From: Photobacterium sp. DA100
Lineage (GTDB): Bacteria > Pseudomonadota > Gammaproteobacteria > Enterobacterales > Vibrionaceae
Length of the DNA stretch: 64,000 nucleotides
NCBI RefSeq assembly: GCF_029223585.1
Contig: NZ_CP119423.1
Location: 1,116,001 to 1,180,000, forward strand
Direction of reading: 5' to 3'
The first letter of the stretch is position 1. Each line of letters opens with the position of its first letter. Under the pieces are notes generated by a model that was not told where the DNA came from, ran no database searches, and worked only from the letters and a program-made list of their open reading frames with translations. Of the stretch, positions 1 through 64,000 are shown one piece after another. Made by a program: the position numbers and the translations under genes.

Positions 1-435
1 GCCCAGTACCACCAAAGCGGCGGTCATACCCAGCCCCATCCATAATCCGTCCAGTAGGGCCGGGACAGGATCATTTTTAGAGGCAAAGGCTTCTGCACGG
101 CCGATAATGATACAGTTGGTAACGATCAGCGGGATGAAGATACCCAGCGATTGATACAAGCCATAGGTAAATGCATTCATCAGCAACTGCACACAAGTTA
201 CCAAGGATGCGATGATCATAACGAACACAGGAATACGAATTTCTGACGGTACCCACTGTCTTACCAAAGAGACAATCAGGTTCGAGCCAACCAGTACTGC
301 CGTTGTCGCCAAGCCAAGGCCAAGGGCATTGGTCACTGTGGCTGATACGGCGAGAAGCGGACACAGTCCCAGCAATTGGACGATTGCCGGGTTATTGTTC
401 CACAAGCCGTTTTTCATCAGTTCTTTATTCATCAT
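1..435 (-). CDS. rsxE: Ion-translocating electron transport complex subunit RsxE/RnfE (3' part outside window)
   Basis: Partial gene: 145 codons are present and the stop lies beyond base 1; family members have about 230 residues. The translation starts [12 protein letters not shown] and contains hydrophobic stretches and the family-typical [17 protein letters not shown] and GRAEAFA segments of the NqrD/RnfE membrane protein family. It is an inner-membrane subunit of the Rnf/Rsx complex, which couples ferredoxin-NAD electron transfer to ion transport and in E. coli keeps SoxR reduced. The start is either of two adjacent ATGs (435 or 432), 2-5 bases after the rsxG stop, so it is the last of the six operon genes. 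Confidence in the family is high; the C-terminus cannot be judged. Confidence 0.95.
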
Positions 436-437
436 CT

Positions 438-1070
438 TTATTCACCCTGACAGTTCAGTGGCTGTTCGAATAGGCGTTGCTGGTTTGCCTGGTAATACAA
501 TGACACGTTTTTGACCGCACCCACTACCGCTCGAGGGGTAATGGTCGCACCGGTAAACTGATCAAACTCGCCACCGTCTTTGCGTACCGCCCAGCGGGTA
601 TCTTTTTCGTTGTCGACGCGCTTGCCGGCAAAGCTGTAAATCCAGTCGCTGATCCGGGTTTCGATTTTATCACCCAGCCCCGGGGTCTCATTGTGACTTA
701 GGATGCGGACACCGGTCACGGTACCTTCAAGATCGAGTCCGACGATAAGTTTGATGGCACCGCTGTAGCCATCAGGTGCGATAGCCTCAATAGCCATACC
801 GACTTTCTGACCATCTTTCTCAGCGATATATGCCGGCATAGGGCTGGTGGTACCGAGGTATTGTTCGCTGGTCAGCAAAGTACAACTTTTATATAGCTCA
901 TTATCATGGCTTTCCGCTGGGATCACCTGGTTAAGTACCTTAAGCAGTTCTTGCTGCTGCTGTTGCTCGATTCGCCCGGCGGTTAGCAGGTGGGTGACCG
1001 ATACCAAGCTGGTAGCTAGGATGGCAAAAATTGCCAGGATGCCACCATTTTTTTTCATTGCGTTAATCAT
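438..1070 (-). CDS. rsxG: Rsx/Rnf complex subunit G, FMN-binding
   Basis: 210 residues when started at the ATG at 1070, which has an AGGAAA ribosome site and lies 10 bases after the rsxD stop; a longer in-frame start at 1118 would overlap rsxD and is less likely. One N-terminal membrane helix is followed by a periplasmic FMN-binding domain. The motif [11 protein letters not shown] near the C-terminus is the S/T-G-A-T site at which FMN is attached covalently to Thr by the ApbE flavin transferase in this family. Its role is electron carrier in the membrane Rnf/Rsx complex. It lies between rsxD and rsxE in the standard order. Confidence 0.95.
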
Positions 1071-1080
1071 GGCGGTTTCC

Positions 1081-2127
1081 TCAGTGGCCAAACGTGCGTG
1101 GTCGGGTGTAGTAGTCAATCAGCGGTACGCACATGTTGGCCAGCAGGACACTGAAAGCGACGCCGTCAGGAAAGCCACCGAAGGTACGGATCAAGAACAC
1201 CAGCACGCCAATCAACGCACCGAAGATCAAGCGGCCTTTGACCGTTGTCGAGGCTGAGACCGGATCGGTAGCGATGAAGAAGGCACCCAGCATAGTGGCT
1301 CCCGAGAACAAGTGAAACAGCGGCGAAGCGGTGTTATCCGGGCTGAACATAAATGCCAAAGTACTGATAACAAACAGGGAGCCCAGCATGCCGGCAGGTA
1401 TGTGCCATTGGATCACTCGCATTTTCAGCATGATCAGTCCGCCGAGCAAAAAGCCCAGATTGACCCATTCCCAGCCGATCCCGCCAATCAGGCCAAACAC
1501 TGGTCCAGACAAGATTTCTGTCGCGGTATGCCCCGTGGTCAGCGATGTTTTCAGGGTATCAAGTGGTGTTGCCATCGTGACGCCGTCTACTGACATGCGA
1601 AGTTGGTGGACACTGAATCCATCCTGGGTGAAGCCGGTCAGAATGGCACTTATGCTATCGGCCAGGGTCACGGGTTCGGCTGTCAGTGACTGCGGCGGTA
1701 ACCAGGTGGTCATTTGCAACGGGAACGAAATGAGCAAAACGACGTAGGCGACCATAGCCGGGTTGAACAGGTTTTGACCCAACCCACCATAAAGGTGCTT
1801 GGCTATGACTATTGCAAACAGGCAGCCGATAACACTGATCCACCAAGGAGCCAGTGGGGGGATGGATAAGCCGATCAGGACGCCGGTTAACAGTGCGCTG
1901 TTGTCGCGCAGGTAGGGCATCAAAGGCCGCTGGCGCAGTTTCAAAATCACAGCTTCGGTAGCGACACACAGTGAAGCCGCAAGGGCGATTTGGATAAGGA
2001 CGCCCCAGCCAAAGAAGTACCATTGGGCGGCAACACCCAAGGCGGTACAAAGGATAACAGTGCGCATTAAGCTGCTGGTGCTTCGGCGACTGTGGGCATG
2101 GGGGGAGCTAGCAATATTAAAAGCCAC
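1081..2127 (-). CDS. rsxD: Rsx/Rnf complex subunit D, FMN-binding membrane protein
   Basis: 348 residues, usual length for RsxD/RnfD of the NqrB/RnfD family, with many hydrophobic helices. The segment [10 protein letters not shown] puts a threonine at residue 187, the position known to carry covalent FMN in Vibrio cholerae RnfD; a second conserved segment, [12 protein letters not shown], lies towards the C-terminus. It is an integral membrane subunit of the ion-pumping electron-transfer complex. The start at 2127 overlaps no gene; the rsxC stop is at 2130, so translation is probably coupled. Confidence 0.96.
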
Positions 2128-2129
2128 AG

Positions 2130-4973
2130 TTAGTTTTCCTCATTTTTTTCTTGTGCTTCTTTCGCAGCTTTACGTGCCTTGGCGCGGGCGATGGCAGCAG
2201 CGACAGCGGCTTTCTTCGGATCAACCTCAGCATCTGGTGCCGGTTGTTCCGGTTTGGCATCTTCAGCAGCATCGGTTTGTGCCTGCTGGGCCGCCTTGCG
2301 GGCTTTGGCGCGGGCGACGGCAGCAGCGACAGCGGCTTTCTTCGGATCAACCTCAGCATCTGGTGCCGGTTGTTCCGGTTTGGCATCTTCATCAGCATCG
2401 GTTTGTGCCTGCTGGGCCGCCTTGCGGGCCTTGGCGCGGGCGACGGCAGCAGCGACAGCGGCTTTCTTCGGATCAACCTCAGCAACTGGTGCCGGTTGTT
2501 CCGGTTTGGCATCTTCAGCAGCATCGGTTTGTGCCTGCTGGGCCGCCTTGCGGGCTTTGGCGCGGGCGACGGCAGTAGCGACAGCGGCTTTCTTCGGATC
2601 AACCTCAGCATCTGGTGCCGGTTGTTCCGGTTTGGCATCTTCAGCAGCATCGGTTTGTGCCTGCTGGGCCGCCTTGCGGGCCTTGGCGCGGGCGACGGCA
2701 GCAGCGACAGCGGCTTTCTTCGGATCAACCTCAGCAACTGGTGCCGGTTGTTCCGGTTTGGCATCTTCAGCAGCATCGGTTTGTGCCTGCTGGGCCGCCT
2801 TGCGGGCTTTGGCGCGGGCGACGGCAGCAGCGACAGCGGCTTTCTTTGGATCGGACTCCGTGCTGGCAGGCTGCTCTTCGGCTGATTCTGGCTTGGAGTC
2901 AGCTTGCTGGGCTGCTTTGCGGGCCTTGGCACGGGCAATGGCTGCGGCGACAGCGGCCTTCTTCGGATCGGGCTCCGTGCTGGCAGGCTGCTCTTCGGCT
3001 GATTCTGGTTTGGAGTCAGCTTGCTGGGCTGCTTTGCGGGCCTTGGCTCGGGCAATGGCGGCGGCGACAGCGGCCTTCTTCGGATCGGACTCCGTGCTGG
3101 CAGGCTGCTCTTCGGCTGAATCTGGTTTGGAGTCAGCTTGCTGGGCTGCTTTGCGGGCCTTGGCTCGGGCAATGGCAGCGGCAACAGCGTCTTTCTTGCT
3201 ATCGGCTGTTTGCTCGGTTGCCGTTTCAGCCTGTTCGGCTAGCTTGGCAGCTTTGCGCTCACGGGCCTGGCGCTTACGTTCTTCACGCAGTTTTGCCATC
3301 TCACTGTTGTCAGGCACCGCGCTGGTGATCTTAGGTGCTGTGTTATCTGCATTGGCGGCTTCTGCTTGCTTGGCCTTGGCACGGGCAATGGCTGCGGCAA
3401 CAGCTGGCTTTTTGTCAGCAGTTTCTGACGTCGCAGCGGCCTGCTTAGCTTTGACGCGTGCAATGGCTGCAGCGACAGCATCATCGCCACCTTTCGCGGC
3501 CATATCTTTGCGACGGTCTTCAGCCGCCTTCTTGAAGCGGTTTTCACGCGCCGCTTTTTCACGTTCGAAGCGCGCTTGCTTGGCTTCGAAGCGCTGTTTG
3601 GCGCGCTCTGCATTAGCGGCTTCTTGCTGGTTGGCCCAAATCTCGGCCTTGGCCTTGCGGTAGTAGTTAACCAGCGGAATTTCACTCGGGCAAACATAGG
3701 CACAGGCACCACATTCGATGCAGTCGAATAGGTTGTACTCTTCACATTTGTCGTAGTCTTTGTCCTTGGCATACCACTGAAGCTGTTGAGGCAGCAGCGA
3801 TGTTGGGCAGGCGTCTGCACAGGCACTACAGCGGATACATGCCATTTCGTGAGTATGCAGCGGCAGTTCACGACGCTTCGGCGTAAGGATACAGTTAGTG
3901 ATCTTGGTGATCGGTACATTCGCGTGCGGCAAAGTAAAGCCCATCAACGAACCTCCAACGATCACTCGCGGGTATTTCCGATCCGGCTTGTAACCGTAGT
4001 TATCGAGCAGGTAGGAAATCGGTGTCCCCAAGCGGGCAAACACGTTACCGCGCTGTTTGAATGCTTCACCGGTCAGGGTGACGACTCGTTCAATCAAGGG
4101 CTCGCCGTCAATAATGGCACGCTTGACCGCAAAGGCGGTACCGACGTTCTGCACCACGACACCGACAGCGGATGAACGAGCTTGGCTCGGTACTTCACGG
4201 CCAGTCAGGATTTTCACCAACTGCTTGGAGCTGCCTGAAGGGTACTTGGTCGGTATCACCCGGATGATAATATTGTCTTCCGGTGAAACACACTTCTCCA
4301 GAGCTTTGATTGCATCAGGCTTGTTATCTTCAATACCGATGAGGGTGAGTTTGGGTTTGACGATATGGCGCAGGATCCGCACCCCTTCGATCACTTCGTC
4401 TGCATAGTCCTGCATTAGGCGATCATCGGCGGTAATGTATGGTTCACATTCAGCAGCGTTAATGATCAGGATATCGGCTAAGCCCAAGCTGCCTTGGAGC
4501 TTACGGCCTGTCGGGAACCCTGCACCACCAAGGCCGGCAATACCGCTCAGGCGGATCGCATCGATCAGCTCAGCAGGCTCGAGGGATTGGTAATCGGCAA
4601 TTTTGTGCTGAGATCCCCACTGATCTTCACCGTCGCTCTTGATAACAATACATAGATCGCTCAGGCCCGAAGGGTGGGCAGTGGTTCTTTGCTCAATTGC
4701 AGTGACAGTACCCGATGTCGGTGCATGGACTGGTACGCACATGCTCATGTCACTCTTGGTCAGTGGCTGGCCTTTCAGTACTTTATCGCCGACACAGACC
4801 AAGATTTCACCTTTGGTACCGATGTGCTGCTTGAGTGGCAGTACCAATTCATCGGGAACCCCTGTACGAGTGATTGCCGTGCGATTTGACAGGGTTTTAT
4901 TTTCGGCAGGGTGGATACCGCCTGGGAAGTCCCACAGCTGGCCTTGTTTGATTTGTTCAATAATAGACAGCAT
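2130..4973 (-). CDS. rsxC: Rsx/Rnf complex subunit C with expanded Ala/Lys repeat tail
   Basis: 947 residues, long for RsxC (E. coli about 740). Residues 1-450 are the conserved core: a Gly-rich [14 protein letters not shown] region that binds FMN/NADH in NuoF-like proteins, and two [4Fe-4S] motifs with Cys 379/382/385/389 and 418/421/424/428. Residues 450-495 are a highly charged helix-like linker. From about 498 to the end the chain is a string of Ala/Lys/Arg-rich units built on [15 protein letters not shown]. RsxC is the peripheral subunit thought to take or deliver electrons at NAD(H). It follows rsxB by one base. The core is intact; the tail has been lengthened by tandem duplication. Confidence 0.96.
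2170..3200 (-). repeat. In-frame tandem repeats coding the RsxC tail
   Basis: Two repeat families lie head to tail inside rsxC. The part nearest the stop (about 2170-2830) has five near-identical 126-bp (42-residue) units ending in PAPVAEV or PAPDAEV; the next part (about 2830-3200) has three 117-bp (39-residue) units ending in QPASTES or QPASTEP. More diverged copies precede them, giving about eleven cores of the form [15 protein letters not shown]. Units differ by only a few bases, which indicates recent duplication or recombination. All unit lengths are multiples of three, so copy changes keep the frame. Open frames on the other strand here are composition artefacts. Confidence 0.93.
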
Positions 4974-4974
4974 G

Positions 4975-5556
4975 TTACTTCACCGTGCTTTCATTGTTAT
5001 CTACTGGAAGGTTTACAACCGGGATCTGGTTCAAGTCCCATTTCCAGCTCTCAGGCGTTGTTTCTACCGGGATCATTTCAATACAGTCGGTCGGGCAAGG
5101 TGCTACACAAAGGTCACAGCCGGTACATTCATCCTTGATGACGGTATGGAGGGCCTTGGTCCCGCCCACAATCGCATCAACAGGGCAAGCCTGAATACAC
5201 TTGGTACAGCCGATACACATATCTTCATGGATAAAGGCGACTTTCTTAATGGCTTTCTCGGCATCATGGGCTGACTCCTGCACTTCGACACCCATTAAAT
5301 CTGCCAGTTTCTCAATGGTCTGCTGGCCGCCAGGTGGACATTTGTTGATGTCGTCGCCATTGGCGATAGCCTCGGCATAGGGACGGCAGCCTGGATAGCC
5401 ACACTGGCCACACTGGGTTTGCGGCAAGATAGCGTCAATTTGTTCGACGATCGGATCAGCTTCAACCTTGAACCGGATAGAGGCGTACCCCAATACCAGG
5501 CCAAAAATTGCTGCCAGGGCTGCAATGGCTATCACAGCAATGATTAATCCACTCAT
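4975..5556 (-). CDS. rsxB: Rsx/Rnf complex subunit B, ferredoxin-like
   Basis: 193 residues, the usual size. An N-terminal hydrophobic anchor (about residues 5-25) is followed by CGQCGYPGC plus a later Cys (a Fer4_21 [4Fe-4S] domain) and by two classical ferredoxin motifs, [12 protein letters not shown] and [12 protein letters not shown]. RsxB is the iron-sulfur electron carrier of the complex, probably the acceptor of ferredoxin electrons. The start at 5556 is one base past the rsxA stop (5558) and the stop is one base before the rsxC start, typical of a tightly coupled operon. Confidence 0.97.
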
Positions 5557-5557
5557 G

Positions 5558-6139
5558 TTACAGTTTCACCAATCCAGTAAAGCCCATAAAGGCAAGTGAC
5601 ATCAGTCCTGCAGTGATCATGGCAATGGAAGCACCTCTGAACGGGGCGGGTACATCCGCAGCGGCAATACGCTCGCGCATCGAAGCGAAAAGAATAAGGA
5701 CCAGAGAAAAACCGGCGGCAGCACCGAAACCATAGACGACCGACTCAATGAAATTGTGGCGTTCGTTTATGTTTAGTAGGGCCACCCCCAGTACTGCACA
5801 GTTTGATGTGATCAGCGGTAGGAAAATGCCCAGCAGGCGGTAAAGTGTCGGGCTTGTTTTGTGAACCACCATTTCCGTGAACTGTACGACTACCGCAATC
5901 ACCAGGATAAAGCTCAGCGTTCTGAGATATTGGATGCCCAGTGGTACCAGAATGTAAGTTTCGACTAAGTAAGCACATACTGACGCAAGCGTAAGCACAA
6001 AGGTTGTAGCAAGCCCCATCCCGATGGCAGTCTCCAGTTTTTTGGAAACCCCCATAAAGGGACAAAGTCCTAAAAATTTAACCAGTACAAAGTTGTTGAC
6101 CAACACTGTACCTACGAGAAGGAGTAGGTATTCAGTCAT
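5558..6139 (-). CDS. rsxA: Rsx/Rnf complex subunit A
   Basis: 193 residues with about six transmembrane helices; it contains [21 protein letters not shown] and [24 protein letters not shown] sequence typical of RnfA/NqrE. With RsxE it forms the membrane core that holds a [2Fe-2S] centre in Rnf. It is the first gene of rsxABCDGE, and its promoter must lie in the long intergenic region beyond 6139. The start codon at 6139 agrees with the family N-terminus MTEYLLLL. Confidence 0.97.
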
Positions 6140-6506
6140 ACCGCCGTAATACTATTTGCAAAAGATCCTTATATTATCTTCCTTTGTCGCATCTATAACA
6201 ACTCCCTAGGAGCAGGGTTTTTCCACTTCGATGACCTTTTCACCATTCATTGCGGCAAAGTTAATGCGACATTATGTGCTGTTAACATTTAAGTCCGTTC
6301 TTTCCATGTGAATACAACATTCGCTGAGGATATGCCACTTGTGACAAAAACCATGGTTGTTTACAGCTATAAATATCGTAAACTCCAGTGCTGTCTGTTT
6401 TTTGAACGGTATTGCTATGGGTGGCGAAAAAGTGTTCGGCTGGTTTTGTTTTGCAGAAAAAATGCTTGATTTCCTTCAGCCCAGACGGCTCAAGGGTTTA
6501 GCCCAC

Positions 6507-6529
6507 TTATCCACGGAAACTGTGGATAA
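6507..6529. promoter_or_regulatory. Paired inverted DnaA-type boxes
   Basis: TTATCCACG (6507-6515) and TGTGGATAA (6521-6529) face each other, 5 bases apart. The second is the exact complement of the E. coli consensus TTATCCACA; the first has one change at the last base. Binding by DnaA is inferred from sequence only. Confidence 0.45.
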
Positions 6530-6716
6530 CTGTGTTGATGGATGTTTGGAAACTAGGGCTTGAGGTCATCTCTGTGTCGTTGCGGTTAAAATGTGAGCAA
6601 GATCGGATGTGCAATAAACCACTGTTATAGGTAGGGTCTCTGAGGGTAAAGATGTGCTGGTAGAAAAAGCTAGAGTGATTACTTTACAGGAATTTAAGAT
6701 GCAAGAACGCTGTGAA

Positions 6717-6730
6717 TTGATATAAATCAA
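6717..6730. promoter_or_regulatory. FNR-type site
   Basis: TTGATATAAATCAA matches the FNR consensus TTGAT-N4-ATCAA in every fixed position. It lies about 580 bases upstream of rsxA and about 210 bases past the nucleotidase stop. Reading towards rsxA, an AT-rich -10-like TTAAAT lies at 6697-6692, close to class II spacing but about 3 bases off. The regulated transcript is therefore uncertain. Confidence 0.5.
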
Positions 6731-6893
6731 ATCTTGGATAAGTTGTGGAAAGTTTCCTCAAAAGCATATTTTGAAGATAACGGAAGGTGTAAACCTGACT
6801 GGCGAGTAAACAGCAAGCTGTTATTACGTGGGCGGTGATAATACGGCGTTAAGAGAACATCGTCAAGAAAAAAGAAGCTGGTCGTCGGCAGAA

Positions 6894-6931
6894 AATACCA
6901 CTCCAGTATGTGAGAGAACTGGAGTGGTATT
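6894..6931 (-). terminator. Intrinsic terminator of the nucleotidase gene
   Basis: Perfect 14-bp inverted repeat (arms 6894-6907 and 6918-6931). On the minus strand it is followed by TTTTC, and it starts 7 bases after the nucleotidase stop. Confidence 0.85.
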
Positions 6932-6937
6932 GAGGGG

Positions 6938-8632
6938 TTATGGCGCTAGCTGGCAGCCTTTATCTGATATTGAATTTTGATATACCACTTCTCCTTGTGG
7001 CTCATAATCAGCGGCATTGATCACTTGCTTGGTTTCAAAGAAGCGCTTCAGTTCATCTGCGTCAACTTTACCGGTATCTATGAAGTCAAGGATTGGGTAA
7101 TTGTCGCCCCCGTTGGCATTAAAGCTCGGTATGGTGAAAATGTAAGTATCTTCAGGGCTATAGTCTTTAGTACCCAGAGAGTTGATGGCGACCGTACCGG
7201 CTGCGCAGTCAACAGTCATGTCGACCCCAGAGAATTGCGCATAGGCACCAGATTCGATCTGCTTGGAGGCGACATCGCCAAGGTATTCGGCTATTTCTGC
7301 GCCTGACATTTCGACACGGCCAATGGTGTTACCGAATGGCTGAACGATTAAAACATCGCGGTAGGACACTTCATAGCCACTAATACCTTCGGCATTGATG
7401 GAGTCACGAACTCCACCAGAGTTCATGACGCCGAAGTCGGCGTTTGGCACCGCTTCGGTTTGGGCTGCAGCAATCAGGCGGCCAAGATTGGTTTGCTGCG
7501 AGCGCACAATGCTCCTGTCGCCTTCAAGCTTACCGTTGAGGGTGGCGATGATATTGCCAAGGGCCTCGTCACCTTTGTTCTGGAACTCTTCGAGGATAGA
7601 GTAGAGGGCGGGATCTTTCTCGATTTCCTCACCAATAAAGACCTTGTCGCCGTCTTCATTCTCTTCCTTTAGGTTTACCGGGATGAGCTCATAGCTGACG
7701 AGCTTTAATTCATCGCCACGAAACTCAAAGTCAGCACGGCCAACATATTTGCCCCATTCATGGGCTTGCATAATGTAGGTCCCGTTTTGCTGGTCGGGAA
7801 CACACTCGTCGCCGGGCTTAAAGTCGGTGTTGTAATTGTTTGTGCCAGGCTCCATGCACACCGGGTTCTGCGAATGCCCGCCGATAATGGCATCTAGTTT
7901 CCCAGGTGCCAGCGAGCGCGCCAGAGTGACATCGCCTGGGGCGTTACTGCCATTGTTGCCATCTTCGTAGTGGCCCATATGGGTTGTGGCAAGGATAACG
8001 TCAACGTTTTCGTTCGCCTCGATTTCTGCGATGACTTTTGTGGCTTCTTCCGCAGTGTTGCGAAACTCAAGATCAGAAACATACTCAGGGTTTCCAATTC
8101 GGCCGGTATCTTCGGTCGTTAGCCCGATTACGGCAATCTTCACACCATTTACATCAAAGACTTCATAGGGTTTGAACAATCGCTCGCCAGTGTCTTTTTT
8201 GTAGATGTTGGCAGAGAGCATGGGGAAGGATGCCCAGGCTCGCTGTTTCTCTAGAACCTCACGAGGATTATCAAATTCATGATTGCCGACCGCCATGGCA
8301 TCGTAGCGGATATGGCTCATACCAACGAAATCCGGCTCAGCGTCGAGCAAGTCAGACTCTGGTACACCGGTATTGATATCGCCACCGGAGAGCAACAGCA
8401 CTTCGCCACCGTCCGCCGCCACTTGTTCACGGAGGCGGTTAATCAAGGTTTGCCGTGCGGCCATACCATATTCGCCATCGGAGTTATGCCAGAAGCGTCC
8501 ATGGTTGTCATTGGTGTGTAATACCGTGAATTTTAACGTTTCATCACTGTCGCTGGAGCAACCTGCCAGGGCCAGGAGAAGTGATGCCGATACTGCTGAT
8601 TTAATTAAGTTCTTTTTGCGGATAAGTTTCAT
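6938..8632 (-). CDS. nutA: Lipoprotein 5'-nucleotidase / UDP-sugar hydrolase (UshA/NutA family)
   Basis: 564 residues from the ATG at 8632, chosen because MKLIRKKNLIKSAVSASLL leads into a lipoprotein signal ending LALAGC; the longer in-frame start at 8692 spoils the signal peptide. The calcineurin-like phosphoesterase domain shows HTNDNHGRFW, GGDINTGVPESDL and GNHEFDN metal-binding motifs and later TTHMGHY and GGHSQNP; the C-terminal nucleotidase domain has MNSGGVRDS. The protein is very close to the chloride-dependent NutA of vibrios, a surface- or periplasm-facing enzyme that strips phosphate from extracellular nucleotides. It is a single-gene unit with its own terminator. Confidence is high for family, good for symbol. 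Confidence 0.92.
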   Translation of the reverse strand: MKLIRKKNLIKSAVSASLLLALAGCSSDSDETLKFTVLHTNDNHGRFWHNSDGEYGMAARQTLINRLREQVAADGGEVLLLSGGDINTGVPESDLLDAEPDFVGMSHIRYDAMAVGNHEFDNPREVLEKQRAWASFPMLSANIYKKDTGERLFKPYEVFDVNGVKIAVIGLTTEDTGRIGNPEYVSDLEFRNTAEEATKVIAEIEANENVDVILATTHMGHYEDGNNGSNAPGDVTLARSLAPGKLDAIIGGHSQNPVCMEPGTNNYNTDFKPGDECVPDQQNGTYIMQAHEWGKYVGRADFEFRGDELKLVSYELIPVNLKEENEDGDKVFIGEEIEKDPALYSILEEFQNKGDEALGNIIATLNGKLEGDRSIVRSQQTNLGRLIAAAQTEAVPNADFGVMNSGGVRDSINAEGISGYEVSYRDVLIVQPFGNTIGRVEMSGAEIAEYLGDVASKQIESGAYAQFSGVDMTVDCAAGTVAINSLGTKDYSPEDTYIFTIPSFNANGGDNYPILDFIDTGKVDADELKRFFETKQVINAADYEPQGEVVYQNSISDKGCQLAP

Positions 8633-9027
8633 AATAATAGTCTTGCCGTATGCTGAAGTTTTTTTAGTTAAAGCTTCTATGGTTATTTTCATGCATAGAG
8701 GAAAGACAAAATTAGTGATTTATCGCTTAAAAACAACGGTCAGATCGTTCGAGTATGGGCAGGATCACTGCGTAGGCTTAAATTACTGTCAATATTGTAA
8801 TTAGCATCCATAAAACAACAGTTTATGTTACCTATCAGTGTTTTTTTAAAACCGAATGCCAATAGTGTGATGGTGGCAGCAGAATGTTATTAGGTATTCG
8901 GAATGAGCCGCCGGTAAATGCCTTGGGGGTATGCCCGCGGCTATTGCACCGTGCGTATCTGTGTTTTATACCATGTGTTAGGGCCGACTTCATACCCTTG
9001 CCAATAGGGGGCGGAAAATGCTTATTG

Positions 9028-9081
9028 TTGACATGCTCGTTAGCTGCTGCACAATGTCATATACACTGATCATATAGCCAG
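9028..9081 (+). promoter_or_regulatory. uvrB promoter and LexA-type SOS box
   Basis: A -35-like TTGACA (9028-9033) is followed at 16-17 bases by a weak -10 (CACAAT/ACAATG, 9050-9056). Just downstream, 9066-9081 reads CTG-N10-CAG within ACTGATCATATAGCCAGTA, the core of a gammaproteobacterial LexA operator. It lies 9 bases before the uvrB start. LexA control of uvrB is known in E. coli; here it is inferred from the site. Confidence 0.55.
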
Positions 9082-9090
9082 TATGGAATC

Positions 9091-11130
9091 ATGATGGACA
9101 AGTCTAGTTCTAAAACTTTTAAACTCTCTTCTCGCTATTCCCCTTCCGGTGATCAGCCAACGGCTATCAACCAGTTGCTTGAAGGGCTGGAAGCCGGCCT
9201 TGCTCATCAGACCCTGCTGGGGGCGACGGGGACAGGTAAAACTTTTACGGTTGCCAATGTGATTGCCGAGTCAGATAGGCCAACGCTGATTTTAGCGCCG
9301 AACAAAACCTTGGCAGCACAACTGTACGGTGAGATGAAAGAGTTCTTCCCGGACAACGCGGTTGAGTATTTTGTTTCCTACTACGATTACTACCAGCCGG
9401 AAGCCTACGTCCCGACCACGGATACTTTTATCGAAAAAGATGCGTCAGTGAATGCTCACATCGAACAGATGAGGCTGTCTGCAACCAAGGCGCTGATGGA
9501 GCGCCGTGATGTGGTCATTGTGGCGTCGGTGTCGGCGATTTATGGTCTGGGCGATCCTGACTCATACCTCAAAATGATGCTGCACGTGCGCCGTGGTGAC
9601 ATCTTGGATCAGCGCGATGTATTGCGCCGATTGGCAGAGTTGCAATATACCCGAAACGATGTTGCCTTCGAGCGCGGTAACTTCCGGGTACGGGGAGAGG
9701 TGATCGACATCTTCCCGGCCGAATCCGAGAAAGAAGCGGTAAGGATCGAGTTGTTTGATGATGAAGTCGATTGCATCAGCATGTTCGATCCGCTGACTGG
9801 GGCCATTTTGCAACGGGATCTGCCTCGCTGCACGATTTATCCTAAAACTCACTATGTTACCCCACGGGAGCGGGTCCTTGAGGCTATCGATGGCATCAAG
9901 GAAGAGCTCGAAGTACGCAAGAAACAACTGCTCGAAAACAACAAGTTGGTCGAGGAGCAGCGTATCAGCCAGCGAACTCAGTTCGATATCGAAATGATGA
10001 TGGAGCTTGGCTTCTGCTCGGGGATAGAGAACTACTCCCGCTACCTCAGTGGCCGTGCCGAGGGCGAGCCGCCACCGACCTTGTTCGACTACTTGCCGCC
10101 GGATGGCTTGTTGATCATCGATGAGTCCCATGTCACCGTCTCGCAAATTGGTGCGATGTACCGCGGTGACCGCTCGCGTAAAGAAAACTTGGTGGAGTAT
10201 GGTTTTCGTCTGCCGTCGGCACTGGATAACAGGCCACTGAAATTCGAGGAATTTGAGTCTCTGGCTCCCCAGACGTTGTATATCTCGGCAACACCGGGCC
10301 AGTATGAAATCGACAAATCCGGCGGGGATATTGCCGAGCAGGTTGTCAGGCCAACAGGTTTGCTCGATCCGGAGATCGAAGTCCGCCCGGTTGCGACTCA
10401 GGTGGACGATCTCCTGTCCGAAATCCGGATCCGCGAGGCTAAGCAGGAGCGGGTGCTGGTAACCACGTTGACCAAACGGATGGCAGAGGATCTCACCGAA
10501 TACCTGACCGAGCACGGGGTCAGGGTGCGCTACCTGCATTCGGATGTCGACACGGTTGAGCGGGTAGAGATCATTCGTGATCTGCGGCTGGGGGAATTCG
10601 ATGTCCTGGTCGGGATTAACTTGCTGCGTGAGGGCTTGGATATGCCAGAGGTCTCGCTGGTGGCGATCCTCGATGCCGATAAGGAGGGTTTCTTGCGCTC
10701 AGAGCGTTCGCTGATCCAGACAATCGGCCGAGCCGCCCGTAACTTGGAAGGCAAGGCGATATTGTATGCCGACAGGATCACCGGCTCGATGGAGCGGGCG
10801 ATGAACGAAACCAACCGCCGCCGGGATAAGCAGATCGCGCACAATGAACAGCATGGCATTGTGCCCAAGGCACTCGATACCAAAGTGTCCGACATTATGG
10901 AGTTGGGGGCCCCAGGCAAGGGCAGTAAAGCCAACCGGGCAGCACAGCTGCATAAAGTTGCCGAGAAGAAGGCGACCTATACCACGATGTCGCCGCAGCA
11001 GTTGGAAACTGAAATTCTGCAGCTTGAAAAGGATATGTATGATGCCGCCCAGAACCTGGAGTTTGAAAAAGCGGCTGAATTGAGGGATAAAATTCACACA
11101 CTGCGTGAGCAATTTATTGCTAATAGCTAG
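9091..11130 (+). CDS. uvrB: UvrABC excinuclease subunit B
   Basis: 679 residues, normal for UvrB, the damage-verification helicase of nucleotide excision repair that receives DNA from UvrA and recruits UvrC. Visible motifs are Walker [11 protein letters not shown] (near residue 46), the beta-hairpin segment [16 protein letters not shown]-type [18 protein letters not shown], helicase motif [11 protein letters not shown] and a C-terminal UVR motif ([19 protein letters not shown]) that contacts UvrC. Two adjacent ATGs (9091, 9094) could start it. The gene stands alone behind a LexA-type box and is followed by the qrr1 terminator region. Confidence 0.98.
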
Positions 11131-11169
11131 TCGCCGCTAGACTGATAAACAGGCAAGGAAAAACAGGCA

Positions 11170-11271
11170 AAAAAAAAGCCAACCGAGAATAGGTTCGGTT
11201 GGCGTCATTGTTTTATTGAAATAATTCCAAAAACAACGTCAGTTGGCTAGGTTGACTCTCAGGAAGAGTCA
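11170..11271 (-). ncRNA. qrr1: Qrr1-type quorum regulatory small RNA
   Basis: On the minus strand the sequence begins with a short hairpin (TGACTCTTCCTGAGAGTCA), runs into CTAGCCAACTGACGTTGTT, the highly conserved Qrr segment that pairs with quorum-sensing mRNAs, and ends with hairpin GCCAACCGA/TCGGTTGGC (11178-11203) plus nine T. The length of about 102 nt matches Qrr RNAs (roughly 95-110 nt). The 5' end is placed 12 bases from a sigma-54 -12 element. Its place between uvrB and luxO, divergent from luxO, is the known location of qrr1 in vibrios. Qrr RNAs act with Hfq to set the master regulator (LuxR/HapR) and aphA levels. Confidence 0.93.
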
Positions 11272-11281
11272 TAGTGTATAA

Positions 11282-11297
11282 AGCATTATGTGTGCCA
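11282..11297 (-). promoter_or_regulatory. Sigma-54 promoter of qrr1
   Basis: Minus-strand TGGCAC-N5-ATGCT fits the -24/-12 consensus TGGCAC-N5-TTGCW; the GC pair falls at -13/-12 if transcription begins at 11271. This fits activation by LuxO-P, a sigma-54 activator coded next door. Confidence 0.85.
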
Positions 11298-11383
11298 ACT
11301 TTTTGTGGCTCTCTTTAATTGCACTTTTTTAAGGGGTTAACAGCAAAATTAGCCGTGTATATTGATTATTTGTGGATACAAAT

Positions 11384-11408
11384 TCGCATTTTGCAAAGCA
11401 ATATGCGA
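11384..11408. promoter_or_regulatory. LuxO-type binding sites
   Basis: TCGCATTTTGCAA (11384-11396) differs by one base from the LuxO box TTGCA-W3-TGCAA. An overlapping weaker copy, AAGCAATATGCGA (11396-11408), has three differences. They lie 113-137 bases upstream of the qrr1 start, a normal distance for a sigma-54 enhancer, and within the luxO 5' region, so they may also act on luxO. Confidence 0.7.
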
Positions 11409-11524
11409 TTCATAATGCCAAAGCTGCTCGAGTCAGTTATATTTGAGCGATAAACTAGAAAAAGTCACATCGTTTTTTTTCTTTTGTTTACAATTAGTAA
11501 AGATTGGTGGGACTTGGAGGGGCA

Positions 11525-12967
11525 ATGGAAAGCAGATTACAACAGCGTCGAATTTTGATGGTTGAAGATACCGCCTCGGTCGCTGCGTTATATAAGTCAT
11601 ACCTCAATCCACTGGGGGTATCCGTGACTATTGTCGGGTCGGGGGCGGAAGCGCTGGACTTTGTCAAAGGTGTCACGCCCGATTTGATCCTGCTCGACCT
11701 GCGGTTACCTGATATGCAAGGCATGCAGGTGCTTGAAGTTGTTAAGCAAGATAATCCCGACATACCTGTGGTCATTATGACAGCGCATGGCTCAATTGAT
11801 GTGGCTGTTGAAGCGATGCGATATGGAGCCATCGATTTTCTTATCAAGCCTTGCGAAGCTGATCGGCTGCGGGTGACCGTCAACAATGCACTGAAAGACG
11901 GAGACCGTAAGGCCAAAGGTGAAACCTACCAGGCTGCGCCCAAGCAGTCCGGTGCCCAATACCAAGGATTTATCGGTAACAGTCTCCCAATGCAGGCGGT
12001 TTACCGCGTGATTGAGTCTGCCGCAGCCAGTAAAGCCACTGTGTTTATCACCGGGGAAAGCGGTACAGGTAAAGAGGTGTGTGCCGAGGCGGTGCATGCG
12101 GCCAGTCCGCGAAATGACAAACCTTTTGTTGCGCTCAATTGTGCTGCGATTCCCAAAGAGCTGATTGAGAGTGAACTATTCGGTCATGTGAAAGGGGCGT
12201 TTACCGGTGCGTCGACCGAGCGCCAAGGTGCCGTCGAGTTAGCGAATAATGGTACGCTTTTCCTTGACGAGCTTTGTGAAATGGATTTGGATTTGCAAAG
12301 CAAATTGCTCAGGTTTATCCAGACAGGCACCTACCAAAAGGTCGGCTCATCCAAAACCAGCACGGTCGATGTCCGTTTTGTTTGTGCGACTAACCGTAAC
12401 CCTTGGCTGGAAGTGCAAGAAGGGCGCTTTCGTGAAGACCTTTATTATCGCCTGCATGTTATTCCCGTGACCTTGCCTCCGCTCCGTGAACGGGGGGGAG
12501 ACGTGATGGAGATAGCCCATGCCTTGCTGGCGTTGATGTCTGTTGAGGAGGGCAAAAATTTCTCCCGCTTCTCCCCTGAGGTCAGGTCACTGTTCGAGCA
12601 ATACCATTGGCAGGGCAATGTTCGTGAGCTGCAAAACGTTATTCGAAATATCGTTGTGCTAAATTCTGGCGAAGAAGTAACTTTGGAGATGGTCCCCCCT
12701 CCAATTAACCAAGCTGGTGTTAAAATTGCATCATTTCAGCCTGTTGTCACTGGCAGCATAGAGGGGGAAGCTCTTCAACCCGAGCCCAGTGCAATAACAA
12801 TATTAGATAAATCGCAGGTTGAACCGCTGTGGATTGTTGAAAAGCGCGCAATCCAAGCTGCTATCGATGCTTGTGATGGCAATATTCCACGTGCTGCGGG
12901 TTTGCTTGAAGTCAGTCCGTCGACAATTTACCGTAAATTACAAGCCTGGCAGGAATCGCAAGGTTAG
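11525..12967 (+). CDS. luxO: Quorum-sensing response regulator, sigma-54 activator
   Basis: 480 residues from the ATG at 11525, which has GGAGG five bases upstream; an in-frame TTG at 11504 is not preferred. An N-terminal receiver (residues 8-120) has the acceptor Asp58 in LLDLRLPD; a central AAA+ domain has GESGTGKE, the sigma-54 contact loop GAFTGA and GNVRELQNV; a C-terminal Fis-type helix-turn-helix ends the protein. LuxO is phosphorylated by LuxU at low cell density and switches on qrr genes. Neighbours fit: qrr1 diverges upstream and luxU follows by 18 bases. Confidence 0.97.
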
Positions 12968-12985
12968 TTGTAGGGAGAGAAATAC

Positions 12986-13345
12986 ATGGCAATGACAATT
13001 AATGCCGAGACTATTAAACGTATGGCAGATGAAGTCGGTCAGGAAACATTGACATTACTCCTCAATGTATTTAGCGATGAATTGGAACAGTACCAGCGCC
13101 AGCTCTTGGACCAGCCCTCGATCAGTCAGGTCAGAGAGATCTGTCATTCGATAAAAAGCAGTGCGGCCAGTTTCGGTGCTGATGAGCTCGCGGATATGGC
13201 CCAAGAGTGTGAATCACGTGTCAAGCAAGGGCAGAATGAGTGGATTGTCACCCATCTGCCAGAATTCAGGCAGATGGTAGAAGGTATGGCAATTGAGTAC
13301 AAGCGCCTAGCCAGCCATGATAATCCGGTGAATAGCCTGTTTTAA
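12986..13345 (+). CDS. luxU: Phosphorelay protein LuxU (HPt domain)
   Basis: 119 residues, one HPt four-helix domain. The phospho-acceptor is His54 in EICHSIKSSAASFG. It relays phosphate from hybrid sensor kinases to LuxO. Ribosome site GGGAGAG lies before the ATG at 12986; a second ATG at 12992 is possible. It is cotranscribed with luxO. Its last 39 bases overlap the 3' end of the convergent yvcK-family gene, so the two transcripts must be complementary there. Confidence 0.96.
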   Translation: MAMTINAETIKRMADEVGQETLTLLLNVFSDELEQYQRQLLDQPSISQVREICHSIKSSAASFGADELADMAQECESRVKQGQNEWIVTHLPEFRQMVEGMAIEYKRLASHDNPVNSLF

Positions 13346-14215
13346 CTTTTCCCTGTCGTGCCGCCATTGATGGTTGTTAGATGCTAAAGAGGTAATATGC
13401 TGGTTGTATCTTTCATCCAGCGCCTCAGATTTCACGTCAGCAAGCACAGTGTCAATTTGGCGGCCGCCCATCGAGCGTTCACACCAACTGAGCATCTGCG
13501 GTAGCGTCATCATACCTGCCGGGCCGTGTTCTTTATCCAGGTTCGTGACAAAGACAATTCTGGCTTTGCATTTCTTCAACGCTTGCTCAATTTCTTTCAA
13601 CAACAGTGGTGGCATGACGCTGGTCAGGAAACTGCCCGGGCCGAGCAAGATAATGTCGGCTTGCTGGATAGCGATGACGGCTTCTTTGGTTGCCGGCACC
13701 GCCGGCTCGATATACAGCCGCAGTGGTATATCCGCCAGTTCATCCACGCTGGTTTCACCGCAAATGATCTCGCCACCCGGTGTCATTGCTGATAAATCGG
13801 CAGGGTGCTCGGTCATCGGTACAATATGCGTTTTAACCTTTAGCATATCGCGGATTAAGTTGATGGCTTCCAAGGGCCTGACCGACAGGTTGTCCAGGGC
13901 TTTTAGCATCAGATTCCCCAAGTTGTGGCCATTCAACTCGCCATTGCCCCGGAATCGATACTCGAAAATCATCGAGCCAACGGAAGGCTCAGTAATGAGT
14001 TGGTTGATACAGTTGCGGGTATCGCCCCAGGCAATCCCCCCTTGGCAGGCGCGGATCCGGCCAGTTGAGCCACCATTGTCGGTAGTGGTTACAATACCGG
14101 TCACATTCTCGCCAAATTCAGATAGGGCCGAGAGCATACGGCCGAGACCATGGCCTCCACCAATAGCAACAATTTTGGCTTCTGTAATATTTTTCACTGT
14201 AGTGTCTGTCATCAT
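13307..14215 (-). CDS. YvcK/CofD-family protein (YbhK-like)
   Basis: 302 residues, close to E. coli YbhK. The N-terminus IVAIGGGHGLGRML is the family's glycine-rich nucleotide-binding loop, followed by TTTDNGGSTGRIR and LNGHNLGNLML. The family includes Bacillus YvcK, which binds UDP-GlcNAc and links carbon metabolism to envelope growth, and the 2-phospholactate transferase CofD; vibrios lack F420, so the YvcK-type role is likelier. Two adjacent ATGs (14215, 14212) are possible starts. It faces luxU and overlaps it by 39 bases, and lies near moaA as ybhK does in E. coli. Confidence 0.88.
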   Translation of the reverse strand: MMTDTTVKNITEAKIVAIGGGHGLGRMLSALSEFGENVTGIVTTTDNGGSTGRIRACQGGIAWGDTRNCINQLITEPSVGSMIFEYRFRGNGELNGHNLGNLMLKALDNLSVRPLEAINLIRDMLKVKTHIVPMTEHPADLSAMTPGGEIICGETSVDELADIPLRLYIEPAVPATKEAVIAIQQADIILLGPGSFLTSVMPPLLLKEIEQALKKCKARIVFVTNLDKEHGPAGMMTLPQMLSWCERSMGGRQIDTVLADVKSEALDERYNQHITSLASNNHQWRHDREKLKQAIHRIIMAG

Positions 14216-14331
14216 TGGCTGAAAAGTGTGAACTAAGTAGATGCAGTGTACCGCGTTAGTTGCACTGAATACAGATGTTGTCCCCGTGGTGGTATGCCTG
14301 TCACGTATTGTGGGCGTAGAGCGAATAAAAA

Positions 14332-14355
14332 ATGCCCTCCGTCTAGTGAGGGCAT
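14332..14355 (-). terminator. Intrinsic terminator after the LON-domain gene
   Basis: Arms ATGCCCTC/GAGGGCAT with a 7- to 8-base loop; on the minus strand followed by six T. It ends the LON-domain transcript before the YvcK-family gene, which therefore needs its own promoter near 14216-14330. Confidence 0.75.
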
Positions 14356-14414
14356 AGGGTTATGCGGGGCCGGCTTAGCATGGGCGAGGCAGAATTATGA
14401 TGCTGCTATTTCGC

Positions 14415-14990
14415 CTAATGGGTTTTTTGCATAATGCTGATCAGATAATCATATGTGTCGAGGCAGCTTGGGGCTGTTAGCAGCATCTGCTTTTCACTGG
14501 CCGGCACAGGAAGCAGCTCCAGCCAGCGCTGGCAAAGCCAGCTCAGGTTGTCGAATTGTTTTTTATGGTGCAGCTCACCGAGCTCCGGATGCTTGCTGAA
14601 CATTTGCTTGAGCTTTTCAGCCAGGATTTGCTGGTCTTGGCGCACCTTGGTTTCGGGCCAAGGGGGAATAAACTGGCAGTCACCACAGAAGAAGCCTTCG
14701 TCAGTTTGCTCCAGGTGGTTAATCGTGAAATTTTCGTGGCCCGCAACAGTAACGATTAAACAGCCGTTGTTTGGTGAGATATCAAAATCTTCAACCGTAA
14801 CACGGGTACCGATTTGGAAGAAATTGTGCCCGTGCTCGTCTTGGTCGAACATGCAAACACCAAAACTGTTACCTTCACGCAGGGCAGCTTTGAAAGCTTC
14901 CATCTGCGGCCCTGGAGCAATACGTAGAGGAATGCGCCCACCGGGTAAGACGTGGCGTTTTTGGAAGAGTAGCGGTATGTAGGTTTTCAT
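14415..14990 (-). CDS. LON substrate-binding-domain protein
   Basis: 191 residues beginning MKTYIPLLFQKRHVLPGGRI, with the PLR..GP...A...G.FGVC pattern of the N-terminal LON (PUA-like) domain. It has no AAA+ or peptidase part, so it is one of the stand-alone LON-domain proteins common in gammaproteobacteria; their function is unknown. No signal peptide or membrane segment is seen. It is transcribed alone towards the terminator at 14332-14355. Confidence 0.8.
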   Translation of the reverse strand: MKTYIPLLFQKRHVLPGGRIPLRIAPGPQMEAFKAALREGNSFGVCMFDQDEHGHNFFQIGTRVTVEDFDISPNNGCLIVTVAGHENFTINHLEQTDEGFFCGDCQFIPPWPETKVRQDQQILAEKLKQMFSKHPELGELHHKKQFDNLSWLCQRWLELLPVPASEKQMLLTAPSCLDTYDYLISIMQKTH

Positions 14991-15143
14991 AGTCTAATCC
15001 GGTTGCAAATTGTCTGGTGAAATAGACACTGCAAATGGGATACCAGAATTACATACCGCATATAATTAGTGTTTGGCGCTTTTGACCCAATTTGTCTTTT
15101 TAAAATGCAAAAAAGTACCAATTCGCGATTTGCATTTTGCGAA

Positions 15144-15371
15144 TTATTTCTGATTCGCAATGATTTTCATCGCACTATCGCTTGGTAGCAACTCTAAATG
15201 ACTTTGCTCATCAAAGTACCAGCCTTTGATCAATCCTTTCTCCTGCATGTCAATAAAACCATCAATTACAAGCTTGGCTTGTTCGCGAGCATGTGCCAAA
15301 TCGAGCCCCTCTTCACGTTGTAAATACAGGGCAATATCATCGACTGTCGCAGATTCAATAATATTGGACAT
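15144..15371 (-). CDS. Small conserved-looking hypothetical protein
   Basis: 75 residues, acidic, predicted mostly helical (SATVDDIALYLQREEGLDLA and later helices), no signal or membrane segment. The ATG at 15371 has GAGGA at a good distance. I do not recognise a named family. It lies between the LON-domain gene and the moaA leader and is divergent from moaA. Confidence 0.65.
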   Translation of the reverse strand: MSNIIESATVDDIALYLQREEGLDLAHAREQAKLVIDGFIDMQEKGLIKGWYFDEQSHLELLPSDSAMKIIANQK

Positions 15372-15561
15372 AATATCCTCACAATCAGTAAGAAATTTAC
15401 CGGGTATTCCCTTTAGTAGTATTGTCGTGATTTCGGCTGAAAGGTAGAATGCAGCACGAAAAACCTGAGAGTTTGCCTGTATGGCATTTCCTCTGATATT
15501 TTTATAACTAATACGCTATTGTGCGCATTTTGGTTTTATCCTGTGCGGTACAATTGCCATG

Positions 15562-15672
15562 CTCCGAGCTTTTTTCACTAAGTTCCCTACAGCAGGGGAT
15601 AAGTGACTCAAGCCAGTGACAGGTTGTCACCAGGGTCGATAAAGAAATGCATCGGCCTCCCGTACTTGGAAA
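15562..15672 (+). promoter_or_regulatory. Probable molybdenum cofactor (Moco) riboswitch
   Basis: The moaA leader contains a compact run of helices: CACT/AGTG enclosing CCCTA/GGGG, the hairpin GTGACA-GGT-TGTCAC, and GTCGAT/ATCGGCC, with CTCCGAGC before and GGCCTCCC after. This arrangement and the stretch GTGACTCAAGCCAGTGAC resemble the Moco RNA motif known upstream of moaA in gammaproteobacteria. An in-frame GTG at 15603 lies inside it, so I do not use it as the moaA start. Identification rests on pattern memory; a covariance model search would settle it. Confidence 0.6.
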
Positions 15673-15680
15673 GGTGTTCC

Positions 15681-16670
15681 GTGGCGAAACAATTTGAAGA
15701 TAATTTCCATCGCAAGTTCTATTACTTGCGTTTGTCGGTTACAGACGTCTGTAACTTTAAGTGCACTTACTGCTTGCCTGATGGCTACCACCCTCAACAG
15801 AAGAAAAAGCCATCATTCCTGACGCTTGATGAGATTCGACGCGTGACCGGGGCGTTTGCTGAGTGTGGCACGTCAAAGGTGCGCATTACCGGTGGTGAGC
15901 CGAGCCTGCGCCGTGATTTTACCGATATCATCCGTGCGGTTGCCGAGCAACCTGGTATCCGTAAAGTCGCAACCACAACCAATGGCTACCGCATGGCCAG
16001 GCATGTCCATGAGTGGCGGGAAGCTGGCCTCACTAACATCAATGTCAGTGTTGATAGCCTTGATCCGAAGATGTTCTACCAAATCACCGGTGAGAATATG
16101 TTCAATCAGGTGATGGAGGGGATTGATGCCGCCTTTGATGCCGGCTTCGAGCAAGTAAAAGTCAATACCGTATTGCTCAAAGACCTCAATTCACAGCAAT
16201 TGCCGCAGTTCCTTAACTGGATCAAGACCCGGCCAATTCAGCTGCGCTTTATTGAACTGATGCAGACCGGTGAAATGGACGAACTGTTCAATAACCACCA
16301 TGTGTCCGGTGTCAGCATTCGTAACTACCTCATTGCCAATGGCTGGGTACTGAAGCTGAAAAGCAACAACGATGGCCCAGCGCAAGTCTTTTGCCACCCC
16401 GATTACCAGGGTGAAATCGGCCTGATCATGCCGTACGAGAAAGATTTCTGTAAGAGCTGCAACCGCCTGCGCGTTTCTGCCTTGGGTAAACTACACCTGT
16501 GTCTATTTGGTGAACATGGCGTGGATTTACGCGATCTGCTCCAGCAGGATGAACAGCGCGACGAGCTTATAGCCCGGATTCAAGGGGGGCTAGCTGAAAA
16601 AGCGGTGAGCCATTTCCTCGATGAGGGGAATACCGGCATGACACCAAACCTAGCCTCTATCGGTGGCTAA
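15681..16670 (+). CDS. moaA: GTP 3',8-cyclase, molybdopterin synthesis step 1
   Basis: 329 residues from the GTG at 15681, the standard MoaA length; AAGG lies upstream. The radical SAM motif CNFKCTYC is near residue 24-31 and the C-terminal [4Fe-4S] cysteines are in [18 protein letters not shown]. The usual MoaA C-terminal double glycine is present in SIGG. The enzyme turns GTP into 3',8-cyclo-7,8-dihydro-GTP in the cytoplasm, which MoaC converts to cPMP. It is the first gene of moaACDE; no moaB lies between moaA and moaC. The leader suggests feedback by Moco. Confidence 0.97.
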
Positions 16671-16713
16671 ACGCCACCTTTCAAATTTTCTTTTTCTGTT
16701 TTGGGACAGACGG

Positions 16714-17193
16714 ATGAACCAATTTACGCATATCAATGCTTCTGGGGAAGCTAACATGGTTGACGTGTCAGCAAAAAATGACACGGTTCGAGAAGCACGC
16801 GCTGAAGCATTTGTGCACATGGCGCCGGAAACACTGCAGCTGATTGTCTCGGGTCAGCATCATAAGGGTGACGTGTTTGCCACCGCTCGTATTGCCGGTA
16901 TTCAGGCGGCAAAAAAAACATGGGATTTGATCCCTCTCTGCCACCCGTTGTTGCTATCGAAAGTCGAAGTACAGCTCGAAGCGATTGAAGCCGAAAACAA
17001 GGTTCGTATCGAGTCATGCTGTAAACTGGCTGGTAAGACGGGGGTTGAAATGGAAGCCTTGACGGCAGCCTCGGTAGCAGCGTTGACCATTTATGATATG
17101 TGCAAGGCCGTACAGAAAGACATGGTGATCGGGCAAGTTCGCTTGTTGGAAAAAACAGGCGGGAAATCTGGGCATTTTAAGGTGGAATCATGA
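16714..17193 (+). CDS. moaC: Cyclic pyranopterin monophosphate synthase
   Basis: 159 residues from the ATG at 16714; an upstream in-frame ATG at 16663 would overlap moaA and give a 17-residue tail not seen in the family. The sequence has [18 protein letters not shown] at the start and [12 protein letters not shown], the active-site region, as in MoaC. It catalyses the second step, forming cPMP. It starts 43 bases after moaA and its stop overlaps the moaD start (ATGA). Confidence 0.97.
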
Positions 17194-17435
17194 TTAGCGT
17201 ATTATTTTTCGCACAAGTAAAAGAACTTGTCGGGGTCGATCGTCTAGAAGTGGCGGCTGAATTCTCCACGGCTGAATCTTTGCGTCAGCATCTGGCAGAG
17301 AAAGGTGACAAGTGGCAGTTGGCGCTGGAGCAGGGCAAGCTGCTGGTGGCGATTAATCAAACGATCAGCTCGCTCGAGAGTGAAATTAAAGACGGTGACG
17401 AAGTGGCTTTCTTCCCACCTGTAACTGGGGGCTAA
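17190..17435 (+). CDS. moaD: Molybdopterin synthase small subunit
   Basis: 81 residues with a ubiquitin-like fold signature and the required C-terminal PPVTGG, whose last glycine becomes the thiocarboxylate sulfur donor. Its ATG overlaps the moaC stop by four bases. It is the partner of MoaE, which starts three bases after the moaD stop. Confidence 0.96.
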
Positions 17436-17437
17436 AC

Positions 17438-17887
17438 ATGATTTCAGTTCAGTTTGAAGACTTCTCTGTTGCTGAAGAGTACAGCCTGCTATCACAGGGT
17501 ACCGATGCCGGTGCGGTCGTTACCTTTATCGGAAAAGTCCGTGATTTCAACCAGGGCGATGCCGTCACGGGATTGTCACTGGAACACTATCCGGGTATGA
17601 CCGAAAAATCCCTGGCCGAGATCGTTGAGCAGGCGCGTGAGCGTTGGCCGTTATTGAAAACCCGTGTTATCCACCGTGTGGGTGATCTAGAGCTTGGCGA
17701 TCAGATTGTCTTTGTCGGCGTTACCAGTGCGCACCGCGGAGCTGCCTTTGAAGCCTGTGAGTTCATTATGGATTACCTGAAAACCCGCGCGCCGTTTTGG
17801 AAGAAAGAGCAGACGCCGGATGAGTCTCGCTGGGTCGATGCTCGAGAAACCGATACGTCTGCCGCGGATCGCTGGCAGAAAAAATAG
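17438..17887 (+). CDS. moaE: Molybdopterin synthase catalytic subunit
   Basis: 149 residues. Contains FIGKVRDFN near the N-terminus, LEHYPGMTEK, HRVGDLELGD and the catalytic-site segment KTRAPFWKKE near the C-terminus. With MoaD it inserts two sulfurs into cPMP to give molybdopterin. It is the last gene of the operon; a perfect 9-bp hairpin follows its stop. Confidence 0.97.
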   Translation: MISVQFEDFSVAEEYSLLSQGTDAGAVVTFIGKVRDFNQGDAVTGLSLEHYPGMTEKSLAEIVEQARERWPLLKTRVIHRVGDLELGDQIVFVGVTSAHRGAAFEACEFIMDYLKTRAPFWKKEQTPDESRWVDARETDTSAADRWQKK

Positions 17888-17897
17888 TTATACTATC

Positions 17898-17922
17898 TGG
17901 CACCTGTACCCTGCAGGTGCCA
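17898..17922 (+). terminator. Hairpin after moaE (possible terminator)
   Basis: TGGCACCTG and CAGGTGCCA form a perfect 9-bp stem with a 7-base loop 11 bases after the moaE stop. No T-run follows, so it may stabilise the 3' end or need Rho rather than act as a simple intrinsic terminator. Confidence 0.5.
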
Positions 17923-17932
17923 ACATCGCCAC

Positions 17933-17995
17933 GCCTCACGCCTCACGCCTCACGCCTCACGCCTCACGCCTCACGCCTCACGCCTCACGCCTCAC
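17933..17995. repeat. Nine perfect tandem copies of GCCTCAC
   Basis: A 7-bp unit repeated nine times without a mismatch, in non-coding DNA 45 bases after moaE and about 160 bases before the next gene. Such short perfect arrays change copy number by slippage. Confidence 0.97.
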
Positions 17996-18156
17996 GCTCG
18001 CATAATCTTTCTCTATTATTCAGCTATTCTTTCACCATGCTCTGTGCTACTTTGAAATTGAAGGTATAAATAACCATTAAAAGTGAATGGTTATGGTTTT
18101 ATGGCTTGGTGGACTAGGCCAGGTGCAATATCAAGCAAAGCAGAAGGAGTATGCCT

Positions 18157-18693
18157 ATGATCAGGAGCGATCGACTACTCTATGAACTACAACCTGACGG
18201 TTTTGGCGGGCGCCACTGTGAATCTTGGGAAGAGTGGCAACCCAAAGCGCATCAGGCCCTGCCCAATTTTCCCGACGATGTGTTGAAGCAGTGGCTATAC
18301 CGACACTGGAAAGGCGTGTTGTGCAACTGGGGATGGTTGGATTTTCAGTCAATGCGGTTTGAACTTGAATCCTGGACCAGCGAGCAAATTCAGTCACAGA
18401 TCCGTACCCCACACCAGGAGGTGGTGGATAAGTTATCGCGCCGGATGACAAACCCTATTTTTCAGCGCAGCTGGCTGGTACAGCAGATGCAGGAAATGGG
18501 GACGTGGCCGCAGGCACCTATCGTCCTGAGGTATGAACGCGATATCGCCATGGCGAATGGCAAGTCGCTAAAGGCACCTTTTAACCTGTTGGAAGGCCAC
18601 CATCGGTTGGCATACTTAAATAAGATTATTGAGCAGGGAGCATATCACCAGGATAAGCATGATATTTGGGTGATTCGTATCCCTACCCATTAA
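18157..18693 (+). CDS. Hypothetical protein with ParB-like GHHRL motif
   Basis: 178 residues from the ATG at 18157, seven bases after AGAAGGAG; the ATG at 18151 sits too close to that site. The protein is rich in Trp and charged residues with no signal peptide or membrane span. Near the C-terminus NLLEGHHRLAYLNKI resembles the GxHR...A motif of ParB/sulfiredoxin-like nuclease or CTPase folds, but the rest is not recognisable to me. It is followed by its own terminator, so it is monocistronic. No function is assigned. Confidence 0.8.
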   Translation: MIRSDRLLYELQPDGFGGRHCESWEEWQPKAHQALPNFPDDVLKQWLYRHWKGVLCNWGWLDFQSMRFELESWTSEQIQSQIRTPHQEVVDKLSRRMTNPIFQRSWLVQQMQEMGTWPQAPIVLRYERDIAMANGKSLKAPFNLLEGHHRLAYLNKIIEQGAYHQDKHDIWVIRIPTH

Positions 18694-18735
18694 TAGAATA
18701 ATCCACTAGTTCATCCACGAATTGATGAAAGGGGG

Positions 18736-18762
18736 AGTAGCGGTAACGCTACTTCCTTTTTT
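18736..18762 (+). terminator. Intrinsic terminator of the hypothetical gene
   Basis: AGTAGCG-GTAA-CGCTACT: a 7-bp stem closed by a GNRA tetraloop, followed by TCC and six T. Confidence 0.88.
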
Positions 18763-19183
18763 ATATCCATATGGTTTCTTATTGAGTGTTAACATTGTAG
18801 CGCGGGAAATGTGTCTCACATGTTGCCGTTTTGTTTCCGTTGCTGCTCAAAAAACAACCGTCCGACCTTTTTTGTTATATCTTTTTTTACTTTATTTATT
18901 CTACTTATGCGTTTTTGTTATTGAAAATCTTGTCTTTTGGTCTACCGCTCTGCTGAATAAAACCTGAACATAATTGGCCTCTGGTTGAATAATAATGGTG
19001 TTTGGTGGGGTTTTTATGATTTTTTATGTTTTTAATTTATGTTTTTTTGCTTAGTGCAAAGTGTTGAGATGTTTTTTTATGTCAGTTTTTTGCTCTATTG
19101 ATGATTTTTTTTGTTGTTGATATGTTTCTTTTCGGCTCAGGACGAGTCAGCAAGATTAAAAAAATTATTACAGGTAAGTAAAA
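18763..19183. other. T-rich upstream region of the porin gene
   Basis: About 420 bases, strikingly T-rich on the plus strand near 18880-19130, with no convincing gene. It must contain the porin promoter and 5' leader. T-rich tracts are usual for ToxR-regulated vibrio porin promoters, but I cannot point to a defined ToxR site. Confidence 0.5.
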
Positions 19184-20215
19184 ATGAAAAAAACACTTCT
19201 AGCAGTAGCAATCCCAGCAGTACTTTTCGCTCATTCCGCATCCGCCGTAGAACTTCTAAAAACCGACGAGGCGCTTGTCGACTTCTATGGCCAACTTCGT
19301 ACTGAAGTGAAAAAGTTAGAGGATAAGGATGTCACTCTAAATGCGGGCTCATCACGTGCAGGCGTACAGGCACAGTACGCTGTAACAGATTCGGTAAATA
19401 TCTTCGGTAAGGTCGAGTTCGGTCTGAACTACAACACCGCAAAAGAAGATTACACCATGAAAAACCGTCTACACTTCGCCGGTGTGGACACTGATTTCGG
19501 TAAGTTTTCGTTCGGCCGCCAATGGGTGGTTGCGGATGATATCTACGGCGCTGATTACTCATACTTCTTTGGCGGCACCGCGCTACGTTACTCAACACTT
19601 TCTGGTGCCCGACATGACTCGCTGATCAAATACAATTACGAGGGTGAAAACTTCATCCTTGCGGGTAACGTTGGTCTAGCAGAAGATGACACTAACCAGG
19701 AGCTAGCAGAACTTTATGTGGCATCTAGCTTCGGTGATTTTAACTTCCACTTGGGTGGTGGTGTAAACCGCGATAAGTCTTTTGATGTTGAAGACCAAAC
19801 TGCGGATATTGAAAACACTTACTTTGAGGGTACAGTTGAGTACACCTTTGGCCCGGCACTGATCGGCTTCACCTACTACAATGCTGAGCTGAAAAACAAA
19901 GGCACAGGTAACACCATCGATGAAGACGGCTATAGCCTTGCCGGTACTTACAGCTGGGCAGATAACGCAACAGCGTACGCTGGTTTTGAATACACAGAGC
20001 AAGAGTCAAAAGCGATTGCTACGGATGGTGACGGCAAGCTGTTCTACATCGGTACCGACTACCACTTCAACAGCTGGTCACGTATCTACGTTGAATACGC
20101 TTACGCGGACGGTGACACACTGGGTTACACCAACAAAGGTAGCGATAGCTTCGTAGGCGTAGCTTCGGCAGACGGCGAGAGCAGCTTCGCAGTCGGTGCT
20201 CGCGTTTACTGGTAA
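19184..20215 (+). CDS. OmpU-like outer membrane porin
   Basis: 343 residues. Signal peptide MKKTLLAVAIPAVLFAHSAS with cleavage after ASA, then VELLKTDEALVDFYGQLR, the first beta strand of trimeric general porins (Gram-negative porin family). Alternating aromatic strands continue to a C-terminal ARVYW ending in an aromatic residue, the BAM recognition signal. The mature protein is acidic, as for OmpU/OmpL. It allows passive diffusion of small solutes. It has its own T-rich promoter region and terminator. Codons 6-10 contain AGCAGTAGC, near-complementary to the 5' end of the sRNA array at 52441-53256, a possible control point (inference). Confidence 0.9.
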   Translation: MKKTLLAVAIPAVLFAHSASAVELLKTDEALVDFYGQLRTEVKKLEDKDVTLNAGSSRAGVQAQYAVTDSVNIFGKVEFGLNYNTAKEDYTMKNRLHFAGVDTDFGKFSFGRQWVVADDIYGADYSYFFGGTALRYSTLSGARHDSLIKYNYEGENFILAGNVGLAEDDTNQELAELYVASSFGDFNFHLGGGVNRDKSFDVEDQTADIENTYFEGTVEYTFGPALIGFTYYNAELKNKGTGNTIDEDGYSLAGTYSWADNATAYAGFEYTEQESKAIATDGDGKLFYIGTDYHFNSWSRIYVEYAYADGDTLGYTNKGSDSFVGVASADGESSFAVGARVYW

Positions 20216-20217
20216 GC

Positions 20218-20445
20218 CTACCCAACGTTCATTGTCTTATTTATTTTTGCCCGGCCAAGCGCCGGGCTTTTTTGTGCATGACAAAGAGAAATGGCGAAAA
20301 GGAATATAAAGAAGGGAAAGCAATCGAACTTATTGAGCTGCTGGTAGCACTTTCTTTTGGCGGCATTGAGCTCCATCCTCAGCCGATTGATATCGGCTTG
20401 CTGTTGACTGAGCTTCTGCTGGCGTGACTGGATGGTCTGGAGCAT
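20218..20445 (-). CDS. Doubtful small ORF, coiled-coil-like N-terminus
   Basis: 75 codons. The first 40 residues (MLQTIQSRQQKLSQQQADIN then LRMELNAAKRK) look like a coding coiled coil with normal codon use, but the tail is hydrophobic and translates the antisense of the porin terminator. AGG lies 8 bases before the ATG. It could be a real small protein, a decayed gene fragment, or chance. I recognise no family. Confidence 0.25.
   Translation of the reverse strand: MLQTIQSRQQKLSQQQADINRLRMELNAAKRKCYQQLNKFDCFPFFIFLFAISLCHAQKSPALGRAKINKTMNVG
20249..20273 (+). terminator. Intrinsic terminator of the porin gene
   Basis: GCCCGG/CCGGGC stem with a 7-base loop and a run of six T, 33 bases after the porin stop. 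Confidence 0.92.
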
Positions 20446-20477
20446 ATGCGGTACCTGAGAAAGGCTCAGACCACAAT

Positions 20478-20502
20478 AAAAAAAAGCCCCTCGGTGAGGG
20501 GC
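20478..20502 (-). terminator. Strong minus-strand terminator without a clear gene
   Basis: GCCCCTC-GGT-GAGGGGC (20486-20502) with eight T on the minus strand. No established minus-strand gene lies upstream; the nearest candidate is the 29-codon ORF at 20537-20626. Confidence 0.75.
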
Positions 20503-20536
20503 TTTGTGGGTTTGTCTATCAAAGTTGTTGATACGC

Positions 20537-20626
20537 TTATTCCGCTTTTGGCTTGCGTGATGGTGGTACGTAGCCGTGGCGGACGCGGGAAGGACTTGGA
20601 CGCGAGAAACAACCTGCTGGTCTCAT
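20537..20626 (-). CDS. Candidate 29-residue basic, Pro/Arg-rich peptide
   Basis: ATG at 20626, TAA at 20537; the peptide begins MRPAGCFSRPSPSRVRHGY and ends PPSRKPKAE. It is the only frame that ends just before the strong minus-strand terminator at 20478-20502 (35 bases). The ribosome site is weak (TTGAGAG). I recognise no family; called mainly because the terminator needs a transcript. Confidence 0.25.
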   Translation of the reverse strand: MRPAGCFSRPSPSRVRHGYVPPSRKPKAE

Positions 20627-20813
20627 ATTTTTTGACTCTCAAGGGTAACGGAACGGGAACGGAATATGGCTCAAACCAAAGCTTTAGCCAACAAAACGAT
20701 AGTAGCGTTAATGAGACGTAAGAGAAACGTATCAAAGTTGGAAAGTTCAGCTATGTGAGAACTTAATCTATTAACTTTGTTTGATATACAGTTTGGTTAT
20801 TACAACGCAGTGC

Positions 20814-20882
20814 CTCTTCACCCAGAGAAAGGCAGGATCACGGATCCTGTGCCATAGTTAATTCTGTGCCGGGTGTGAAGAG
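20814..20882 (+). promoter_or_regulatory. Structured 5' leader of the 57-residue gene
   Basis: CTCTTCAC (20814-20821) pairs with GTGAAGAG (20875-20882), enclosing a second stem GGATC-ACG-GATCC flanked by GGCA/TGCC. The result is a closed multi-part element of about 69 nt ending 63 bases before the start codon. I do not recognise it as a known riboswitch or leader. Confidence 0.5.
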
Positions 20883-20945
20883 TCCACTTGGTATCTGTCT
20901 ATCTGTTATGGGTCAATAGTGCTGTGGTTAACAGCGGAGGGTTCC

Positions 20946-21119
20946 ATGAAGCATAAAAGAATGTCAAACCGTCGTATCAAGCAAATGCTGGAAGATATCA
21001 ATCACGATGGTTTATTTGATGAGGCAATTAGTAACGAGCACAACGCGATGGTAGAGGGCAAGGAACAATCAATTAATGAAGTGCCTCCGAACATAAACAT
21101 GGATAGCGAGAACAAATAA
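20946..21119 (+). CDS. Small hypothetical protein, 57 residues
   Basis: Starts at the ATG at 20946 behind a strong GGAGGG site and ends at 21119, directly followed by an intrinsic terminator. The N-terminal third is very basic (MKHKRMSNRRIKQMLEDIN), the rest acidic (EAISNEHNAMVEGKEQ, NMDSENK). No signal or membrane segment. It lies behind the structured element at 20814-20882 and forms a complete one-gene unit. I do not recognise the family; the good ribosome site and terminator make it a real gene. Confidence 0.75.
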   Translation: MKHKRMSNRRIKQMLEDINHDGLFDEAISNEHNAMVEGKEQSINEVPPNINMDSENK

Positions 21120-21120
21120 G

Positions 21121-21145
21121 AAAGCGCCGCAAGGCGCTTTTTTTT
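21121..21145 (+). terminator. Intrinsic terminator of the 57-residue gene
   Basis: AAAGCGCC-GCAA-GGCGCTTT with a run of eight T in all; begins one base after the stop codon. The GCAA loop is a stable GNRA tetraloop. Confidence 0.93.
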
Positions 21146-21547
21146 ATGGTTAAAAGTCATGTTTTTACATGTTTGTTATTGACATATTGAGCTACTGTGA
21201 AAAATTGAAGTTATTTCTGCTGTATATTTATGCAATCTTACAATTATTTATTCAATTTTTACTTTTTTTTGGCTCAACTGGCGGATTTTTCTCTTGATTT
21301 TGGATTTTGTGATAGATCTGGCTGCGACGTAACTTTGAACTAGTCACTTATACTAGCGGCATATTGCTGTTTAAGAATTATGTTGGTTTTTGTAATCAAA
21401 ATGTGGCAAATTACTTCAATGCCTGATAATGTTTTGACCAATTCTTCGGTTTGCTTTGTATTGTTTAGGATTAACGATGCAAATATTGTGAGATGGCACC
21501 GGCTGGAGAACGCAAGGACGTATCTAACGATGTATTGGAGTTAATGC
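21146..21547. other. Upstream region of oppA
   Basis: About 400 AT-rich bases with no gene. It holds the opp promoter and leader. A short inverted repeat CTAGT/ACTAG lies at 21340-21356. The oppA ribosome site GGAG is at 21537-21540. Confidence 0.6.
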
Positions 21548-23179
21548 ATGTATAAGAATAAAATCACCCAGGCGATTCTTCTGGGCGCTGGCATGGCTGT
21601 AGCGGCTACTTCTTTTTCTACTCTTGCTGCTGACGTGCCGGAAGGGGTAAAACTTGCTGCCAAGCAAGAGTTGGTGCGCGGTAACGGTACGGAAGTTGCC
21701 TCGCTAGACCCACACAAAACGGAAGGTGTGCCTGAGTCACACGTTATCCGTGACCTGCTTGAAGGCTTGGTAAACCAAGATGAAAACGGTAATACTGTCC
21801 CTGGTGTTGCTGAGAGCTGGGAAACTACCGACAACCGCACTTTCACATTCCACCTGCGCAAAGATGCTAAATGGTCCAACGGCGATCCTGTAACTGCACA
21901 CGACTTCGTGTACAGCTTCAAGCGTGCTGTTGATCCGGCGACGGCATCGCCATATTCATGGTACCTAGAAATGACAACCATGAAGAACGCAGATGAAATC
22001 ATTGCAGGTAAAGCTGACAAAGAAACGCTTGGCGTATCGGCAAAAGACGATTACACACTGGTTGTTGAGCTTGAGCAGGCTGTTCCATATTTCGTTAAGA
22101 TGATGGGCCACACCACAGTTAAGCCAGTAAACCGCAAGGTTGTCGAGAAGTTCGGCGACAACTGGACCAAGCCAGAAAACTTCGTTGGTAACGGAGCTTA
22201 CACCCTGGACAACTGGGTTGTGAACGAGCGTATCGTGTTAACTCGCAACGAAAACTACTGGGATAACGGCAACACGGTTATCAACAAGGTTACGTTCCTG
22301 CCAATCGAAAACCAGGTTGCTGAAATGAACCGCTTCCTGGCGGGCGAGATCGACATCACCAACGAACTGCCAAACGAGCACTTCCGCCGTCTCCAGAACC
22401 AGCACGCTGATTCTGTGTCTATTTCTGGTAACCTGTGTTCCTACTACTACGGCTTCAACAACGAAAAAGCGCCATTTAACGATGTGCGTGTTCGTAAGGC
22501 GCTGTCTTACGCGATTGACCGTGACGTAGTGACCAAAGCACTGCTAGGCCAAGGCCAGAAGCCAGGCTATTTCCTGACGCCAGAAATCACTGCCAACTTC
22601 AACCCAGTGACGCCTGAGTACGGTCAAATGACGCAGAAAGAGCGTAACGTTAAAGCGAAAGAGCTGCTTGAGGAAGCAGGTTTTGGCCCGGGCAACCCAC
22701 TGAACTTCACTCTGCTTTACAACACTTCAGAAAACCACAAGAAGATTGCTGTCGCGATTGCTTCTATGTGGAAGAAGAACCTGAACGTCACAGCTACGCT
22801 TGAGAACCAAGAGTGGAAAACGTACCTAGATACTCGCCGTCAGGGTAACTTCGACGTTACACGTGCAGGCTGGTGTGGTGACTACAACGAAGCATCAAGC
22901 TTCCTGTCACTGATGCAGAGCAACAACAGTTCTAACGACCCTCGTTACAACAGCAAGGCATACGATGCGATCATGGCAAAAGCACTGGAGTCCACTTCAG
23001 ATGCAGAGCGTGAGCAGCTTTACATCGAGGCTGAGAAGCTGCTAGCCAAAGACATGCCTATTGCTCCTATCTACCAATATGTTAAAGCGCGTCTGGTTAA
23101 CCCGAAAGTGGGTGGCTACCCTGCGAACAACGCAGAAGACAAGCTTTTCTCCAAAGATATGTACATCATTGCTGACTAA
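21548..23179 (+). CDS. oppA: Oligopeptide ABC transporter, periplasmic binding protein
   Basis: 543 residues. N-terminal signal peptide MYKNKITQAILLGAGMAVAA with cleavage near TLAA, then a solute-binding protein family 5 domain: ASLDPHKTEGVPESHVIRDL, GVAESWETTDNRTFTFHLR, DGDPVTAHDFVYSFKR-like sequence and SYAIDRDVV. It captures peptides in the periplasm for OppBCDF. GGAG lies seven bases before the ATG. First gene of oppABCDF; the oppB start is 115 bases downstream, which usually allows higher oppA expression. Its ribosome region GGAGTTAA is complementary to one sRNA of the array (see findings). Confidence 0.95.
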   Translation: MYKNKITQAILLGAGMAVAATSFSTLAADVPEGVKLAAKQELVRGNGTEVASLDPHKTEGVPESHVIRDLLEGLVNQDENGNTVPGVAESWETTDNRTFTFHLRKDAKWSNGDPVTAHDFVYSFKRAVDPATASPYSWYLEMTTMKNADEIIAGKADKETLGVSAKDDYTLVVELEQAVPYFVKMMGHTTVKPVNRKVVEKFGDNWTKPENFVGNGAYTLDNWVVNERIVLTRNENYWDNGNTVINKVTFLPIENQVAEMNRFLAGEIDITNELPNEHFRRLQNQHADSVSISGNLCSYYYGFNNEKAPFNDVRVRKALSYAIDRDVVTKALLGQGQKPGYFLTPEITANFNPVTPEYGQMTQKERNVKAKELLEEAGFGPGNPLNFTLLYNTSENHKKIAVAIASMWKKNLNVTATLENQEWKTYLDTRRQGNFDVTRAGWCGDYNEASSFLSLMQSNNSSNDPRYNSKAYDAIMAKALESTSDAEREQLYIEAEKLLAKDMPIAPIYQYVKARLVNPKVGGYPANNAEDKLFSKDMYIIAD

Positions 23180-23294
23180 TAGCCAGCAAGAAGCATGATA
23201 ATAAGCGCTGCTCTCGGGACGGGAGCAGTGCCCTTTCTGGTTTTTCACGCCAGTATTTATTGACTGTCACAGACTAAAAAGAACGGTGGAGTTT

Positions 23295-24215
23295 ATGATT
23301 AAATTCATCGCAAAACGGATTTTTGAAGCAATACCGACCCTGTTGGTGTTAATCACAATTTCCTTTTTCTTGATGCGCTTTGCACCAGGCAACCCATTTT
23401 CCAGCGAGCGTCCGCTTCCTCCGGAAGTGATGGCTAACATCGAGGCCAAGTACGGTCTGGATAAGCCGGTATTCGAACAATACACCACGTACCTTGGCAA
23501 TATTGTGCAAGGTGATTTCGGGCCTTCTTTCAAATATAAAGATTTCACCGTCAACGAGCTGGTGTCTAAAGCCCTGCCGGTCTCGGCGAAAATCGGCTTC
23601 TTTGCCTTTATTTTTGCATTGGTGATGGGGGTCACCGTCGGCACCATTGCCGCCTTGAAGCAAAACAGTTGGATAGACTACTGCATAATGTCGACGGCCA
23701 TGGCCGGGGTGGTGATGCCGTCGTTTATTCTCGCCCCGGTACTGATCTATATCTTCTCGATTAACTTGGGCTGGCTACCCGCGGGTGGCTGGAACGACGG
23801 CGGCCTGAAATTTATGCTGTTGCCAATGATGGGGATGTCGCTGCTGTACGTAGCAACCTTCGCCCGTATTACCCGTGGTAGCATGATCGAAACCCTCAAC
23901 AGTAACTTCATCCGTACCGCTCGCGCGAAAGGCTTGAGCTACGGCTATATCATTATCAAGCACGCCCTGAAGCCAGCGTTGCTGCCAGTTGTTTCCTACA
24001 TGGGGCCGGCTTTCGTCGGTATCATCACGGGTTCGGTGGTTATCGAAACCATTTTCGGCCTGCCGGGTATCGGTAAGCTGTTCGTAAACGCCGCCTTCAA
24101 CCGTGACTACTCTCTAGTATTGGGTATCACTATCCTGATTGGTTCTTTGACCATTATTTTTAACGCCATTGTCGACATTGTGCTGGCGTACATTGATCCG
24201 AAAATCCGTTACTAA
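23295..24215 (+). CDS. oppB: Oligopeptide ABC transporter permease B
   Basis: 306 residues from the ATG at 23295; a GTG at 23286 is an alternative because GGAG lies only three bases before the ATG. About six membrane helices, with the permease EAA-type loop TARAKGLSYGYIIIKHAL that contacts the ATPases. It forms the inner-membrane channel with OppC. Standard position between oppA and oppC. Confidence 0.95.
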   Translation: MIKFIAKRIFEAIPTLLVLITISFFLMRFAPGNPFSSERPLPPEVMANIEAKYGLDKPVFEQYTTYLGNIVQGDFGPSFKYKDFTVNELVSKALPVSAKIGFFAFIFALVMGVTVGTIAALKQNSWIDYCIMSTAMAGVVMPSFILAPVLIYIFSINLGWLPAGGWNDGGLKFMLLPMMGMSLLYVATFARITRGSMIETLNSNFIRTARAKGLSYGYIIIKHALKPALLPVVSYMGPAFVGIITGSVVIETIFGLPGIGKLFVNAAFNRDYSLVLGITILIGSLTIIFNAIVDIVLAYIDPKIRY

Positions 24216-24227
24216 GGAGCCCAACCG

Positions 24228-25142
24228 ATGATGCTGACTAAAAAAGAAAACGTAGAAGCGGTTGAGAATTTTTCCGAGCAATTGGAAATTGAAGGCCGTA
24301 GTTTGTGGCAGGATGCCCGCATCCGCTTTATGCGCAATAAAGCGGCGATGGTGAGCTTGACGATCCTGAGCTTGATCACTTTAGCAGTGATCTTTGGCCC
24401 GATGTTCAGTAACTATGCATTTGATGACACCGACTGGTATGCACTGCACGCCGCCCCAAGTTTTGGTCCGGAAGGCCACTACTTCGGTACTGACAGTCTA
24501 GGCCGAGACTTGTTCACCCGTACGCTGATCGGCGGCCGTATCTCCCTGATGGTAGGTATCATGGGGGCATTGGTAGCGGTCTTGATAGGGACGCTTTACG
24601 GTGCAACCTCCGGCTTTATTGGTGGCCGTACTGACCGCGTGATGATGCGTATTCTGGAAATTCTCTACTCGATCCCGTTCATGTTCTTCGTGATCGTACT
24701 GGTAACCTTCTTTGGCCGTAACATCATGCTGATCTTCGTCGCGATCGGTGCGATTTCATGGCTCGACATGGCACGTATCGTTCGTGGCCAAACCCTATCG
24801 TTGCGCAGCAAGGAGTTCATCGAGGCGGCCCGGGTATCTGGCGTAAGCCAGTGGCGGATCATTACCCGCCATATCGTGCCGAACGTACTGGGTATCGTCG
24901 CGGTTTACTCAACCTTGCTAGTGCCATCCATGATCCTGACCGAGTCATTCCTGAGTTTCCTCGGCTTGGGGGTACAGGAGCCAATGACCAGCTGGGGCGC
25001 GTTGCTGCAGGAAGGTTCACAAACGATGGAAGTCGCCATTTGGCAGCTGATGTTCCCAGCGGCATTTATGGTGGTGACGTTGTTCTGCTTTAACTATGTG
25101 GGTGACGGTTTGCGTGACGCACTGGATCCAAAAGACAGATAA
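24228..25142 (+). CDS. oppC: Oligopeptide ABC transporter permease C
   Basis: 304 residues; the ATG at 24228 has AAGGAG at a good distance (a second ATG at 24231 is possible). Soluble N-terminus of about 40 residues, then six membrane helices; FGTDSLGRDLFTRTLIGGR and the EAA-type loop EAARVSGVSQWRIITRHI mark the dipeptide/oligopeptide permease C family. Partner of OppB; 12 bases after its stop. Confidence 0.96.
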   Translation: MMLTKKENVEAVENFSEQLEIEGRSLWQDARIRFMRNKAAMVSLTILSLITLAVIFGPMFSNYAFDDTDWYALHAAPSFGPEGHYFGTDSLGRDLFTRTLIGGRISLMVGIMGALVAVLIGTLYGATSGFIGGRTDRVMMRILEILYSIPFMFFVIVLVTFFGRNIMLIFVAIGAISWLDMARIVRGQTLSLRSKEFIEAARVSGVSQWRIITRHIVPNVLGIVAVYSTLLVPSMILTESFLSFLGLGVQEPMTSWGALLQEGSQTMEVAIWQLMFPAAFMVVTLFCFNYVGDGLRDALDPKDR

Positions 25143-25214
25143 CAAGAAGCCCTGGGCCTGCCGCCACGGAAGCCGGACGGCAGGTCAGGGGTAGATAGAT
25201 TATAAGGAAGTACT

Positions 25215-26180
25215 ATGAGCTTATTAGATGTCAAAGATCTACGCGTAGAATTCAAAACTCAAGACGGCATTGTCACCGCGGTAAACGATCTAAACTTTTC
25301 GCTCAGCCAAGGCGAGACCTTGGGTATCGTAGGTGAATCCGGTTCGGGCAAGAGCCAGACGGTATTCGCTATCATGGGCCTACTGGCCAAAAACGGCACT
25401 ATCAGCGGCAGCGCCAAATTTGAAGGCCGTGAAATTCTCAACCTACCGGAAAAAGAACTTAACCGGATCCGCGCCGAACAAATCGCGATGATTTTCCAGG
25501 ATCCGATGACGTCACTCAATCCGTACATGAAAGTCAGCGATCAGTTGATGGAAGTGCTGATGCTGCATAAAGGCATGGGCAAGGCGGAAGCGTTCGAAGA
25601 AAGTGTTCGTATGCTGGAAGCGGTGAAAATCCCTGAGGCCCGCAAGCGGATTACCATGTACCCGCACGAGTTTTCAGGTGGTATGCGCCAGCGTGTGATG
25701 ATAGCCATGGCGCTGCTGTGCCGCCCTAAGCTGCTGATTGCCGATGAGCCGACCACGGCATTGGACGTAACGGTCCAGGCGCAGATCATGGAGCTGCTCA
25801 ACGAGCTGAAGAATGACTTCAACACTGCGATCATTATGATCACCCACGATCTCGGTGTGGTTGCCGGTAGCTGTGACAAAGTATTGGTAATGTACGCTGG
25901 CCGTACTATGGAATACGGCAAGATTGATGAGATCTTCTACAAGCCATCGCACCCATATACCGAAGGCTTGTTGAAAGCGATCCCGCGCCTTGATACCGAG
26001 GGCGAAGAGCTGCCAACAATCCCCGGTAACCCACCTAACTTACTGAGTTTGCCAGTCGGCTGTCCTTACCAGGAACGATGCCATCGTGTATCTAGCCGTT
26101 GTTCGCAAGAAGCGCCTCAATTGAAGGCATTTACTGAAGGTCGCTTGCGCGCGTGTTTTTCTGATATGGGGACGTGGTAA
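25215..26180 (+). CDS. oppD: Oligopeptide ABC transporter ATPase D
   Basis: 321 residues. Walker A GESGSGKS, Q-loop MIFQDPMTSLNP, signature FSGGMRQR, Walker B LLIADEPTTALD, and the C-terminal oligopeptide-ATPase extension with the cysteines typical of OppD/DppD (CPYQERC...C). It energises peptide uptake. The start at 25215 follows AAGGAAG; the stop overlaps the oppF start by one base. Confidence 0.97.
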   Translation: MSLLDVKDLRVEFKTQDGIVTAVNDLNFSLSQGETLGIVGESGSGKSQTVFAIMGLLAKNGTISGSAKFEGREILNLPEKELNRIRAEQIAMIFQDPMTSLNPYMKVSDQLMEVLMLHKGMGKAEAFEESVRMLEAVKIPEARKRITMYPHEFSGGMRQRVMIAMALLCRPKLLIADEPTTALDVTVQAQIMELLNELKNDFNTAIIMITHDLGVVAGSCDKVLVMYAGRTMEYGKIDEIFYKPSHPYTEGLLKAIPRLDTEGEELPTIPGNPPNLLSLPVGCPYQERCHRVSSRCSQEAPQLKAFTEGRLRACFSDMGTW

Positions 26181-27169
26181 TGGAAGCTCAAAAGAAAGTA
26201 TTACTTGATATTCATGATCTGAAGGTTCACTTCAGCATTGCCCAGAAATCTGCGTGGCCGTGGACCAAACCATTGAGCTTGAAAGCGGTTGATGGTGTTG
26301 ATATCCGTCTCTATGAAGGTGAGACGCTAGGTGTGGTGGGCGAATCTGGTTGTGGTAAATCAACCTTCGCCCGTGCGGTTATCGGCTTGGTTGAAGCTAC
26401 TGAAGGCAAGGTGGTTTGGTTGGGTCAGGACTTGACCAAACTTGATCACAAAGAGATGCGCGAAAAACGCAAAGACATCCAGATGATTTTCCAAGATCCG
26501 CTGGCATCGCTGAACCCGCGTATGACGGTAGGTGAAATTATCGCTGAGCCATTGAAAGCTTATTTCCCGGAGCTTTCGGCAGATGATGTGAAACAGCAAG
26601 TTAAGGCCATGATGGCCAAAGTAGGTTTGCTACCTAACGTAATCAACCGTTACCCGCATGAATTCTCTGGCGGTCAGTGTCAGCGTATCGGTATTGCCCG
26701 CGCCTTGATCTTAAAACCGAAGCTGATTATTTGTGATGAGCCGGTATCTGCTTTGGACGTATCGATCCAGGCCCAGGTGGTTAACCTGCTTAAGTCGCTG
26801 CAGAAAGAAATGGGACTGAGCCTGATCTTCATTGCCCACGACTTGTCGGTAGTGAAGCACATCTCGGACCGCGTGCTGGTGATGTACTTGGGGAATGCGG
26901 TTGAGATGGGCGAAGCCGAGGCACTGTTCAGTGAGCCGAAGCACCCATACACCAAAGCCTTGATGTCGGCAGTACCGATCCCGGATCCGGATCTGGAGCG
27001 TACTAAGCATATCGAGTTGCTAGAAGGGGATCTGCCTTCGCCAATGAACCCGCCATCGGGCTGTGTTTTCCGAACCCGTTGTCCGGTTGCGACTGCCGAT
27101 TGTGCCAAGACAAAACCGTCATTGAATGGTGATGATGTTCATGCTGTTTCCTGCTTGAACGTCCAATAA
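26180..27169 (+). CDS. oppF: Oligopeptide ABC transporter ATPase F
   Basis: 329 residues when started at the ATG at 26180, which overlaps the oppD stop (TAATG). Walker A GESGCGKS, Q-loop MIFQDPLASLNP, signature FSGGQCQR, Walker B LIICDEPVSALD, and the C-terminal FRTRCP extension. Second ATPase of the Opp importer. Last operon gene, followed by an intrinsic terminator. Confidence 0.97.
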   Translation: MEAQKKVLLDIHDLKVHFSIAQKSAWPWTKPLSLKAVDGVDIRLYEGETLGVVGESGCGKSTFARAVIGLVEATEGKVVWLGQDLTKLDHKEMREKRKDIQMIFQDPLASLNPRMTVGEIIAEPLKAYFPELSADDVKQQVKAMMAKVGLLPNVINRYPHEFSGGQCQRIGIARALILKPKLIICDEPVSALDVSIQAQVVNLLKSLQKEMGLSLIFIAHDLSVVKHISDRVLVMYLGNAVEMGEAEALFSEPKHPYTKALMSAVPIPDPDLERTKHIELLEGDLPSPMNPPSGCVFRTRCPVATADCAKTKPSLNGDDVHAVSCLNVQ

Positions 27170-27192
27170 TTGAAGCCTGTGACAGGCTTTGG

Positions 27193-27219
27193 GCGCGGTG
27201 TAAAAACCGCGCTTTTTTT
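27193..27219 (+). terminator. Intrinsic terminator of the opp operon
   Basis: GCGCGGT/ACCGCGC stem with a six-base loop and seven T, 23 bases after the oppF stop. Confidence 0.92.
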
Positions 27220-27443
27220 GTACCCCAGCTATTTTGCGGCATGAAACTGGAACAGCCTTAACAGGGTTGTATCATCGTTTTATGCCAGGGAAGTAAGCTG
27301 TTGTTGGGGAATAAATTATTATGTAACAATCAGTTAGCGCAAGCTGTCTTGAGGTGGTAGGCCTCTCAGCATGCCGACGTGATGAAAAGGATTAATGCCA
27401 AACAGACAGCTGCGCCGTTTGGTATCAGAACAAGGATTGTTGT

Positions 27444-29555
27444 ATGCGGTCATTATCCGTGAAATGGAAAATAGCCCTGATGGCCGGGCTAGGACTACTG
27501 ACGACAGTAGTCGTATTAACAGGTCTCTCTTTTTATTTTGCTGCCCAGAACCAGCAGCTCGTCAGCCAGCAGGTTTACTCTTCCCTTAGGGAAAAATCAC
27601 AACTTGTCGTTCAGGCACAGGCAGAAAAGCAAAGTACCACCGTCCTGCAGTATCTCGACGAGGCGACGCACCGTGCCGAAATGCTGGCCCAAAGTGTGTT
27701 GTTCCTCAAGTTTAACGCCGAAGAAAATTACACCAACAGCTCTGAGCTGCGCGGTTCTATTAGCGAGCTTTTGCGCCGTACGGTCAATGAGTTCGATAAT
27801 ATCCATGGGGCGTTCGTGGTGTTCAATCCCGATGCCCTTGATGGTGAAGACAGTAATTATGTCAGTGCCGATTATGTCGGTGCCAATGAACTTGGCCGCT
27901 TCGCCCCCTATTGGGCTCAATCACCATCGGGCGACGCCGAGCCGTATATTTTCTCCGAGCAGCAACTGCAGTCACGCCAGCGGCTATGGGCCGAGTGCTT
28001 GAACAACTACACAGGTTTGTGTGTCTCCAATCCCCTGGCGGCCGGGTTTGGCCAGCAGCCTCCGGTCGTCAGCACTATCACGGTTCCGCTTGCGGTTGAG
28101 GGGGCAGTGATCGGCGTGATGGGGATTGATATTCGGTTATCGCCATTGCTGCCTATGGTACAAACCGTTGACCAAACCTTGTTTGGCGGTGTCGGCAATG
28201 TCAGTTTGATCAGCCAGAACAATACGATTGTTGCCTGGGATCAAGACGCGGCCCGGATCGGACAGACGGTGAATCAAGCCGACGGGCTGCCGGCCAATTT
28301 GAAACGGTGGCTAGCGGAGCGTAAAGCCCAAGTGCTGTGGACGGCCGATGAGCAATGGCTGTACGCCTATACGCCGGTCCTGCTTGGGCAGATGAGCTGG
28401 GGGATCGTTATCCAACTACCGGTTGAACCGATATTGGCCGATGCTATTGCTCTGGATACGGAAATTTCCCAGCAACGTGATCAGTCGGCCTGGATCCAGT
28501 CGGCGACAAGCTTGGCGGTGGCTATTGCGGGGCTGCTGCTAGTCGTATTTGCTGCTTCTCGCTTGGTCGCGCCAATTCGCCGTGTTGCCGAGCGGCTGGA
28601 AGACATTGCAACCGGGGAGGGGGATCTGACCCAGCGCTTGGATGTCGATCAGAATGACGAAGTCGGCCAGCTTGCCCTGTGGTTCAATCGTTTCTTGGAT
28701 AAGTTGCAGGTAACAATCGGTGATGTCGTTGTGGCTGTGAATGATGTTGGCACGACTTCGCAACAAGCGGCGGAAGTGGCAAGCGCCACCCGTGATGGTA
28801 GCCAGGCGCAGTTTCGCGAAGTGGATATGGTGGCAACGGCCTCTGAGGAGATGGCCCAGACGGCAGAGCAGGTGGTGGGCTTTACCGAGACGGCGGTTGT
28901 CGCGGCCGGGCAGGCTGACAGTGCGGTGCGAGATGGCCACCGGGTGATCACTCACTCTGCCCATTCGATGGATAGCCTCGTCGGTCGGATGGAGAGTGCC
29001 GTCCCCGTAGCTAAAGACCTTGCAACTAATAGTGAAGATATCAACCAGATCCTCCAGGTGATCGAAGGTATTTCAGAGCAGACGAACTTGCTGGCATTGA
29101 ATGCCGCGATTGAAGCAGCGCGTGCCGGTGAGCAAGGCCGCGGTTTTGCCGTGGTTGCCGACGAAGTTCGTCAGTTAGCTAGCCGGACACATGACTCGGT
29201 CGGGCAGATCCGCACGGTGATCGAAGTGCTGCAGCAGGGGACACGTGATGTGGTGGTTGCTATTGAAGAAGGGAACCAACTCGCGGCGGAGACTTCGTCA
29301 CAAGTTGGTGAGGCGGTTGTTAGCCTCGGCGAAATCACCGAGGCGGTGGCATCCATCCAGTCGATGAACGAGCAAATCATGCATGCCGCCCAAGAGCAGC
29401 AGGCGGTATCGGCCGAGGTGAACCGTAATGTTGCGAACATCCGGGGCCTGAGCTCAAATATCCTTGCGCAGGCCGAGAAGTCGGCCGGGATTGGCGAGCG
29501 GTTAGCCGAGCTATCTAAGCATCAGCAATCGCTGGCAGGCCAGTTCAAGGTCTGA
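27444..29555 (+). CDS. Methyl-accepting chemotaxis protein with Cache-type sensor
   Basis: 703 residues. First membrane helix about 10-32, periplasmic sensor about 33-350 of double-Cache type, second helix about 352-375, HAMP about 376-430 ([20 protein letters not shown]), then a cytoplasmic signalling domain with the conserved tip [20 protein letters not shown]. The receptor controls CheA; the ligand cannot be read from the sequence. Good ATG at 27444 after AAGG. The gene is monocistronic. A location after oppF could suggest a link with peptide sensing, but this is only proximity. Confidence 0.93.
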
Positions 29556-29586
29556 GCGCACAACGAGCAACAGCCGTAAATCACAG

Positions 29587-29606
29587 CACCGGGCAAGAGC
29601 CCGGTG
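29587..29606 (+). terminator. Terminator of the chemotaxis receptor gene
   Basis: CACCGGGC-AAGA-GCCCGGTG, a perfect 8-bp stem followed by a short T-rich stretch (TTTGCT). Confidence 0.75.
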
Positions 29607-29626
29607 TTTGCTATTGAGGAAAGGGG

Positions 29627-30760
29627 CTATTCAACCGGATACCAGTAGCCCTGGTTAACCAGCAGTGTCAGCAGGGCGATAAAGGCTGGGTGGTCGATAA
29701 GCTTGCCCAGCCTATCCTGACAAAGAGATTCTCCATCGCACAGGTACGTTGCCGCGATCCCGCATTCTGGCGGGAGCTCGTAGCTTTCCCCATTGATAAA
29801 CAGGCGGTGGGACTGCTCTGGATAGTAGAAGGCTCTCAGTCCACCAAGGCGTTTTAGGATCTCACCACTCTCGAGGAACTGGTAGATTTCGGCGGGTTGC
29901 CAAGGCGGCTCGGCAGCAATGATATCCAGCTCGTGGCGGCTTTGGCTGAGGTGTTCCCCCATCCAGGTTTTAAGCATTTCTGGGTGGTCCAGCAGGCTGC
30001 GCATCATAGCTTCTAAGTCAGAAAACTCGCCGGCCATAATGGCTCCGGGAGTCTTGCGGGCAGGAAGATCAGGATTGTGGTAGTGGTCTTCTCCCACTTC
30101 GTTGGCAATAACATAATCAGCAAAGCTGCTGAGTAACTCTTGTTTCTTCGGTGAGCGAAAGCCAATAGAAAAACTCATCGACGTCTCGATGGCATAGCCG
30201 TCGTGCGGGAAGCCCGGCGGGATATAGAGGATATCGCCCGGCTCGAGGACATCGTCAAGGATAGGCTCGAAATCTTTGATTTGGCGAAGTGCCGGATGGC
30301 CATGCTTTTCTTCGTAGTCTTCTTTTTGGGGCCCTACGCGCCAGCGCCGCTTACCTGAACCTTGTACGATGAAGACATCGTATTGGTCGATGTGCGGGCC
30401 GACACCACCGCCAGGAGTGGAGTAACTGATCATAAGATCATCAAACAACCAGTTGGGTAGCCGGAGGAAGGGGGTGACTAGTTGGGCGGCTCCTTCATGC
30501 CAGTGGTTAGCGGCCTGTACCACGAAGGACCAGTTATCTTTCGGTACGTTGTCGAAAGTAAGCGGGCCATGTTTGACCTCCCACTCGTCGCCGTGCTTGG
30601 CGATATAGCGAGAGTCGACCTCTTCTTCCATGGCAAGGCCTGCCAGCTCGTCGGGGCTGATAGGATCGATAAAATCGCTGAATCCACCTTTGATGATGGT
30701 CGGTTTCTTTTGCCAGTATTCGGCAAGGAACGCTTCGAAGGAGAAGGTGAGCTGATACAT
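29627..30760 (-). CDS. roxA: Ribosomal protein L16 arginine hydroxylase (YcfD/RoxA)
   Basis: 377 residues from the ATG at 30760 (MYQLTFSFEAFLAEYWQKKP), matching the family N-terminus; the ATG at 30805 adds an unlikely tail. The JmjC/cupin core has the Fe(II) triad HID in GPHIDQYDVF and His in PPGFPHDGYA, with FIVQGSGKRRWRVG between. The enzyme is a 2-oxoglutarate oxygenase that hydroxylates an arginine of L16. C-terminal winged-helix part is present. It is monocistronic and divergent from the CsaA-like gene. Confidence 0.93.
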   Translation of the reverse strand: MYQLTFSFEAFLAEYWQKKPTIIKGGFSDFIDPISPDELAGLAMEEEVDSRYIAKHGDEWEVKHGPLTFDNVPKDNWSFVVQAANHWHEGAAQLVTPFLRLPNWLFDDLMISYSTPGGGVGPHIDQYDVFIVQGSGKRRWRVGPQKEDYEEKHGHPALRQIKDFEPILDDVLEPGDILYIPPGFPHDGYAIETSMSFSIGFRSPKKQELLSSFADYVIANEVGEDHYHNPDLPARKTPGAIMAGEFSDLEAMMRSLLDHPEMLKTWMGEHLSQSRHELDIIAAEPPWQPAEIYQFLESGEILKRLGGLRAFYYPEQSHRLFINGESYELPPECGIAATYLCDGESLCQDRLGKLIDHPAFIALLTLLVNQGYWYPVE

Positions 30761-30947
30761 AGTTTTGCTTTTATACGCTGACAATGATGTTGAGATTATA
30801 CGCATAAGTATGTCGTGGCAGCGGAATATTTGCGAAAAAGAGCGAGCAGCATAGTTTCGTGAGGTGGGCCCTCATTGGCTAATGCTTAAAGTGATAAGCT
30901 GGGTAATTCAATCTGTTACAGCGAAATTGTCGAGAAAGAGAACGAAA

Positions 30948-31301
30948 ATGAAACCTGCACCTATTAAAGAGCTAATCACGTTCGAAGACTTTGAAAAACT
31001 GGATATCCGAGTTGGCACGATCACAGCTGTTGCTGAAGTTGAAAAATCGAGGAAGCTGATGAAGCTGACAGTGGATTTTGGCGATCACGTTCGCTCTATC
31101 CTTGCCGGGATAAAGCAAGAGCGTGAAAACCCCTTTGAGATTGAAGGCAAGCAAGCCTTGTTCGTGGTGAATTTACCCGAGCAAAAAATGGCCGGTGAGG
31201 TTTCTCAGGGGATGCTGTTTGATATTGGCTACGCTGATAAGTTGACACCTTGCCTCGCTGTGCCTGAAACCTCTATTCCAAATGGCAGCCGAGCGGGTTA
31301 G
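30948..31301 (+). CDS. tRNA-binding-domain (CsaA-like) protein
   Basis: 117 residues from the ATG at 30948; a frame continuing upstream to 30864 lacks family sequence. The EMAP-II/tRNA-binding OB-fold is clear: FEKLDIRVGTITAVAEVEKS, SILAGI, LFVVNLPEQKMAGEVSQGML. The family includes Bacillus CsaA, a small export-associated chaperone, and stand-alone tRNA-binding domains. The role in this organism is not known. Ends before a shared bidirectional terminator with purB. Confidence 0.85.
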   Translation: MKPAPIKELITFEDFEKLDIRVGTITAVAEVEKSRKLMKLTVDFGDHVRSILAGIKQERENPFEIEGKQALFVVNLPEQKMAGEVSQGMLFDIGYADKLTPCLAVPETSIPNGSRAG

Positions 31302-31316
31302 AGAGGGCAAAACAAA

Positions 31317-31338
31317 AAGGCCAGCTGATGCTGGCCTT
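31317..31338. terminator. Bidirectional terminator between the CsaA-like gene and purB
   Basis: AAGGCCAGC-TGAT-GCTGGCCTT, a perfect 9-bp stem; A-rich on the left and T-rich on the right, so it can serve both converging transcripts. Confidence 0.85.
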
Positions 31339-31362
31339 GATTTTAGCGATATAACCGTGCGA

Positions 31363-32748
<1,386 letters not shown>

Positions 32749-32847
32749 TCAATTAAGGTTTAAACAAGGTGTAACACTCCCCCTTGCAAAAGCGGCACTA
32801 GGGGGATGAAAAAGGTGCCAGCTTGGTAGCTGGCACGAAATATTTTG

Positions 32848-33474
32848 TTAGCAGCGGGCAAGCAGGATTTTCGCCTGCTCGACCATCTGTTTGCGCCCAA
32901 AGATAAGGTGGCGGCGTTTGCCACCGACCTGGCGCCATAGCACCGCGGAGCGAATCGCGGCTAGGAGTAGGGCACGCACTTTATGCTGCACACTCTGTTG
33001 CTGGAGCTGCGCCGGCGTACCGGTCACTTGGATACGAGGGCCCAGTGGGCTGATAATATCCAAATAGATGCTGGCCAAATTACTGATCATTTGGTCTTCC
33101 AGCAGTTCGAAATGATCCGTTTGTCGCTGGGCGGTGCTGATACGGTCAGCCAGCTGCGCCATGCTGTCACGGCGGCTGGCAAGCTTGCGCTCCAGCGCCA
33201 TTACACTGACCAGGTAGCGGGTGATTTCGTTGCCTGATGGCGTATTGTCAATCTCAGCTGCCAGTGCCTCGAGGCCCATTTTCAAATTGGCTTCGTTGCC
33301 AAAAATTTCAATGGTATTCGACGGATTGGTTGCCATGATGCTGTTCAGGCTGGCTTCCAGCGCGTCATGGTCACAATGGCCATCTCGGGCAATCTTTTGA
33401 ACCAGTTTTACCGCCTGACAAATACCCGCAAAGGCAATCGTCCGGTCATAAACAGTGTGTGCCACGTGCGTCAA
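32848..33474 (-). CDS. hflD: HflD, high-frequency lysogenisation protein homolog
   Basis: 208 residues, mostly helical, starting [20 protein letters not shown] and ending with the [20 protein letters not shown] segment conserved in HflD/YcfC. E. coli HflD is a membrane-associated protein that binds phage lambda CII; its cellular function is unclear. Five bases separate it from mnmA, so they are coupled. Confidence 0.93.
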
Positions 33475-33479
33475 CTCCC

Positions 33480-34610
<1,131 letters not shown>

Positions 34611-34850
34611 TTAATAAAAGTTAAGAGCGCGATTCTAACAGAAACCATCTGGCCGAAACAGAGCGAGAGCGGAATCACACTTTAATAATTTTACCAACGG
34701 CATTTTTTCATTTGCGCAAACGTTTGCTTCTGCTGGCAATGATAGATGAGGGCGAGGCAAAAGTGTAGTGTTTTTAATGTTAAATTCGTAAAAATGCAGC
34801 AGGAAAATGTGAAGGGTTTGCCAGCGGTAGAAAACTGCTGGCAAGTTCGT

Positions 34851-35510
34851 TTAGGAGGCGTCGAGCTTGACCTCTTTCCACTCGCCCGGGGCGAGTCCGC
34901 TGACCGTCCAGTCAGCCATCTGGTAGCGGATAAGGCGCAGGGTCGGATAGCCGATGTGGGCGGTCATGCGTCGTACCTGCCGATTGCGCCCTTCCTTGAG
35001 GGTAATGGCCAGCCAGGTGGTCGGAATATTTTTCCGCTCGCGAATGGGCGGGGTGCGTTCCCAGACTTCTGGGTTGGTGATGACTTCCACCCCGGCAGGC
35101 AGGGTCGGGCCATCCTTGAGCGTCACGCCGCGGCGCAGCTGTTCGAGCTCTTCTTCGCTGGGTGCGCCTTCGACCTGAACCCAGTAGGTTTTAGGCTGTT
35201 TCGACTTCGGCTGGGTCAAGCGTGCCTGCAAGATGCCGTCATTGGTGAGCACCAGCAGCCCTTCACTGTCTTTGTCCAGTCGCCCAGCCGGATACACGTC
35301 TTTGACTGGCACATAATCAGACAGAGTTTTATCCCCCGGTTCACCGGTAAACTGGGTCAAAACGTTATAAGGTTTGTTAAATAATATGATCTTTGTCGGG
35401 CCGCGTGGCCGCCTCGGCTTATTTCGTATTCTTGATGGTCGGCGCTCATTATTGGCACGTTTGGGTTGACGCGAAGAGGTGTTTGGCTTCATAAATAGCG
35501 AGTTGTACAA
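34851..35510 (-). CDS. rluE: 23S rRNA pseudouridine synthase E
   Basis: 219 residues from 35510, or 213 from the ATG at 35492. A basic N-terminal extension ([16 protein letters not shown]) precedes the RsuA/RluB/E/F-type catalytic domain: [11 protein letters not shown], catalytic Asp in [27 protein letters not shown] and [16 protein letters not shown]. coli RluE makes pseudouridine 2457 in 23S rRNA; the E assignment also follows from synteny with icd, divergent here as in E. coli. Confidence 0.92.
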
Positions 35511-35634
35511 GGGAAAAGTAAATTGACACGCCTATTATACGCGAAAAATACAATGAGTGGCGTATCGATAAAATTTCAAGTATGATTTGCGCGCATCTTA
35601 CAAAAAGATAACAAATGGACGCTAGGAGATTTAA

Positions 35635-36888
35635 ATGGATAGTAAAGTAGTTGTACCAGCTGAAGGTCAGAAAATCACTCTGGATTCTGAAGGTAAACTG
35701 GTTGTTCCTAACAACCCTATCATCCCTTACATCGAAGGTGATGGTATCGGGGTTGACGTAAGCCCTGCGATGATCAAAGTCGTTGATGCCGCTGTCGAGA
35801 AAGCCTATGCCGGTGACCGTAAGATTGCCTGGATGGAAATCTACACCGGTGAAAAATCAACGCAAGTATACGGTGAAGATGCTTGGTTACCACAAGAAAC
35901 CCTTGATTTTATCCGTGACTACAAAGTGGCAATCAAAGGTCCTTTGACGACGCCTGTAGGTGGCGGTATCCGTTCATTGAACGTTGCTCTTCGTCAAGAG
36001 CTAGATCTATACATCTGTGCCCGCCCAGTACGCTACTTCGATGGCGTACCAAGCCCACTTAAGCAACCTGAGCTGACTGATATGGTTATCTACCGTGAAA
36101 ACTCGGAAGATATCTATGCCGGTGTTGAGTTCAAGGCTGGCACTGAAGAAGCTGATAAAGTTATCAAGTTCCTTCAAGACGAAATGGGTGCCACGAAGAT
36201 CCGCTTCCCACAGCAGTGTGGTGTTGGTATCAAGCCTGTTTCTGAAGAGGGTACCAAGCGCCTCGTACGTGCCGCGCTACAGTACACTATCGACAACGAT
36301 CGTGACTCGCTAACGCTGGTTCACAAAGGTAACATCATGAAGTTCACCGAAGGTGCCTTCAAAGATTGGGGTTACGAAGTGGCAGCGCAAGAGTTCGGTG
36401 CTGAGCTGCTAGACGGCGGCCCATGGATGACGCTGAAGAACCCGAATACGGGCAAAGAAATCATCATCAAAGACAGTATTGCTGATGCGTTCCTACAGCA
36501 AATCCTTCTGCGCCCAGCAGAGTATGATGTCATTGCCACTATGAACCTAAACGGTGACTACATCTCTGATGCACTGGCGGCTCAGGTCGGCGGTATCGGT
36601 ATCGCGCCGGGTGCTAATATCGGTGATGGTGTTGCGCTGTTTGAAGCGACCCACGGTACGGCACCTAAGTATGCCGGCCAAGATAAAGTGAACCCAGGTT
36701 CATTGATCCTGTCGGCTGAGATGATGCTGCGTCACCTAGGCTGGACAGAAGCGGCTGACCTTATCATTAGCTCGATGGAAGCGGCTATCAGCAACAAGAC
36801 GGTAACCTACGACTTCGAGCGCCTAATGGAGGGTGCGACGCTGCGTAAGTGTTCAGAGTTTGCCGATGACATGATTGAGCAGATGTAA
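35635..36888 (+). CDS. icd: NADP-dependent isocitrate dehydrogenase
   Basis: 417 residues, like E. coli Icd (416). Substrate-binding and phosphorylation region [20 protein letters not shown] contains the serine modified by AceK in E. coli; the signature [20 protein letters not shown] and the NADP-site region [20 protein letters not shown] are present. Catalyses oxidative decarboxylation of isocitrate in the TCA cycle. TAGGAG site before the ATG. Monocistronic with its own terminator; divergent from rluE. Confidence 0.98.
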
Positions 36889-36920
36889 TTCTGTATCATC
36901 ATTGCGATAAAGCATAAAAA

Positions 36921-36945
36921 AAGCCCAGCTCTGCTGGGCTTTTTT
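36921..36945 (+). terminator. Intrinsic terminator of icd
   Basis: GCCCAGC-TCT-GCTGGGC with six T following and an A-run before it. Confidence 0.93.
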
Positions 36946-37105
36946 GTGTCTTAAATTTGCTGAAAAATGCCTGTTAAACCTCTCATTGTAACGCGTGTGT
37001 TAATTGGTGGGGTGTGGGGGGCGATAATTGCTTATGCATAAGTTATGCATTTTGGTTTGGTGGGGGAAAGCGGGCGTTTTGCGCGAGGGTACTTGTGAAA
37101 TAAAT

Positions 37106-37130
37106 AAAAAAGACGAGCCTTTGCTCGTCT
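37106..37130 (-). terminator. Terminator of the cold-shock-domain gene
   Basis: GACGAG/CTCGTC stem, followed on the minus strand by six T; 29 bases past the stop at 37159. Confidence 0.88.
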
Positions 37131-37158
37131 TCAGAAAGAGTCGTATCGTTCAAGCGCG

Positions 37159-37380
37159 CTATTTTACGGCTTCACCTTCAACAGGAATGATCTCCTTGGC
37201 ATGGAACCCTTTTGGCCCGGTCTCAACTGTATAGTTGACCTGCTGACCCGCTTTGAGTGTACGGTAACCATCCATCTGAATAGTCGAATAATGGGCGAAA
37301 ATATCGCCTTCGCCTGTCTCAGGGCAGATAAAACCAAATCCCTTAGCGTTATTAAACCATTTAACTGTACCTGTTGCCAT
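37159..37380 (-). CDS. cspD: Cold-shock-domain protein CspD
   Basis: 73 residues from the ATG at 37380 (MATGTVKWFNNAKGFGFICP). RNP1 KGFGFI and RNP2-like DIFAHYS motifs are visible. The CspD assignment rests on its place, divergent from clpS-clpA exactly as in E. coli, and on its length. E. coli CspD binds single-stranded DNA and slows replication in starvation; it is a Lon substrate. Confidence 0.92.
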   Translation of the reverse strand: MATGTVKWFNNAKGFGFICPETGEGDIFAHYSTIQMDGYRTLKAGQQVNYTVETGPKGFHAKEIIPVEGEAVK

Positions 37381-37843
37381 GCTTACATCCTTCTGTGCAT
37401 TCAAGTTCCATTTTGCATTAGTCTGCCATTTCCTTTTTAACACGACTTGCATACTAATGCTAATTTGATGCAGTCAATATCCACTACAAGTTACACTTTA
37501 GTAAAAAGAATTAGGCAGTCAAGCAGGTTGCATAACATTTTGTTAAAATGCGGTGCTGTGTAATATTTTTAGCATCTTTCTGCATGCAATCTCTTTTCTG
37601 GCACGTAATTTATGCAGGTGGCTCCTCGCTGCTGCTTGCTCCGTGCAGGGAGAGAAACCGAGGGGAATTGGTCCGGATTGTTGGCTTAGTCATAGTCATC
37701 TCTGATTTGCTGGAATACAATGTGTGCATTAGTCTGAATATAGGGATAGGAAAACGGTGGTCGGATAAACCTAGCAAGCATTATTGAGAGATAACTCATT
37801 GTTTCTTGGTGGACTATTCCTATCGTACTGGTAAGTTAAGGTT
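37381..37843. other. Divergent promoter region cspD / clpS
   Basis: About 460 bases with no gene. A 12-base direct repeat TGCATTAGTCTG occurs at 37414-37425 and 37725-37736, one copy near each gene; whether it is an operator is unknown. No other defined site found. Confidence 0.5.
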
Positions 37844-38164
37844 ATGAGTAAGTTATACGAATGGATTATTCCCGACTCCGATGTATTGGAAGAAGAGGAA
37901 GTCCAGGTCAAACCACCATCGATGTACAAAGTAATTTTGAATAATGATGATTACACACCGATGGATTTTGTGATAGAAGTGTTACAGAAGTTCTTCTCCA
38001 TGGATCTGGAGAAATCAACACAGTTGATGCTAACTGTGCATTACGAGGGGAAAGCGGTGTGCGGAACCTTTACTGCCGAGGTGGCCGAAACCAAGGTGGC
38101 CCAGGTGATGATGTATGCGAGGGAGCATGAACATCCGCTACTGTGTACGATGGAAAAGGCATAG
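37844..38164 (+). CDS. clpS: ClpS, N-degron adaptor for ClpAP
   Basis: 106 residues. Flexible acidic N-terminus, then the core [20 protein letters not shown] with the Asn-Asp-Asp N-terminal-residue pocket, and [20 protein letters not shown]. It recognises proteins with Leu/Phe/Tyr/Trp N-termini and hands them to ClpA. Located 48 bases upstream of clpA. Confidence 0.97.
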
Positions 38165-38212
38165 TCTTTTTCCGGCACGCCATAATTGAGTGGTATTTAG
38201 GGGAGGTGCCTT

Positions 38213-40477
38213 ATGCTAAACAAAGAACTTGAAGCGAGCTTGAATGCTGCTTTTGCGCGGGCGAGAGAGAAACGTCATGAATTTATGACGGTGGAACATC
38301 TGCTGCTGGCATTGCTGGAAAACCCAGCGGCCCAGGAGGCGCTGTTGGCTTGCCGAGCCAATCTCGATACGCTGCGCAAAGAGCTTGATTCGTTTATTGA
38401 ACAAACGACCCCACTGATCCCAGTGGATGACGAAAGCAGGGAAACTCAGCCTACACTCAGCTTCCAGCGTGTATTACAGCGTGCTGTATTCCACGTTCAA
38501 TCTTCCGGCCGCAGTGAAGTGACCGGCGCCAATGTTCTGGTCGCCATTTTCAGCGAGCAGGAGTCTCATGCGGCTTACTTACTCAAGAAGAGTGACATCA
38601 GCCGTTTGGATGTGGTCAATTTTATTTCACACGGCACTGTTAAAGACAGCGACAACGACGATATCAATGGGTCGGATGTCGGTGGCGAAGAGCCACGCTC
38701 AGAGCAGAGTTCTGAAGATAAACTTGAAAACTTTGCCACCAACCTCAACCAGCTTGCCCGTGCGGGTGGGGTTGACCCGCTCATTGGTCGGGATACCGAG
38801 CTTGAGCGAACGGTGCAGGTGTTGTGCCGCCGCCGCAAGAACAATCCATTGTTGGTCGGTGAAGCCGGTGTGGGTAAAACCGCGATTGCCGAAGGTCTGG
38901 CATGGCGCATTGTTGAAGGCCAGGTGCCAGATGTGATCAAAGATTGCGTGATCTATTCATTGGATATCGGTTCGCTGTTGGCAGGCACCAAGTATCGTGG
39001 TGATTTCGAGAAGCGTTTCAAGGCTATCCTGAAACAGCTCGAGAAAGAAGAGCAGGCCATTCTGTTTATCGATGAGATCCACACCATTATCGGTGCCGGA
39101 GCTGCCTCCGGTGGCCAGGTCGATGCGGCTAACCTGATCAAACCGTTGTTGAGTAACGGTAAGTTGCGTTGCATGGGCTCGACCACGTATCAGGAGTACA
39201 GCAACATTTTCGAGAAAGAGCGTGCCTTGTCACGCCGCTTCCAGAAAATCGATATCATTGAGCCGTCCCTCGACGACACCACCAAGATCCTGATGGGGTT
39301 GAAGCCGAAGTACGAAGCGCACCACGAAGTACGCTTCACCAACAAAGCGATCCGTGCCGCTGTTGAACTGTCGGCTAAATATATCAATGAGCGTCATCTT
39401 CCGGACAAGGCGATTGATGTCATCGACGAAGCGGGTGCGCGATGTCGTCTGGCTCCAGCCAGCCGCCGCAAGAAGACCGTCAATGTCAGCGATATCGAGG
39501 CGATGATTGCCAAGATGGCTCGTATCCCTGAAAAATCAGTTTCTTCGAGTGACCGCGATGTGCTGCAGAAGCTCGACAGCAAACTCAAGATGCTGGTGTT
39601 TGGTCAGGATCCGGCGATTGATGTGCTCACCGAGGCGATTAAGCTGAGCCGCGCCGGTCTAGGGGCCGAGAACAAGCCTGTAGGCTCATTCTTGTTTGCC
39701 GGTCCGACCGGGGTGGGTAAAACCGAGGTAACGGTCCAGCTAGCCCGTACCCTGGGTATCGAGCTGCTTCGCTTCGATATGTCCGAATACATGGAGCGCC
39801 ACACGGTGAGCCGCCTGATCGGTGCGCCTCCTGGCTATGTAGGCTATGACCAGGGCGGTTTGCTGACCGATGCCGTTATCAAGCATCCGCATTCGGTGGT
39901 ACTGCTTGATGAAATCGAGAAAGCCCACCCGGATGTCTTCAACCTGCTGCTGCAGGTGATGGACAACGGTACGCTAACGGACAACAACGGCCGCAAGGCG
40001 GACTTCCGCAATGTGATTTTGGTGATGACCACCAACGCCGGTGTGACCGAGACAGTGCGTAAGTCGATCGGTTTGATCCAGCAGGATCACAGCCATGATG
40101 CGATGGGCGAAATCAAGCGAGTGTTTACGCCTGAATTCCGTAACCGTCTAGACGGTATCATCTGGTTCAACCATCTTGAGAAAGATGTTATTTCCCAGGT
40201 GGTCGACAAGTTCATTGTCGAGCTGCAGGCACAGTTGGATGCCCGCGGCGTGTCAATGGAAGTGTCGTCAAAGGCCCGCGAGTGGCTGGCCAACAAGGGC
40301 TATGACAAGGCTATGGGGGCCCGTCCGATGGCCCGCGTGATTCAGGATAACCTGAAAAAACCGATGGCCAACGAGTTGTTGTTCGGTAGTTTGGTCAATG
40401 GGGGCTCGGTCCGGGTTGATATCGTCAACGATGAGCTGGACTTCCAGTTCAGCAGCGACCTAGAGCCTGCGCACTAA
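38213..40477 (+). CDS. clpA: ATP-dependent Clp protease ATP-binding subunit ClpA
   Basis: 754 residues. Clp-N repeats (residues 1-140), acidic linker, D1 AAA+ with Walker [16 protein letters not shown]2 with [10 protein letters not shown], and the ClpP-docking loop containing IGL ([10 protein letters not shown]). Unfolds substrates for ClpP. Operon partner of clpS; own terminator at 40505-40528. Genes for Aat and Bpt, which create its N-degron substrates, lie 5 kb away. Confidence 0.98.
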
Positions 40478-40504
40478 GCCAAAAAACGCTTTGACCATAA
40501 ATGA

Positions 40505-40535
40505 AATAACCGCCTGAGGGCGGTTATTTTTTTGC
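40505..40535 (+). terminator. Intrinsic terminator of clpSA
   Basis: AATAACCGCC-TGAG-GGCGGTTATT, a 10-bp stem, followed by a T-run. Confidence 0.93.
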
Positions 40536-40577
40536 GTCGGCATGCGGCTTGAGGTACCGCGCGAGAAGGAAAATCGC

Positions 40578-41495
40578 TTATCGCTTATTAGCTGCGAATA
40601 AATGCAGTAAATCCGTGGCGATAGTGGCCGCAGCCAAGGCCGTCATGTCGGCATGATCATAGGCCGGGGCCACTTCGACAACATCCATACCGATCAGGTT
40701 GATACCCTGTAAGCCTCGAATGATCTTCAGTGCCTTGTCCGATGTCAGCCCGCCGCATACCGGGGTACCCGTACCCGGTGCAAAGGCGGGATCCAGGCAG
40801 TCGATATCGAAGGTGAGGTAAACCGGCATATCGCCAACAGTGTGTTTAACCTTCTCGACAATTTGCTCAACCGACCAGTCGTTGGCGGTGCCGGCATCCA
40901 AGACACTGAAGCCGAGTTTGTTGTCATAGTCGGTACGGATCCCGATCTGGATTGAGTGCTGCGGGTCAATCAAGCCTTCGTTTGGGGCATGGTAGAACAT
41001 GGTACCGTGATCGAACTGGCTACCCATATCATAGGTATCGGTATGGGCATCGAAGTGGATCAGCGCCATTTTGCCGAACGTTTTCGCATGGGCGCGCAGC
41101 AGCGGCAGGGTGACGAAGTGGTCACCGCCGAATGTCAGCAAGGATTTGCCGGCTTCAAGCAGTGACGTCGCATGGTTTTCCAGGCGTTCACACATCTGGG
41201 CGGCATCACCGCTATCAAAAACCAAATCCCCACAGTCAGCGATGGTAATGGCATCTTTAAGTGCAAACGGCCAAGGCCAGCGTTTGCCTTCCCAGGCAAG
41301 GTGGGTAGATACCTGGCGGATTGCGTTCGGGCCCATGCGGCTGCCTGAGCGACCGGTGGTGGCCATATCGAACGGTACACCGGTGATAATGACATCGGCA
41401 TCGGTGGAGTGTGGTGCAAACTCTAGCGGCTGGCGCAAAAAACCAAAGGCATTGGCCGTCAGCGAATAATCAGGGTGAGTAGCAAGCGTTGCCAT
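40578..41495 (-). CDS. speB: Agmatinase
   Basis: 305 residues from the ATG at 41495, with GAGGAG upstream; the ATG at 41525 gives an unlikely extension. The ureohydrolase Mn-binding motifs are clear: GGDHFV, HFDAHTD and [15 protein letters not shown]. It splits agmatine to putrescine and urea. Follows speA by 86 bases on the same strand; together they form the arginine-to-putrescine route. Confidence 0.96.
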
Positions 41496-41581
41496 AGTCG
41501 GCTCCTCGGTTTTCAAAATGGCCACCAGCGTGCTGGTGGCCTTGTTCTGTTATTGGGTGGCTTTATCGGCTGAACCGTGCT

Positions 41582-43504
41582 CTAAAGCTGGCTTTGGACA
41601 TCTTCCAAGTAGGTGTAGCCATTTAGCCCTTCTTCGAGCTCGCTCAAGATTGCGCTGTGCTCGTGTTCAGGCAAGTGTTGCTTGACCATCTGTTCGTACT
41701 GGGCCAAGAAGTTGGCGGAATCAAGGCGGACGCTGCGTAGGACATCTTTGACGCTGTCGCCGTGCTCGACACGCTCAATCTCATAGCCGCCGTTTGGCTG
41801 AGTGCGAACAATCGCGGTATCGGTATCACCGAACAGGTTATGTAAATCGCCCAAGATCTCTTGGTAGGCCCCGACAAGGAAGAACCCCATGCGATAAGGC
41901 GATTCATCGCTCCATGCCGGTACCGCCAATGTACTTTCTATGCCTTGGCCTTCAACATATTGCTCAATGGCTCCGTCTGAATCACAGGTAATGTCCAGGA
42001 TCACTGCGCGGCGCTCTGGCTCCTTGTCGAGGTTGCTCAGCGGCAAAATTGGGAAAATCTGATCGATTCCCCATGCGTCTGGCAATGACTGGAACAGCGA
42101 GAAGTTGACAAAGAATTTGTCAGCAAGGCGCTCGTGCAGCTCATCCAGCAGCGGACGGTGGGCCCGGTTTTTCGCCGACAGCATTTTCTCTAGCTCATAG
42201 CAGAGTCTCAGGCTGATTTGTTCAGCCCATGCGCGTTCAGTAAAGTTCAGCATGCCAAGGGCAAATTGAGTATGGACTTCAGCCAGATCGCTCTGGTTGT
42301 CGTGGTAAATCTCAATCAGCGAACGAGAGTCGGTCAACGTCATCAACTCCTGCCACGAATGCCACATGTTGTGCAGGATCTGCGGTGCCGTTGTCTCCGG
42401 CGGGTTAACCGACTCTTGTTTATAGCTTTCTACACCAATCACGTCAGTGATCAGTACCGCATGGTGAGCTGTCAGGTTACGGCCCGACTCGGAGATAATT
42501 CTCGGCATCGGGATACTGTACTCTTTACAGATATCACCCAGGGTGTAGACCACATTGTTGGCATACTCACGCAGGCTGTAGTTCATCGAACAACTGCTCT
42601 GGCTGCGGGTGCCTTCGTAGTCTACGGCCAAGCCGCCACCGACATCGACGGTGGTGATCCCGGCACCCAGTTTCTTCAGTTCGGCATACACCCGGCCTGC
42701 TTCACCGACACCGTTGCGGACATCGCGGATATTGGCAATCTGCGAGCCGAGGTGGAAGTGAAGCAGCTGCAGGCAGTCGAGCATATCGTTGTCGCGAAGC
42801 TGATCAACCACTGACAGCACTTGCGATGCCGACAGGCCAAACTTGGATTTCTCGCCACCACTGGCTTGCCATTTGCCCTTGCCTTGTGAGGCCAGGCGGG
42901 CACGCAGACCCAGACGCGGCCTTATCCCGAGCTCGATGGCTTCTTGCATGACGGTTTTTAGCTCGGACAGCTTTTCCAGCACAATATACACATCATGGCC
43001 GAGCTTTTCGCCGATCAGGGCCAGGCGGATATATTCCCGATCTTTATAACCGTTGCAAACAATCACTGAGCTGGCCTGCTGGGCCATCGCGAGTACCGCC
43101 ATCAACTCAGGTTTGCTACCGGCTTCCAAACCGAGCTGGCGCTGCTGTTTGGCATACTGGCTAGCGAGTATCTCGCTGACCACCGCTTCTTGCTGGTTTA
43201 CCTTGATAGGGTAAACCGCCAGATATTCACCTTGGTACTGGTAGTGGTCGATCGCCTGGTTGAATACTGTGCACAGCGTATCGACCCGATGGTGGAGAAT
43301 ATCGGGAAAACGAACCAATACCGGTAAAGATGCGCCTTTGCCTATTAACTGATCCGCTAACTGTGACAGGGCAATGGTGTTAAACGGGTTCTGGCTGTCG
43401 GGCCTCGCCACTACCTCACCTTGCGGGTTGATATCAAAGTAGCCTTGTCCCCAATAAGGGATATTGTAAACGTCACGCGCATTTTTAGTCGTCCAATCAC
43501 TCAT
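41582..43504 (-). CDS. speA: Biosynthetic arginine decarboxylase
   Basis: 640 residues, usual for the PLP-dependent fold III enzyme. The PLP lysine is in [29 protein letters not shown] and [16 protein letters not shown] follow. Converts arginine to agmatine, used by SpeB next. RBS CCGAGGAA before the ATG at 43504. Between speA and infA lie about 620 bases that include an Arg-rich upstream ORF (43670-43852), a likely leader. Confidence 0.97.
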
Positions 43505-43669
43505 TACTTTTTCCTCGGACAGTGATTGGGTACTGACAGTGTATCGACAGCTGTGGCAAGGCCCAGCCTCAAGACTGTAAGCACCAGGTTAGTTAATATT
43601 CATCAGGCAGATGTGTGAAGCGCTGGGAATGCAATGGGCCTCAGCACATCATGGTGAATCAAAGGGGGA

Positions 43670-43852
43670 TTAGACGCAGCTAGACAGCGTCCTTTGGCTC
43701 CGCCTTTGCGATATTCTTTTTTTACGGCGCTCAAGATGCGGCGACGTGTTCAGCGGTCGGTCTTTGGGATGGATAGTAGCTGCGATGTCGCAAACGTTCA
43801 CCAGGCTTAATTGCACCAGCGCATCATGCATTGCGATAGGTTTCATTGTCAT
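43670..43852 (-). CDS. Candidate Arg-rich leader ORF (uORF) of speA
   Basis: 60 codons from the ATG at 43852, which follows an AGGA site; an ATG two codons later is an alternative. Begins MTMKPIAMHDALVQLSLVN; the last third, LERRKKRISQRRSQRTLSS, is very basic. The six Arg codons in this part are CGC, CGT, AGA, AGG, CGG, AGG, so four are rare types. It ends 165 bases before speA, and AGGCCCA/TGGGCCT in that gap could form a stem. I infer a leader that senses arginine supply or a related signal by ribosome stalling; the family is not one I know. Confidence 0.5.
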   Translation of the reverse strand: MTMKPIAMHDALVQLSLVNVCDIAATIHPKDRPLNTSPHLERRKKRISQRRSQRTLSSCV

Positions 43853-44069
43853 TCCTAAACGGCCGTGCTGCAGACAGATTTCACGGTATGACAGAGTAAG
43901 GTGAGGGCATTTCCCTCGTATACACCTCGTTCGCCGTCGGCCTTCGGGTGCAGGGGGATTAGACAACTGAACGGGGGTTGTGGCAAATAAAATAAATTCG
44001 TAGAGGCGATGAGAGAAATTTATCGCACCAAGAAAAGGCGCTGTGGCTGTCTCTTCAGGCCGTAGAAAA

Positions 44070-44100
44070 AATAAAACCCGGCAATATGCCGGGTTTTATT
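44070..44100 (-). terminator. Intrinsic terminator of infA
   Basis: Long AT-extended stem AATAAAACCCGGCA/TGCCGGGTTTTATT, 25 bases past the infA stop; the minus strand gives a T-rich end. It could also act on plus-strand transcripts. Confidence 0.88.
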
Positions 44101-44125
44101 TGTATTCTGTAATCTTGATTAAAGA

Positions 44126-44353
<228 letters not shown>

Positions 44354-44519
44354 TTAGGCTACCAGCCATTCATCTGATCGGGCCGGATAATGCCTTGAAA
44401 CTGTTTGAGTGTAAAGTTTAGGCCGCAATTTTACATCTGCGAATGTGCTTTGTCAGCTACTCTGATGCATTAATCCGTATTTTATCGTATTTCCCTCAGG
44501 CAGTGGTGAAAAATGCAGC

Positions 44520-45233
44520 TCAGTTTTCATCAAAACGTTGCCATCCATTCGCTGTCAGTTTCTCGCAGGGCCTGAAACGAATTTTATAGTTCATTGCTTG
44601 GCACTGGTCTATCTGGTAACCCGGATACAGCCAGCGGCGTCCCGAGCGTTGGCAGTACTGGATCTGATACAGAACACAGAGGGTTCCAAGGGACAGGGTG
44701 CTGTCGGGTTCGAAGAAGCTGTACACCGCACTCATGGCATCCTCGAAGACATCGGTTACGGCGATGGCTATCAGCCTTTCATCCTGGTAGACATGCAGGA
44801 ACAGGGTATCCATCCACGGGGCGGTGCAAAACTCAAAGAATTGTGCCTTGTTGGGAGGGTACATACTGCCATCGGCATGGCGCTGGGTAATATAGCGGGC
44901 GTAAAGCGGGTACCAGTCTGGATCCAGCTTGGTCTTGAACTCCCACCGAAGCCGGGCCATCTGGTTGAGCTGGCGCTTTTGGCTTTTAGAGGGACGAAAC
45001 GCGGGGCAGTCAACCCGCAGCGGGACGCATGCGTTGCATTGTTGGCACATTGGCTTGTAAACGGCACTGCCACTGCGGCGGTAGCCTGATGCCAGCAGCA
45101 CACTGTAGCCTGCCGGGGCCAGCCAGTGGTGATCCATTACCACGCCAAGTTGCTCGATTTGCTCCGGGAGGTAGCTACACGACGATTCTGGCGTTAGTCC
45201 GATGCGCAGCGGGAGCTTGTTAATACTGGTCAT
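44520..45233 (-). CDS. bpt: Aspartate/glutamate leucyltransferase (Bpt, Ate1-like)
   Basis: 237 residues from the ATG at 45233, which overlaps the aat stop (ATGA). Contains CSYLPEQIEQL and the CQQC..C cysteine group near the N-terminus, then the transferase core SKSQKRQLNQ and YPGYQID. In vibrios this enzyme adds Leu from Leu-tRNA to N-terminal Asp or Glu, making ClpS-ClpAP substrates. Coupled to aat, so primary and secondary N-degron enzymes are made together. Confidence 0.93.
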   Translation of the reverse strand: MTSINKLPLRIGLTPESSCSYLPEQIEQLGVVMDHHWLAPAGYSVLLASGYRRSGSAVYKPMCQQCNACVPLRVDCPAFRPSKSQKRQLNQMARLRWEFKTKLDPDWYPLYARYITQRHADGSMYPPNKAQFFEFCTAPWMDTLFLHVYQDERLIAIAVTDVFEDAMSAVYSFFEPDSTLSLGTLCVLYQIQYCQRSGRRWLYPGYQIDQCQAMNYKIRFRPCEKLTANGWQRFDEN

Positions 45234-45943
45234 GACGGTGAGAAGGTTAACTCCTGGCTGTGGTAACATTCTTCACTCAGTATGGCATCTCTTTGCTGCT
45301 GGAGGAAACGAGTAAACAGGCTTCGTTCCATTTCGGCGGCCCCCAAGGAGGAGAGGTGATCATTCATCATCTGGCAGTCGATGAGCTGGCCGCCATGAGC
45401 GCTGAAGTGTTGGCAAAACAGCCAAAGGGCGATCTTGGAGGCATTGTCAGCCAGTGAGAACATGGATTCACCACAGAAGATACCGCCGACACTGATACCA
45501 TAAAGCCCTCCGACGAGCTTGCCTTGCTGCCACACTTCTACGGAATGGCAGTACCCGAGGTCATGCAGATGCTGGTAGGCGTGGATCATTTCAGGAGTGA
45601 TCCAGGTCTCTTCTGCTTTGCGGGTGGTGGCGCAGAGCTCGATAATGTCATGGCAAGCGTGGTTCAATGTGACCCGGTAGTCAGATTTTCGGTAGAATTT
45701 GCGTAAGCTCTTACTGGGTTGGAACTGATCGGGCAGGAAAACGGCCCTTGGTGCCGGGCTCCACCACAGCAGCGGCTCGCCCTCGGAAAACCATGGGAAA
45801 ATACCCTGTCGGTATGCACTGACAAGGCGTTCGGGGCGCAGATCACCCCCAAAGGCCAGTAGGCCGTTTGGGTCGGCCAGTGCTGTTTCAGGAGCAGGGA
45901 AGTCAGTATTGACCGGATCAAGTTCCGGAAGATAAATTGCCAT
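45230..45943 (-). CDS. aat: Leucyl/phenylalanyl-tRNA-protein transferase
   Basis: 237 residues. FPAPETALADPNGLLAFGGD at the start, GIFPWFSEGEPLLWWSPAPR, and ESMFSLADNASKIAL are the Aat family motifs. Adds Leu or Phe to proteins with N-terminal Arg or Lys. Upstream of bpt with a four-base overlap. Confidence 0.97.
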   Translation of the reverse strand: MAIYLPELDPVNTDFPAPETALADPNGLLAFGGDLRPERLVSAYRQGIFPWFSEGEPLLWWSPAPRAVFLPDQFQPSKSLRKFYRKSDYRVTLNHACHDIIELCATTRKAEETWITPEMIHAYQHLHDLGYCHSVEVWQQGKLVGGLYGISVGGIFCGESMFSLADNASKIALWLFCQHFSAHGGQLIDCQMMNDHLSSLGAAEMERSLFTRFLQQQRDAILSEECYHSQELTFSPS

Positions 45944-46026
45944 AATTACACTAAATGTAGCTGATATCTCCCAAGTAGTTCGAAGTTACTGGGGGAGAGC
46001 CTAGGGTTGCCGGGAAAGAGGATTAT

Positions 46027-46491
46027 ATGATGAGAAAATGGTTAGTGTTATTGTTAATTTTACCCTTGGCACTTTCTGCGGCGCCTTACAACAGGAATCA
46101 GGCTCGGACGGTGAATCAAGTGGTGTTTGGTGCGGTCGACAGTGTTCGCTATATTACCCACCAGGATGTGATTGACTCGCAACGCAATGGCTGGGAAACC
46201 TTGCTTGGTGGTGTTATCGGTGGTTTGATCGGCAACCAGTTTGGTGATGGCTCCGGGCGGGAGGTCGCGACGGCGGTTGGTGCCGTCGCAGGGATGGGGA
46301 TAGCTCACAACCGCCAGCCGACACGGCAAATTGTCCAGTACCGCTTGGTGGAACTGCTCATCAGGGCAGAAGATGGCACCTTGATTGATGTCATCCAGGA
46401 TGTTGACGCGAGCATGCTGTTCCAACCCGAAGACAAGGTGAGGATCCTGTATTTCGATAACGGGGTGCGAGTGGATAAGACCTATCCGTGA
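46027..46491 (+). CDS. Glycine-zipper envelope protein (SlyB-like)
   Basis: 154 residues. Signal peptide MMRKWLVLLLILPLALSAAP, no lipobox cysteine. A glycine zipper LLGGVIGGLIGNQFGDGSGR plus VGAVAGMGIA forms a two-helix membrane hairpin as in the 2TM glycine-zipper (SlyB/Rick17kDa) family. Likely periplasmic or outer-membrane associated; function unknown. Its 3' end faces the intron and pykA. Confidence 0.85.
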   Translation: MMRKWLVLLLILPLALSAAPYNRNQARTVNQVVFGAVDSVRYITHQDVIDSQRNGWETLLGGVIGGLIGNQFGDGSGREVATAVGAVAGMGIAHNRQPTRQIVQYRLVELLIRAEDGTLIDVIQDVDASMLFQPEDKVRILYFDNGVRVDKTYP

Positions 46492-46514
46492 GGGTGGGAG
46501 ATAGACGCAGGTAG

Positions 46515-46546
46515 AAAAAAAGCGTGATGGCAGCACCATCACGCTT
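46515..46546 (-). terminator. Terminator of pykA, now separated by the intron
   Basis: AAGCGTGATGG/CCATCACGCTT, an 11-bp stem with a five-base loop, followed on the minus strand by a T-run. It is the expected pykA terminator but now lies about 1.9 kb beyond the pykA stop because the group II intron has inserted 8 bases from its stem. Confidence 0.85.
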
Positions 46547-46554
46547 CGTTCGTT

Positions 46555-48443
46555 GTGCGCCGAGCATGGCGTTGTTCTAGGAGGTGAAAGTCCTCTACGG
46601 GCTCAGTCGAGCGAGAACCGTTAGCCTATGCAAGGGTGCCCACCGTGAGGCGGGATCTGAAGGAAGCAAATGGCAAAACTTGGCCGTGACGAACAGAAAT
46701 CTGATAGTAGGCCAGTACAACTTGGGTAACCTAGCAACATATAGAATAGCCCAATGCCTCGACGGGAAGTGTGTACGGGTAAATCAGGCACAGCCAAGGG
46801 AAAGAACAACGTCTTACCTCGGGAGATCTTATTACCTGTCTCGGGCGAGACTAATGCAGCAGTGATGCTGTGTGATGGGAAATAAGAAGTCAGCAGAAGG
46901 CATAGTACCTTGGGGAAGTACAACCCAAGGGAAGGCCGGAACTGAATATATCAAGAAGCAGTCACTAGACACTCAATCATGTGGAGTCATAGCAAGATGA
47001 TCAAAATCTCTACGTACCAATGGGCAACACCGCAAGTGACGCTCATGGCCACGAAGAATGACAAGCATGATCGGCGTAGACAGGAGGACGAGTCTTGGTG
47101 ACCTCAACTCAGTTGATGGAGCAGATCTGTTCATCAACGAATCTGAACCAAGCCCTGAGAAGAGTGAAGAAGAACAAAGGGTGTGCTGGTGTCGATAAAC
47201 TCGATATAACAGCGACTATCTCGATGCTTCGGCAGTCTTCAAATGGGCAAGCGCTCCGCCAGAGCCTTCTGGATGGGAGCTATCAACCCCAACCTGTTCT
47301 GGGTGTAGAAATCCCTAAACCTAGCGGGGGAGTTAGGCAACTAGGTATCCCAACAGTACTTGATAGGATAGTCCAACAGGCTATCACCTCAGTACTGACA
47401 GATATCTATGAACCGAAGTTCTCCCACAGTAGTTACGGGTTCAGGCCCAACCGTAGTGCCCACCATGCATTGGCGGCAGCAAGCCACTACATCAGGGAGG
47501 GGCGGGGTTATGTAGTCGACATTGACCTAGCGAAATACTTCGATACCGTGAACCACGATAGACTGATGCACAGGCTATCGGAGGATATCACGGACAAACG
47601 GGTACTGAAGCTGGTCAGGTCATACCTACAGGCAGGCATAATGCGAAACGGGTTAGCCGAGCAGAGGCAACGAGGGACACCACAGGGTGGACCATTATCT
47701 CCGCTGCTATCAAATATCGTATTAGATGAGTTGGATAAAGAGCTTGAGCGAAGAGGGCATAAGTTCTGCCGATATGCAGATGACTGCCAAATCTACGTGG
47801 GCAGTGAGGAAGCCGCGAACCGAGTAAAAGCCTCAATAACGGAGTTCTTGGAGCAGAAACTGAAACTCACGGTCAACCGTGAGAAAAGTGCGGCAACAAG
47901 AGTGACAGAGCGGACTTACCTAGGCCATCGCTTCCAACGAGGTGGAATTATCCATATCTCGAAGAGAGCACAAACTCATATGAAGAAGCGAGTGCGTCAA
48001 ATAACGAAGCGGAATCGAGGGCGAGAGTTGAAGACAGTAATAGTCGAACTCACTCAATACCTAAGAGGATGGCAACACTACTTCAAGCTTGCCATACGGA
48101 AAAGCGCGATGCAGCGCTTAGATGAATGGATAAGGCGGCGCCTACGGTGCTATCGACTCAAGCAGCGCAAACGCAGACACAGTATAGCGTCATGGTTACG
48201 CCAAGAGGGCGTAAGCGAACGCAATGCGTGGAAGCTAGCGATGTCAGAGAAAGGATGGTGGCACTTGGCTTTATCGCCACAGCTCAATCAGGCCATGCCA
48301 ACGAAACGGTTCAAGGAGATGGGCATGTACTCATTGCGAGATGGGTACGAGTCACTGAAAATATATTCGGAACCGCCGTATGCGACCCACGCTTGTACGG
48401 TGGTGTGAGAGGACGGAGGCCGCGAGGCCTCCTCCTACTCGAT
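46555..48443 (+). mobile_element. Group II intron, class C-like, full length
   Basis: Starts with the canonical GTGCG (46555-46559) 8 bases past a terminator hairpin, has a class C-like 5' domain (CTAGGAGGTGAAAGTCCTC), codes for a maturase without an endonuclease domain, and ends in a domain V/VI structure: GCCGTATGCG...GTACGGTGG then GGAGGCC-GCGA-GGCCTCC and TACTCGAT. Total about 1.89 kb. Insertion behind a terminator stem-loop and the short protein are class C traits. Exact 3' end (48441-48445) is uncertain by a few bases. Domain V differs from the usual AGCCG start. Confidence 0.85.
47095..48408 (+). CDS. ltrA: Group II intron reverse transcriptase/maturase
   Basis: 437 residues from the TTG at 47095 (MVTSTQLMEQICSSTNLNQA); this position has AGGAGG upstream, so the TTG start is plausible. 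RT blocks: VKKNKGCAGVDKL, RQLGIPTVLDRIVQQAI, SYGFRPNRSAHHAL, DIDLAKYFDTVNHDRL, GTPQGGPLSPLLSNI, active site YADD, then maturase X region YLRGWQHYFKLA. No endonuclease domain. The frame is intact, so the element may be active. Promotes splicing and retrohoming of the intron RNA. Confidence 0.95.
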   Translation: MVTSTQLMEQICSSTNLNQALRRVKKNKGCAGVDKLDITATISMLRQSSNGQALRQSLLDGSYQPQPVLGVEIPKPSGGVRQLGIPTVLDRIVQQAITSVLTDIYEPKFSHSSYGFRPNRSAHHALAAASHYIREGRGYVVDIDLAKYFDTVNHDRLMHRLSEDITDKRVLKLVRSYLQAGIMRNGLAEQRQRGTPQGGPLSPLLSNIVLDELDKELERRGHKFCRYADDCQIYVGSEEAANRVKASITEFLEQKLKLTVNREKSAATRVTERTYLGHRFQRGGIIHISKRAQTHMKKRVRQITKRNRGRELKTVIVELTQYLRGWQHYFKLAIRKSAMQRLDEWIRRRLRCYRLKQRKRRHSIASWLRQEGVSERNAWKLAMSEKGWWHLALSPQLNQAMPTKRFKEMGMYSLRDGYESLKIYSEPPYATHACTVV

Positions 48444-48454
48444 TCGGCTGTCGA

Positions 48455-49900
48455 TTACTCGACCGTCAGGATACGCATGTTATTGGTACTACCAATGGTA
48501 TCCATCACATCACCCTGGGTGACGATCACCAGATCGCCGCTTGTCAGGAAGCCTTTCTCTTTTAGTGTTTCAACCGCGTGTTTTGCCGCTTCAAGGCCAG
48601 CATCGCTGTCACGGTTGAAGTAAACCGGGGTTACACCGCGGTATAGCGCCGCACGGTTTAGTGTATTTTCGTTGCGAGACATCGCAAAGATAGGCTTGCC
48701 AGATGAAATACGAGACATCATCAGCGGTGTACGGCCTGACTCAGTCATTGCGATCATCGCCTTGACGCCTTCCATGTGGTTTGCCGCATACATGGTTGAC
48801 ATTGCAATCGTTTCTTCCGCCGACTCGAAAGTACGGGCTAGACGGTGGTTAGATACGTTGATGCTCGGCTCTTTTTCCGCGCCCATACAAACGCCAGCCA
48901 TTGCGGTAACCGTCTCAACTGGGTAGCTACCCGCAGCCGTTTCAGCAGATAGCATTACCGCATCGGTACCATCAAGCACGGCGTTGGCCACGTCCATGAC
49001 TTCAGCACGGGTTGGCATTGGGCTGGTGATCATGGTTTCCATCATCTGGGTTGCCGTGATCACGGTGCGGTTCAGGCTACGTGCACGACGGATCAGTTTC
49101 TTCTGCACACCAACTAGCTCTGGGTCACCGATTTCAACCCCTAGGTCACCACGGGCTACCATTACCGCGTCAGAAGCCATGATGATGTCATCCATCGCTT
49201 CAGTGGTTGCAACGGCTTCAGCACGCTCAACTTTTGCCACTAGTTTAGCTTCTAGGCCGGCTTCCATCGCAAGGCGGCGAGCATATTTCATGTCCTCGCC
49301 GTTGCGTGGGAAAGAAACCGCTAGGTAGTCAACGCCCATTTGCGCAGCGGTGATGATGTCAGCTTTGTCTTTGTCAGTCAGCGCTTCAGCTGAAAGGCCA
49401 CCGCCTTTCTTGTTGATACCCTTGTTGTTTGACAGTGGACCACCAACAGTAACTTCGGTGTGCACCTTGTTACCTTCAACAGAGGTCACTTTTAGCTGAA
49501 CACGGCCGTCGTCAAGTAGCAGGATGTCACCTGTCTCAACGTCTTTTGGTAGTTCTTTGTAGTCAAGACCAACAGCTTGCTGATCGCCTTCACCTTTTGC
49601 TAGGTCGCTGTCTAGGGTGAACTTGTCGCCGATCGCTAATTGAATCTTGCCGTCTTTGAAAGTAGACACACGGATTTTCGGGCCTTGGAGATCGCCTAGG
49701 ATAGCGACGTGCTTACCTAGCTTCGCGGCGATTTCACGTACAGTCTTGGTGCGTTGGATGTGATCCTCTGGGCTGCCGTGCGAGAAATTCATTCGCACAA
49801 CGTTTGCACCGGCAGCGATAATCTTCTCAAGATTGTTGTCGCGGTCGGTAGCAGGACCCAAAGTAGTAACGATTTTAGTACGTCTTAGCCTTTCAGACAT
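48455..49900 (-). CDS. pykA: Pyruvate kinase, PykA type
   Basis: 481 residues from the ATG at 49900 ([20 protein letters not shown]); an ATG at 49921 adds seven residues. Active-site segment [16 protein letters not shown] and metal-site sequence [20 protein letters not shown] region and [14 protein letters not shown] are present. Sequence is far nearer to E. coli PykA than PykF. Final step of glycolysis. hexR, a regulator of this gene in enterics, lies upstream on the same strand; the native terminator is displaced by the intron. Confidence 0.96.
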
Positions 49901-50272
49901 CGGAAACTCCATCTGTATCATTGGTTACCAACGAAACGATTGCTTGTGGAAATCTGCTTCATTGAGTTGCATGAAATTTTACAACATATAAAGGAAGAAA
50001 GAAGCTGTTCTTTATCAACAAACTGTAAGAAAAAAACATATTGTCGGACTAGTTATGCATAATTTTTCATCATGCTTTGGAGTTGTTGCGGAAATATTTA
50101 TAGGCAACATCATGCGTACTTGCAGAGGATTGCTCTCTTGGTTGGGGTAAGTGTAGTTGATGGACAAGGCTTCTGAGCGACAAATCAAGCGGGCGGAAAG
50201 ACAAAAGGCACAGCCGAAGCCATGCCTTTGTAGATCAGGTAACGAAGCATACCCAGGGAATATCTAATAAGG
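49901..50272. other. pykA promoter region and hexR 3' region
   Basis: About 370 bases without a gene: the hexR terminator (50204-50229) and the pykA promoter. TGAAATTTTACA near 49968-49980 resembles half of a HexR site but does not fit the full palindrome. Confidence 0.5.
50204..50229 (-). terminator. Terminator of hexR
   Basis: AAAGGCA/TGCCTTT stem extended by TGGC-TTCG-GCTG with a UUCG tetraloop; minus-strand TTTTG follows. Confidence 0.85.
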
Positions 50273-51127
50273 TTAGATGATCCCTTCTTTCGTGAAGCGG
50301 GAGTCTTTTAGAGAGTCTTTAACCCGTTTTAGGTTCTCGCGGAAACCTGCACCACGGCGTAGGGTAAAGCCAGTCGCCAGCACATCAATGACGGTCATCT
50401 GGACTACACGGCTTGCCATCGGCATGTAGACATCGGTATCTTCCGGTACATCCAGACAGATAGAAATAGAACATTCACGATCAAGCGGCGAGTCCTTGGC
50501 TGTGATACCAATAACCGTTGCACCGTTTTCCCGGGCCATACGGGCGACTTCGACCAGGCTCTTGGTGCGGCCGGTATGAGAGATCACCACCACCACATCA
50601 CCATCGCTGCAATTGATCACACTCATGCGCTGCATCACAATGTCATCGAAGCAAACAATCGGGATATTGAAGCGGAAGAATTTATTCTGGGCATCGTGAG
50701 CGACAGACGCTGACGCGCCTAGACCGAAGAAGGAAATCTTCTTGGCTTGGGTCAATAGGTCAACAGCACGGTTCACTTGCATTGGGTCGAGGCTGTTCTT
50801 CGCCACGTCCAGGCATGCCATGGTGGATTCGAAGATTTTCGAGGTATAGGCATCTGGGCCGTCATCTTCTTCTACATTACGGTTCACATAAGGGGTACCG
50901 TTGGCTAGGCTCTGGGCAAGGTGCAGTTTAAAATCTGGAAAGCCTTTGGTATCTAAGCGGCGGCAGAAGCGGTTAACGGTAGGCTCACTGACATCCGCCA
51001 TCTTTGCCAGAGTAGCGATGCTTGAGTGTATGGCTGTCTGTGGCGATGCGAGGATAACTTCAGCGACTTTGCGCTCTGACTTACTGAAGTTATCAAGATT
51101 CTTTTGAATTTTCTCTAGGGTATTCAT
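50273..51127 (-). CDS. hexR: HexR, RpiR-family repressor of central carbon metabolism
   Basis: 284 residues. N-terminal RpiR-type HTH (LAKMADVSEPTVNRFCRRL) and C-terminal SIS sugar-phosphate domain (FFGLGASASVAHDAQNKFFR, VISHTGRTKSLVEVARMARE). HexR binds KDPG and controls zwf, edd-eda, pykA and related genes in gammaproteobacteria. Position next to pykA agrees. A 9-bp inverted repeat lies upstream of its start (51215-51245). Confidence 0.94.
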   Translation of the reverse strand: MNTLEKIQKNLDNFSKSERKVAEVILASPQTAIHSSIATLAKMADVSEPTVNRFCRRLDTKGFPDFKLHLAQSLANGTPYVNRNVEEDDGPDAYTSKIFESTMACLDVAKNSLDPMQVNRAVDLLTQAKKISFFGLGASASVAHDAQNKFFRFNIPIVCFDDIVMQRMSVINCSDGDVVVVISHTGRTKSLVEVARMARENGATVIGITAKDSPLDRECSISICLDVPEDTDVYMPMASRVVQMTVIDVLATGFTLRRGAGFRENLKRVKDSLKDSRFTKEGII

Positions 51128-51214
51128 GGCGGTTACCGCTCGTTACTGAATTTCGTTACTGGCTTACTTATCGTATAAAGTGTTTAAAGCCATTTTGATG
51201 AAACTATACTACTT

Positions 51215-51245
51215 TTCATGGATCTGCTCCTAGTAAATCCATGAA
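51215..51245. promoter_or_regulatory. Inverted repeat upstream of hexR
   Basis: TTCATGGAT (51215-51223) and ATCCATGAA (51237-51245), perfect 9-bp arms 13 bases apart, 88 bases before the hexR start. It could be an operator or a hairpin in the leader; the binding protein is unknown, and the sequence does not match the HexR consensus. Confidence 0.5.
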
Positions 51246-51468
51246 TATCTCTTTCTCTTTTTATTATAGTTTGACAGGGATCGAATTTTTTCTTTCAGAA
51301 CTGAAAAGTTTTTTACTCAAAATTACGGTTTGGAGGGCCTATATCGTGTTTTTCTGTAGCTAATTTTCAGTGTCTGGGAATTAATTTACAGGTTGAAATA
51401 AATCTGGATGCGGATTTGTGCAGCGAAGTGAAAATGGCTTTCAGGTGGCAGGAATGAATGGAGACGTT

Positions 51469-52317
51469 ATGAAACAGGGCGAAATTAGCAAGGTCAGCAT
51501 ATGTGGTTGCGGGTGGCTCGGTTTGCCCTTGGCCAAGCACTTAGTTCAGCAGGGGATGGAAACATGGGGGAGCAAACAGACAGCAGAGCAAGCTTTGGAG
51601 TTGGCTGAGTACGGAATTCACGGTGTGGCCCTCTCGCTTCCCCTGTCATTGGAGCAGCCTGTCCTTCCTTCGCCGCTCGCGTCATTTCTTGATACCGATT
51701 TGCTGGTCATCAATGTTCCGCCCGGTCGTTACGCTGGGGCCGTTGAGGAGTGGGGTGTTATAGTGAAGCGGTTGTCCGCGACGGCAAAGCAGGCAGGCTG
51801 CCGCAAGGTCATCTTTATAAGCACCACGGCCGTTTACGGCGACTGTAAGGGGACGATTGATGAATGGACAGATCCTCGCTCCAATACGCTGTCGGGAAAA
51901 GCCCATCTAGCAATCGAACAATATTTGAGAGCGGAATGGGGCGATGAGGTGGTGATACTCCGTCTGGCCGGGTTGATTGGTCCAAACCGGCATCCGGTTC
52001 GGTATCTATCGGGCCGTCAGGGGATCGAAAACGGTAAAGATAAAGTGAACCTCATTCATCAGGAGGACTGTATCGCTGCCATTTCACAGATTGTTGCCCG
52101 CTGGCCCCACTATCCGATCATGCATTTAGCTGCACCGCAGCACCCAAGCCGAGAAGCCTATTACCGGCAAATGGCCCAAATGGCGGGTTTACCGCTGCCG
52201 GAGTTTGCTGATTCGGTGGAGCGTAACAGTAAGGTCATTGATGCGGCCAAAACGTGCGGTTGGCTGTCGCTGTGTATACGCCATGCAGATCTACTCTCAG
52301 AAAAGCCTGAAATATAG
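51469..52317 (+). CDS. NAD-dependent epimerase/dehydratase-like (YeeZ-like) protein
   Basis: 282 residues from the ATG at 51469, with GGAG at 51460; ATGs at 51418 and 51454 are alternatives. Rossmann motif CGCGWLGLPLAKHL, then KVIFISTTAVYGD with the Y of the extended SDR class, and RLAGLIGPNRHP. Similar to E. coli YeeZ. Substrate is not known. Divergent from hexR; no terminator of its own is obvious, apart from the sRNA terminators, which could act bidirectionally. Confidence 0.85.
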   Translation: MKQGEISKVSICGCGWLGLPLAKHLVQQGMETWGSKQTAEQALELAEYGIHGVALSLPLSLEQPVLPSPLASFLDTDLLVINVPPGRYAGAVEEWGVIVKRLSATAKQAGCRKVIFISTTAVYGDCKGTIDEWTDPRSNTLSGKAHLAIEQYLRAEWGDEVVILRLAGLIGPNRHPVRYLSGRQGIENGKDKVNLIHQEDCIAAISQIVARWPHYPIMHLAAPQHPSREAYYRQMAQMAGLPLPEFADSVERNSKVIDAAKTCGWLSLCIRHADLLSEKPEI

Positions 52318-52441
52318 CGGAGATATCCGCCTTTCGGGTGCTTAATGAAGTGGGGCGTTCATCTGTTTCATTAATAGTCAGAGCTGTATGTTTTTTTGGG
52401 CTTGGTGTTATTTATTGTCCGTAGTTATATGTTTGTAAATA

Positions 52442-52508
52442 AAAAAAAGCCCACTGAAAGTCAGTGGGCGAAAGCTCTATATACAATTAGGAGTTAAGCA
52501 GCAGTGGC
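52442..52508 (-). ncRNA. RybB-seed small RNA, array copy A
   Basis: About 67 nt. Begins GCCACTGCTGCTTAACTCC, continues TAATTGTATATAGAGCTTTC, ends with the 9-bp hairpin GCCCACTGA-CTT-TCAGTGGGC and eight T. The first eight bases equal the RybB/MicV 5' seed. -10-like TTTAAT at -13 to -8. The start is inferred from alignment with RybB; a longer transcript cannot be excluded. Confidence 0.7.
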
Positions 52509-52569
52509 ATTACAAATTAAATAAGGGGGATGTTACCCGTTGATTTACATGAACCGGCTCATCAACCAC

Positions 52570-52628
52570 ATCTTTAATCTGAATCATGTATAGTCAGACT
52601 GATAGGTTTTCGAATAGTTCAAAAAAAA
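52570..52628 (-). promoter_or_regulatory. Upstream control block of sRNA copy A
   Basis: Contains CAGTCTGACTATACATGA and TTCAGATTAAAGA, and further out TTTTTTTTGAACTATTCGAA. Matches the blocks of copies B and C but is the most diverged, and sits about 10 bases further from the RNA start. Confidence 0.5.
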
Positions 52629-52641
52629 TATTCTTTTGACA

Positions 52642-52710
52642 AAAAAAAGCCCACTGAAAGTCAGTGGGCGAAAGCTCTATATACACAATTAGGAGTTTAG
52701 CAGCAGTGGC
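52642..52710 (-). ncRNA. RybB-seed small RNA, array copy B
   Basis: About 69 nt; nearly identical to copy A but with CTAAACTCC instead of TTAACTCC after the seed and two extra bases (TGTGTATATAG). Same 9-bp terminator stem and eight T. -10-like TTTAAT at -13. Confidence 0.72.
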
Positions 52711-52760
52711 ATCATAAATTAAAGCAGCGGAATGAGTAGGAAATTAATCTGCTTACCGCG

Positions 52761-52816
52761 GCTTTAATGTGAATGTCACTATATATGACTGGCCCAAATT
52801 CAAATGGTTCAAAAAA
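52761..52816 (-). promoter_or_regulatory. Upstream control block of sRNA copy B
   Basis: GTCATATATAGTGAC palindrome followed by ATTCACATTAAAGC; then TTTTTTGAACCATTTGAA. Lies -51 to about -105 from the predicted RNA start, the same as in copy C. No -35 hexamer is seen near -35, so an activator is likely. Confidence 0.55.
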
Positions 52817-52941
52817 TTATTCTTTTTTTTTGAAAAAAGAATTGCGGTTGGAAAATGGGCTATCAAAGTTAGGCGGTGCTTAAGCGGAAATATGGTTGGG
52901 CCAAAGAGCGATAAGAGGCCTCATGGGAGCGGTTACCGACA

Positions 52942-53008
52942 AAAAAAAGCCCACTTCAATTGAGTGGGCAACACATCATAAAACAATTAGGAGTTTAGCA
53001 GCAGTGGC
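52942..53008 (-). ncRNA. RybB-seed small RNA, array copy C
   Basis: About 67 nt. Same 5' part (GCCACTGCTGCTAAACTCC then TAATTGT); the middle and the terminator loop have diverged (CAATTGA) while the GCCCACT/AGTGGGC stem is kept, with eight T. Compensated change in the loop with a fixed stem and seed argues for selection on the RNA. Confidence 0.72.
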
Positions 53009-53060
53009 ATTGTGGGATTAAAGAGTAAATGCAAGTTGCGGCCAGCAATTTGTGAAAAGT

Positions 53061-53112
53061 CTTTAATCTGAATGTCACTATATATGACTGGCTATTTTCA
53101 AGATGGTTCAAG
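53061..53112 (-). promoter_or_regulatory. Upstream control block of sRNA copy C
   Basis: GTCATATATAGTGAC palindrome, ATTCAGATTAAAGA, and TTGAACCATCTTGAA further out; spacing to the RNA start equals that of copy B. Confidence 0.55.
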
Positions 53113-53190
53113 AAAAATGAAAAAAAAGTACTTTTTTTCTAACTGTTTGATTTTAAGCTTTAGTAAAGGAAAGTGGATTAAGCGGGAAAT

Positions 53191-53256
53191 AAAGAAAACC
53201 CGTCTCCAGTGGCGGGGACGGGTTTCGAAGAATGTCTTCTAAGAAAAAGCAGTGGC
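53191..53256 (-). ncRNA. RybB/MicV-like sigma-E small RNA (array copy D)
   Basis: About 66 nt. Begins GCCACTGCTTTTTCTTAG, against GCCACTGCTTTTCTTTG in E. coli RybB. Then hairpin GAAGA-CAT-TCTTC and terminator AACCCGTC/GACGGGTT with TTTTCTTT. Only the seed and function-like layout are shared with copies A-C. RybB and vibrio MicV repress porin mRNAs on envelope stress with Hfq; the same is inferred here. Confidence 0.8.
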
Positions 53257-53261
53257 AATAG

Positions 53262-53290
53262 TTATGACCCACAGATGTCGACTTTGTTCC
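53262..53290 (-). promoter_or_regulatory. Sigma-E-type promoter of copy D
   Basis: Minus-strand GGAACAA-N16-TCATAA, close to the RpoE consensus GGAACTT-N16-TCTGA/TCAAA, with the RNA start 11 bases after the -10 begins. Confidence 0.75.
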
Positions 53291-53508
53291 AATTTTTTTT
53301 CACTTTCTCAGATTTTTTTTGTTTGGTTAAATCTCAAGCCGTTTTCACGAGACAGGATTGAGACGTTTTTCACCCGGTTGGAGTTACGAGAGCTGCGAAG
53401 GAAAGATTGATCATCTTCACGACTTTTATATTAAACAGCGAAAATATCAATATGTTACAACATGGGGTATATTTGTGACTTGTTAAAAATGTTTCTTGAA
53501 TGTAAAGT

Positions 53509-53524
53509 TTAAACAAGTGTTTAA
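53509..53524. promoter_or_regulatory. Palindromic operator before the TetR-family gene
   Basis: TTAAACA-AG-TGTTTAA, a perfect palindrome 9 bases before the start codon. It resembles PsrA-type operators (AAACA-N2-TGTTT), suggesting autoregulation. Confidence 0.65.
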
Positions 53525-53533
53525 TACGGGTGA

Positions 53534-54214
53534 ATGAATATGGCTGGAAAGGGAGAAACCAAGGCACGTATCCTGGATGCTGCCGAGCTACTCTTTGCCG
53601 AACACGGCTTCAAAGACACATCACTGCGCACCATCACCAGCAAAGCTGGGGTGAACTTGGCGTCCGTCAATTATCACTATGGCGACAAGAAAACCTTGGT
53701 CAGGGCAGTGCTTGGTCGCTATCTCGAGGCATTCATGCCCTCCCTACAATCAGAACTGGAAGTGCTGCTGACGCGCGACGATTTTTCCATGGAAGATGTC
53801 TTTCGCTGTCTTAAAGATCCGCTGTTATCACTTAATGAATACCGTGCCAACGGGGCAACCGTGTTCATGTCGCTGATTGGTAGGGGGTATACTGATGTTC
53901 AGGGGCATTTGCGTTGGTTCATCATGACTCGCTATGAGCAAGTATTAACTCTATTTACCACCGCGGTATGCCGTGCCAATCCATCTTTAGATCCTGAAAC
54001 CTTATTTTGGCGCTTGCATTTCACGCTTGGGGCATCGGTTTTCACCATGGCCTCGTCTACCGCGCTGTGTGAGATTGCGGCGAATGACTTCTCCCGCCAG
54101 GTTAAACCTGAAGATTTGATCGAACGTTTGGTGCCTTATTTGGCAGCGGGCGTTGCTGCACCGATAGAACAATCGCTTTCGCTAATTAGCGAACAGTCAA
54201 CAGGAACAAGATAG
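53534..54214 (+). CDS. psrA: TetR-family regulator, PsrA-like
   Basis: 226 residues. N-terminal TetR HTH: ILDAAELLFAEHGFKDTSLR, TITSKAGVNLASVNYHYGDK; the C-terminal part has the ligand-binding shape of the family. It lies 49 bases upstream of fadE and behind a PsrA-like palindrome; PsrA regulators in Pseudomonas and Shewanella sense long-chain acyl groups and repress beta-oxidation genes. The name rests on sequence feel plus context. Start at 53534; an ATG three codons later is possible. Confidence 0.82.
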   Translation: MNMAGKGETKARILDAAELLFAEHGFKDTSLRTITSKAGVNLASVNYHYGDKKTLVRAVLGRYLEAFMPSLQSELEVLLTRDDFSMEDVFRCLKDPLLSLNEYRANGATVFMSLIGRGYTDVQGHLRWFIMTRYEQVLTLFTTAVCRANPSLDPETLFWRLHFTLGASVFTMASSTALCEIAANDFSRQVKPEDLIERLVPYLAAGVAAPIEQSLSLISEQSTGTR

Positions 54215-54263
54215 ATATACCCAAAAAACCAATAACGATAAAAGTGACAAAAGGACCTGAAAC

Positions 54264-56540
54264 ATGAGTACGTTAACCAAGCTAAGAAAACGCTATCTCA
54301 GTGATCCCGCATTCAAAATGTTCAAGAAAGTGCTGCCGCCACTTTCCGACACCGAGCGAGAGGCCATGGAGGCCGGCAGTGTTTGGTGGGATGGTGAATT
54401 GTTCGGCGGGAATCCTAACTGGAATACCCTGCTGACCTACCCGCAGCCCATATTGAGTGATGAGGAGCAGGCGTTCATCGACAACAAGCTAGAACCGCTG
54501 TTGGATATGCTGAACGACTATCAGATTGTCCAGGAAGATAAAGATCTGCCGCCGGAGGTGTGGGAGTATCTGCGCAAAGAGAAATTCTTCTCGCTGATTA
54601 TCGGTAAAGAGTATGGCGGTTTGGACTTTTCCGCCCACGCCAACTCAACCATCGTTACCCGGATTGCCACCAAGAGTCTGAGTGCCGCGGTATCGGTCAT
54701 GGTGCCAAACTCGCTGGGTCCGGGTGAGCTTCTGACTCACTATGGTACCCAGGAGCAGAAAGATTATTGGTTGCCGCGCTTGGCCCACGGTGAAGATATT
54801 CCTTGTTTCGCCCTTACCGGCCCTGAGGCGGGGTCGGATGCCGGTGGTATCCCTGATTTGGGCGTGGTGTGCTACGACGAGTACCAAGGCGAGCAAGTGC
54901 TGGGGATCCGCGTGAGCTGGAACAAGCGCTATATCACCCTGGCACCGGTAGCCACCGTGCTGGGGTTGGCCTTCAAGCTGCATGATCCTGATGGTTTGAT
55001 TGGCGACAAGAAAGAGCTCGGCATTACTTGTGCCTTGATCCCGGCAGATCACCCGGGCGTTGAAATTGGTGAGCGCCATGATCCGCTGAACCTTGCCTTC
55101 ATGAACGGCCCGACCCGCGGTAACGATGTCTTTATCCCGATGGATTGGGTGATTGGTGGTCAGGATTATGTCGGCCGTGGCTGGCGTATGCTGGTGGAAT
55201 GTTTGTCGGCAGGCCGTGGTATTTCTCTTCCGGCGCTGGGGACTGCTGTTGGTCATTTAACGGCAAGAACCACAGGCGCTTATGCCTATGTCCGCAAGCA
55301 GTTCGGGATGTCTATCGGTAACTTCGAAGGTGTTGCGCAGGCGATGGGGCGTATTGGTGGTTTCACTTATATGTTAGAAGCATCACGAACTCTGACGACG
55401 ACGTCTCTTGATATGGATGAAACTCCGGGGATCGTCACGGCCATTGCCAAATACCACATGACGGAAATGGCCCGCACCATCCTCAATGATGCGATGGATG
55501 TCCACGCCGGGCGCGCGATTCAGCTCGGGCCAATGAACTATATCGGCCACCATTATTTCGGCATGCCGGTCGCCATTACGGTAGAAGGGGCGAATATCCT
55601 AACCCGTAATCTGATGATCTTCGGTCAGGGGGCCACGCGTTGCCACCCGTACGTGCTCAGCGAGATGGAGGCGGCGGCAAACCCAGACAGTCGCGAAGGG
55701 GCGAAAGCGTTCGATAAGTTGCTGGCTAGCCACATCAGCTTTGCGGTGGGGAATGTGAGCAAATCCTTGCTTAATGCGTTCAGTGGCTCGTACTTCAACA
55801 GCTCGCCGGTCAGTGGAGAAACGGCTAAGTACTACAAGCAGTTGTCTCGTATGAGTCGTGCGTTGGCTGTGGCCGCTGACTTCGCGATGCTGAGTCTTGG
55901 CGGTGAGCTCAAGCGGCGTGAAATGGTTTCTGCCCGCTTGGGCGATATACTAAGCCATTTGTACCTGGCTTCTGCGGTGCTCAAACGTTACGAGGACGAA
56001 GGTCGCCAGCAGCAAGACCTGCCATTTGTCCACTACGGTTTGCAACATTGTTTGCACCAGTGCGGGGTTGCGTTCGATGAAGTACTAGCCAACTTCCCAC
56101 GCAAGGGAGTCGGTCGTTTGCTGCGGACCTTGTTGTTCCCGTTAGGTATTCACTATGCTGCACCGAAAGACGAGGTGGCAGTGAAGATTGCCGAACTTCT
56201 GATGCGTCCGGGCAAGCAGCGTGATCGGCTGACTCACCTCTGCTATGTCGGTAAACAAGAGGACGATCCGGTTGGATTGATGGAACGCGCGTTCATTGCC
56301 ATGTACGGAGTGAAAGATCTCGAGCGTAAAATTGCCAAGGCGGTCAAAGCGGGTACGATCCCACGCAAGGTTTCTTTAACAGAAAAGCTACAAATTGCTC
56401 TTGATGCGGGGATCGTCACAGATGCAGACGTGAAAAAAATGCAAAATGCCGATCAGTTAAGACAGAGGGCGATTCAGGTGGATCACTTCTCTGCTGCCCA
56501 CTTCAAAAAAGGCGGCTTGCAACCGGGGAAAGCAGCCTAA
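54264..56540 (+). CDS. fadE: Acyl-CoA dehydrogenase FadE
   Basis: 758 residues, FadE-type (E. coli 814, which has an extra N-terminal membrane part). Contains FSLIIGKEYGGLDFSAHANS, FALTGPEAGSDAGGIPD and GRGWRMLVECLSAGRGISLP as in the acyl-CoA dehydrogenase core, and the DUF1974 C-terminal half (VGNVSKSLLNAFSGSYFNSS). First step of beta-oxidation with FAD. Follows psrA, probably in one transcript. Confidence 0.95.
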   Translation: MSTLTKLRKRYLSDPAFKMFKKVLPPLSDTEREAMEAGSVWWDGELFGGNPNWNTLLTYPQPILSDEEQAFIDNKLEPLLDMLNDYQIVQEDKDLPPEVWEYLRKEKFFSLIIGKEYGGLDFSAHANSTIVTRIATKSLSAAVSVMVPNSLGPGELLTHYGTQEQKDYWLPRLAHGEDIPCFALTGPEAGSDAGGIPDLGVVCYDEYQGEQVLGIRVSWNKRYITLAPVATVLGLAFKLHDPDGLIGDKKELGITCALIPADHPGVEIGERHDPLNLAFMNGPTRGNDVFIPMDWVIGGQDYVGRGWRMLVECLSAGRGISLPALGTAVGHLTARTTGAYAYVRKQFGMSIGNFEGVAQAMGRIGGFTYMLEASRTLTTTSLDMDETPGIVTAIAKYHMTEMARTILNDAMDVHAGRAIQLGPMNYIGHHYFGMPVAITVEGANILTRNLMIFGQGATRCHPYVLSEMEAAANPDSREGAKAFDKLLASHISFAVGNVSKSLLNAFSGSYFNSSPVSGETAKYYKQLSRMSRALAVAADFAMLSLGGELKRREMVSARLGDILSHLYLASAVLKRYEDEGRQQQDLPFVHYGLQHCLHQCGVAFDEVLANFPRKGVGRLLRTLLFPLGIHYAAPKDEVAVKIAELLMRPGKQRDRLTHLCYVGKQEDDPVGLMERAFIAMYGVKDLERKIAKAVKAGTIPRKVSLTEKLQIALDAGIVTDADVKKMQNADQLRQRAIQVDHFSAAHFKKGGLQPGKAA

Positions 56541-56739
56541 GGCTCATGCCTTGTGAACAATAAACCTGGTGTCTCCCATGTGCCACGCCATTGCGTGGCA
56601 CTTTTTTTGGTCTATTTCTGTGATTTTCCGCGCGGAACACCTCCAACCACTGCCGAATTTAGCGTTTTCGCTCATAAATTTAATGCGAATTTGTCATTTA
56701 CCTTTTATCCTACTGTCAATTGTGTAAGGGAAGTTGAAA

Positions 56740-57942
56740 ATGATCATCAAACCTAGAATTCGTGGATTTATTTGTACTACGACTCATCCAGTGGGTTGTG
56801 AGGAAAACGTCAAAGAGCAGATTGCATACACTAAGGCGCAGGGCCCTATTGCCAATGCCCCTAAGCGTGTACTGGTTGTTGGTTCATCAAGCGGTTACGG
56901 TCTGTCTTCGCGTATTGCTGCTGCATTCGGTGGCGGTGCTGCAACAATTGGTGTGTTCTTCGAAAAGCCGGGTACTGAAAAGAAACCGGGTACAGCAGGC
57001 TGGTACAACTCTGCCGCATTCGACAAGTTTGCTAAAGAAGAAGGCCTGTACTCCAAGAGCTTGAATGGTGATGCTTTCTCTCACGAAGCAAAACAGAAAG
57101 TGATTGATCTGATCAAAGAAGATTTGGGTCAGGTTGATATGGTGGTTTACTCACTGGCTTCTCCAGTTCGCAAAATGCCAGATACCGGTGAGGTAGTCCG
57201 TTCTACCCTGAAACCTATGGGTGAAACCTACACCGCAACTGCTGTTGATACCAATAAAGATGTGCTGATCGAAGCGAGTATTGAGCCTGCGACTGAGCAA
57301 GAAGTGGCTGATACTGTCACCGTTATGGGTGGTCAGGATTGGGAACTGTGGATCAATGCGCTGTCTGAAGCTGGCGTTCTGGCTGATGGCTGCAAGACCG
57401 TTGCCTACAGCTACATTGGTACCGAGATCACTTGGCCAATTTACTGGCACGGTGCGCTTGGCCAAGCGAAGATGGACCTGGACCGCGCAGCTTCTGAGCT
57501 GAACCAGAAACTGGCTGCGACCGGCGGCTCGGCGAATGTTGCAGTACTGAAGAGTGTGGTCACTCAGGCGAGCTCGGCCATTCCTGTCATGCCTCTATAC
57601 ATCGCAATGGTGTTCAAGAAGATGCGTGAGGAAGGGGTTCACGAAGGGTGTATGGAGCAAATCCACCGCATGTTCACCCAGCGCCTGTTCAAAGAGGACG
57701 GCAGTGCACCTGAGGTAGACAGCGAAAACCGTCTGCGTCTTGATGACTGGGAACTACGTGAAGATATCCAGAAGCACTGTCGCGACCTGTGGCCAAACGT
57801 AACCAACGAGAACCTATTCGAAGTGGCTGATTACCAGCAGTACAAAGATGAGTTCCTGAAGCTGTTCGGCTTTGGCATCGAAGCGGTCGACTACGACGCA
57901 GATGTTAACCCAGCTGTTGAGTTTGATGTTCAAGACATCTAA
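56740..57942 (+). CDS. fabV: Enoyl-ACP reductase FabV
   Basis: 400 residues from the ATG at 56740 ([20 protein letters not shown]) after AAGGGA. SDR-type NADH site [21 protein letters not shown], active-site Tyr in [20 protein letters not shown] with the Lys eight residues after the second Tyr (WHGALGQAK). FabV reduces trans-2-enoyl-ACP in fatty-acid synthesis and is insensitive to triclosan, unlike FabI. Monocistronic with its own terminator; a biosynthesis gene just after a degradation gene. Confidence 0.97.
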
Positions 57943-57964
57943 TTGGGGCTTGAATGCCTAGCAA

Positions 57965-57996
57965 TAAAAAACCGCCGGTTACGGCGGTTTTTTTGT
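57965..57996. terminator. Terminator after fabV (bidirectional)
   Basis: ACCGCCG-GTTA-CGGCGGT with A-run before and T-run after; also suited to the facing phoQ-like gene. Confidence 0.93.
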
Positions 57997-58029
57997 GCTT
58001 GTGGTTTTTGTTAATGCTGAAGGCCGGGT

Positions 58030-59373
58030 TTAATGCTTCGGCAATTCAATCACAAAGGCGGCCCCTTCAATGGATGCGGTTTTGACATGGATAGTCCCTT
58101 TGTAACTCATGACGATTTCGTGGCAGACCGACAGGCCAATCCCTTGTCCAGGGTTGAGCTGATCCGCTCGGACGCCGCGTTGGAAAATCGCTTCGCGCAT
58201 TTCTTCCGGTACCCCGGGGCCATCATCTTCAATGATGATGATGTAGCGATCGGGTTTCTCCTGAACAATGACCCGTACTTCGGTAATACAGAAGCGGTAG
58301 GCATTTTCCAGCAGGTTACCCAGCAACTCCATCAAATCACTGCGGTTGACCGGTAGCGTCAATTTGTCGTTGAAGAAGCAACGCAATGCGACGTTTTTCT
58401 CGTTATACACTTTACTGAGCAAGCGGCTGAAGCTGTCCGTCAGTGGCTTTAGCTCGGTTTTGTCTTTCTGCAGCCCCTGCTGGCCCATCATGGCACGTTT
58501 CAGCTGGTACTGGACAAGTTCGTCCATTTGGCTGATCTGCTCCATCACCCGCTGGTTCAACTCGAAGCGCGGGATATCCTTGTCATCAAGCAGCGCGTTG
58601 GTTGCAGCTAAGCGTGTTTTTAGGCTATGTGCCAAGTCATCCATCGCATGGCGATAACGGCCTTTCTGCGCGTTGCTGATTTCAATCAAGCGGTTGAGTG
58701 CCAAGGTCACATCTTGCAGCTCCATGGGGAAATCATCATCAAGCTTGTCGCGCTTTGAATCGGTCATCTGATCCAGTTGCGATGCCATCTTGCGCAGTGG
58801 CTGGAAACTCCAGTGGAATGCGGCAATCAAGAATGCAATTGCGATAAGGACAAACAAGCCGAGGTAGAAAGTGGTCCGTTTGTGCAGCTGATTGAGCGAT
58901 GACACATAGGAATCCCCCGAGCGGAGTACCACCAACTGGTAGACACTTCCTCCTTCCCGTTCCTGGCTCATGTTATAGGCGATATAATTCTCACCCTCCT
59001 TGGTCTCAACCAGGGTAGGCACAGGAATACTGTCGGGGAGCTCGCTGCAGATGTTGCCAATATTGGCTTCTTTGGCCTCCTCGGAAAGCCAAATGGTATG
59101 GTCGGTTTTGTCACAGACCACCGACATATAGTCAGTATCAGACGGGTCGACCGAGTCTATCCATTTGTCGACATCTTTGATCAGGCCGGCACGGTTGAGC
59201 TGGGCAACGACCATCGGCATTTGGGCGACCAGTTCGGAAGAGTACGCGGCCATATAGCTTTGGCTATAAAGCTGGTTAATCACCCCAGCCAGTGCTGAGG
59301 TGATCAGAACAATGATCGCGACGGAAGTGACAAGAACTCGGCGGCGAAGCCGCGGTTGGATAATTCTCTTCAT
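58030..59373 (-). CDS. phoQ: PhoQ-like sensor histidine kinase
   Basis: 447 residues. Membrane helices about 13-34 and 168-188 frame a periplasmic sensor with acidic patches; HAMP region follows; the H-box DDLAHSLKTRLAAT has His249, and the ATP site shows IIEDDGPGVPEEMREAIF and GQGIGLSVCHE. PhoQ has LAHSLKTPLA here; the Pro to Arg change is unusual. Its ATG overlaps the stop of the response regulator by one base. In enterics PhoQ senses Mg and antimicrobial peptides; the signal here is inferred by similarity only. Confidence 0.85.
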   Translation of the reverse strand: MKRIIQPRLRRRVLVTSVAIIVLITSALAGVINQLYSQSYMAAYSSELVAQMPMVVAQLNRAGLIKDVDKWIDSVDPSDTDYMSVVCDKTDHTIWLSEEAKEANIGNICSELPDSIPVPTLVETKEGENYIAYNMSQEREGGSVYQLVVLRSGDSYVSSLNQLHKRTTFYLGLFVLIAIAFLIAAFHWSFQPLRKMASQLDQMTDSKRDKLDDDFPMELQDVTLALNRLIEISNAQKGRYRHAMDDLAHSLKTRLAATNALLDDKDIPRFELNQRVMEQISQMDELVQYQLKRAMMGQQGLQKDKTELKPLTDSFSRLLSKVYNEKNVALRCFFNDKLTLPVNRSDLMELLGNLLENAYRFCITEVRVIVQEKPDRYIIIIEDDGPGVPEEMREAIFQRGVRADQLNPGQGIGLSVCHEIVMSYKGTIHVKTASIEGAAFVIELPKH

Positions 59374-60047
59374 TACTGGGCTTGAAGTTCGAAAATATAG
59401 CCTTGACCGCGGATGGTGGAAATTGGGTTTTCCTGGCCGTTATTGGTGAACTTCTTGCGCAGGCGGCTGATCATCACTTCGATAGTGTTCGGATCGCCTT
59501 CCTGATCTTCGTACAGCACATCCAGTAGACGCTGCTTAGAGACGACCTGGCGGCTGTGGCGCATCAGGTATTCCAGCAAGTCGTACTCAAACGCGGTAAG
59601 CTCAAGCAGGTTATCCTGAATAAACACTTGCTTGGCCAGCAGATCGACGCGAATGTCTCCGGCCGTCATCTCGGGTTTGACAAAGCCAGCACTGCGGCGG
59701 ACCAGTGCACTGAGTCGTGCCACCATTTCTTCTTTCTGGAACGGCTTGACCAGATAGTCATCGGCCCCCGCCTCAAGTCCGGTGACCTTGTCTTGCCAGT
59801 TAGAACGGGCTGTCAGAATTAGGATCGGCAAGCGCAGGCCTTTCTCGCGCATATCTTTGATCAGGCTGATACCATCGCGATCAGGCAGGCCGATATCGAC
59901 AATAGCCACATCGTTAGGGTAATCCTGGGCAAAGAATAGGCCTTCTTCTGCTGTGCCCGCGCACTGAACCTGGTGGCCCATCTCGCTGAGTTGGGATTTC
60001 AGGTGGTGACTGAGGATCGGATCGTCTTCAACAATAAGGATACGCAT
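59373..60047 (-). CDS. phoP: PhoP-like OmpR-family response regulator
   Basis: 224 residues from the ATG at 60047 (MRILIVEDDPILSHHLKSQL). Receiver with Asp51 in VAIVDIGLPD, Thr in ILTARSNWQDKV, Lys in YLVKPFQKEE; winged-helix end with LTAFEYDLLEYLMRHSRQ and TIRGQGYIFEL. Closest by eye to PhoP of E. coli. It is the first gene of a two-gene operon with the kinase. Confidence 0.87.
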   Translation of the reverse strand: MRILIVEDDPILSHHLKSQLSEMGHQVQCAGTAEEGLFFAQDYPNDVAIVDIGLPDRDGISLIKDMREKGLRLPILILTARSNWQDKVTGLEAGADDYLVKPFQKEEMVARLSALVRRSAGFVKPEMTAGDIRVDLLAKQVFIQDNLLELTAFEYDLLEYLMRHSRQVVSKQRLLDVLYEDQEGDPNTIEVMISRLRKKFTNNGQENPISTIRGQGYIFELQAQ

Positions 60048-60225
60048 AGTTTTGATTACCAATAGTTTTTCTACCTATTCAGCCAATATACTGAATAGCG
60101 TGTGAAGTGGCGAATATTTCCTAGCAATTTGTGGTGCTAATCAGGGATATACGGTGAATTTTAACTCTTTATAGCTTAGATGAAATGGACTGAATCTGTG
60201 CTGACTCGATAGCGCCATGTTAAGC

Positions 60226-60254
60226 AAAAAAATGCCCCCTGGGGTAGGGGGCAT
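60226..60254 (-). terminator. Terminator of the ybjL-like gene
   Basis: ATGCCCCC/GGGGGCAT stem, followed on the minus strand by seven T; 30 bases past the stop at 60284. Confidence 0.92.
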
Positions 60255-60283
60255 GGAACTCGAGTGATTGAGGTTGGCTGGTG

Positions 60284-61966
60284 TCAGCTGAGGATCACGA
60301 ATAGGGTACCGGCAATTGTCAGCAGCACGTTGGCGATGGCATAGGTACCCGCATAGCCCAGGGCCGGGATCGTACTGCGGGCATGCTCGTTGATCATATC
60401 CATCGCCGGGGCGCAAGTACGCGCCCCAATGATGGCGCCAAACAGCAGGGCACGGTTCATCTTCAGGACGTAGGCTCCGAACAGGTAGGCCAGCACCACA
60501 GGGATCACGCTCACCATCAAACTTGCCGAGAACACGGCCAGGCCGACTTGCGACAGCGAGTCAAACAAGTTGGAGCCGGCACTTAAGCCGATACCGACCA
60601 TAAAGACCATCAGACCGAGATCCTTGGTCATGTTCAGCGCTCCTTGTGGCACGTAGCCGAAGGTCGGGTGGTTGGCCCGCAGGAAACCCAGGGTAATGCC
60701 TGCCACCAACAAACCGGCCGCGCTACCCAGGCCGAAGGCAATCTGGCCGAAGGTCATGGTGATCGTACCGACTAGTAAGCCAATGATGAAGAAGCAGCAG
60801 AACGCCAGCAGGTCGGCAATCTGGCTGTGGACCGAGATGAAACCGATCCGCTCAGCCAGTCCCATGACGCGGCTTTTCTCACCACTGACCTGCAGGATAT
60901 CCCCTTTGCTTAGTAGGATGTTGTGATCCATCGGCATTTCAATCTGGGCGCGGACGACGCGGTTGAGGAAACAGCCGTATTCTGACAGGTTCAGCTCGGA
61001 TAGGCGTTTGCCGGCGATGTTGTCGTTCTTCACCACGATCTCTTCTTCAACAATACGCAAGTCCAGCAGATCGCGATCGAAGACTTCTTTACCGTTGCGG
61101 AAACTTGGGTCCAGACGGGCGTGGCTGTCTGGGTAGCCCACCAAGGCAATCTCATCCCCTTCCTGCAAGATGGCATCACCATCGGGGTTGGCCAAAATAC
61201 CGTTTCGGCGAATGCGTTCAATATAGCAGCCAGTTTGGCGGTAAATACCCAGTTCACGCAGGTTGCGGCCATCAATCCAGTTGATAAGCTCTGGACCAAC
61301 CCGGTAGGCGCGGATGATTGGTAGGTATACCTTGCGCTGGGAGCTTTCACCGATGCCGCGTTCGCGGGCGATTTGCTGTGACGATTCGGCAAGGTTCTGT
61401 TTCTGCAACTTAGGCATCAGCTTGGCCAATACAATGACACTCACCAGGCCAATGAGGTAAGACATGGCATAGCCGACACTGATGCTGTCGATGATCTGCT
61501 GAATGCTATCAGGATCGCTAATGCTGGATAAACCACTCACCAAGGCATCTTTTGCCCCTACCAATACCGGTGTTGCGGTCAGTGAGCCGGCCATGAGGCC
61601 GGTACTCAGCCCGAGCCCGAGACCGAGGTAGTTACTCATGGTGACCGTAATGAAAATTGCTGACAGGATCACAACCAGTGCCAACAGCAAATAGTGTTTA
61701 CCATCGCGGAAGAAGATCCCGAAGAAGTTAGGCCCGGCCTCAATGCCGACACAGAAAATAAACAGCATAAAGCCGATGTTCAGTGCCTCGGCATCAAAGG
61801 TAAAGCCAGCGTTTCCAAACAGGAGGGCAGTAATGAGAACCCCAATGGAGTTTCCCAGTTGCATATTGGCTATGCGAATTTTACCGGCCGAAAGGCCAAC
61901 AGCGAGTACAACAAAGAGCAACAGAATATCATTCTGATGAAGGAGGGCGGCGACATCGATATTCAC
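60284..61966 (-). CDS. ybjL: YbjL-type transporter (aspartate:alanine exchanger family)
   Basis: 560 residues, length and sequence of E. coli YbjL. Five or six N-terminal helices ([19 protein letters not shown]), two cytosolic TrkA-C domains (about residues 210-375; [33 protein letters not shown]), then a second membrane half. YidE/YbjL duplication pattern. Substrate is not known. Adjacent to grxA as in E. coli. Confidence 0.92.
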
Positions 61967-62106
61967 AACAGTTTTTTTCCGCGACGAGAGACCAGCAACA
62001 AAGTGGTGAAATTCTAGCTGATTTTATGTTTATGGCATACCGAAAATGATCGTTATTCATAGAAAATTTTCGAATTGATTTGCTGGGAAATAAACCAGAA
62101 GGCAAT

Positions 62107-62133
62107 AAAAAAGGCTGATATTTCAGCCTTTTT
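62107..62133. terminator. Terminator between grxA and ybjL
   Basis: AAGGCTGA-TATT-TCAGCCTT with A-run and T-run on either side; stops grxA transcription on the minus strand. Confidence 0.88.
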
Positions 62134-62165
62134 AAGAAAATGTTACTAAACTTGTTGCTCAGCGC

Positions 62166-62429
62166 TTACTGGAACAGGCCTAGGTTTTCTTTTGCGTATG
62201 CTTCGAAGTCTGTGCAGCCGCCGATGTGCTCTTGGTCGATGAAGATCTGAGGCACAGTCTCTACTGGTTTACCCACTGTCTTTTCCAGGTCAGCTTTGCT
62301 GATGCCTTCTGCGTGGATATCTACATAACGGTAGTTAAAATCTTCGCGCTCTTCTTTTAGTTTGTCAGCAAGATCTTTTGCACGGACACAGAATGGGCAA
62401 CCTGGGCGGCCAAAAATAACAACGAACAT
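62166..62429 (-). CDS. grxA: Glutaredoxin 1
   Basis: 87 residues from the ATG at 62429 (MFVVIFGRPGCPFCVRAKDL), with GGAG upstream; a longer frame to 62567 is non-coding in character. The redox CPFC and the cis-Pro TVPQIF are in place, and the GGCTDFEAYAKENL end matches GrxA. Uses glutathione to reduce disulfides, including ribonucleotide reductase. Upstream of ybjL on the same strand. Confidence 0.97.
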   Translation of the reverse strand: MFVVIFGRPGCPFCVRAKDLADKLKEEREDFNYRYVDIHAEGISKADLEKTVGKPVETVPQIFIDQEHIGGCTDFEAYAKENLGLFQ

Positions 62430-62702
62430 AACGTCTCTCCTTAAATTTGATGGGTTTACTATAACGTGACTGGCTGGGATGAGAAAGAGGGTTTTATCAC
62501 TTGCAGCAATAGACAAAACCGATTGAAGGGAAATGAAGGCCAATAATGGCGAAGCAGACCTTATCAAGCTAAGTGTGACTGCTCGCAGGTTATTGTGACG
62601 CCAGTTTTATTCACTGGTGAAAAGTTGCTCAGAATCAAAAACAGGAATCAGCATCGGGGCACACTCGATAATAATTATTTTAAAAGACGGAATGGAGTGC
62701 CT

Positions 62703-63902
62703 ATGTTTCAGTTTATGACGGCCACTCGGATAATCTTCGGGGAAGGCGCACTGAGTAATTCGTTGTCGACATTAAACCAGTTCGGCTACAGCGTGCTGCT
62801 GGTGACAGGCCGGGATAGTTCCCGGGCCCAGCCATTGATCAGTTACTTCAAGCAGCAGGGAATGCGCTATCAGCAAGTGGCCATTCACGACGAGCCGCTC
62901 ATTGCGATGGTGGAGGAGATGGCTGCGATGGGGCGGAAATTCCGCCCTGACATGGTACTGGCCATCGGTGGGGGCAGTGTGCTCGATGCGGGTAAGGCGC
63001 TGTCCGCTCTGATCCCTAATCAAGGCAGTGTATACGACTATGTCGAGGTCGTAGGGCGCAATGTGCCGTTGCAAGCCAAACCGATCCCTTTTATTGCCGT
63101 TCCTACTACAGCGGGGACTGGCTCGGAGGTTAGCAAGAGTGCAGTACTGCGCTCGGCACAAGAAAATGTCAAAGTCGGGCTGCGGAGCCCCGATATGCTG
63201 CCGGATCTGGCCATTGTCGACCCGACCCTTACCTACGGTATGGATCCCGTCATGTCCGGATGCTGCGGTATGGATGCCTTTACCCACCTGATGGAGTCGT
63301 ATGTCTGCGGTGAACCCAATCCGTTGACCGACATGGTTTGTGAAGAAGGCCTGAGGCGCTTGTCCGGGGCCATTCTTGCCGCGTGCGAGGACGATGACCC
63401 ACGGGCCCGCTCCGATATGGCCTTTGCCGCTATGCTGGGGGGGATGGCGCTGGCTAATGCCAAGCTTGGTGCTGCTCATGGCCTCGCGTCTTCTCTTGGT
63501 GGCCGGCTTCAGGCTCCCCACGGGCTAATTACCGCTCAGCTAGCCCCTTACGTGATGCAGGAAAATGTTTTGGCTGCGCGGGAGGCGGGGAGGGCCGATG
63601 TGCTCAACCGTTATCGTCAGTTAGCGTGTATTTTGACGGGCCGGATGAATGCCGAAATTATCGATGGTATCGCTTGGACCAAGCGGACATTGAAGCGACT
63701 GAGCCTGCCGCCGCTTACAGACTATGGGTTCTGCAATGTGATGTTTGATGAAGTGGCGGAAGATGCCTTGCTATCGAACTCGATCAAGGGAAACCCGCTG
63801 CCGCTGAATAAGGATCGGCTGCTGAGCATCCTCGAGCAAATATGCCAAGGTCAGGTTGCCAGTTCTACCTCAGAGGATGGCATGTACAGCCCGGAAAGTT
63901 AG
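62703..63902 (+). CDS. Iron-containing alcohol dehydrogenase
   Basis: 399 residues from the ATG at 62703, with GGAG at 62694. NAD loop GGGSVLDAGKALSA, metal ligands in GMDAFTHLMES, AAHGLASSLGG and APHGLITAQL, and VPTTAGTGSEVSKSAVL, all of the family III (iron-type) alcohol dehydrogenases. Substrate cannot be assigned. Followed by about 100 bases to the window edge with nothing recognised. Confidence 0.92.
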   Translation: MFQFMTATRIIFGEGALSNSLSTLNQFGYSVLLVTGRDSSRAQPLISYFKQQGMRYQQVAIHDEPLIAMVEEMAAMGRKFRPDMVLAIGGGSVLDAGKALSALIPNQGSVYDYVEVVGRNVPLQAKPIPFIAVPTTAGTGSEVSKSAVLRSAQENVKVGLRSPDMLPDLAIVDPTLTYGMDPVMSGCCGMDAFTHLMESYVCGEPNPLTDMVCEEGLRRLSGAILAACEDDDPRARSDMAFAAMLGGMALANAKLGAAHGLASSLGGRLQAPHGLITAQLAPYVMQENVLAAREAGRADVLNRYRQLACILTGRMNAEIIDGIAWTKRTLKRLSLPPLTDYGFCNVMFDEVAEDALLSNSIKGNPLPLNKDRLLSILEQICQGQVASSTSEDGMYSPES

Positions 63903-64000
63903 CGGACGGGCAATATTTCTCGATGCCATATAACAGTGGGTCAACCCGGACGCCTGTGCTAGAGTGACTTATACCCAAGCTACCTCAAGAGGCAGGTTCA

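Follow-up and report, generated by a model that had tools for sequence, protein, structure and literature searches.

Organization of the locus

The window, that is, the whole 64,000-nt stretch of the Photobacterium sp. DA100 genome that was analyzed, contains four small units (A to D) on the minus strand, between an ORF that ends at position 52317 and psrA at 53534 (Table 1). The octamer GCCACTGC occurs seven times in the window (3.0 expected in shuffles), and four of the seven lie inside 816 bp. These four minus-strand copies are where a first-pass annotation of this DNA had placed them, and its description of A, B, and C as paralogs holds, the three being mutual repeats over their length. 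The interval is also gene-free over 1.2 kb as described there, with zero ORFs of at least 80 aa within 52318–53529. The same annotation gave strong terminators to all units; a hairpin with a T run indeed follows A, B, and C, whereas that of D was not called by the same scan, although the fold of D is stable.

On the side away from psrA, a HexR regulator (50273–51127, minus strand; NCBIfam subfamily, 553 bits) is found beyond an uncharacterised ORF (51418–52317), and a HexR homolog adjoins the array in many relatives.

A viral origin was ruled out, as a search of viral contigs with the exact unit pattern returned zero matches. A tRNA-linked element was ruled out by the count of zero tRNAs in the window, and neither CRISPR nor any other described RNA gave a match above its gathering score in the interval. 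The repeats at this locus are real and apparently functional.

Table 1. Features of the micV–vrrA locus as predicted from sequence (positions in the window)
Feature	Positions	Strand	Remarks
vrrA paralog A	52441..52587	−	derived, 5′ loop without GGCCG; predicted 147-nt RNA; R1 116.7 bits
vrrA paralog B	52641..52777	−	derived; predicted 137-nt RNA; R1 130.6 bits
vrrA paralog C	52941..53076	−	canonical, 5′ loop with GCTGGCCGC; predicted 136-nt RNA; R1 119.7 bits
micV-like RNA D	53186..53256	−	about 70 nt, seed is the 5′ end; RybB model 25.1 bits, gathering score 40
Sigma-E-type promoter of A	52594..52620	−	GAAC (52617–52620), N17, GTCTGA (52594–52599)
Sigma-E-type promoter of B	52784..52810	−	GAAC, N17, GTCATA
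Sigma-E-type promoter of C	53083..53109	−	GAAC, N17, GTCATA
Sigma-E-type promoter of D	53263..53289	−	GAAC-N17-GTCATA-N6-GCCACTGC
Seed GCCACTGC	52501–52508 (A), 52703–52710 (B), 53001–53008 (C), 53249–53256 (D)	−	
CU segment AACTCCTAATTG	52484–52495 (A), 52686–52697 (B), 52984–52995 (C)	−	
Terminator hairpin	52449–52469 (A), 52649–52669 (B), 52949–52969 (C)	−	
psrA, TetR family repressor	53534..54214	+	NCBIfam NF053516, 362.6 bits, cut-off 300; divergent neighbour
fadE-like acyl-CoA dehydrogenase	54264..56540	+	also adjoins Vibrio-type vrrA loci

Promoters and predicted transcripts

The promoters listed in Table 1 predict transcript starts at 52587 (A), 52777 (B), 53076 (C), and 53256 (D). For A, B, and C these starts lie 67–79 nt before GCCACTGC and yield RNAs of 136–147 nt with the octamer in an internal position. 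The spacing of the promoter element is nearly invariant, GTC standing 17 nt after GAAC in 51 of 52 distinct copies.

Conservation of the promoter was assessed with R1, a covariance model built from 44 Photobacterium transcripts with the promoters excluded. The pattern GAAC-N18-TC precedes 109 of the 110 R1 matches that have upstream room, and in 104 of those 109, the distance from GAAC to the model start is 31–34 nt; the same pattern is found in 1.1% of random windows and 0.8% of shuffled upstream windows. This relaxed form was adopted after 22 of the 110 matches had shown CTC instead of GTC. The strict form, GAAC-N17-GTC, is present in 87 of 110, compared with 2.5% of random windows from the same loci, the arrays themselves included. 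The counts cover 110 of 114 matches, since two matches too near a locus end were left out, as was L128, which represents the species already covered by L016. We refer to these promoters as sigma-E type because they are identical to Vibrio-type vrrA promoters and because, in PMC2628432, the Vibrio cholerae vrrA promoter is described as fitting the sigma-E consensus and its expression as abolished in an rpoE mutant.

The first-pass annotation had A, B, and C start at GCCACTGC as RNAs of 67–69 nt. The similarity of the three repeats, however, runs about 100 nt further upstream past those 5′ ends, where a conserved promoter element is also found, and GCCACTGC is thus probably not the 5′ end of these units; positions 52508, 52710, and 53008 may be processing sites. 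Likewise, the sequence contradicts the claim that at least three units escape sigma-E control, as all four have a sigma-E-type promoter with constant spacing, and the proposed coupling of envelope stress to a second signal has lost its basis with that claim. Sigma-E control is predicted for all four units.

In the predicted structures of A, B, and C, the unpaired fraction is 0.83–0.87 for the CU segment, 0.56–0.69 for the seed, and 0.45–0.48 for the whole RNA. The CU-rich segment is therefore predicted to be mostly unpaired, as had been noted, and we judge its suggested capacity to mask Shine–Dalgarno sites to be right. The helix that closes the 5′ hairpin is kept despite changes of letters (ATTAAAG/CTTTAAT, ATTAATGGAGAT/ATCTTCATTAAT, and ATTATGGCGTG/CACGCCATAAT). 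Scored sequence by sequence rather than from an alignment, it reaches a mean of 18.5 over 44 sequences, compared with 10.1 (sd 2.5) in shuffles, and a few sequences do no better than shuffles (lowest 9.0). RNAalifold applied to A2 recovered only six terminator pairs and missed the 5′ helix because this helix is out of register between copies. The domain comprising seed and CU segment is 0.96–1.00 identical in every set compared.

Relationship of A, B, and C to VrrA

The Rfam model of VrrA, RF01456, aligns end to end with A, B, and C at 16.6–19.9 bits (E 1.4–7; gathering score 50), and the RprA model gives 23.4–26.3 bits on the same units, that is, other families score no lower. Being far below gathering and equalled by other families, the RF01456 scores alone prove nothing; homology to VrrA rests on synteny, promoter, and reverse search. 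RF01456 is above its cut-off in 43 of 150 family genomes, with one match each and zero in Photobacterium. Of the 43, 42 belong to genus g12, which we equate with Vibrio on the ground that RF01456 is a family of that genus. A weak RF01456 match (E = 0.025) is also seen on the second contig of the DA100 genome.

As in the window, tetR and fadE flank the VrrA locus in all 30 g12 (Vibrio-type) loci that were fetched; in V. cholerae, vrrA sits between vc1741 and vc1743 according to PMC2628432. In the reverse search, R1, which derives from Photobacterium only, has matches at E ≤ 0.01 in 19 of these 30 loci, always at the VrrA position; the other 11 are missed even though the search was small. The family scan with R1 at the same threshold, which left many g12 genomes unreached, matched five g12 genomes, and all five matches coincide with RF01456 matches.

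The GGCCG 5′ hairpin, the seed region, and ACTCCTA recur in the Vibrio-type VrrA sequences. GGCCG is present in the 5′ loop of C and of the Vibrio-type sequences shown (as GGTCG in L041 and L043), but lacking in A and B. For V. cholerae VrrA, PMC4108314 reports that residues 69–78 pair with ompT and that ACUCCU (91–96) and C100–U102 pair with rbmC; these segments correspond to the seed and CU segments of the first-pass annotation.

V. cholerae VrrA (RF01456) resembles A, B, and C in its sigma-E-type promoter, length of about 140 nt, internal seed, ACTCCTA, terminator, and position beside psrA–fadE, and resembles C also in the GGCCG hairpin. It differs in that the present locus has three tandem copies, the full GCCACTGC octamer, and AATTG after ACTCCT, in that A and B have no GGCCG loop, and in that all three score under the Rfam cut-off. 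Because the internal position of the octamer, the segment AACTCCTAATTG, the 5′ hairpin, and the psrA–fadE position match VrrA, we regard A, B, and C as very probably VrrA homologs with an internal seed and not as RNAs of the seed-first type, a judgment made jointly with that on the whole locus (see below). A tandem vrrA array was not found among the titles and opening parts of abstracts that were searched, with most subscription papers outside the search, and to that extent the statement that no such cluster had been described stands. The array is made up of an RNA of known kind, VrrA, whose tandem arrangement next to MicV seems to be undescribed.

Unit D and the pairing of micV with vrrA

Unit D has a sigma-E-type promoter directly upstream that places +1 at the seed. 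The RybB model (RF00110) matches it at 25.1 bits (E = 0.016), below the gathering score of 40, and the Rfam searches brought up no model of MicV. Like MicV and RybB, D has its seed at the very 5′ end, a sigma-E-type promoter just in front of it, and a terminator, and its sequence identifies it as MicV/RybB-like. MicV and RybB are unlike A, B, and C in that their transcripts begin with the seed, whereas the predicted starts of the latter are 67–79 nt upstream of it. MicV and VrrA have a common seed-pairing domain, according to a review (PMC7602753).

A second model, R2, was made of D from 16 Photobacterium copies; 139 of the 150 family genomes contain a match to it. Of the 47 Photobacterium genomes with both an R2 match and the array, 42 have the two no more than about 3 kb apart, the exceptions being G017, G047, G079, G091, and G093. 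In genus g3, an R2 match lies at most 300 nt from a VrrA match in 14 of 14 genomes. The Vibrio group is different: D adjoins vrrA, whereas in g12 the micV-like and VrrA matches are at least 0.9 Mb apart in 17 of 17 same-contig genomes among the matches listed. The Vibrio-group micV-like matches that were read start ACCACTGC; these five g12 matches all have GGAAC-N17-GTC followed by ACCACTGCTTTTTCTTAG.

Among 16 stretches, two sigma-E-type promoters, one for each RNA, are seen in L283 and L286 (g6), L280–L282 (g10), L288 (g13), and L284 (g8); in L278 and L279 (g3), the micV promoter alone lies within the sequence shown. A psrA homolog is visible in L278, L279, L283, L284, and L286–L288, weaker in L285, and absent from the L280–L282 stretches. 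In these g10 stretches, where psrA is not in view, the micV–vrrA pair adjoins an ORF that begins like the ORF at 56734–57942 of the window. The genes micV and vrrA are neighbours in several genera of the family and separated in the Vibrio group. Adjacency and the common seed together suggest that the two genes arose by tandem duplication.

Distribution and divergence of the copies

The R1 search finds the unit in 49 of 52 Photobacterium genomes, among them all 48 of good quality; the remaining three, which lack a match, are 74–85% complete. The first-pass proposal of a tandem family with a shared seed that is kept in relatives is thereby borne out. At E ≤ 0.001, a single copy is found in 11 genomes, two and three copies in 14 genomes each, four in five, five and six in two each, and seven in one, numbers that are lower bounds given the strict filters (G119 has one match in this count and three in another R1 search). 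In 37 of 38 multi-copy genomes, the copies are on one contig within a few kb, and in G089 the array extends over two contigs. In other genera, R1, which is biased toward Photobacterium, has matches at E ≤ 0.01 in 21 genomes, with one copy each.

The exact unit pattern, searched in named stretches, is found in Photobacterium in 19 of 21 cases, from 17 genomes (16 named species and one uncultured). L005 (a Symploca MAG) and L008 (a Thorarchaeota MAG) carry the pattern by chance, with promoter, hairpin, and terminator all missing. In the six-copy array of L117, four successive copies have their starts exactly 263 nt apart (3690, 3953, 4216, and 4479), suggesting recent tandem amplification.

Qrr and LhrC are sibling or multicopy sRNAs with one functional motif common to the copies. 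NgncR_162/163 of Neisseria and the duplicated csrB of Vibrio also resemble the array in having several copies and one common functional motif. The present case differs from all four in concerning a sigma-E-type sRNA whose copy number at a single locus ranges from one to seven across a single genus. For Photobacterium profundum, an RNA-seq study lists 460 putative sRNAs, of which 62 have Rfam similarity and 150 are in repeated regions (PMC3505737).

Usually one copy per array has GGCCG in its 5′ loop (C in the window), and the remaining copies lack it. Of the 20 multi-copy arrays with psrA in view, 16 have the GGCCG copy closest to psrA; this does not hold for L123–L126, and L124 has two GGCCG copies. 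We compared the 5′ loops between genomes, taking a single A-type and a single B-type row from any genome that had two. Pairwise identity of the GGCCG-copy loop is 0.89 in five genomes and 0.70 in a further nine, where the spacers reach 0.56 and 0.36, respectively, and that of the derived loops is 0.44 for A, 0.56 for B, and 0.36 in the nine other genomes (spacers, 0.81, 0.55, and 0.30). In the tree, A and C form supported lineages in the five genomes (99/99 and 99/96), and B groups with L061 (96/92), less clearly beyond. In the derived copies the loop drifts, with promoter, stem, and pairing module retained.

These data bear on two other views of the derived copies. One is that they have diverged in function, with 5′ loops that have targets of their own or with copies that titrate one another. 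The strong differences between the loops of paralogs and the persistence of orthologous lineages of copies would fit this, but the derived loops also vary strongly between species (0.36–0.56), unlike what is expected for a kept target, and the conserved loop is the canonical one (0.70–0.89); we consider such divergence unlikely. Slightly less likely still is that only C (and D) matter and that A and B are decaying duplicates without a role of their own. The low identity of the derived loops, which for B and for the nine other genomes is about that of the spacers, and the single copy found in 11 of 49 genomes at the threshold used agree with decay. Decay is at odds, however, with the retention of promoter, helix, terminator, and the nearly invariant seed and CU domain, with the supported lineages of A and C (B being less clear), and with the presence of at least two copies in 38 of 49 genomes.

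Candidate targets

For possible pairing with porin mRNAs, 13 porin/OmpA-type start regions of the DA100 genome were set against 974 control start regions, the latter drawn from 1.26 Mb of the same genome. The set of 11 porins and two OmpA-type genes was drawn from 14 Porin_4, four OmpA, and six Porin_1 matches, with start codons picked by eye; weak matches, three to Porin_4 and two to OmpA, were omitted, and the Porin_1 matches overlap those used. Individual genes stand out: the seed matches C1:1687302 better than any of the 974 controls, the same is true of the CU segment with C1:906205 and of the MicV 5′ end with C1:898698, and the OmpA gene at C2:1269026 is within the best 3.8% for the seed and the best 2.2% for MicV. 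GCAGTGG occurs in two of 13 porin/OmpA regions and in one of 974 controls. As a group, the 13 separate from the 974 controls for the seed alone (p = 0.012), and not for the CU segment (0.52), the linker (0.25), or MicV (0.12). Shuffled queries reached an equal difference in 0 of 60 cases for seed, linker, and MicV and in two of 60 for the CU segment. About half of the 13 genes show no matching site signal, and enrichment of matching sites over all porins tested is weak.

The porin at C1:906205 has an ortholog in 14 of 52 genomes, one of the 14 without a readable start. At its Shine–Dalgarno site, ATTAGGAGT is retained in 11 of 13 readable orthologs and TTAGGAG in 13 of 13, and bases further upstream vary. 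Orthologs of the porin at C1:1687302 are present in 17 of 52 genomes; with 24 of 26 fetched loci shown and one unreadable, the seed site reads GCAGTGGC in 11 of 23 readable loci and GCAGTAGC, GCAGTCGC, GCGGTGGC, or none in the others. Conservation of this site is weak evidence because it lies in signal-peptide codons. The window itself has a Porin_4 porin at 19217–20119 on the plus strand (C1:1135217–1136119), with no outstanding seed or CU match.

Proposed function and origin of the array

The reading we prefer, with a probability of roughly 80%, is that the locus comprises micV (D) followed by the tandem vrrA paralogs C, B, and A, with a separate sigma-E promoter and a separate intrinsic terminator for each. 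Very improbable is the alternative that A, B, and C are 67–69-nt MicV/RybB-type RNAs that begin at GCCACTGC, have non-sigma-E promoters, and tie a second signal to the porin seed: a TTTAAT about 7–8 bases before GCCACTGC in all three could be read as a −10 box and the octamer is the 5′ end of D, but TTTAAT belongs to the covarying 5′ helix, as its 3′ arm, sigma-70 promoters are ruled out with zero sites found in the region compared with 3.4 expected by chance, and the sigma-E-type element further upstream is conserved, likewise in Vibrio-type vrrA.

In the micV–vrrA array as we read it, damage to the outer membrane would activate sigma-E, and all four genes would be transcribed. Each VrrA RNA would present one two-part antisense module between its 5′ hairpin and terminator, in which GCCACUGC may pair near start codons or in early coding sequence and ACUCCUAAUUG over Shine–Dalgarno sites. 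Together with MicV, the VrrA RNAs would keep porin and OmpA mRNAs from being translated and lower the outer-membrane protein load. Additional copies would raise the dose of the module, with the GGCCG loop usually kept in one copy alone; that extra copies confer an advantage through dose is conjecture. Sigma-E dependence in vivo and repression of outer-membrane protein mRNAs are carried over to this locus by analogy from V. cholerae, where both are described for VrrA and MicV (PMC2628432, PMC4108314, PMC7602753, PMC11005410, and PMC8359247).

The variable copy number suggests that Photobacterium tunes its outer-membrane stress response through sRNA gene copying. More tentatively, and with rather less than even odds, the interval beside psrA may be a birthplace of sigma-E sRNAs, with micV and vrrA as ancient tandem duplicates and the Photobacterium spot still yielding copies, up to seven. 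If so, evolution could adjust porin repression under envelope stress through copy number, with the pairing module held constant and the 5′ loop of the derived copies released to vary. One to seven copies in one genus also offer a natural series on what multiplication of an sRNA gene brings, be it dose, robustness, or divergence. For annotation, a search with RF01456 would miss a likely core envelope-stress regulator of Photobacterium, because the model stays below cut-off in every genome of this genus in the family sample, and reading seed-bearing repeats from the seed would lead to wrong transcript starts and the wrong regulator.

Other features of the window

A group II intron at 46639–48408 (plus strand) has Rfam D1–D4 matches at 46639–46812 and 46851–46937 and contains its reverse transcriptase/maturase ORF at 47095–48408 (plus strand). 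The window also carries a Qrr quorum-sensing sRNA at 11169–11271 (minus strand, 83.3 bits) and a molybdenum cofactor riboswitch at 15550–15692 (plus strand, 89.9 bits).
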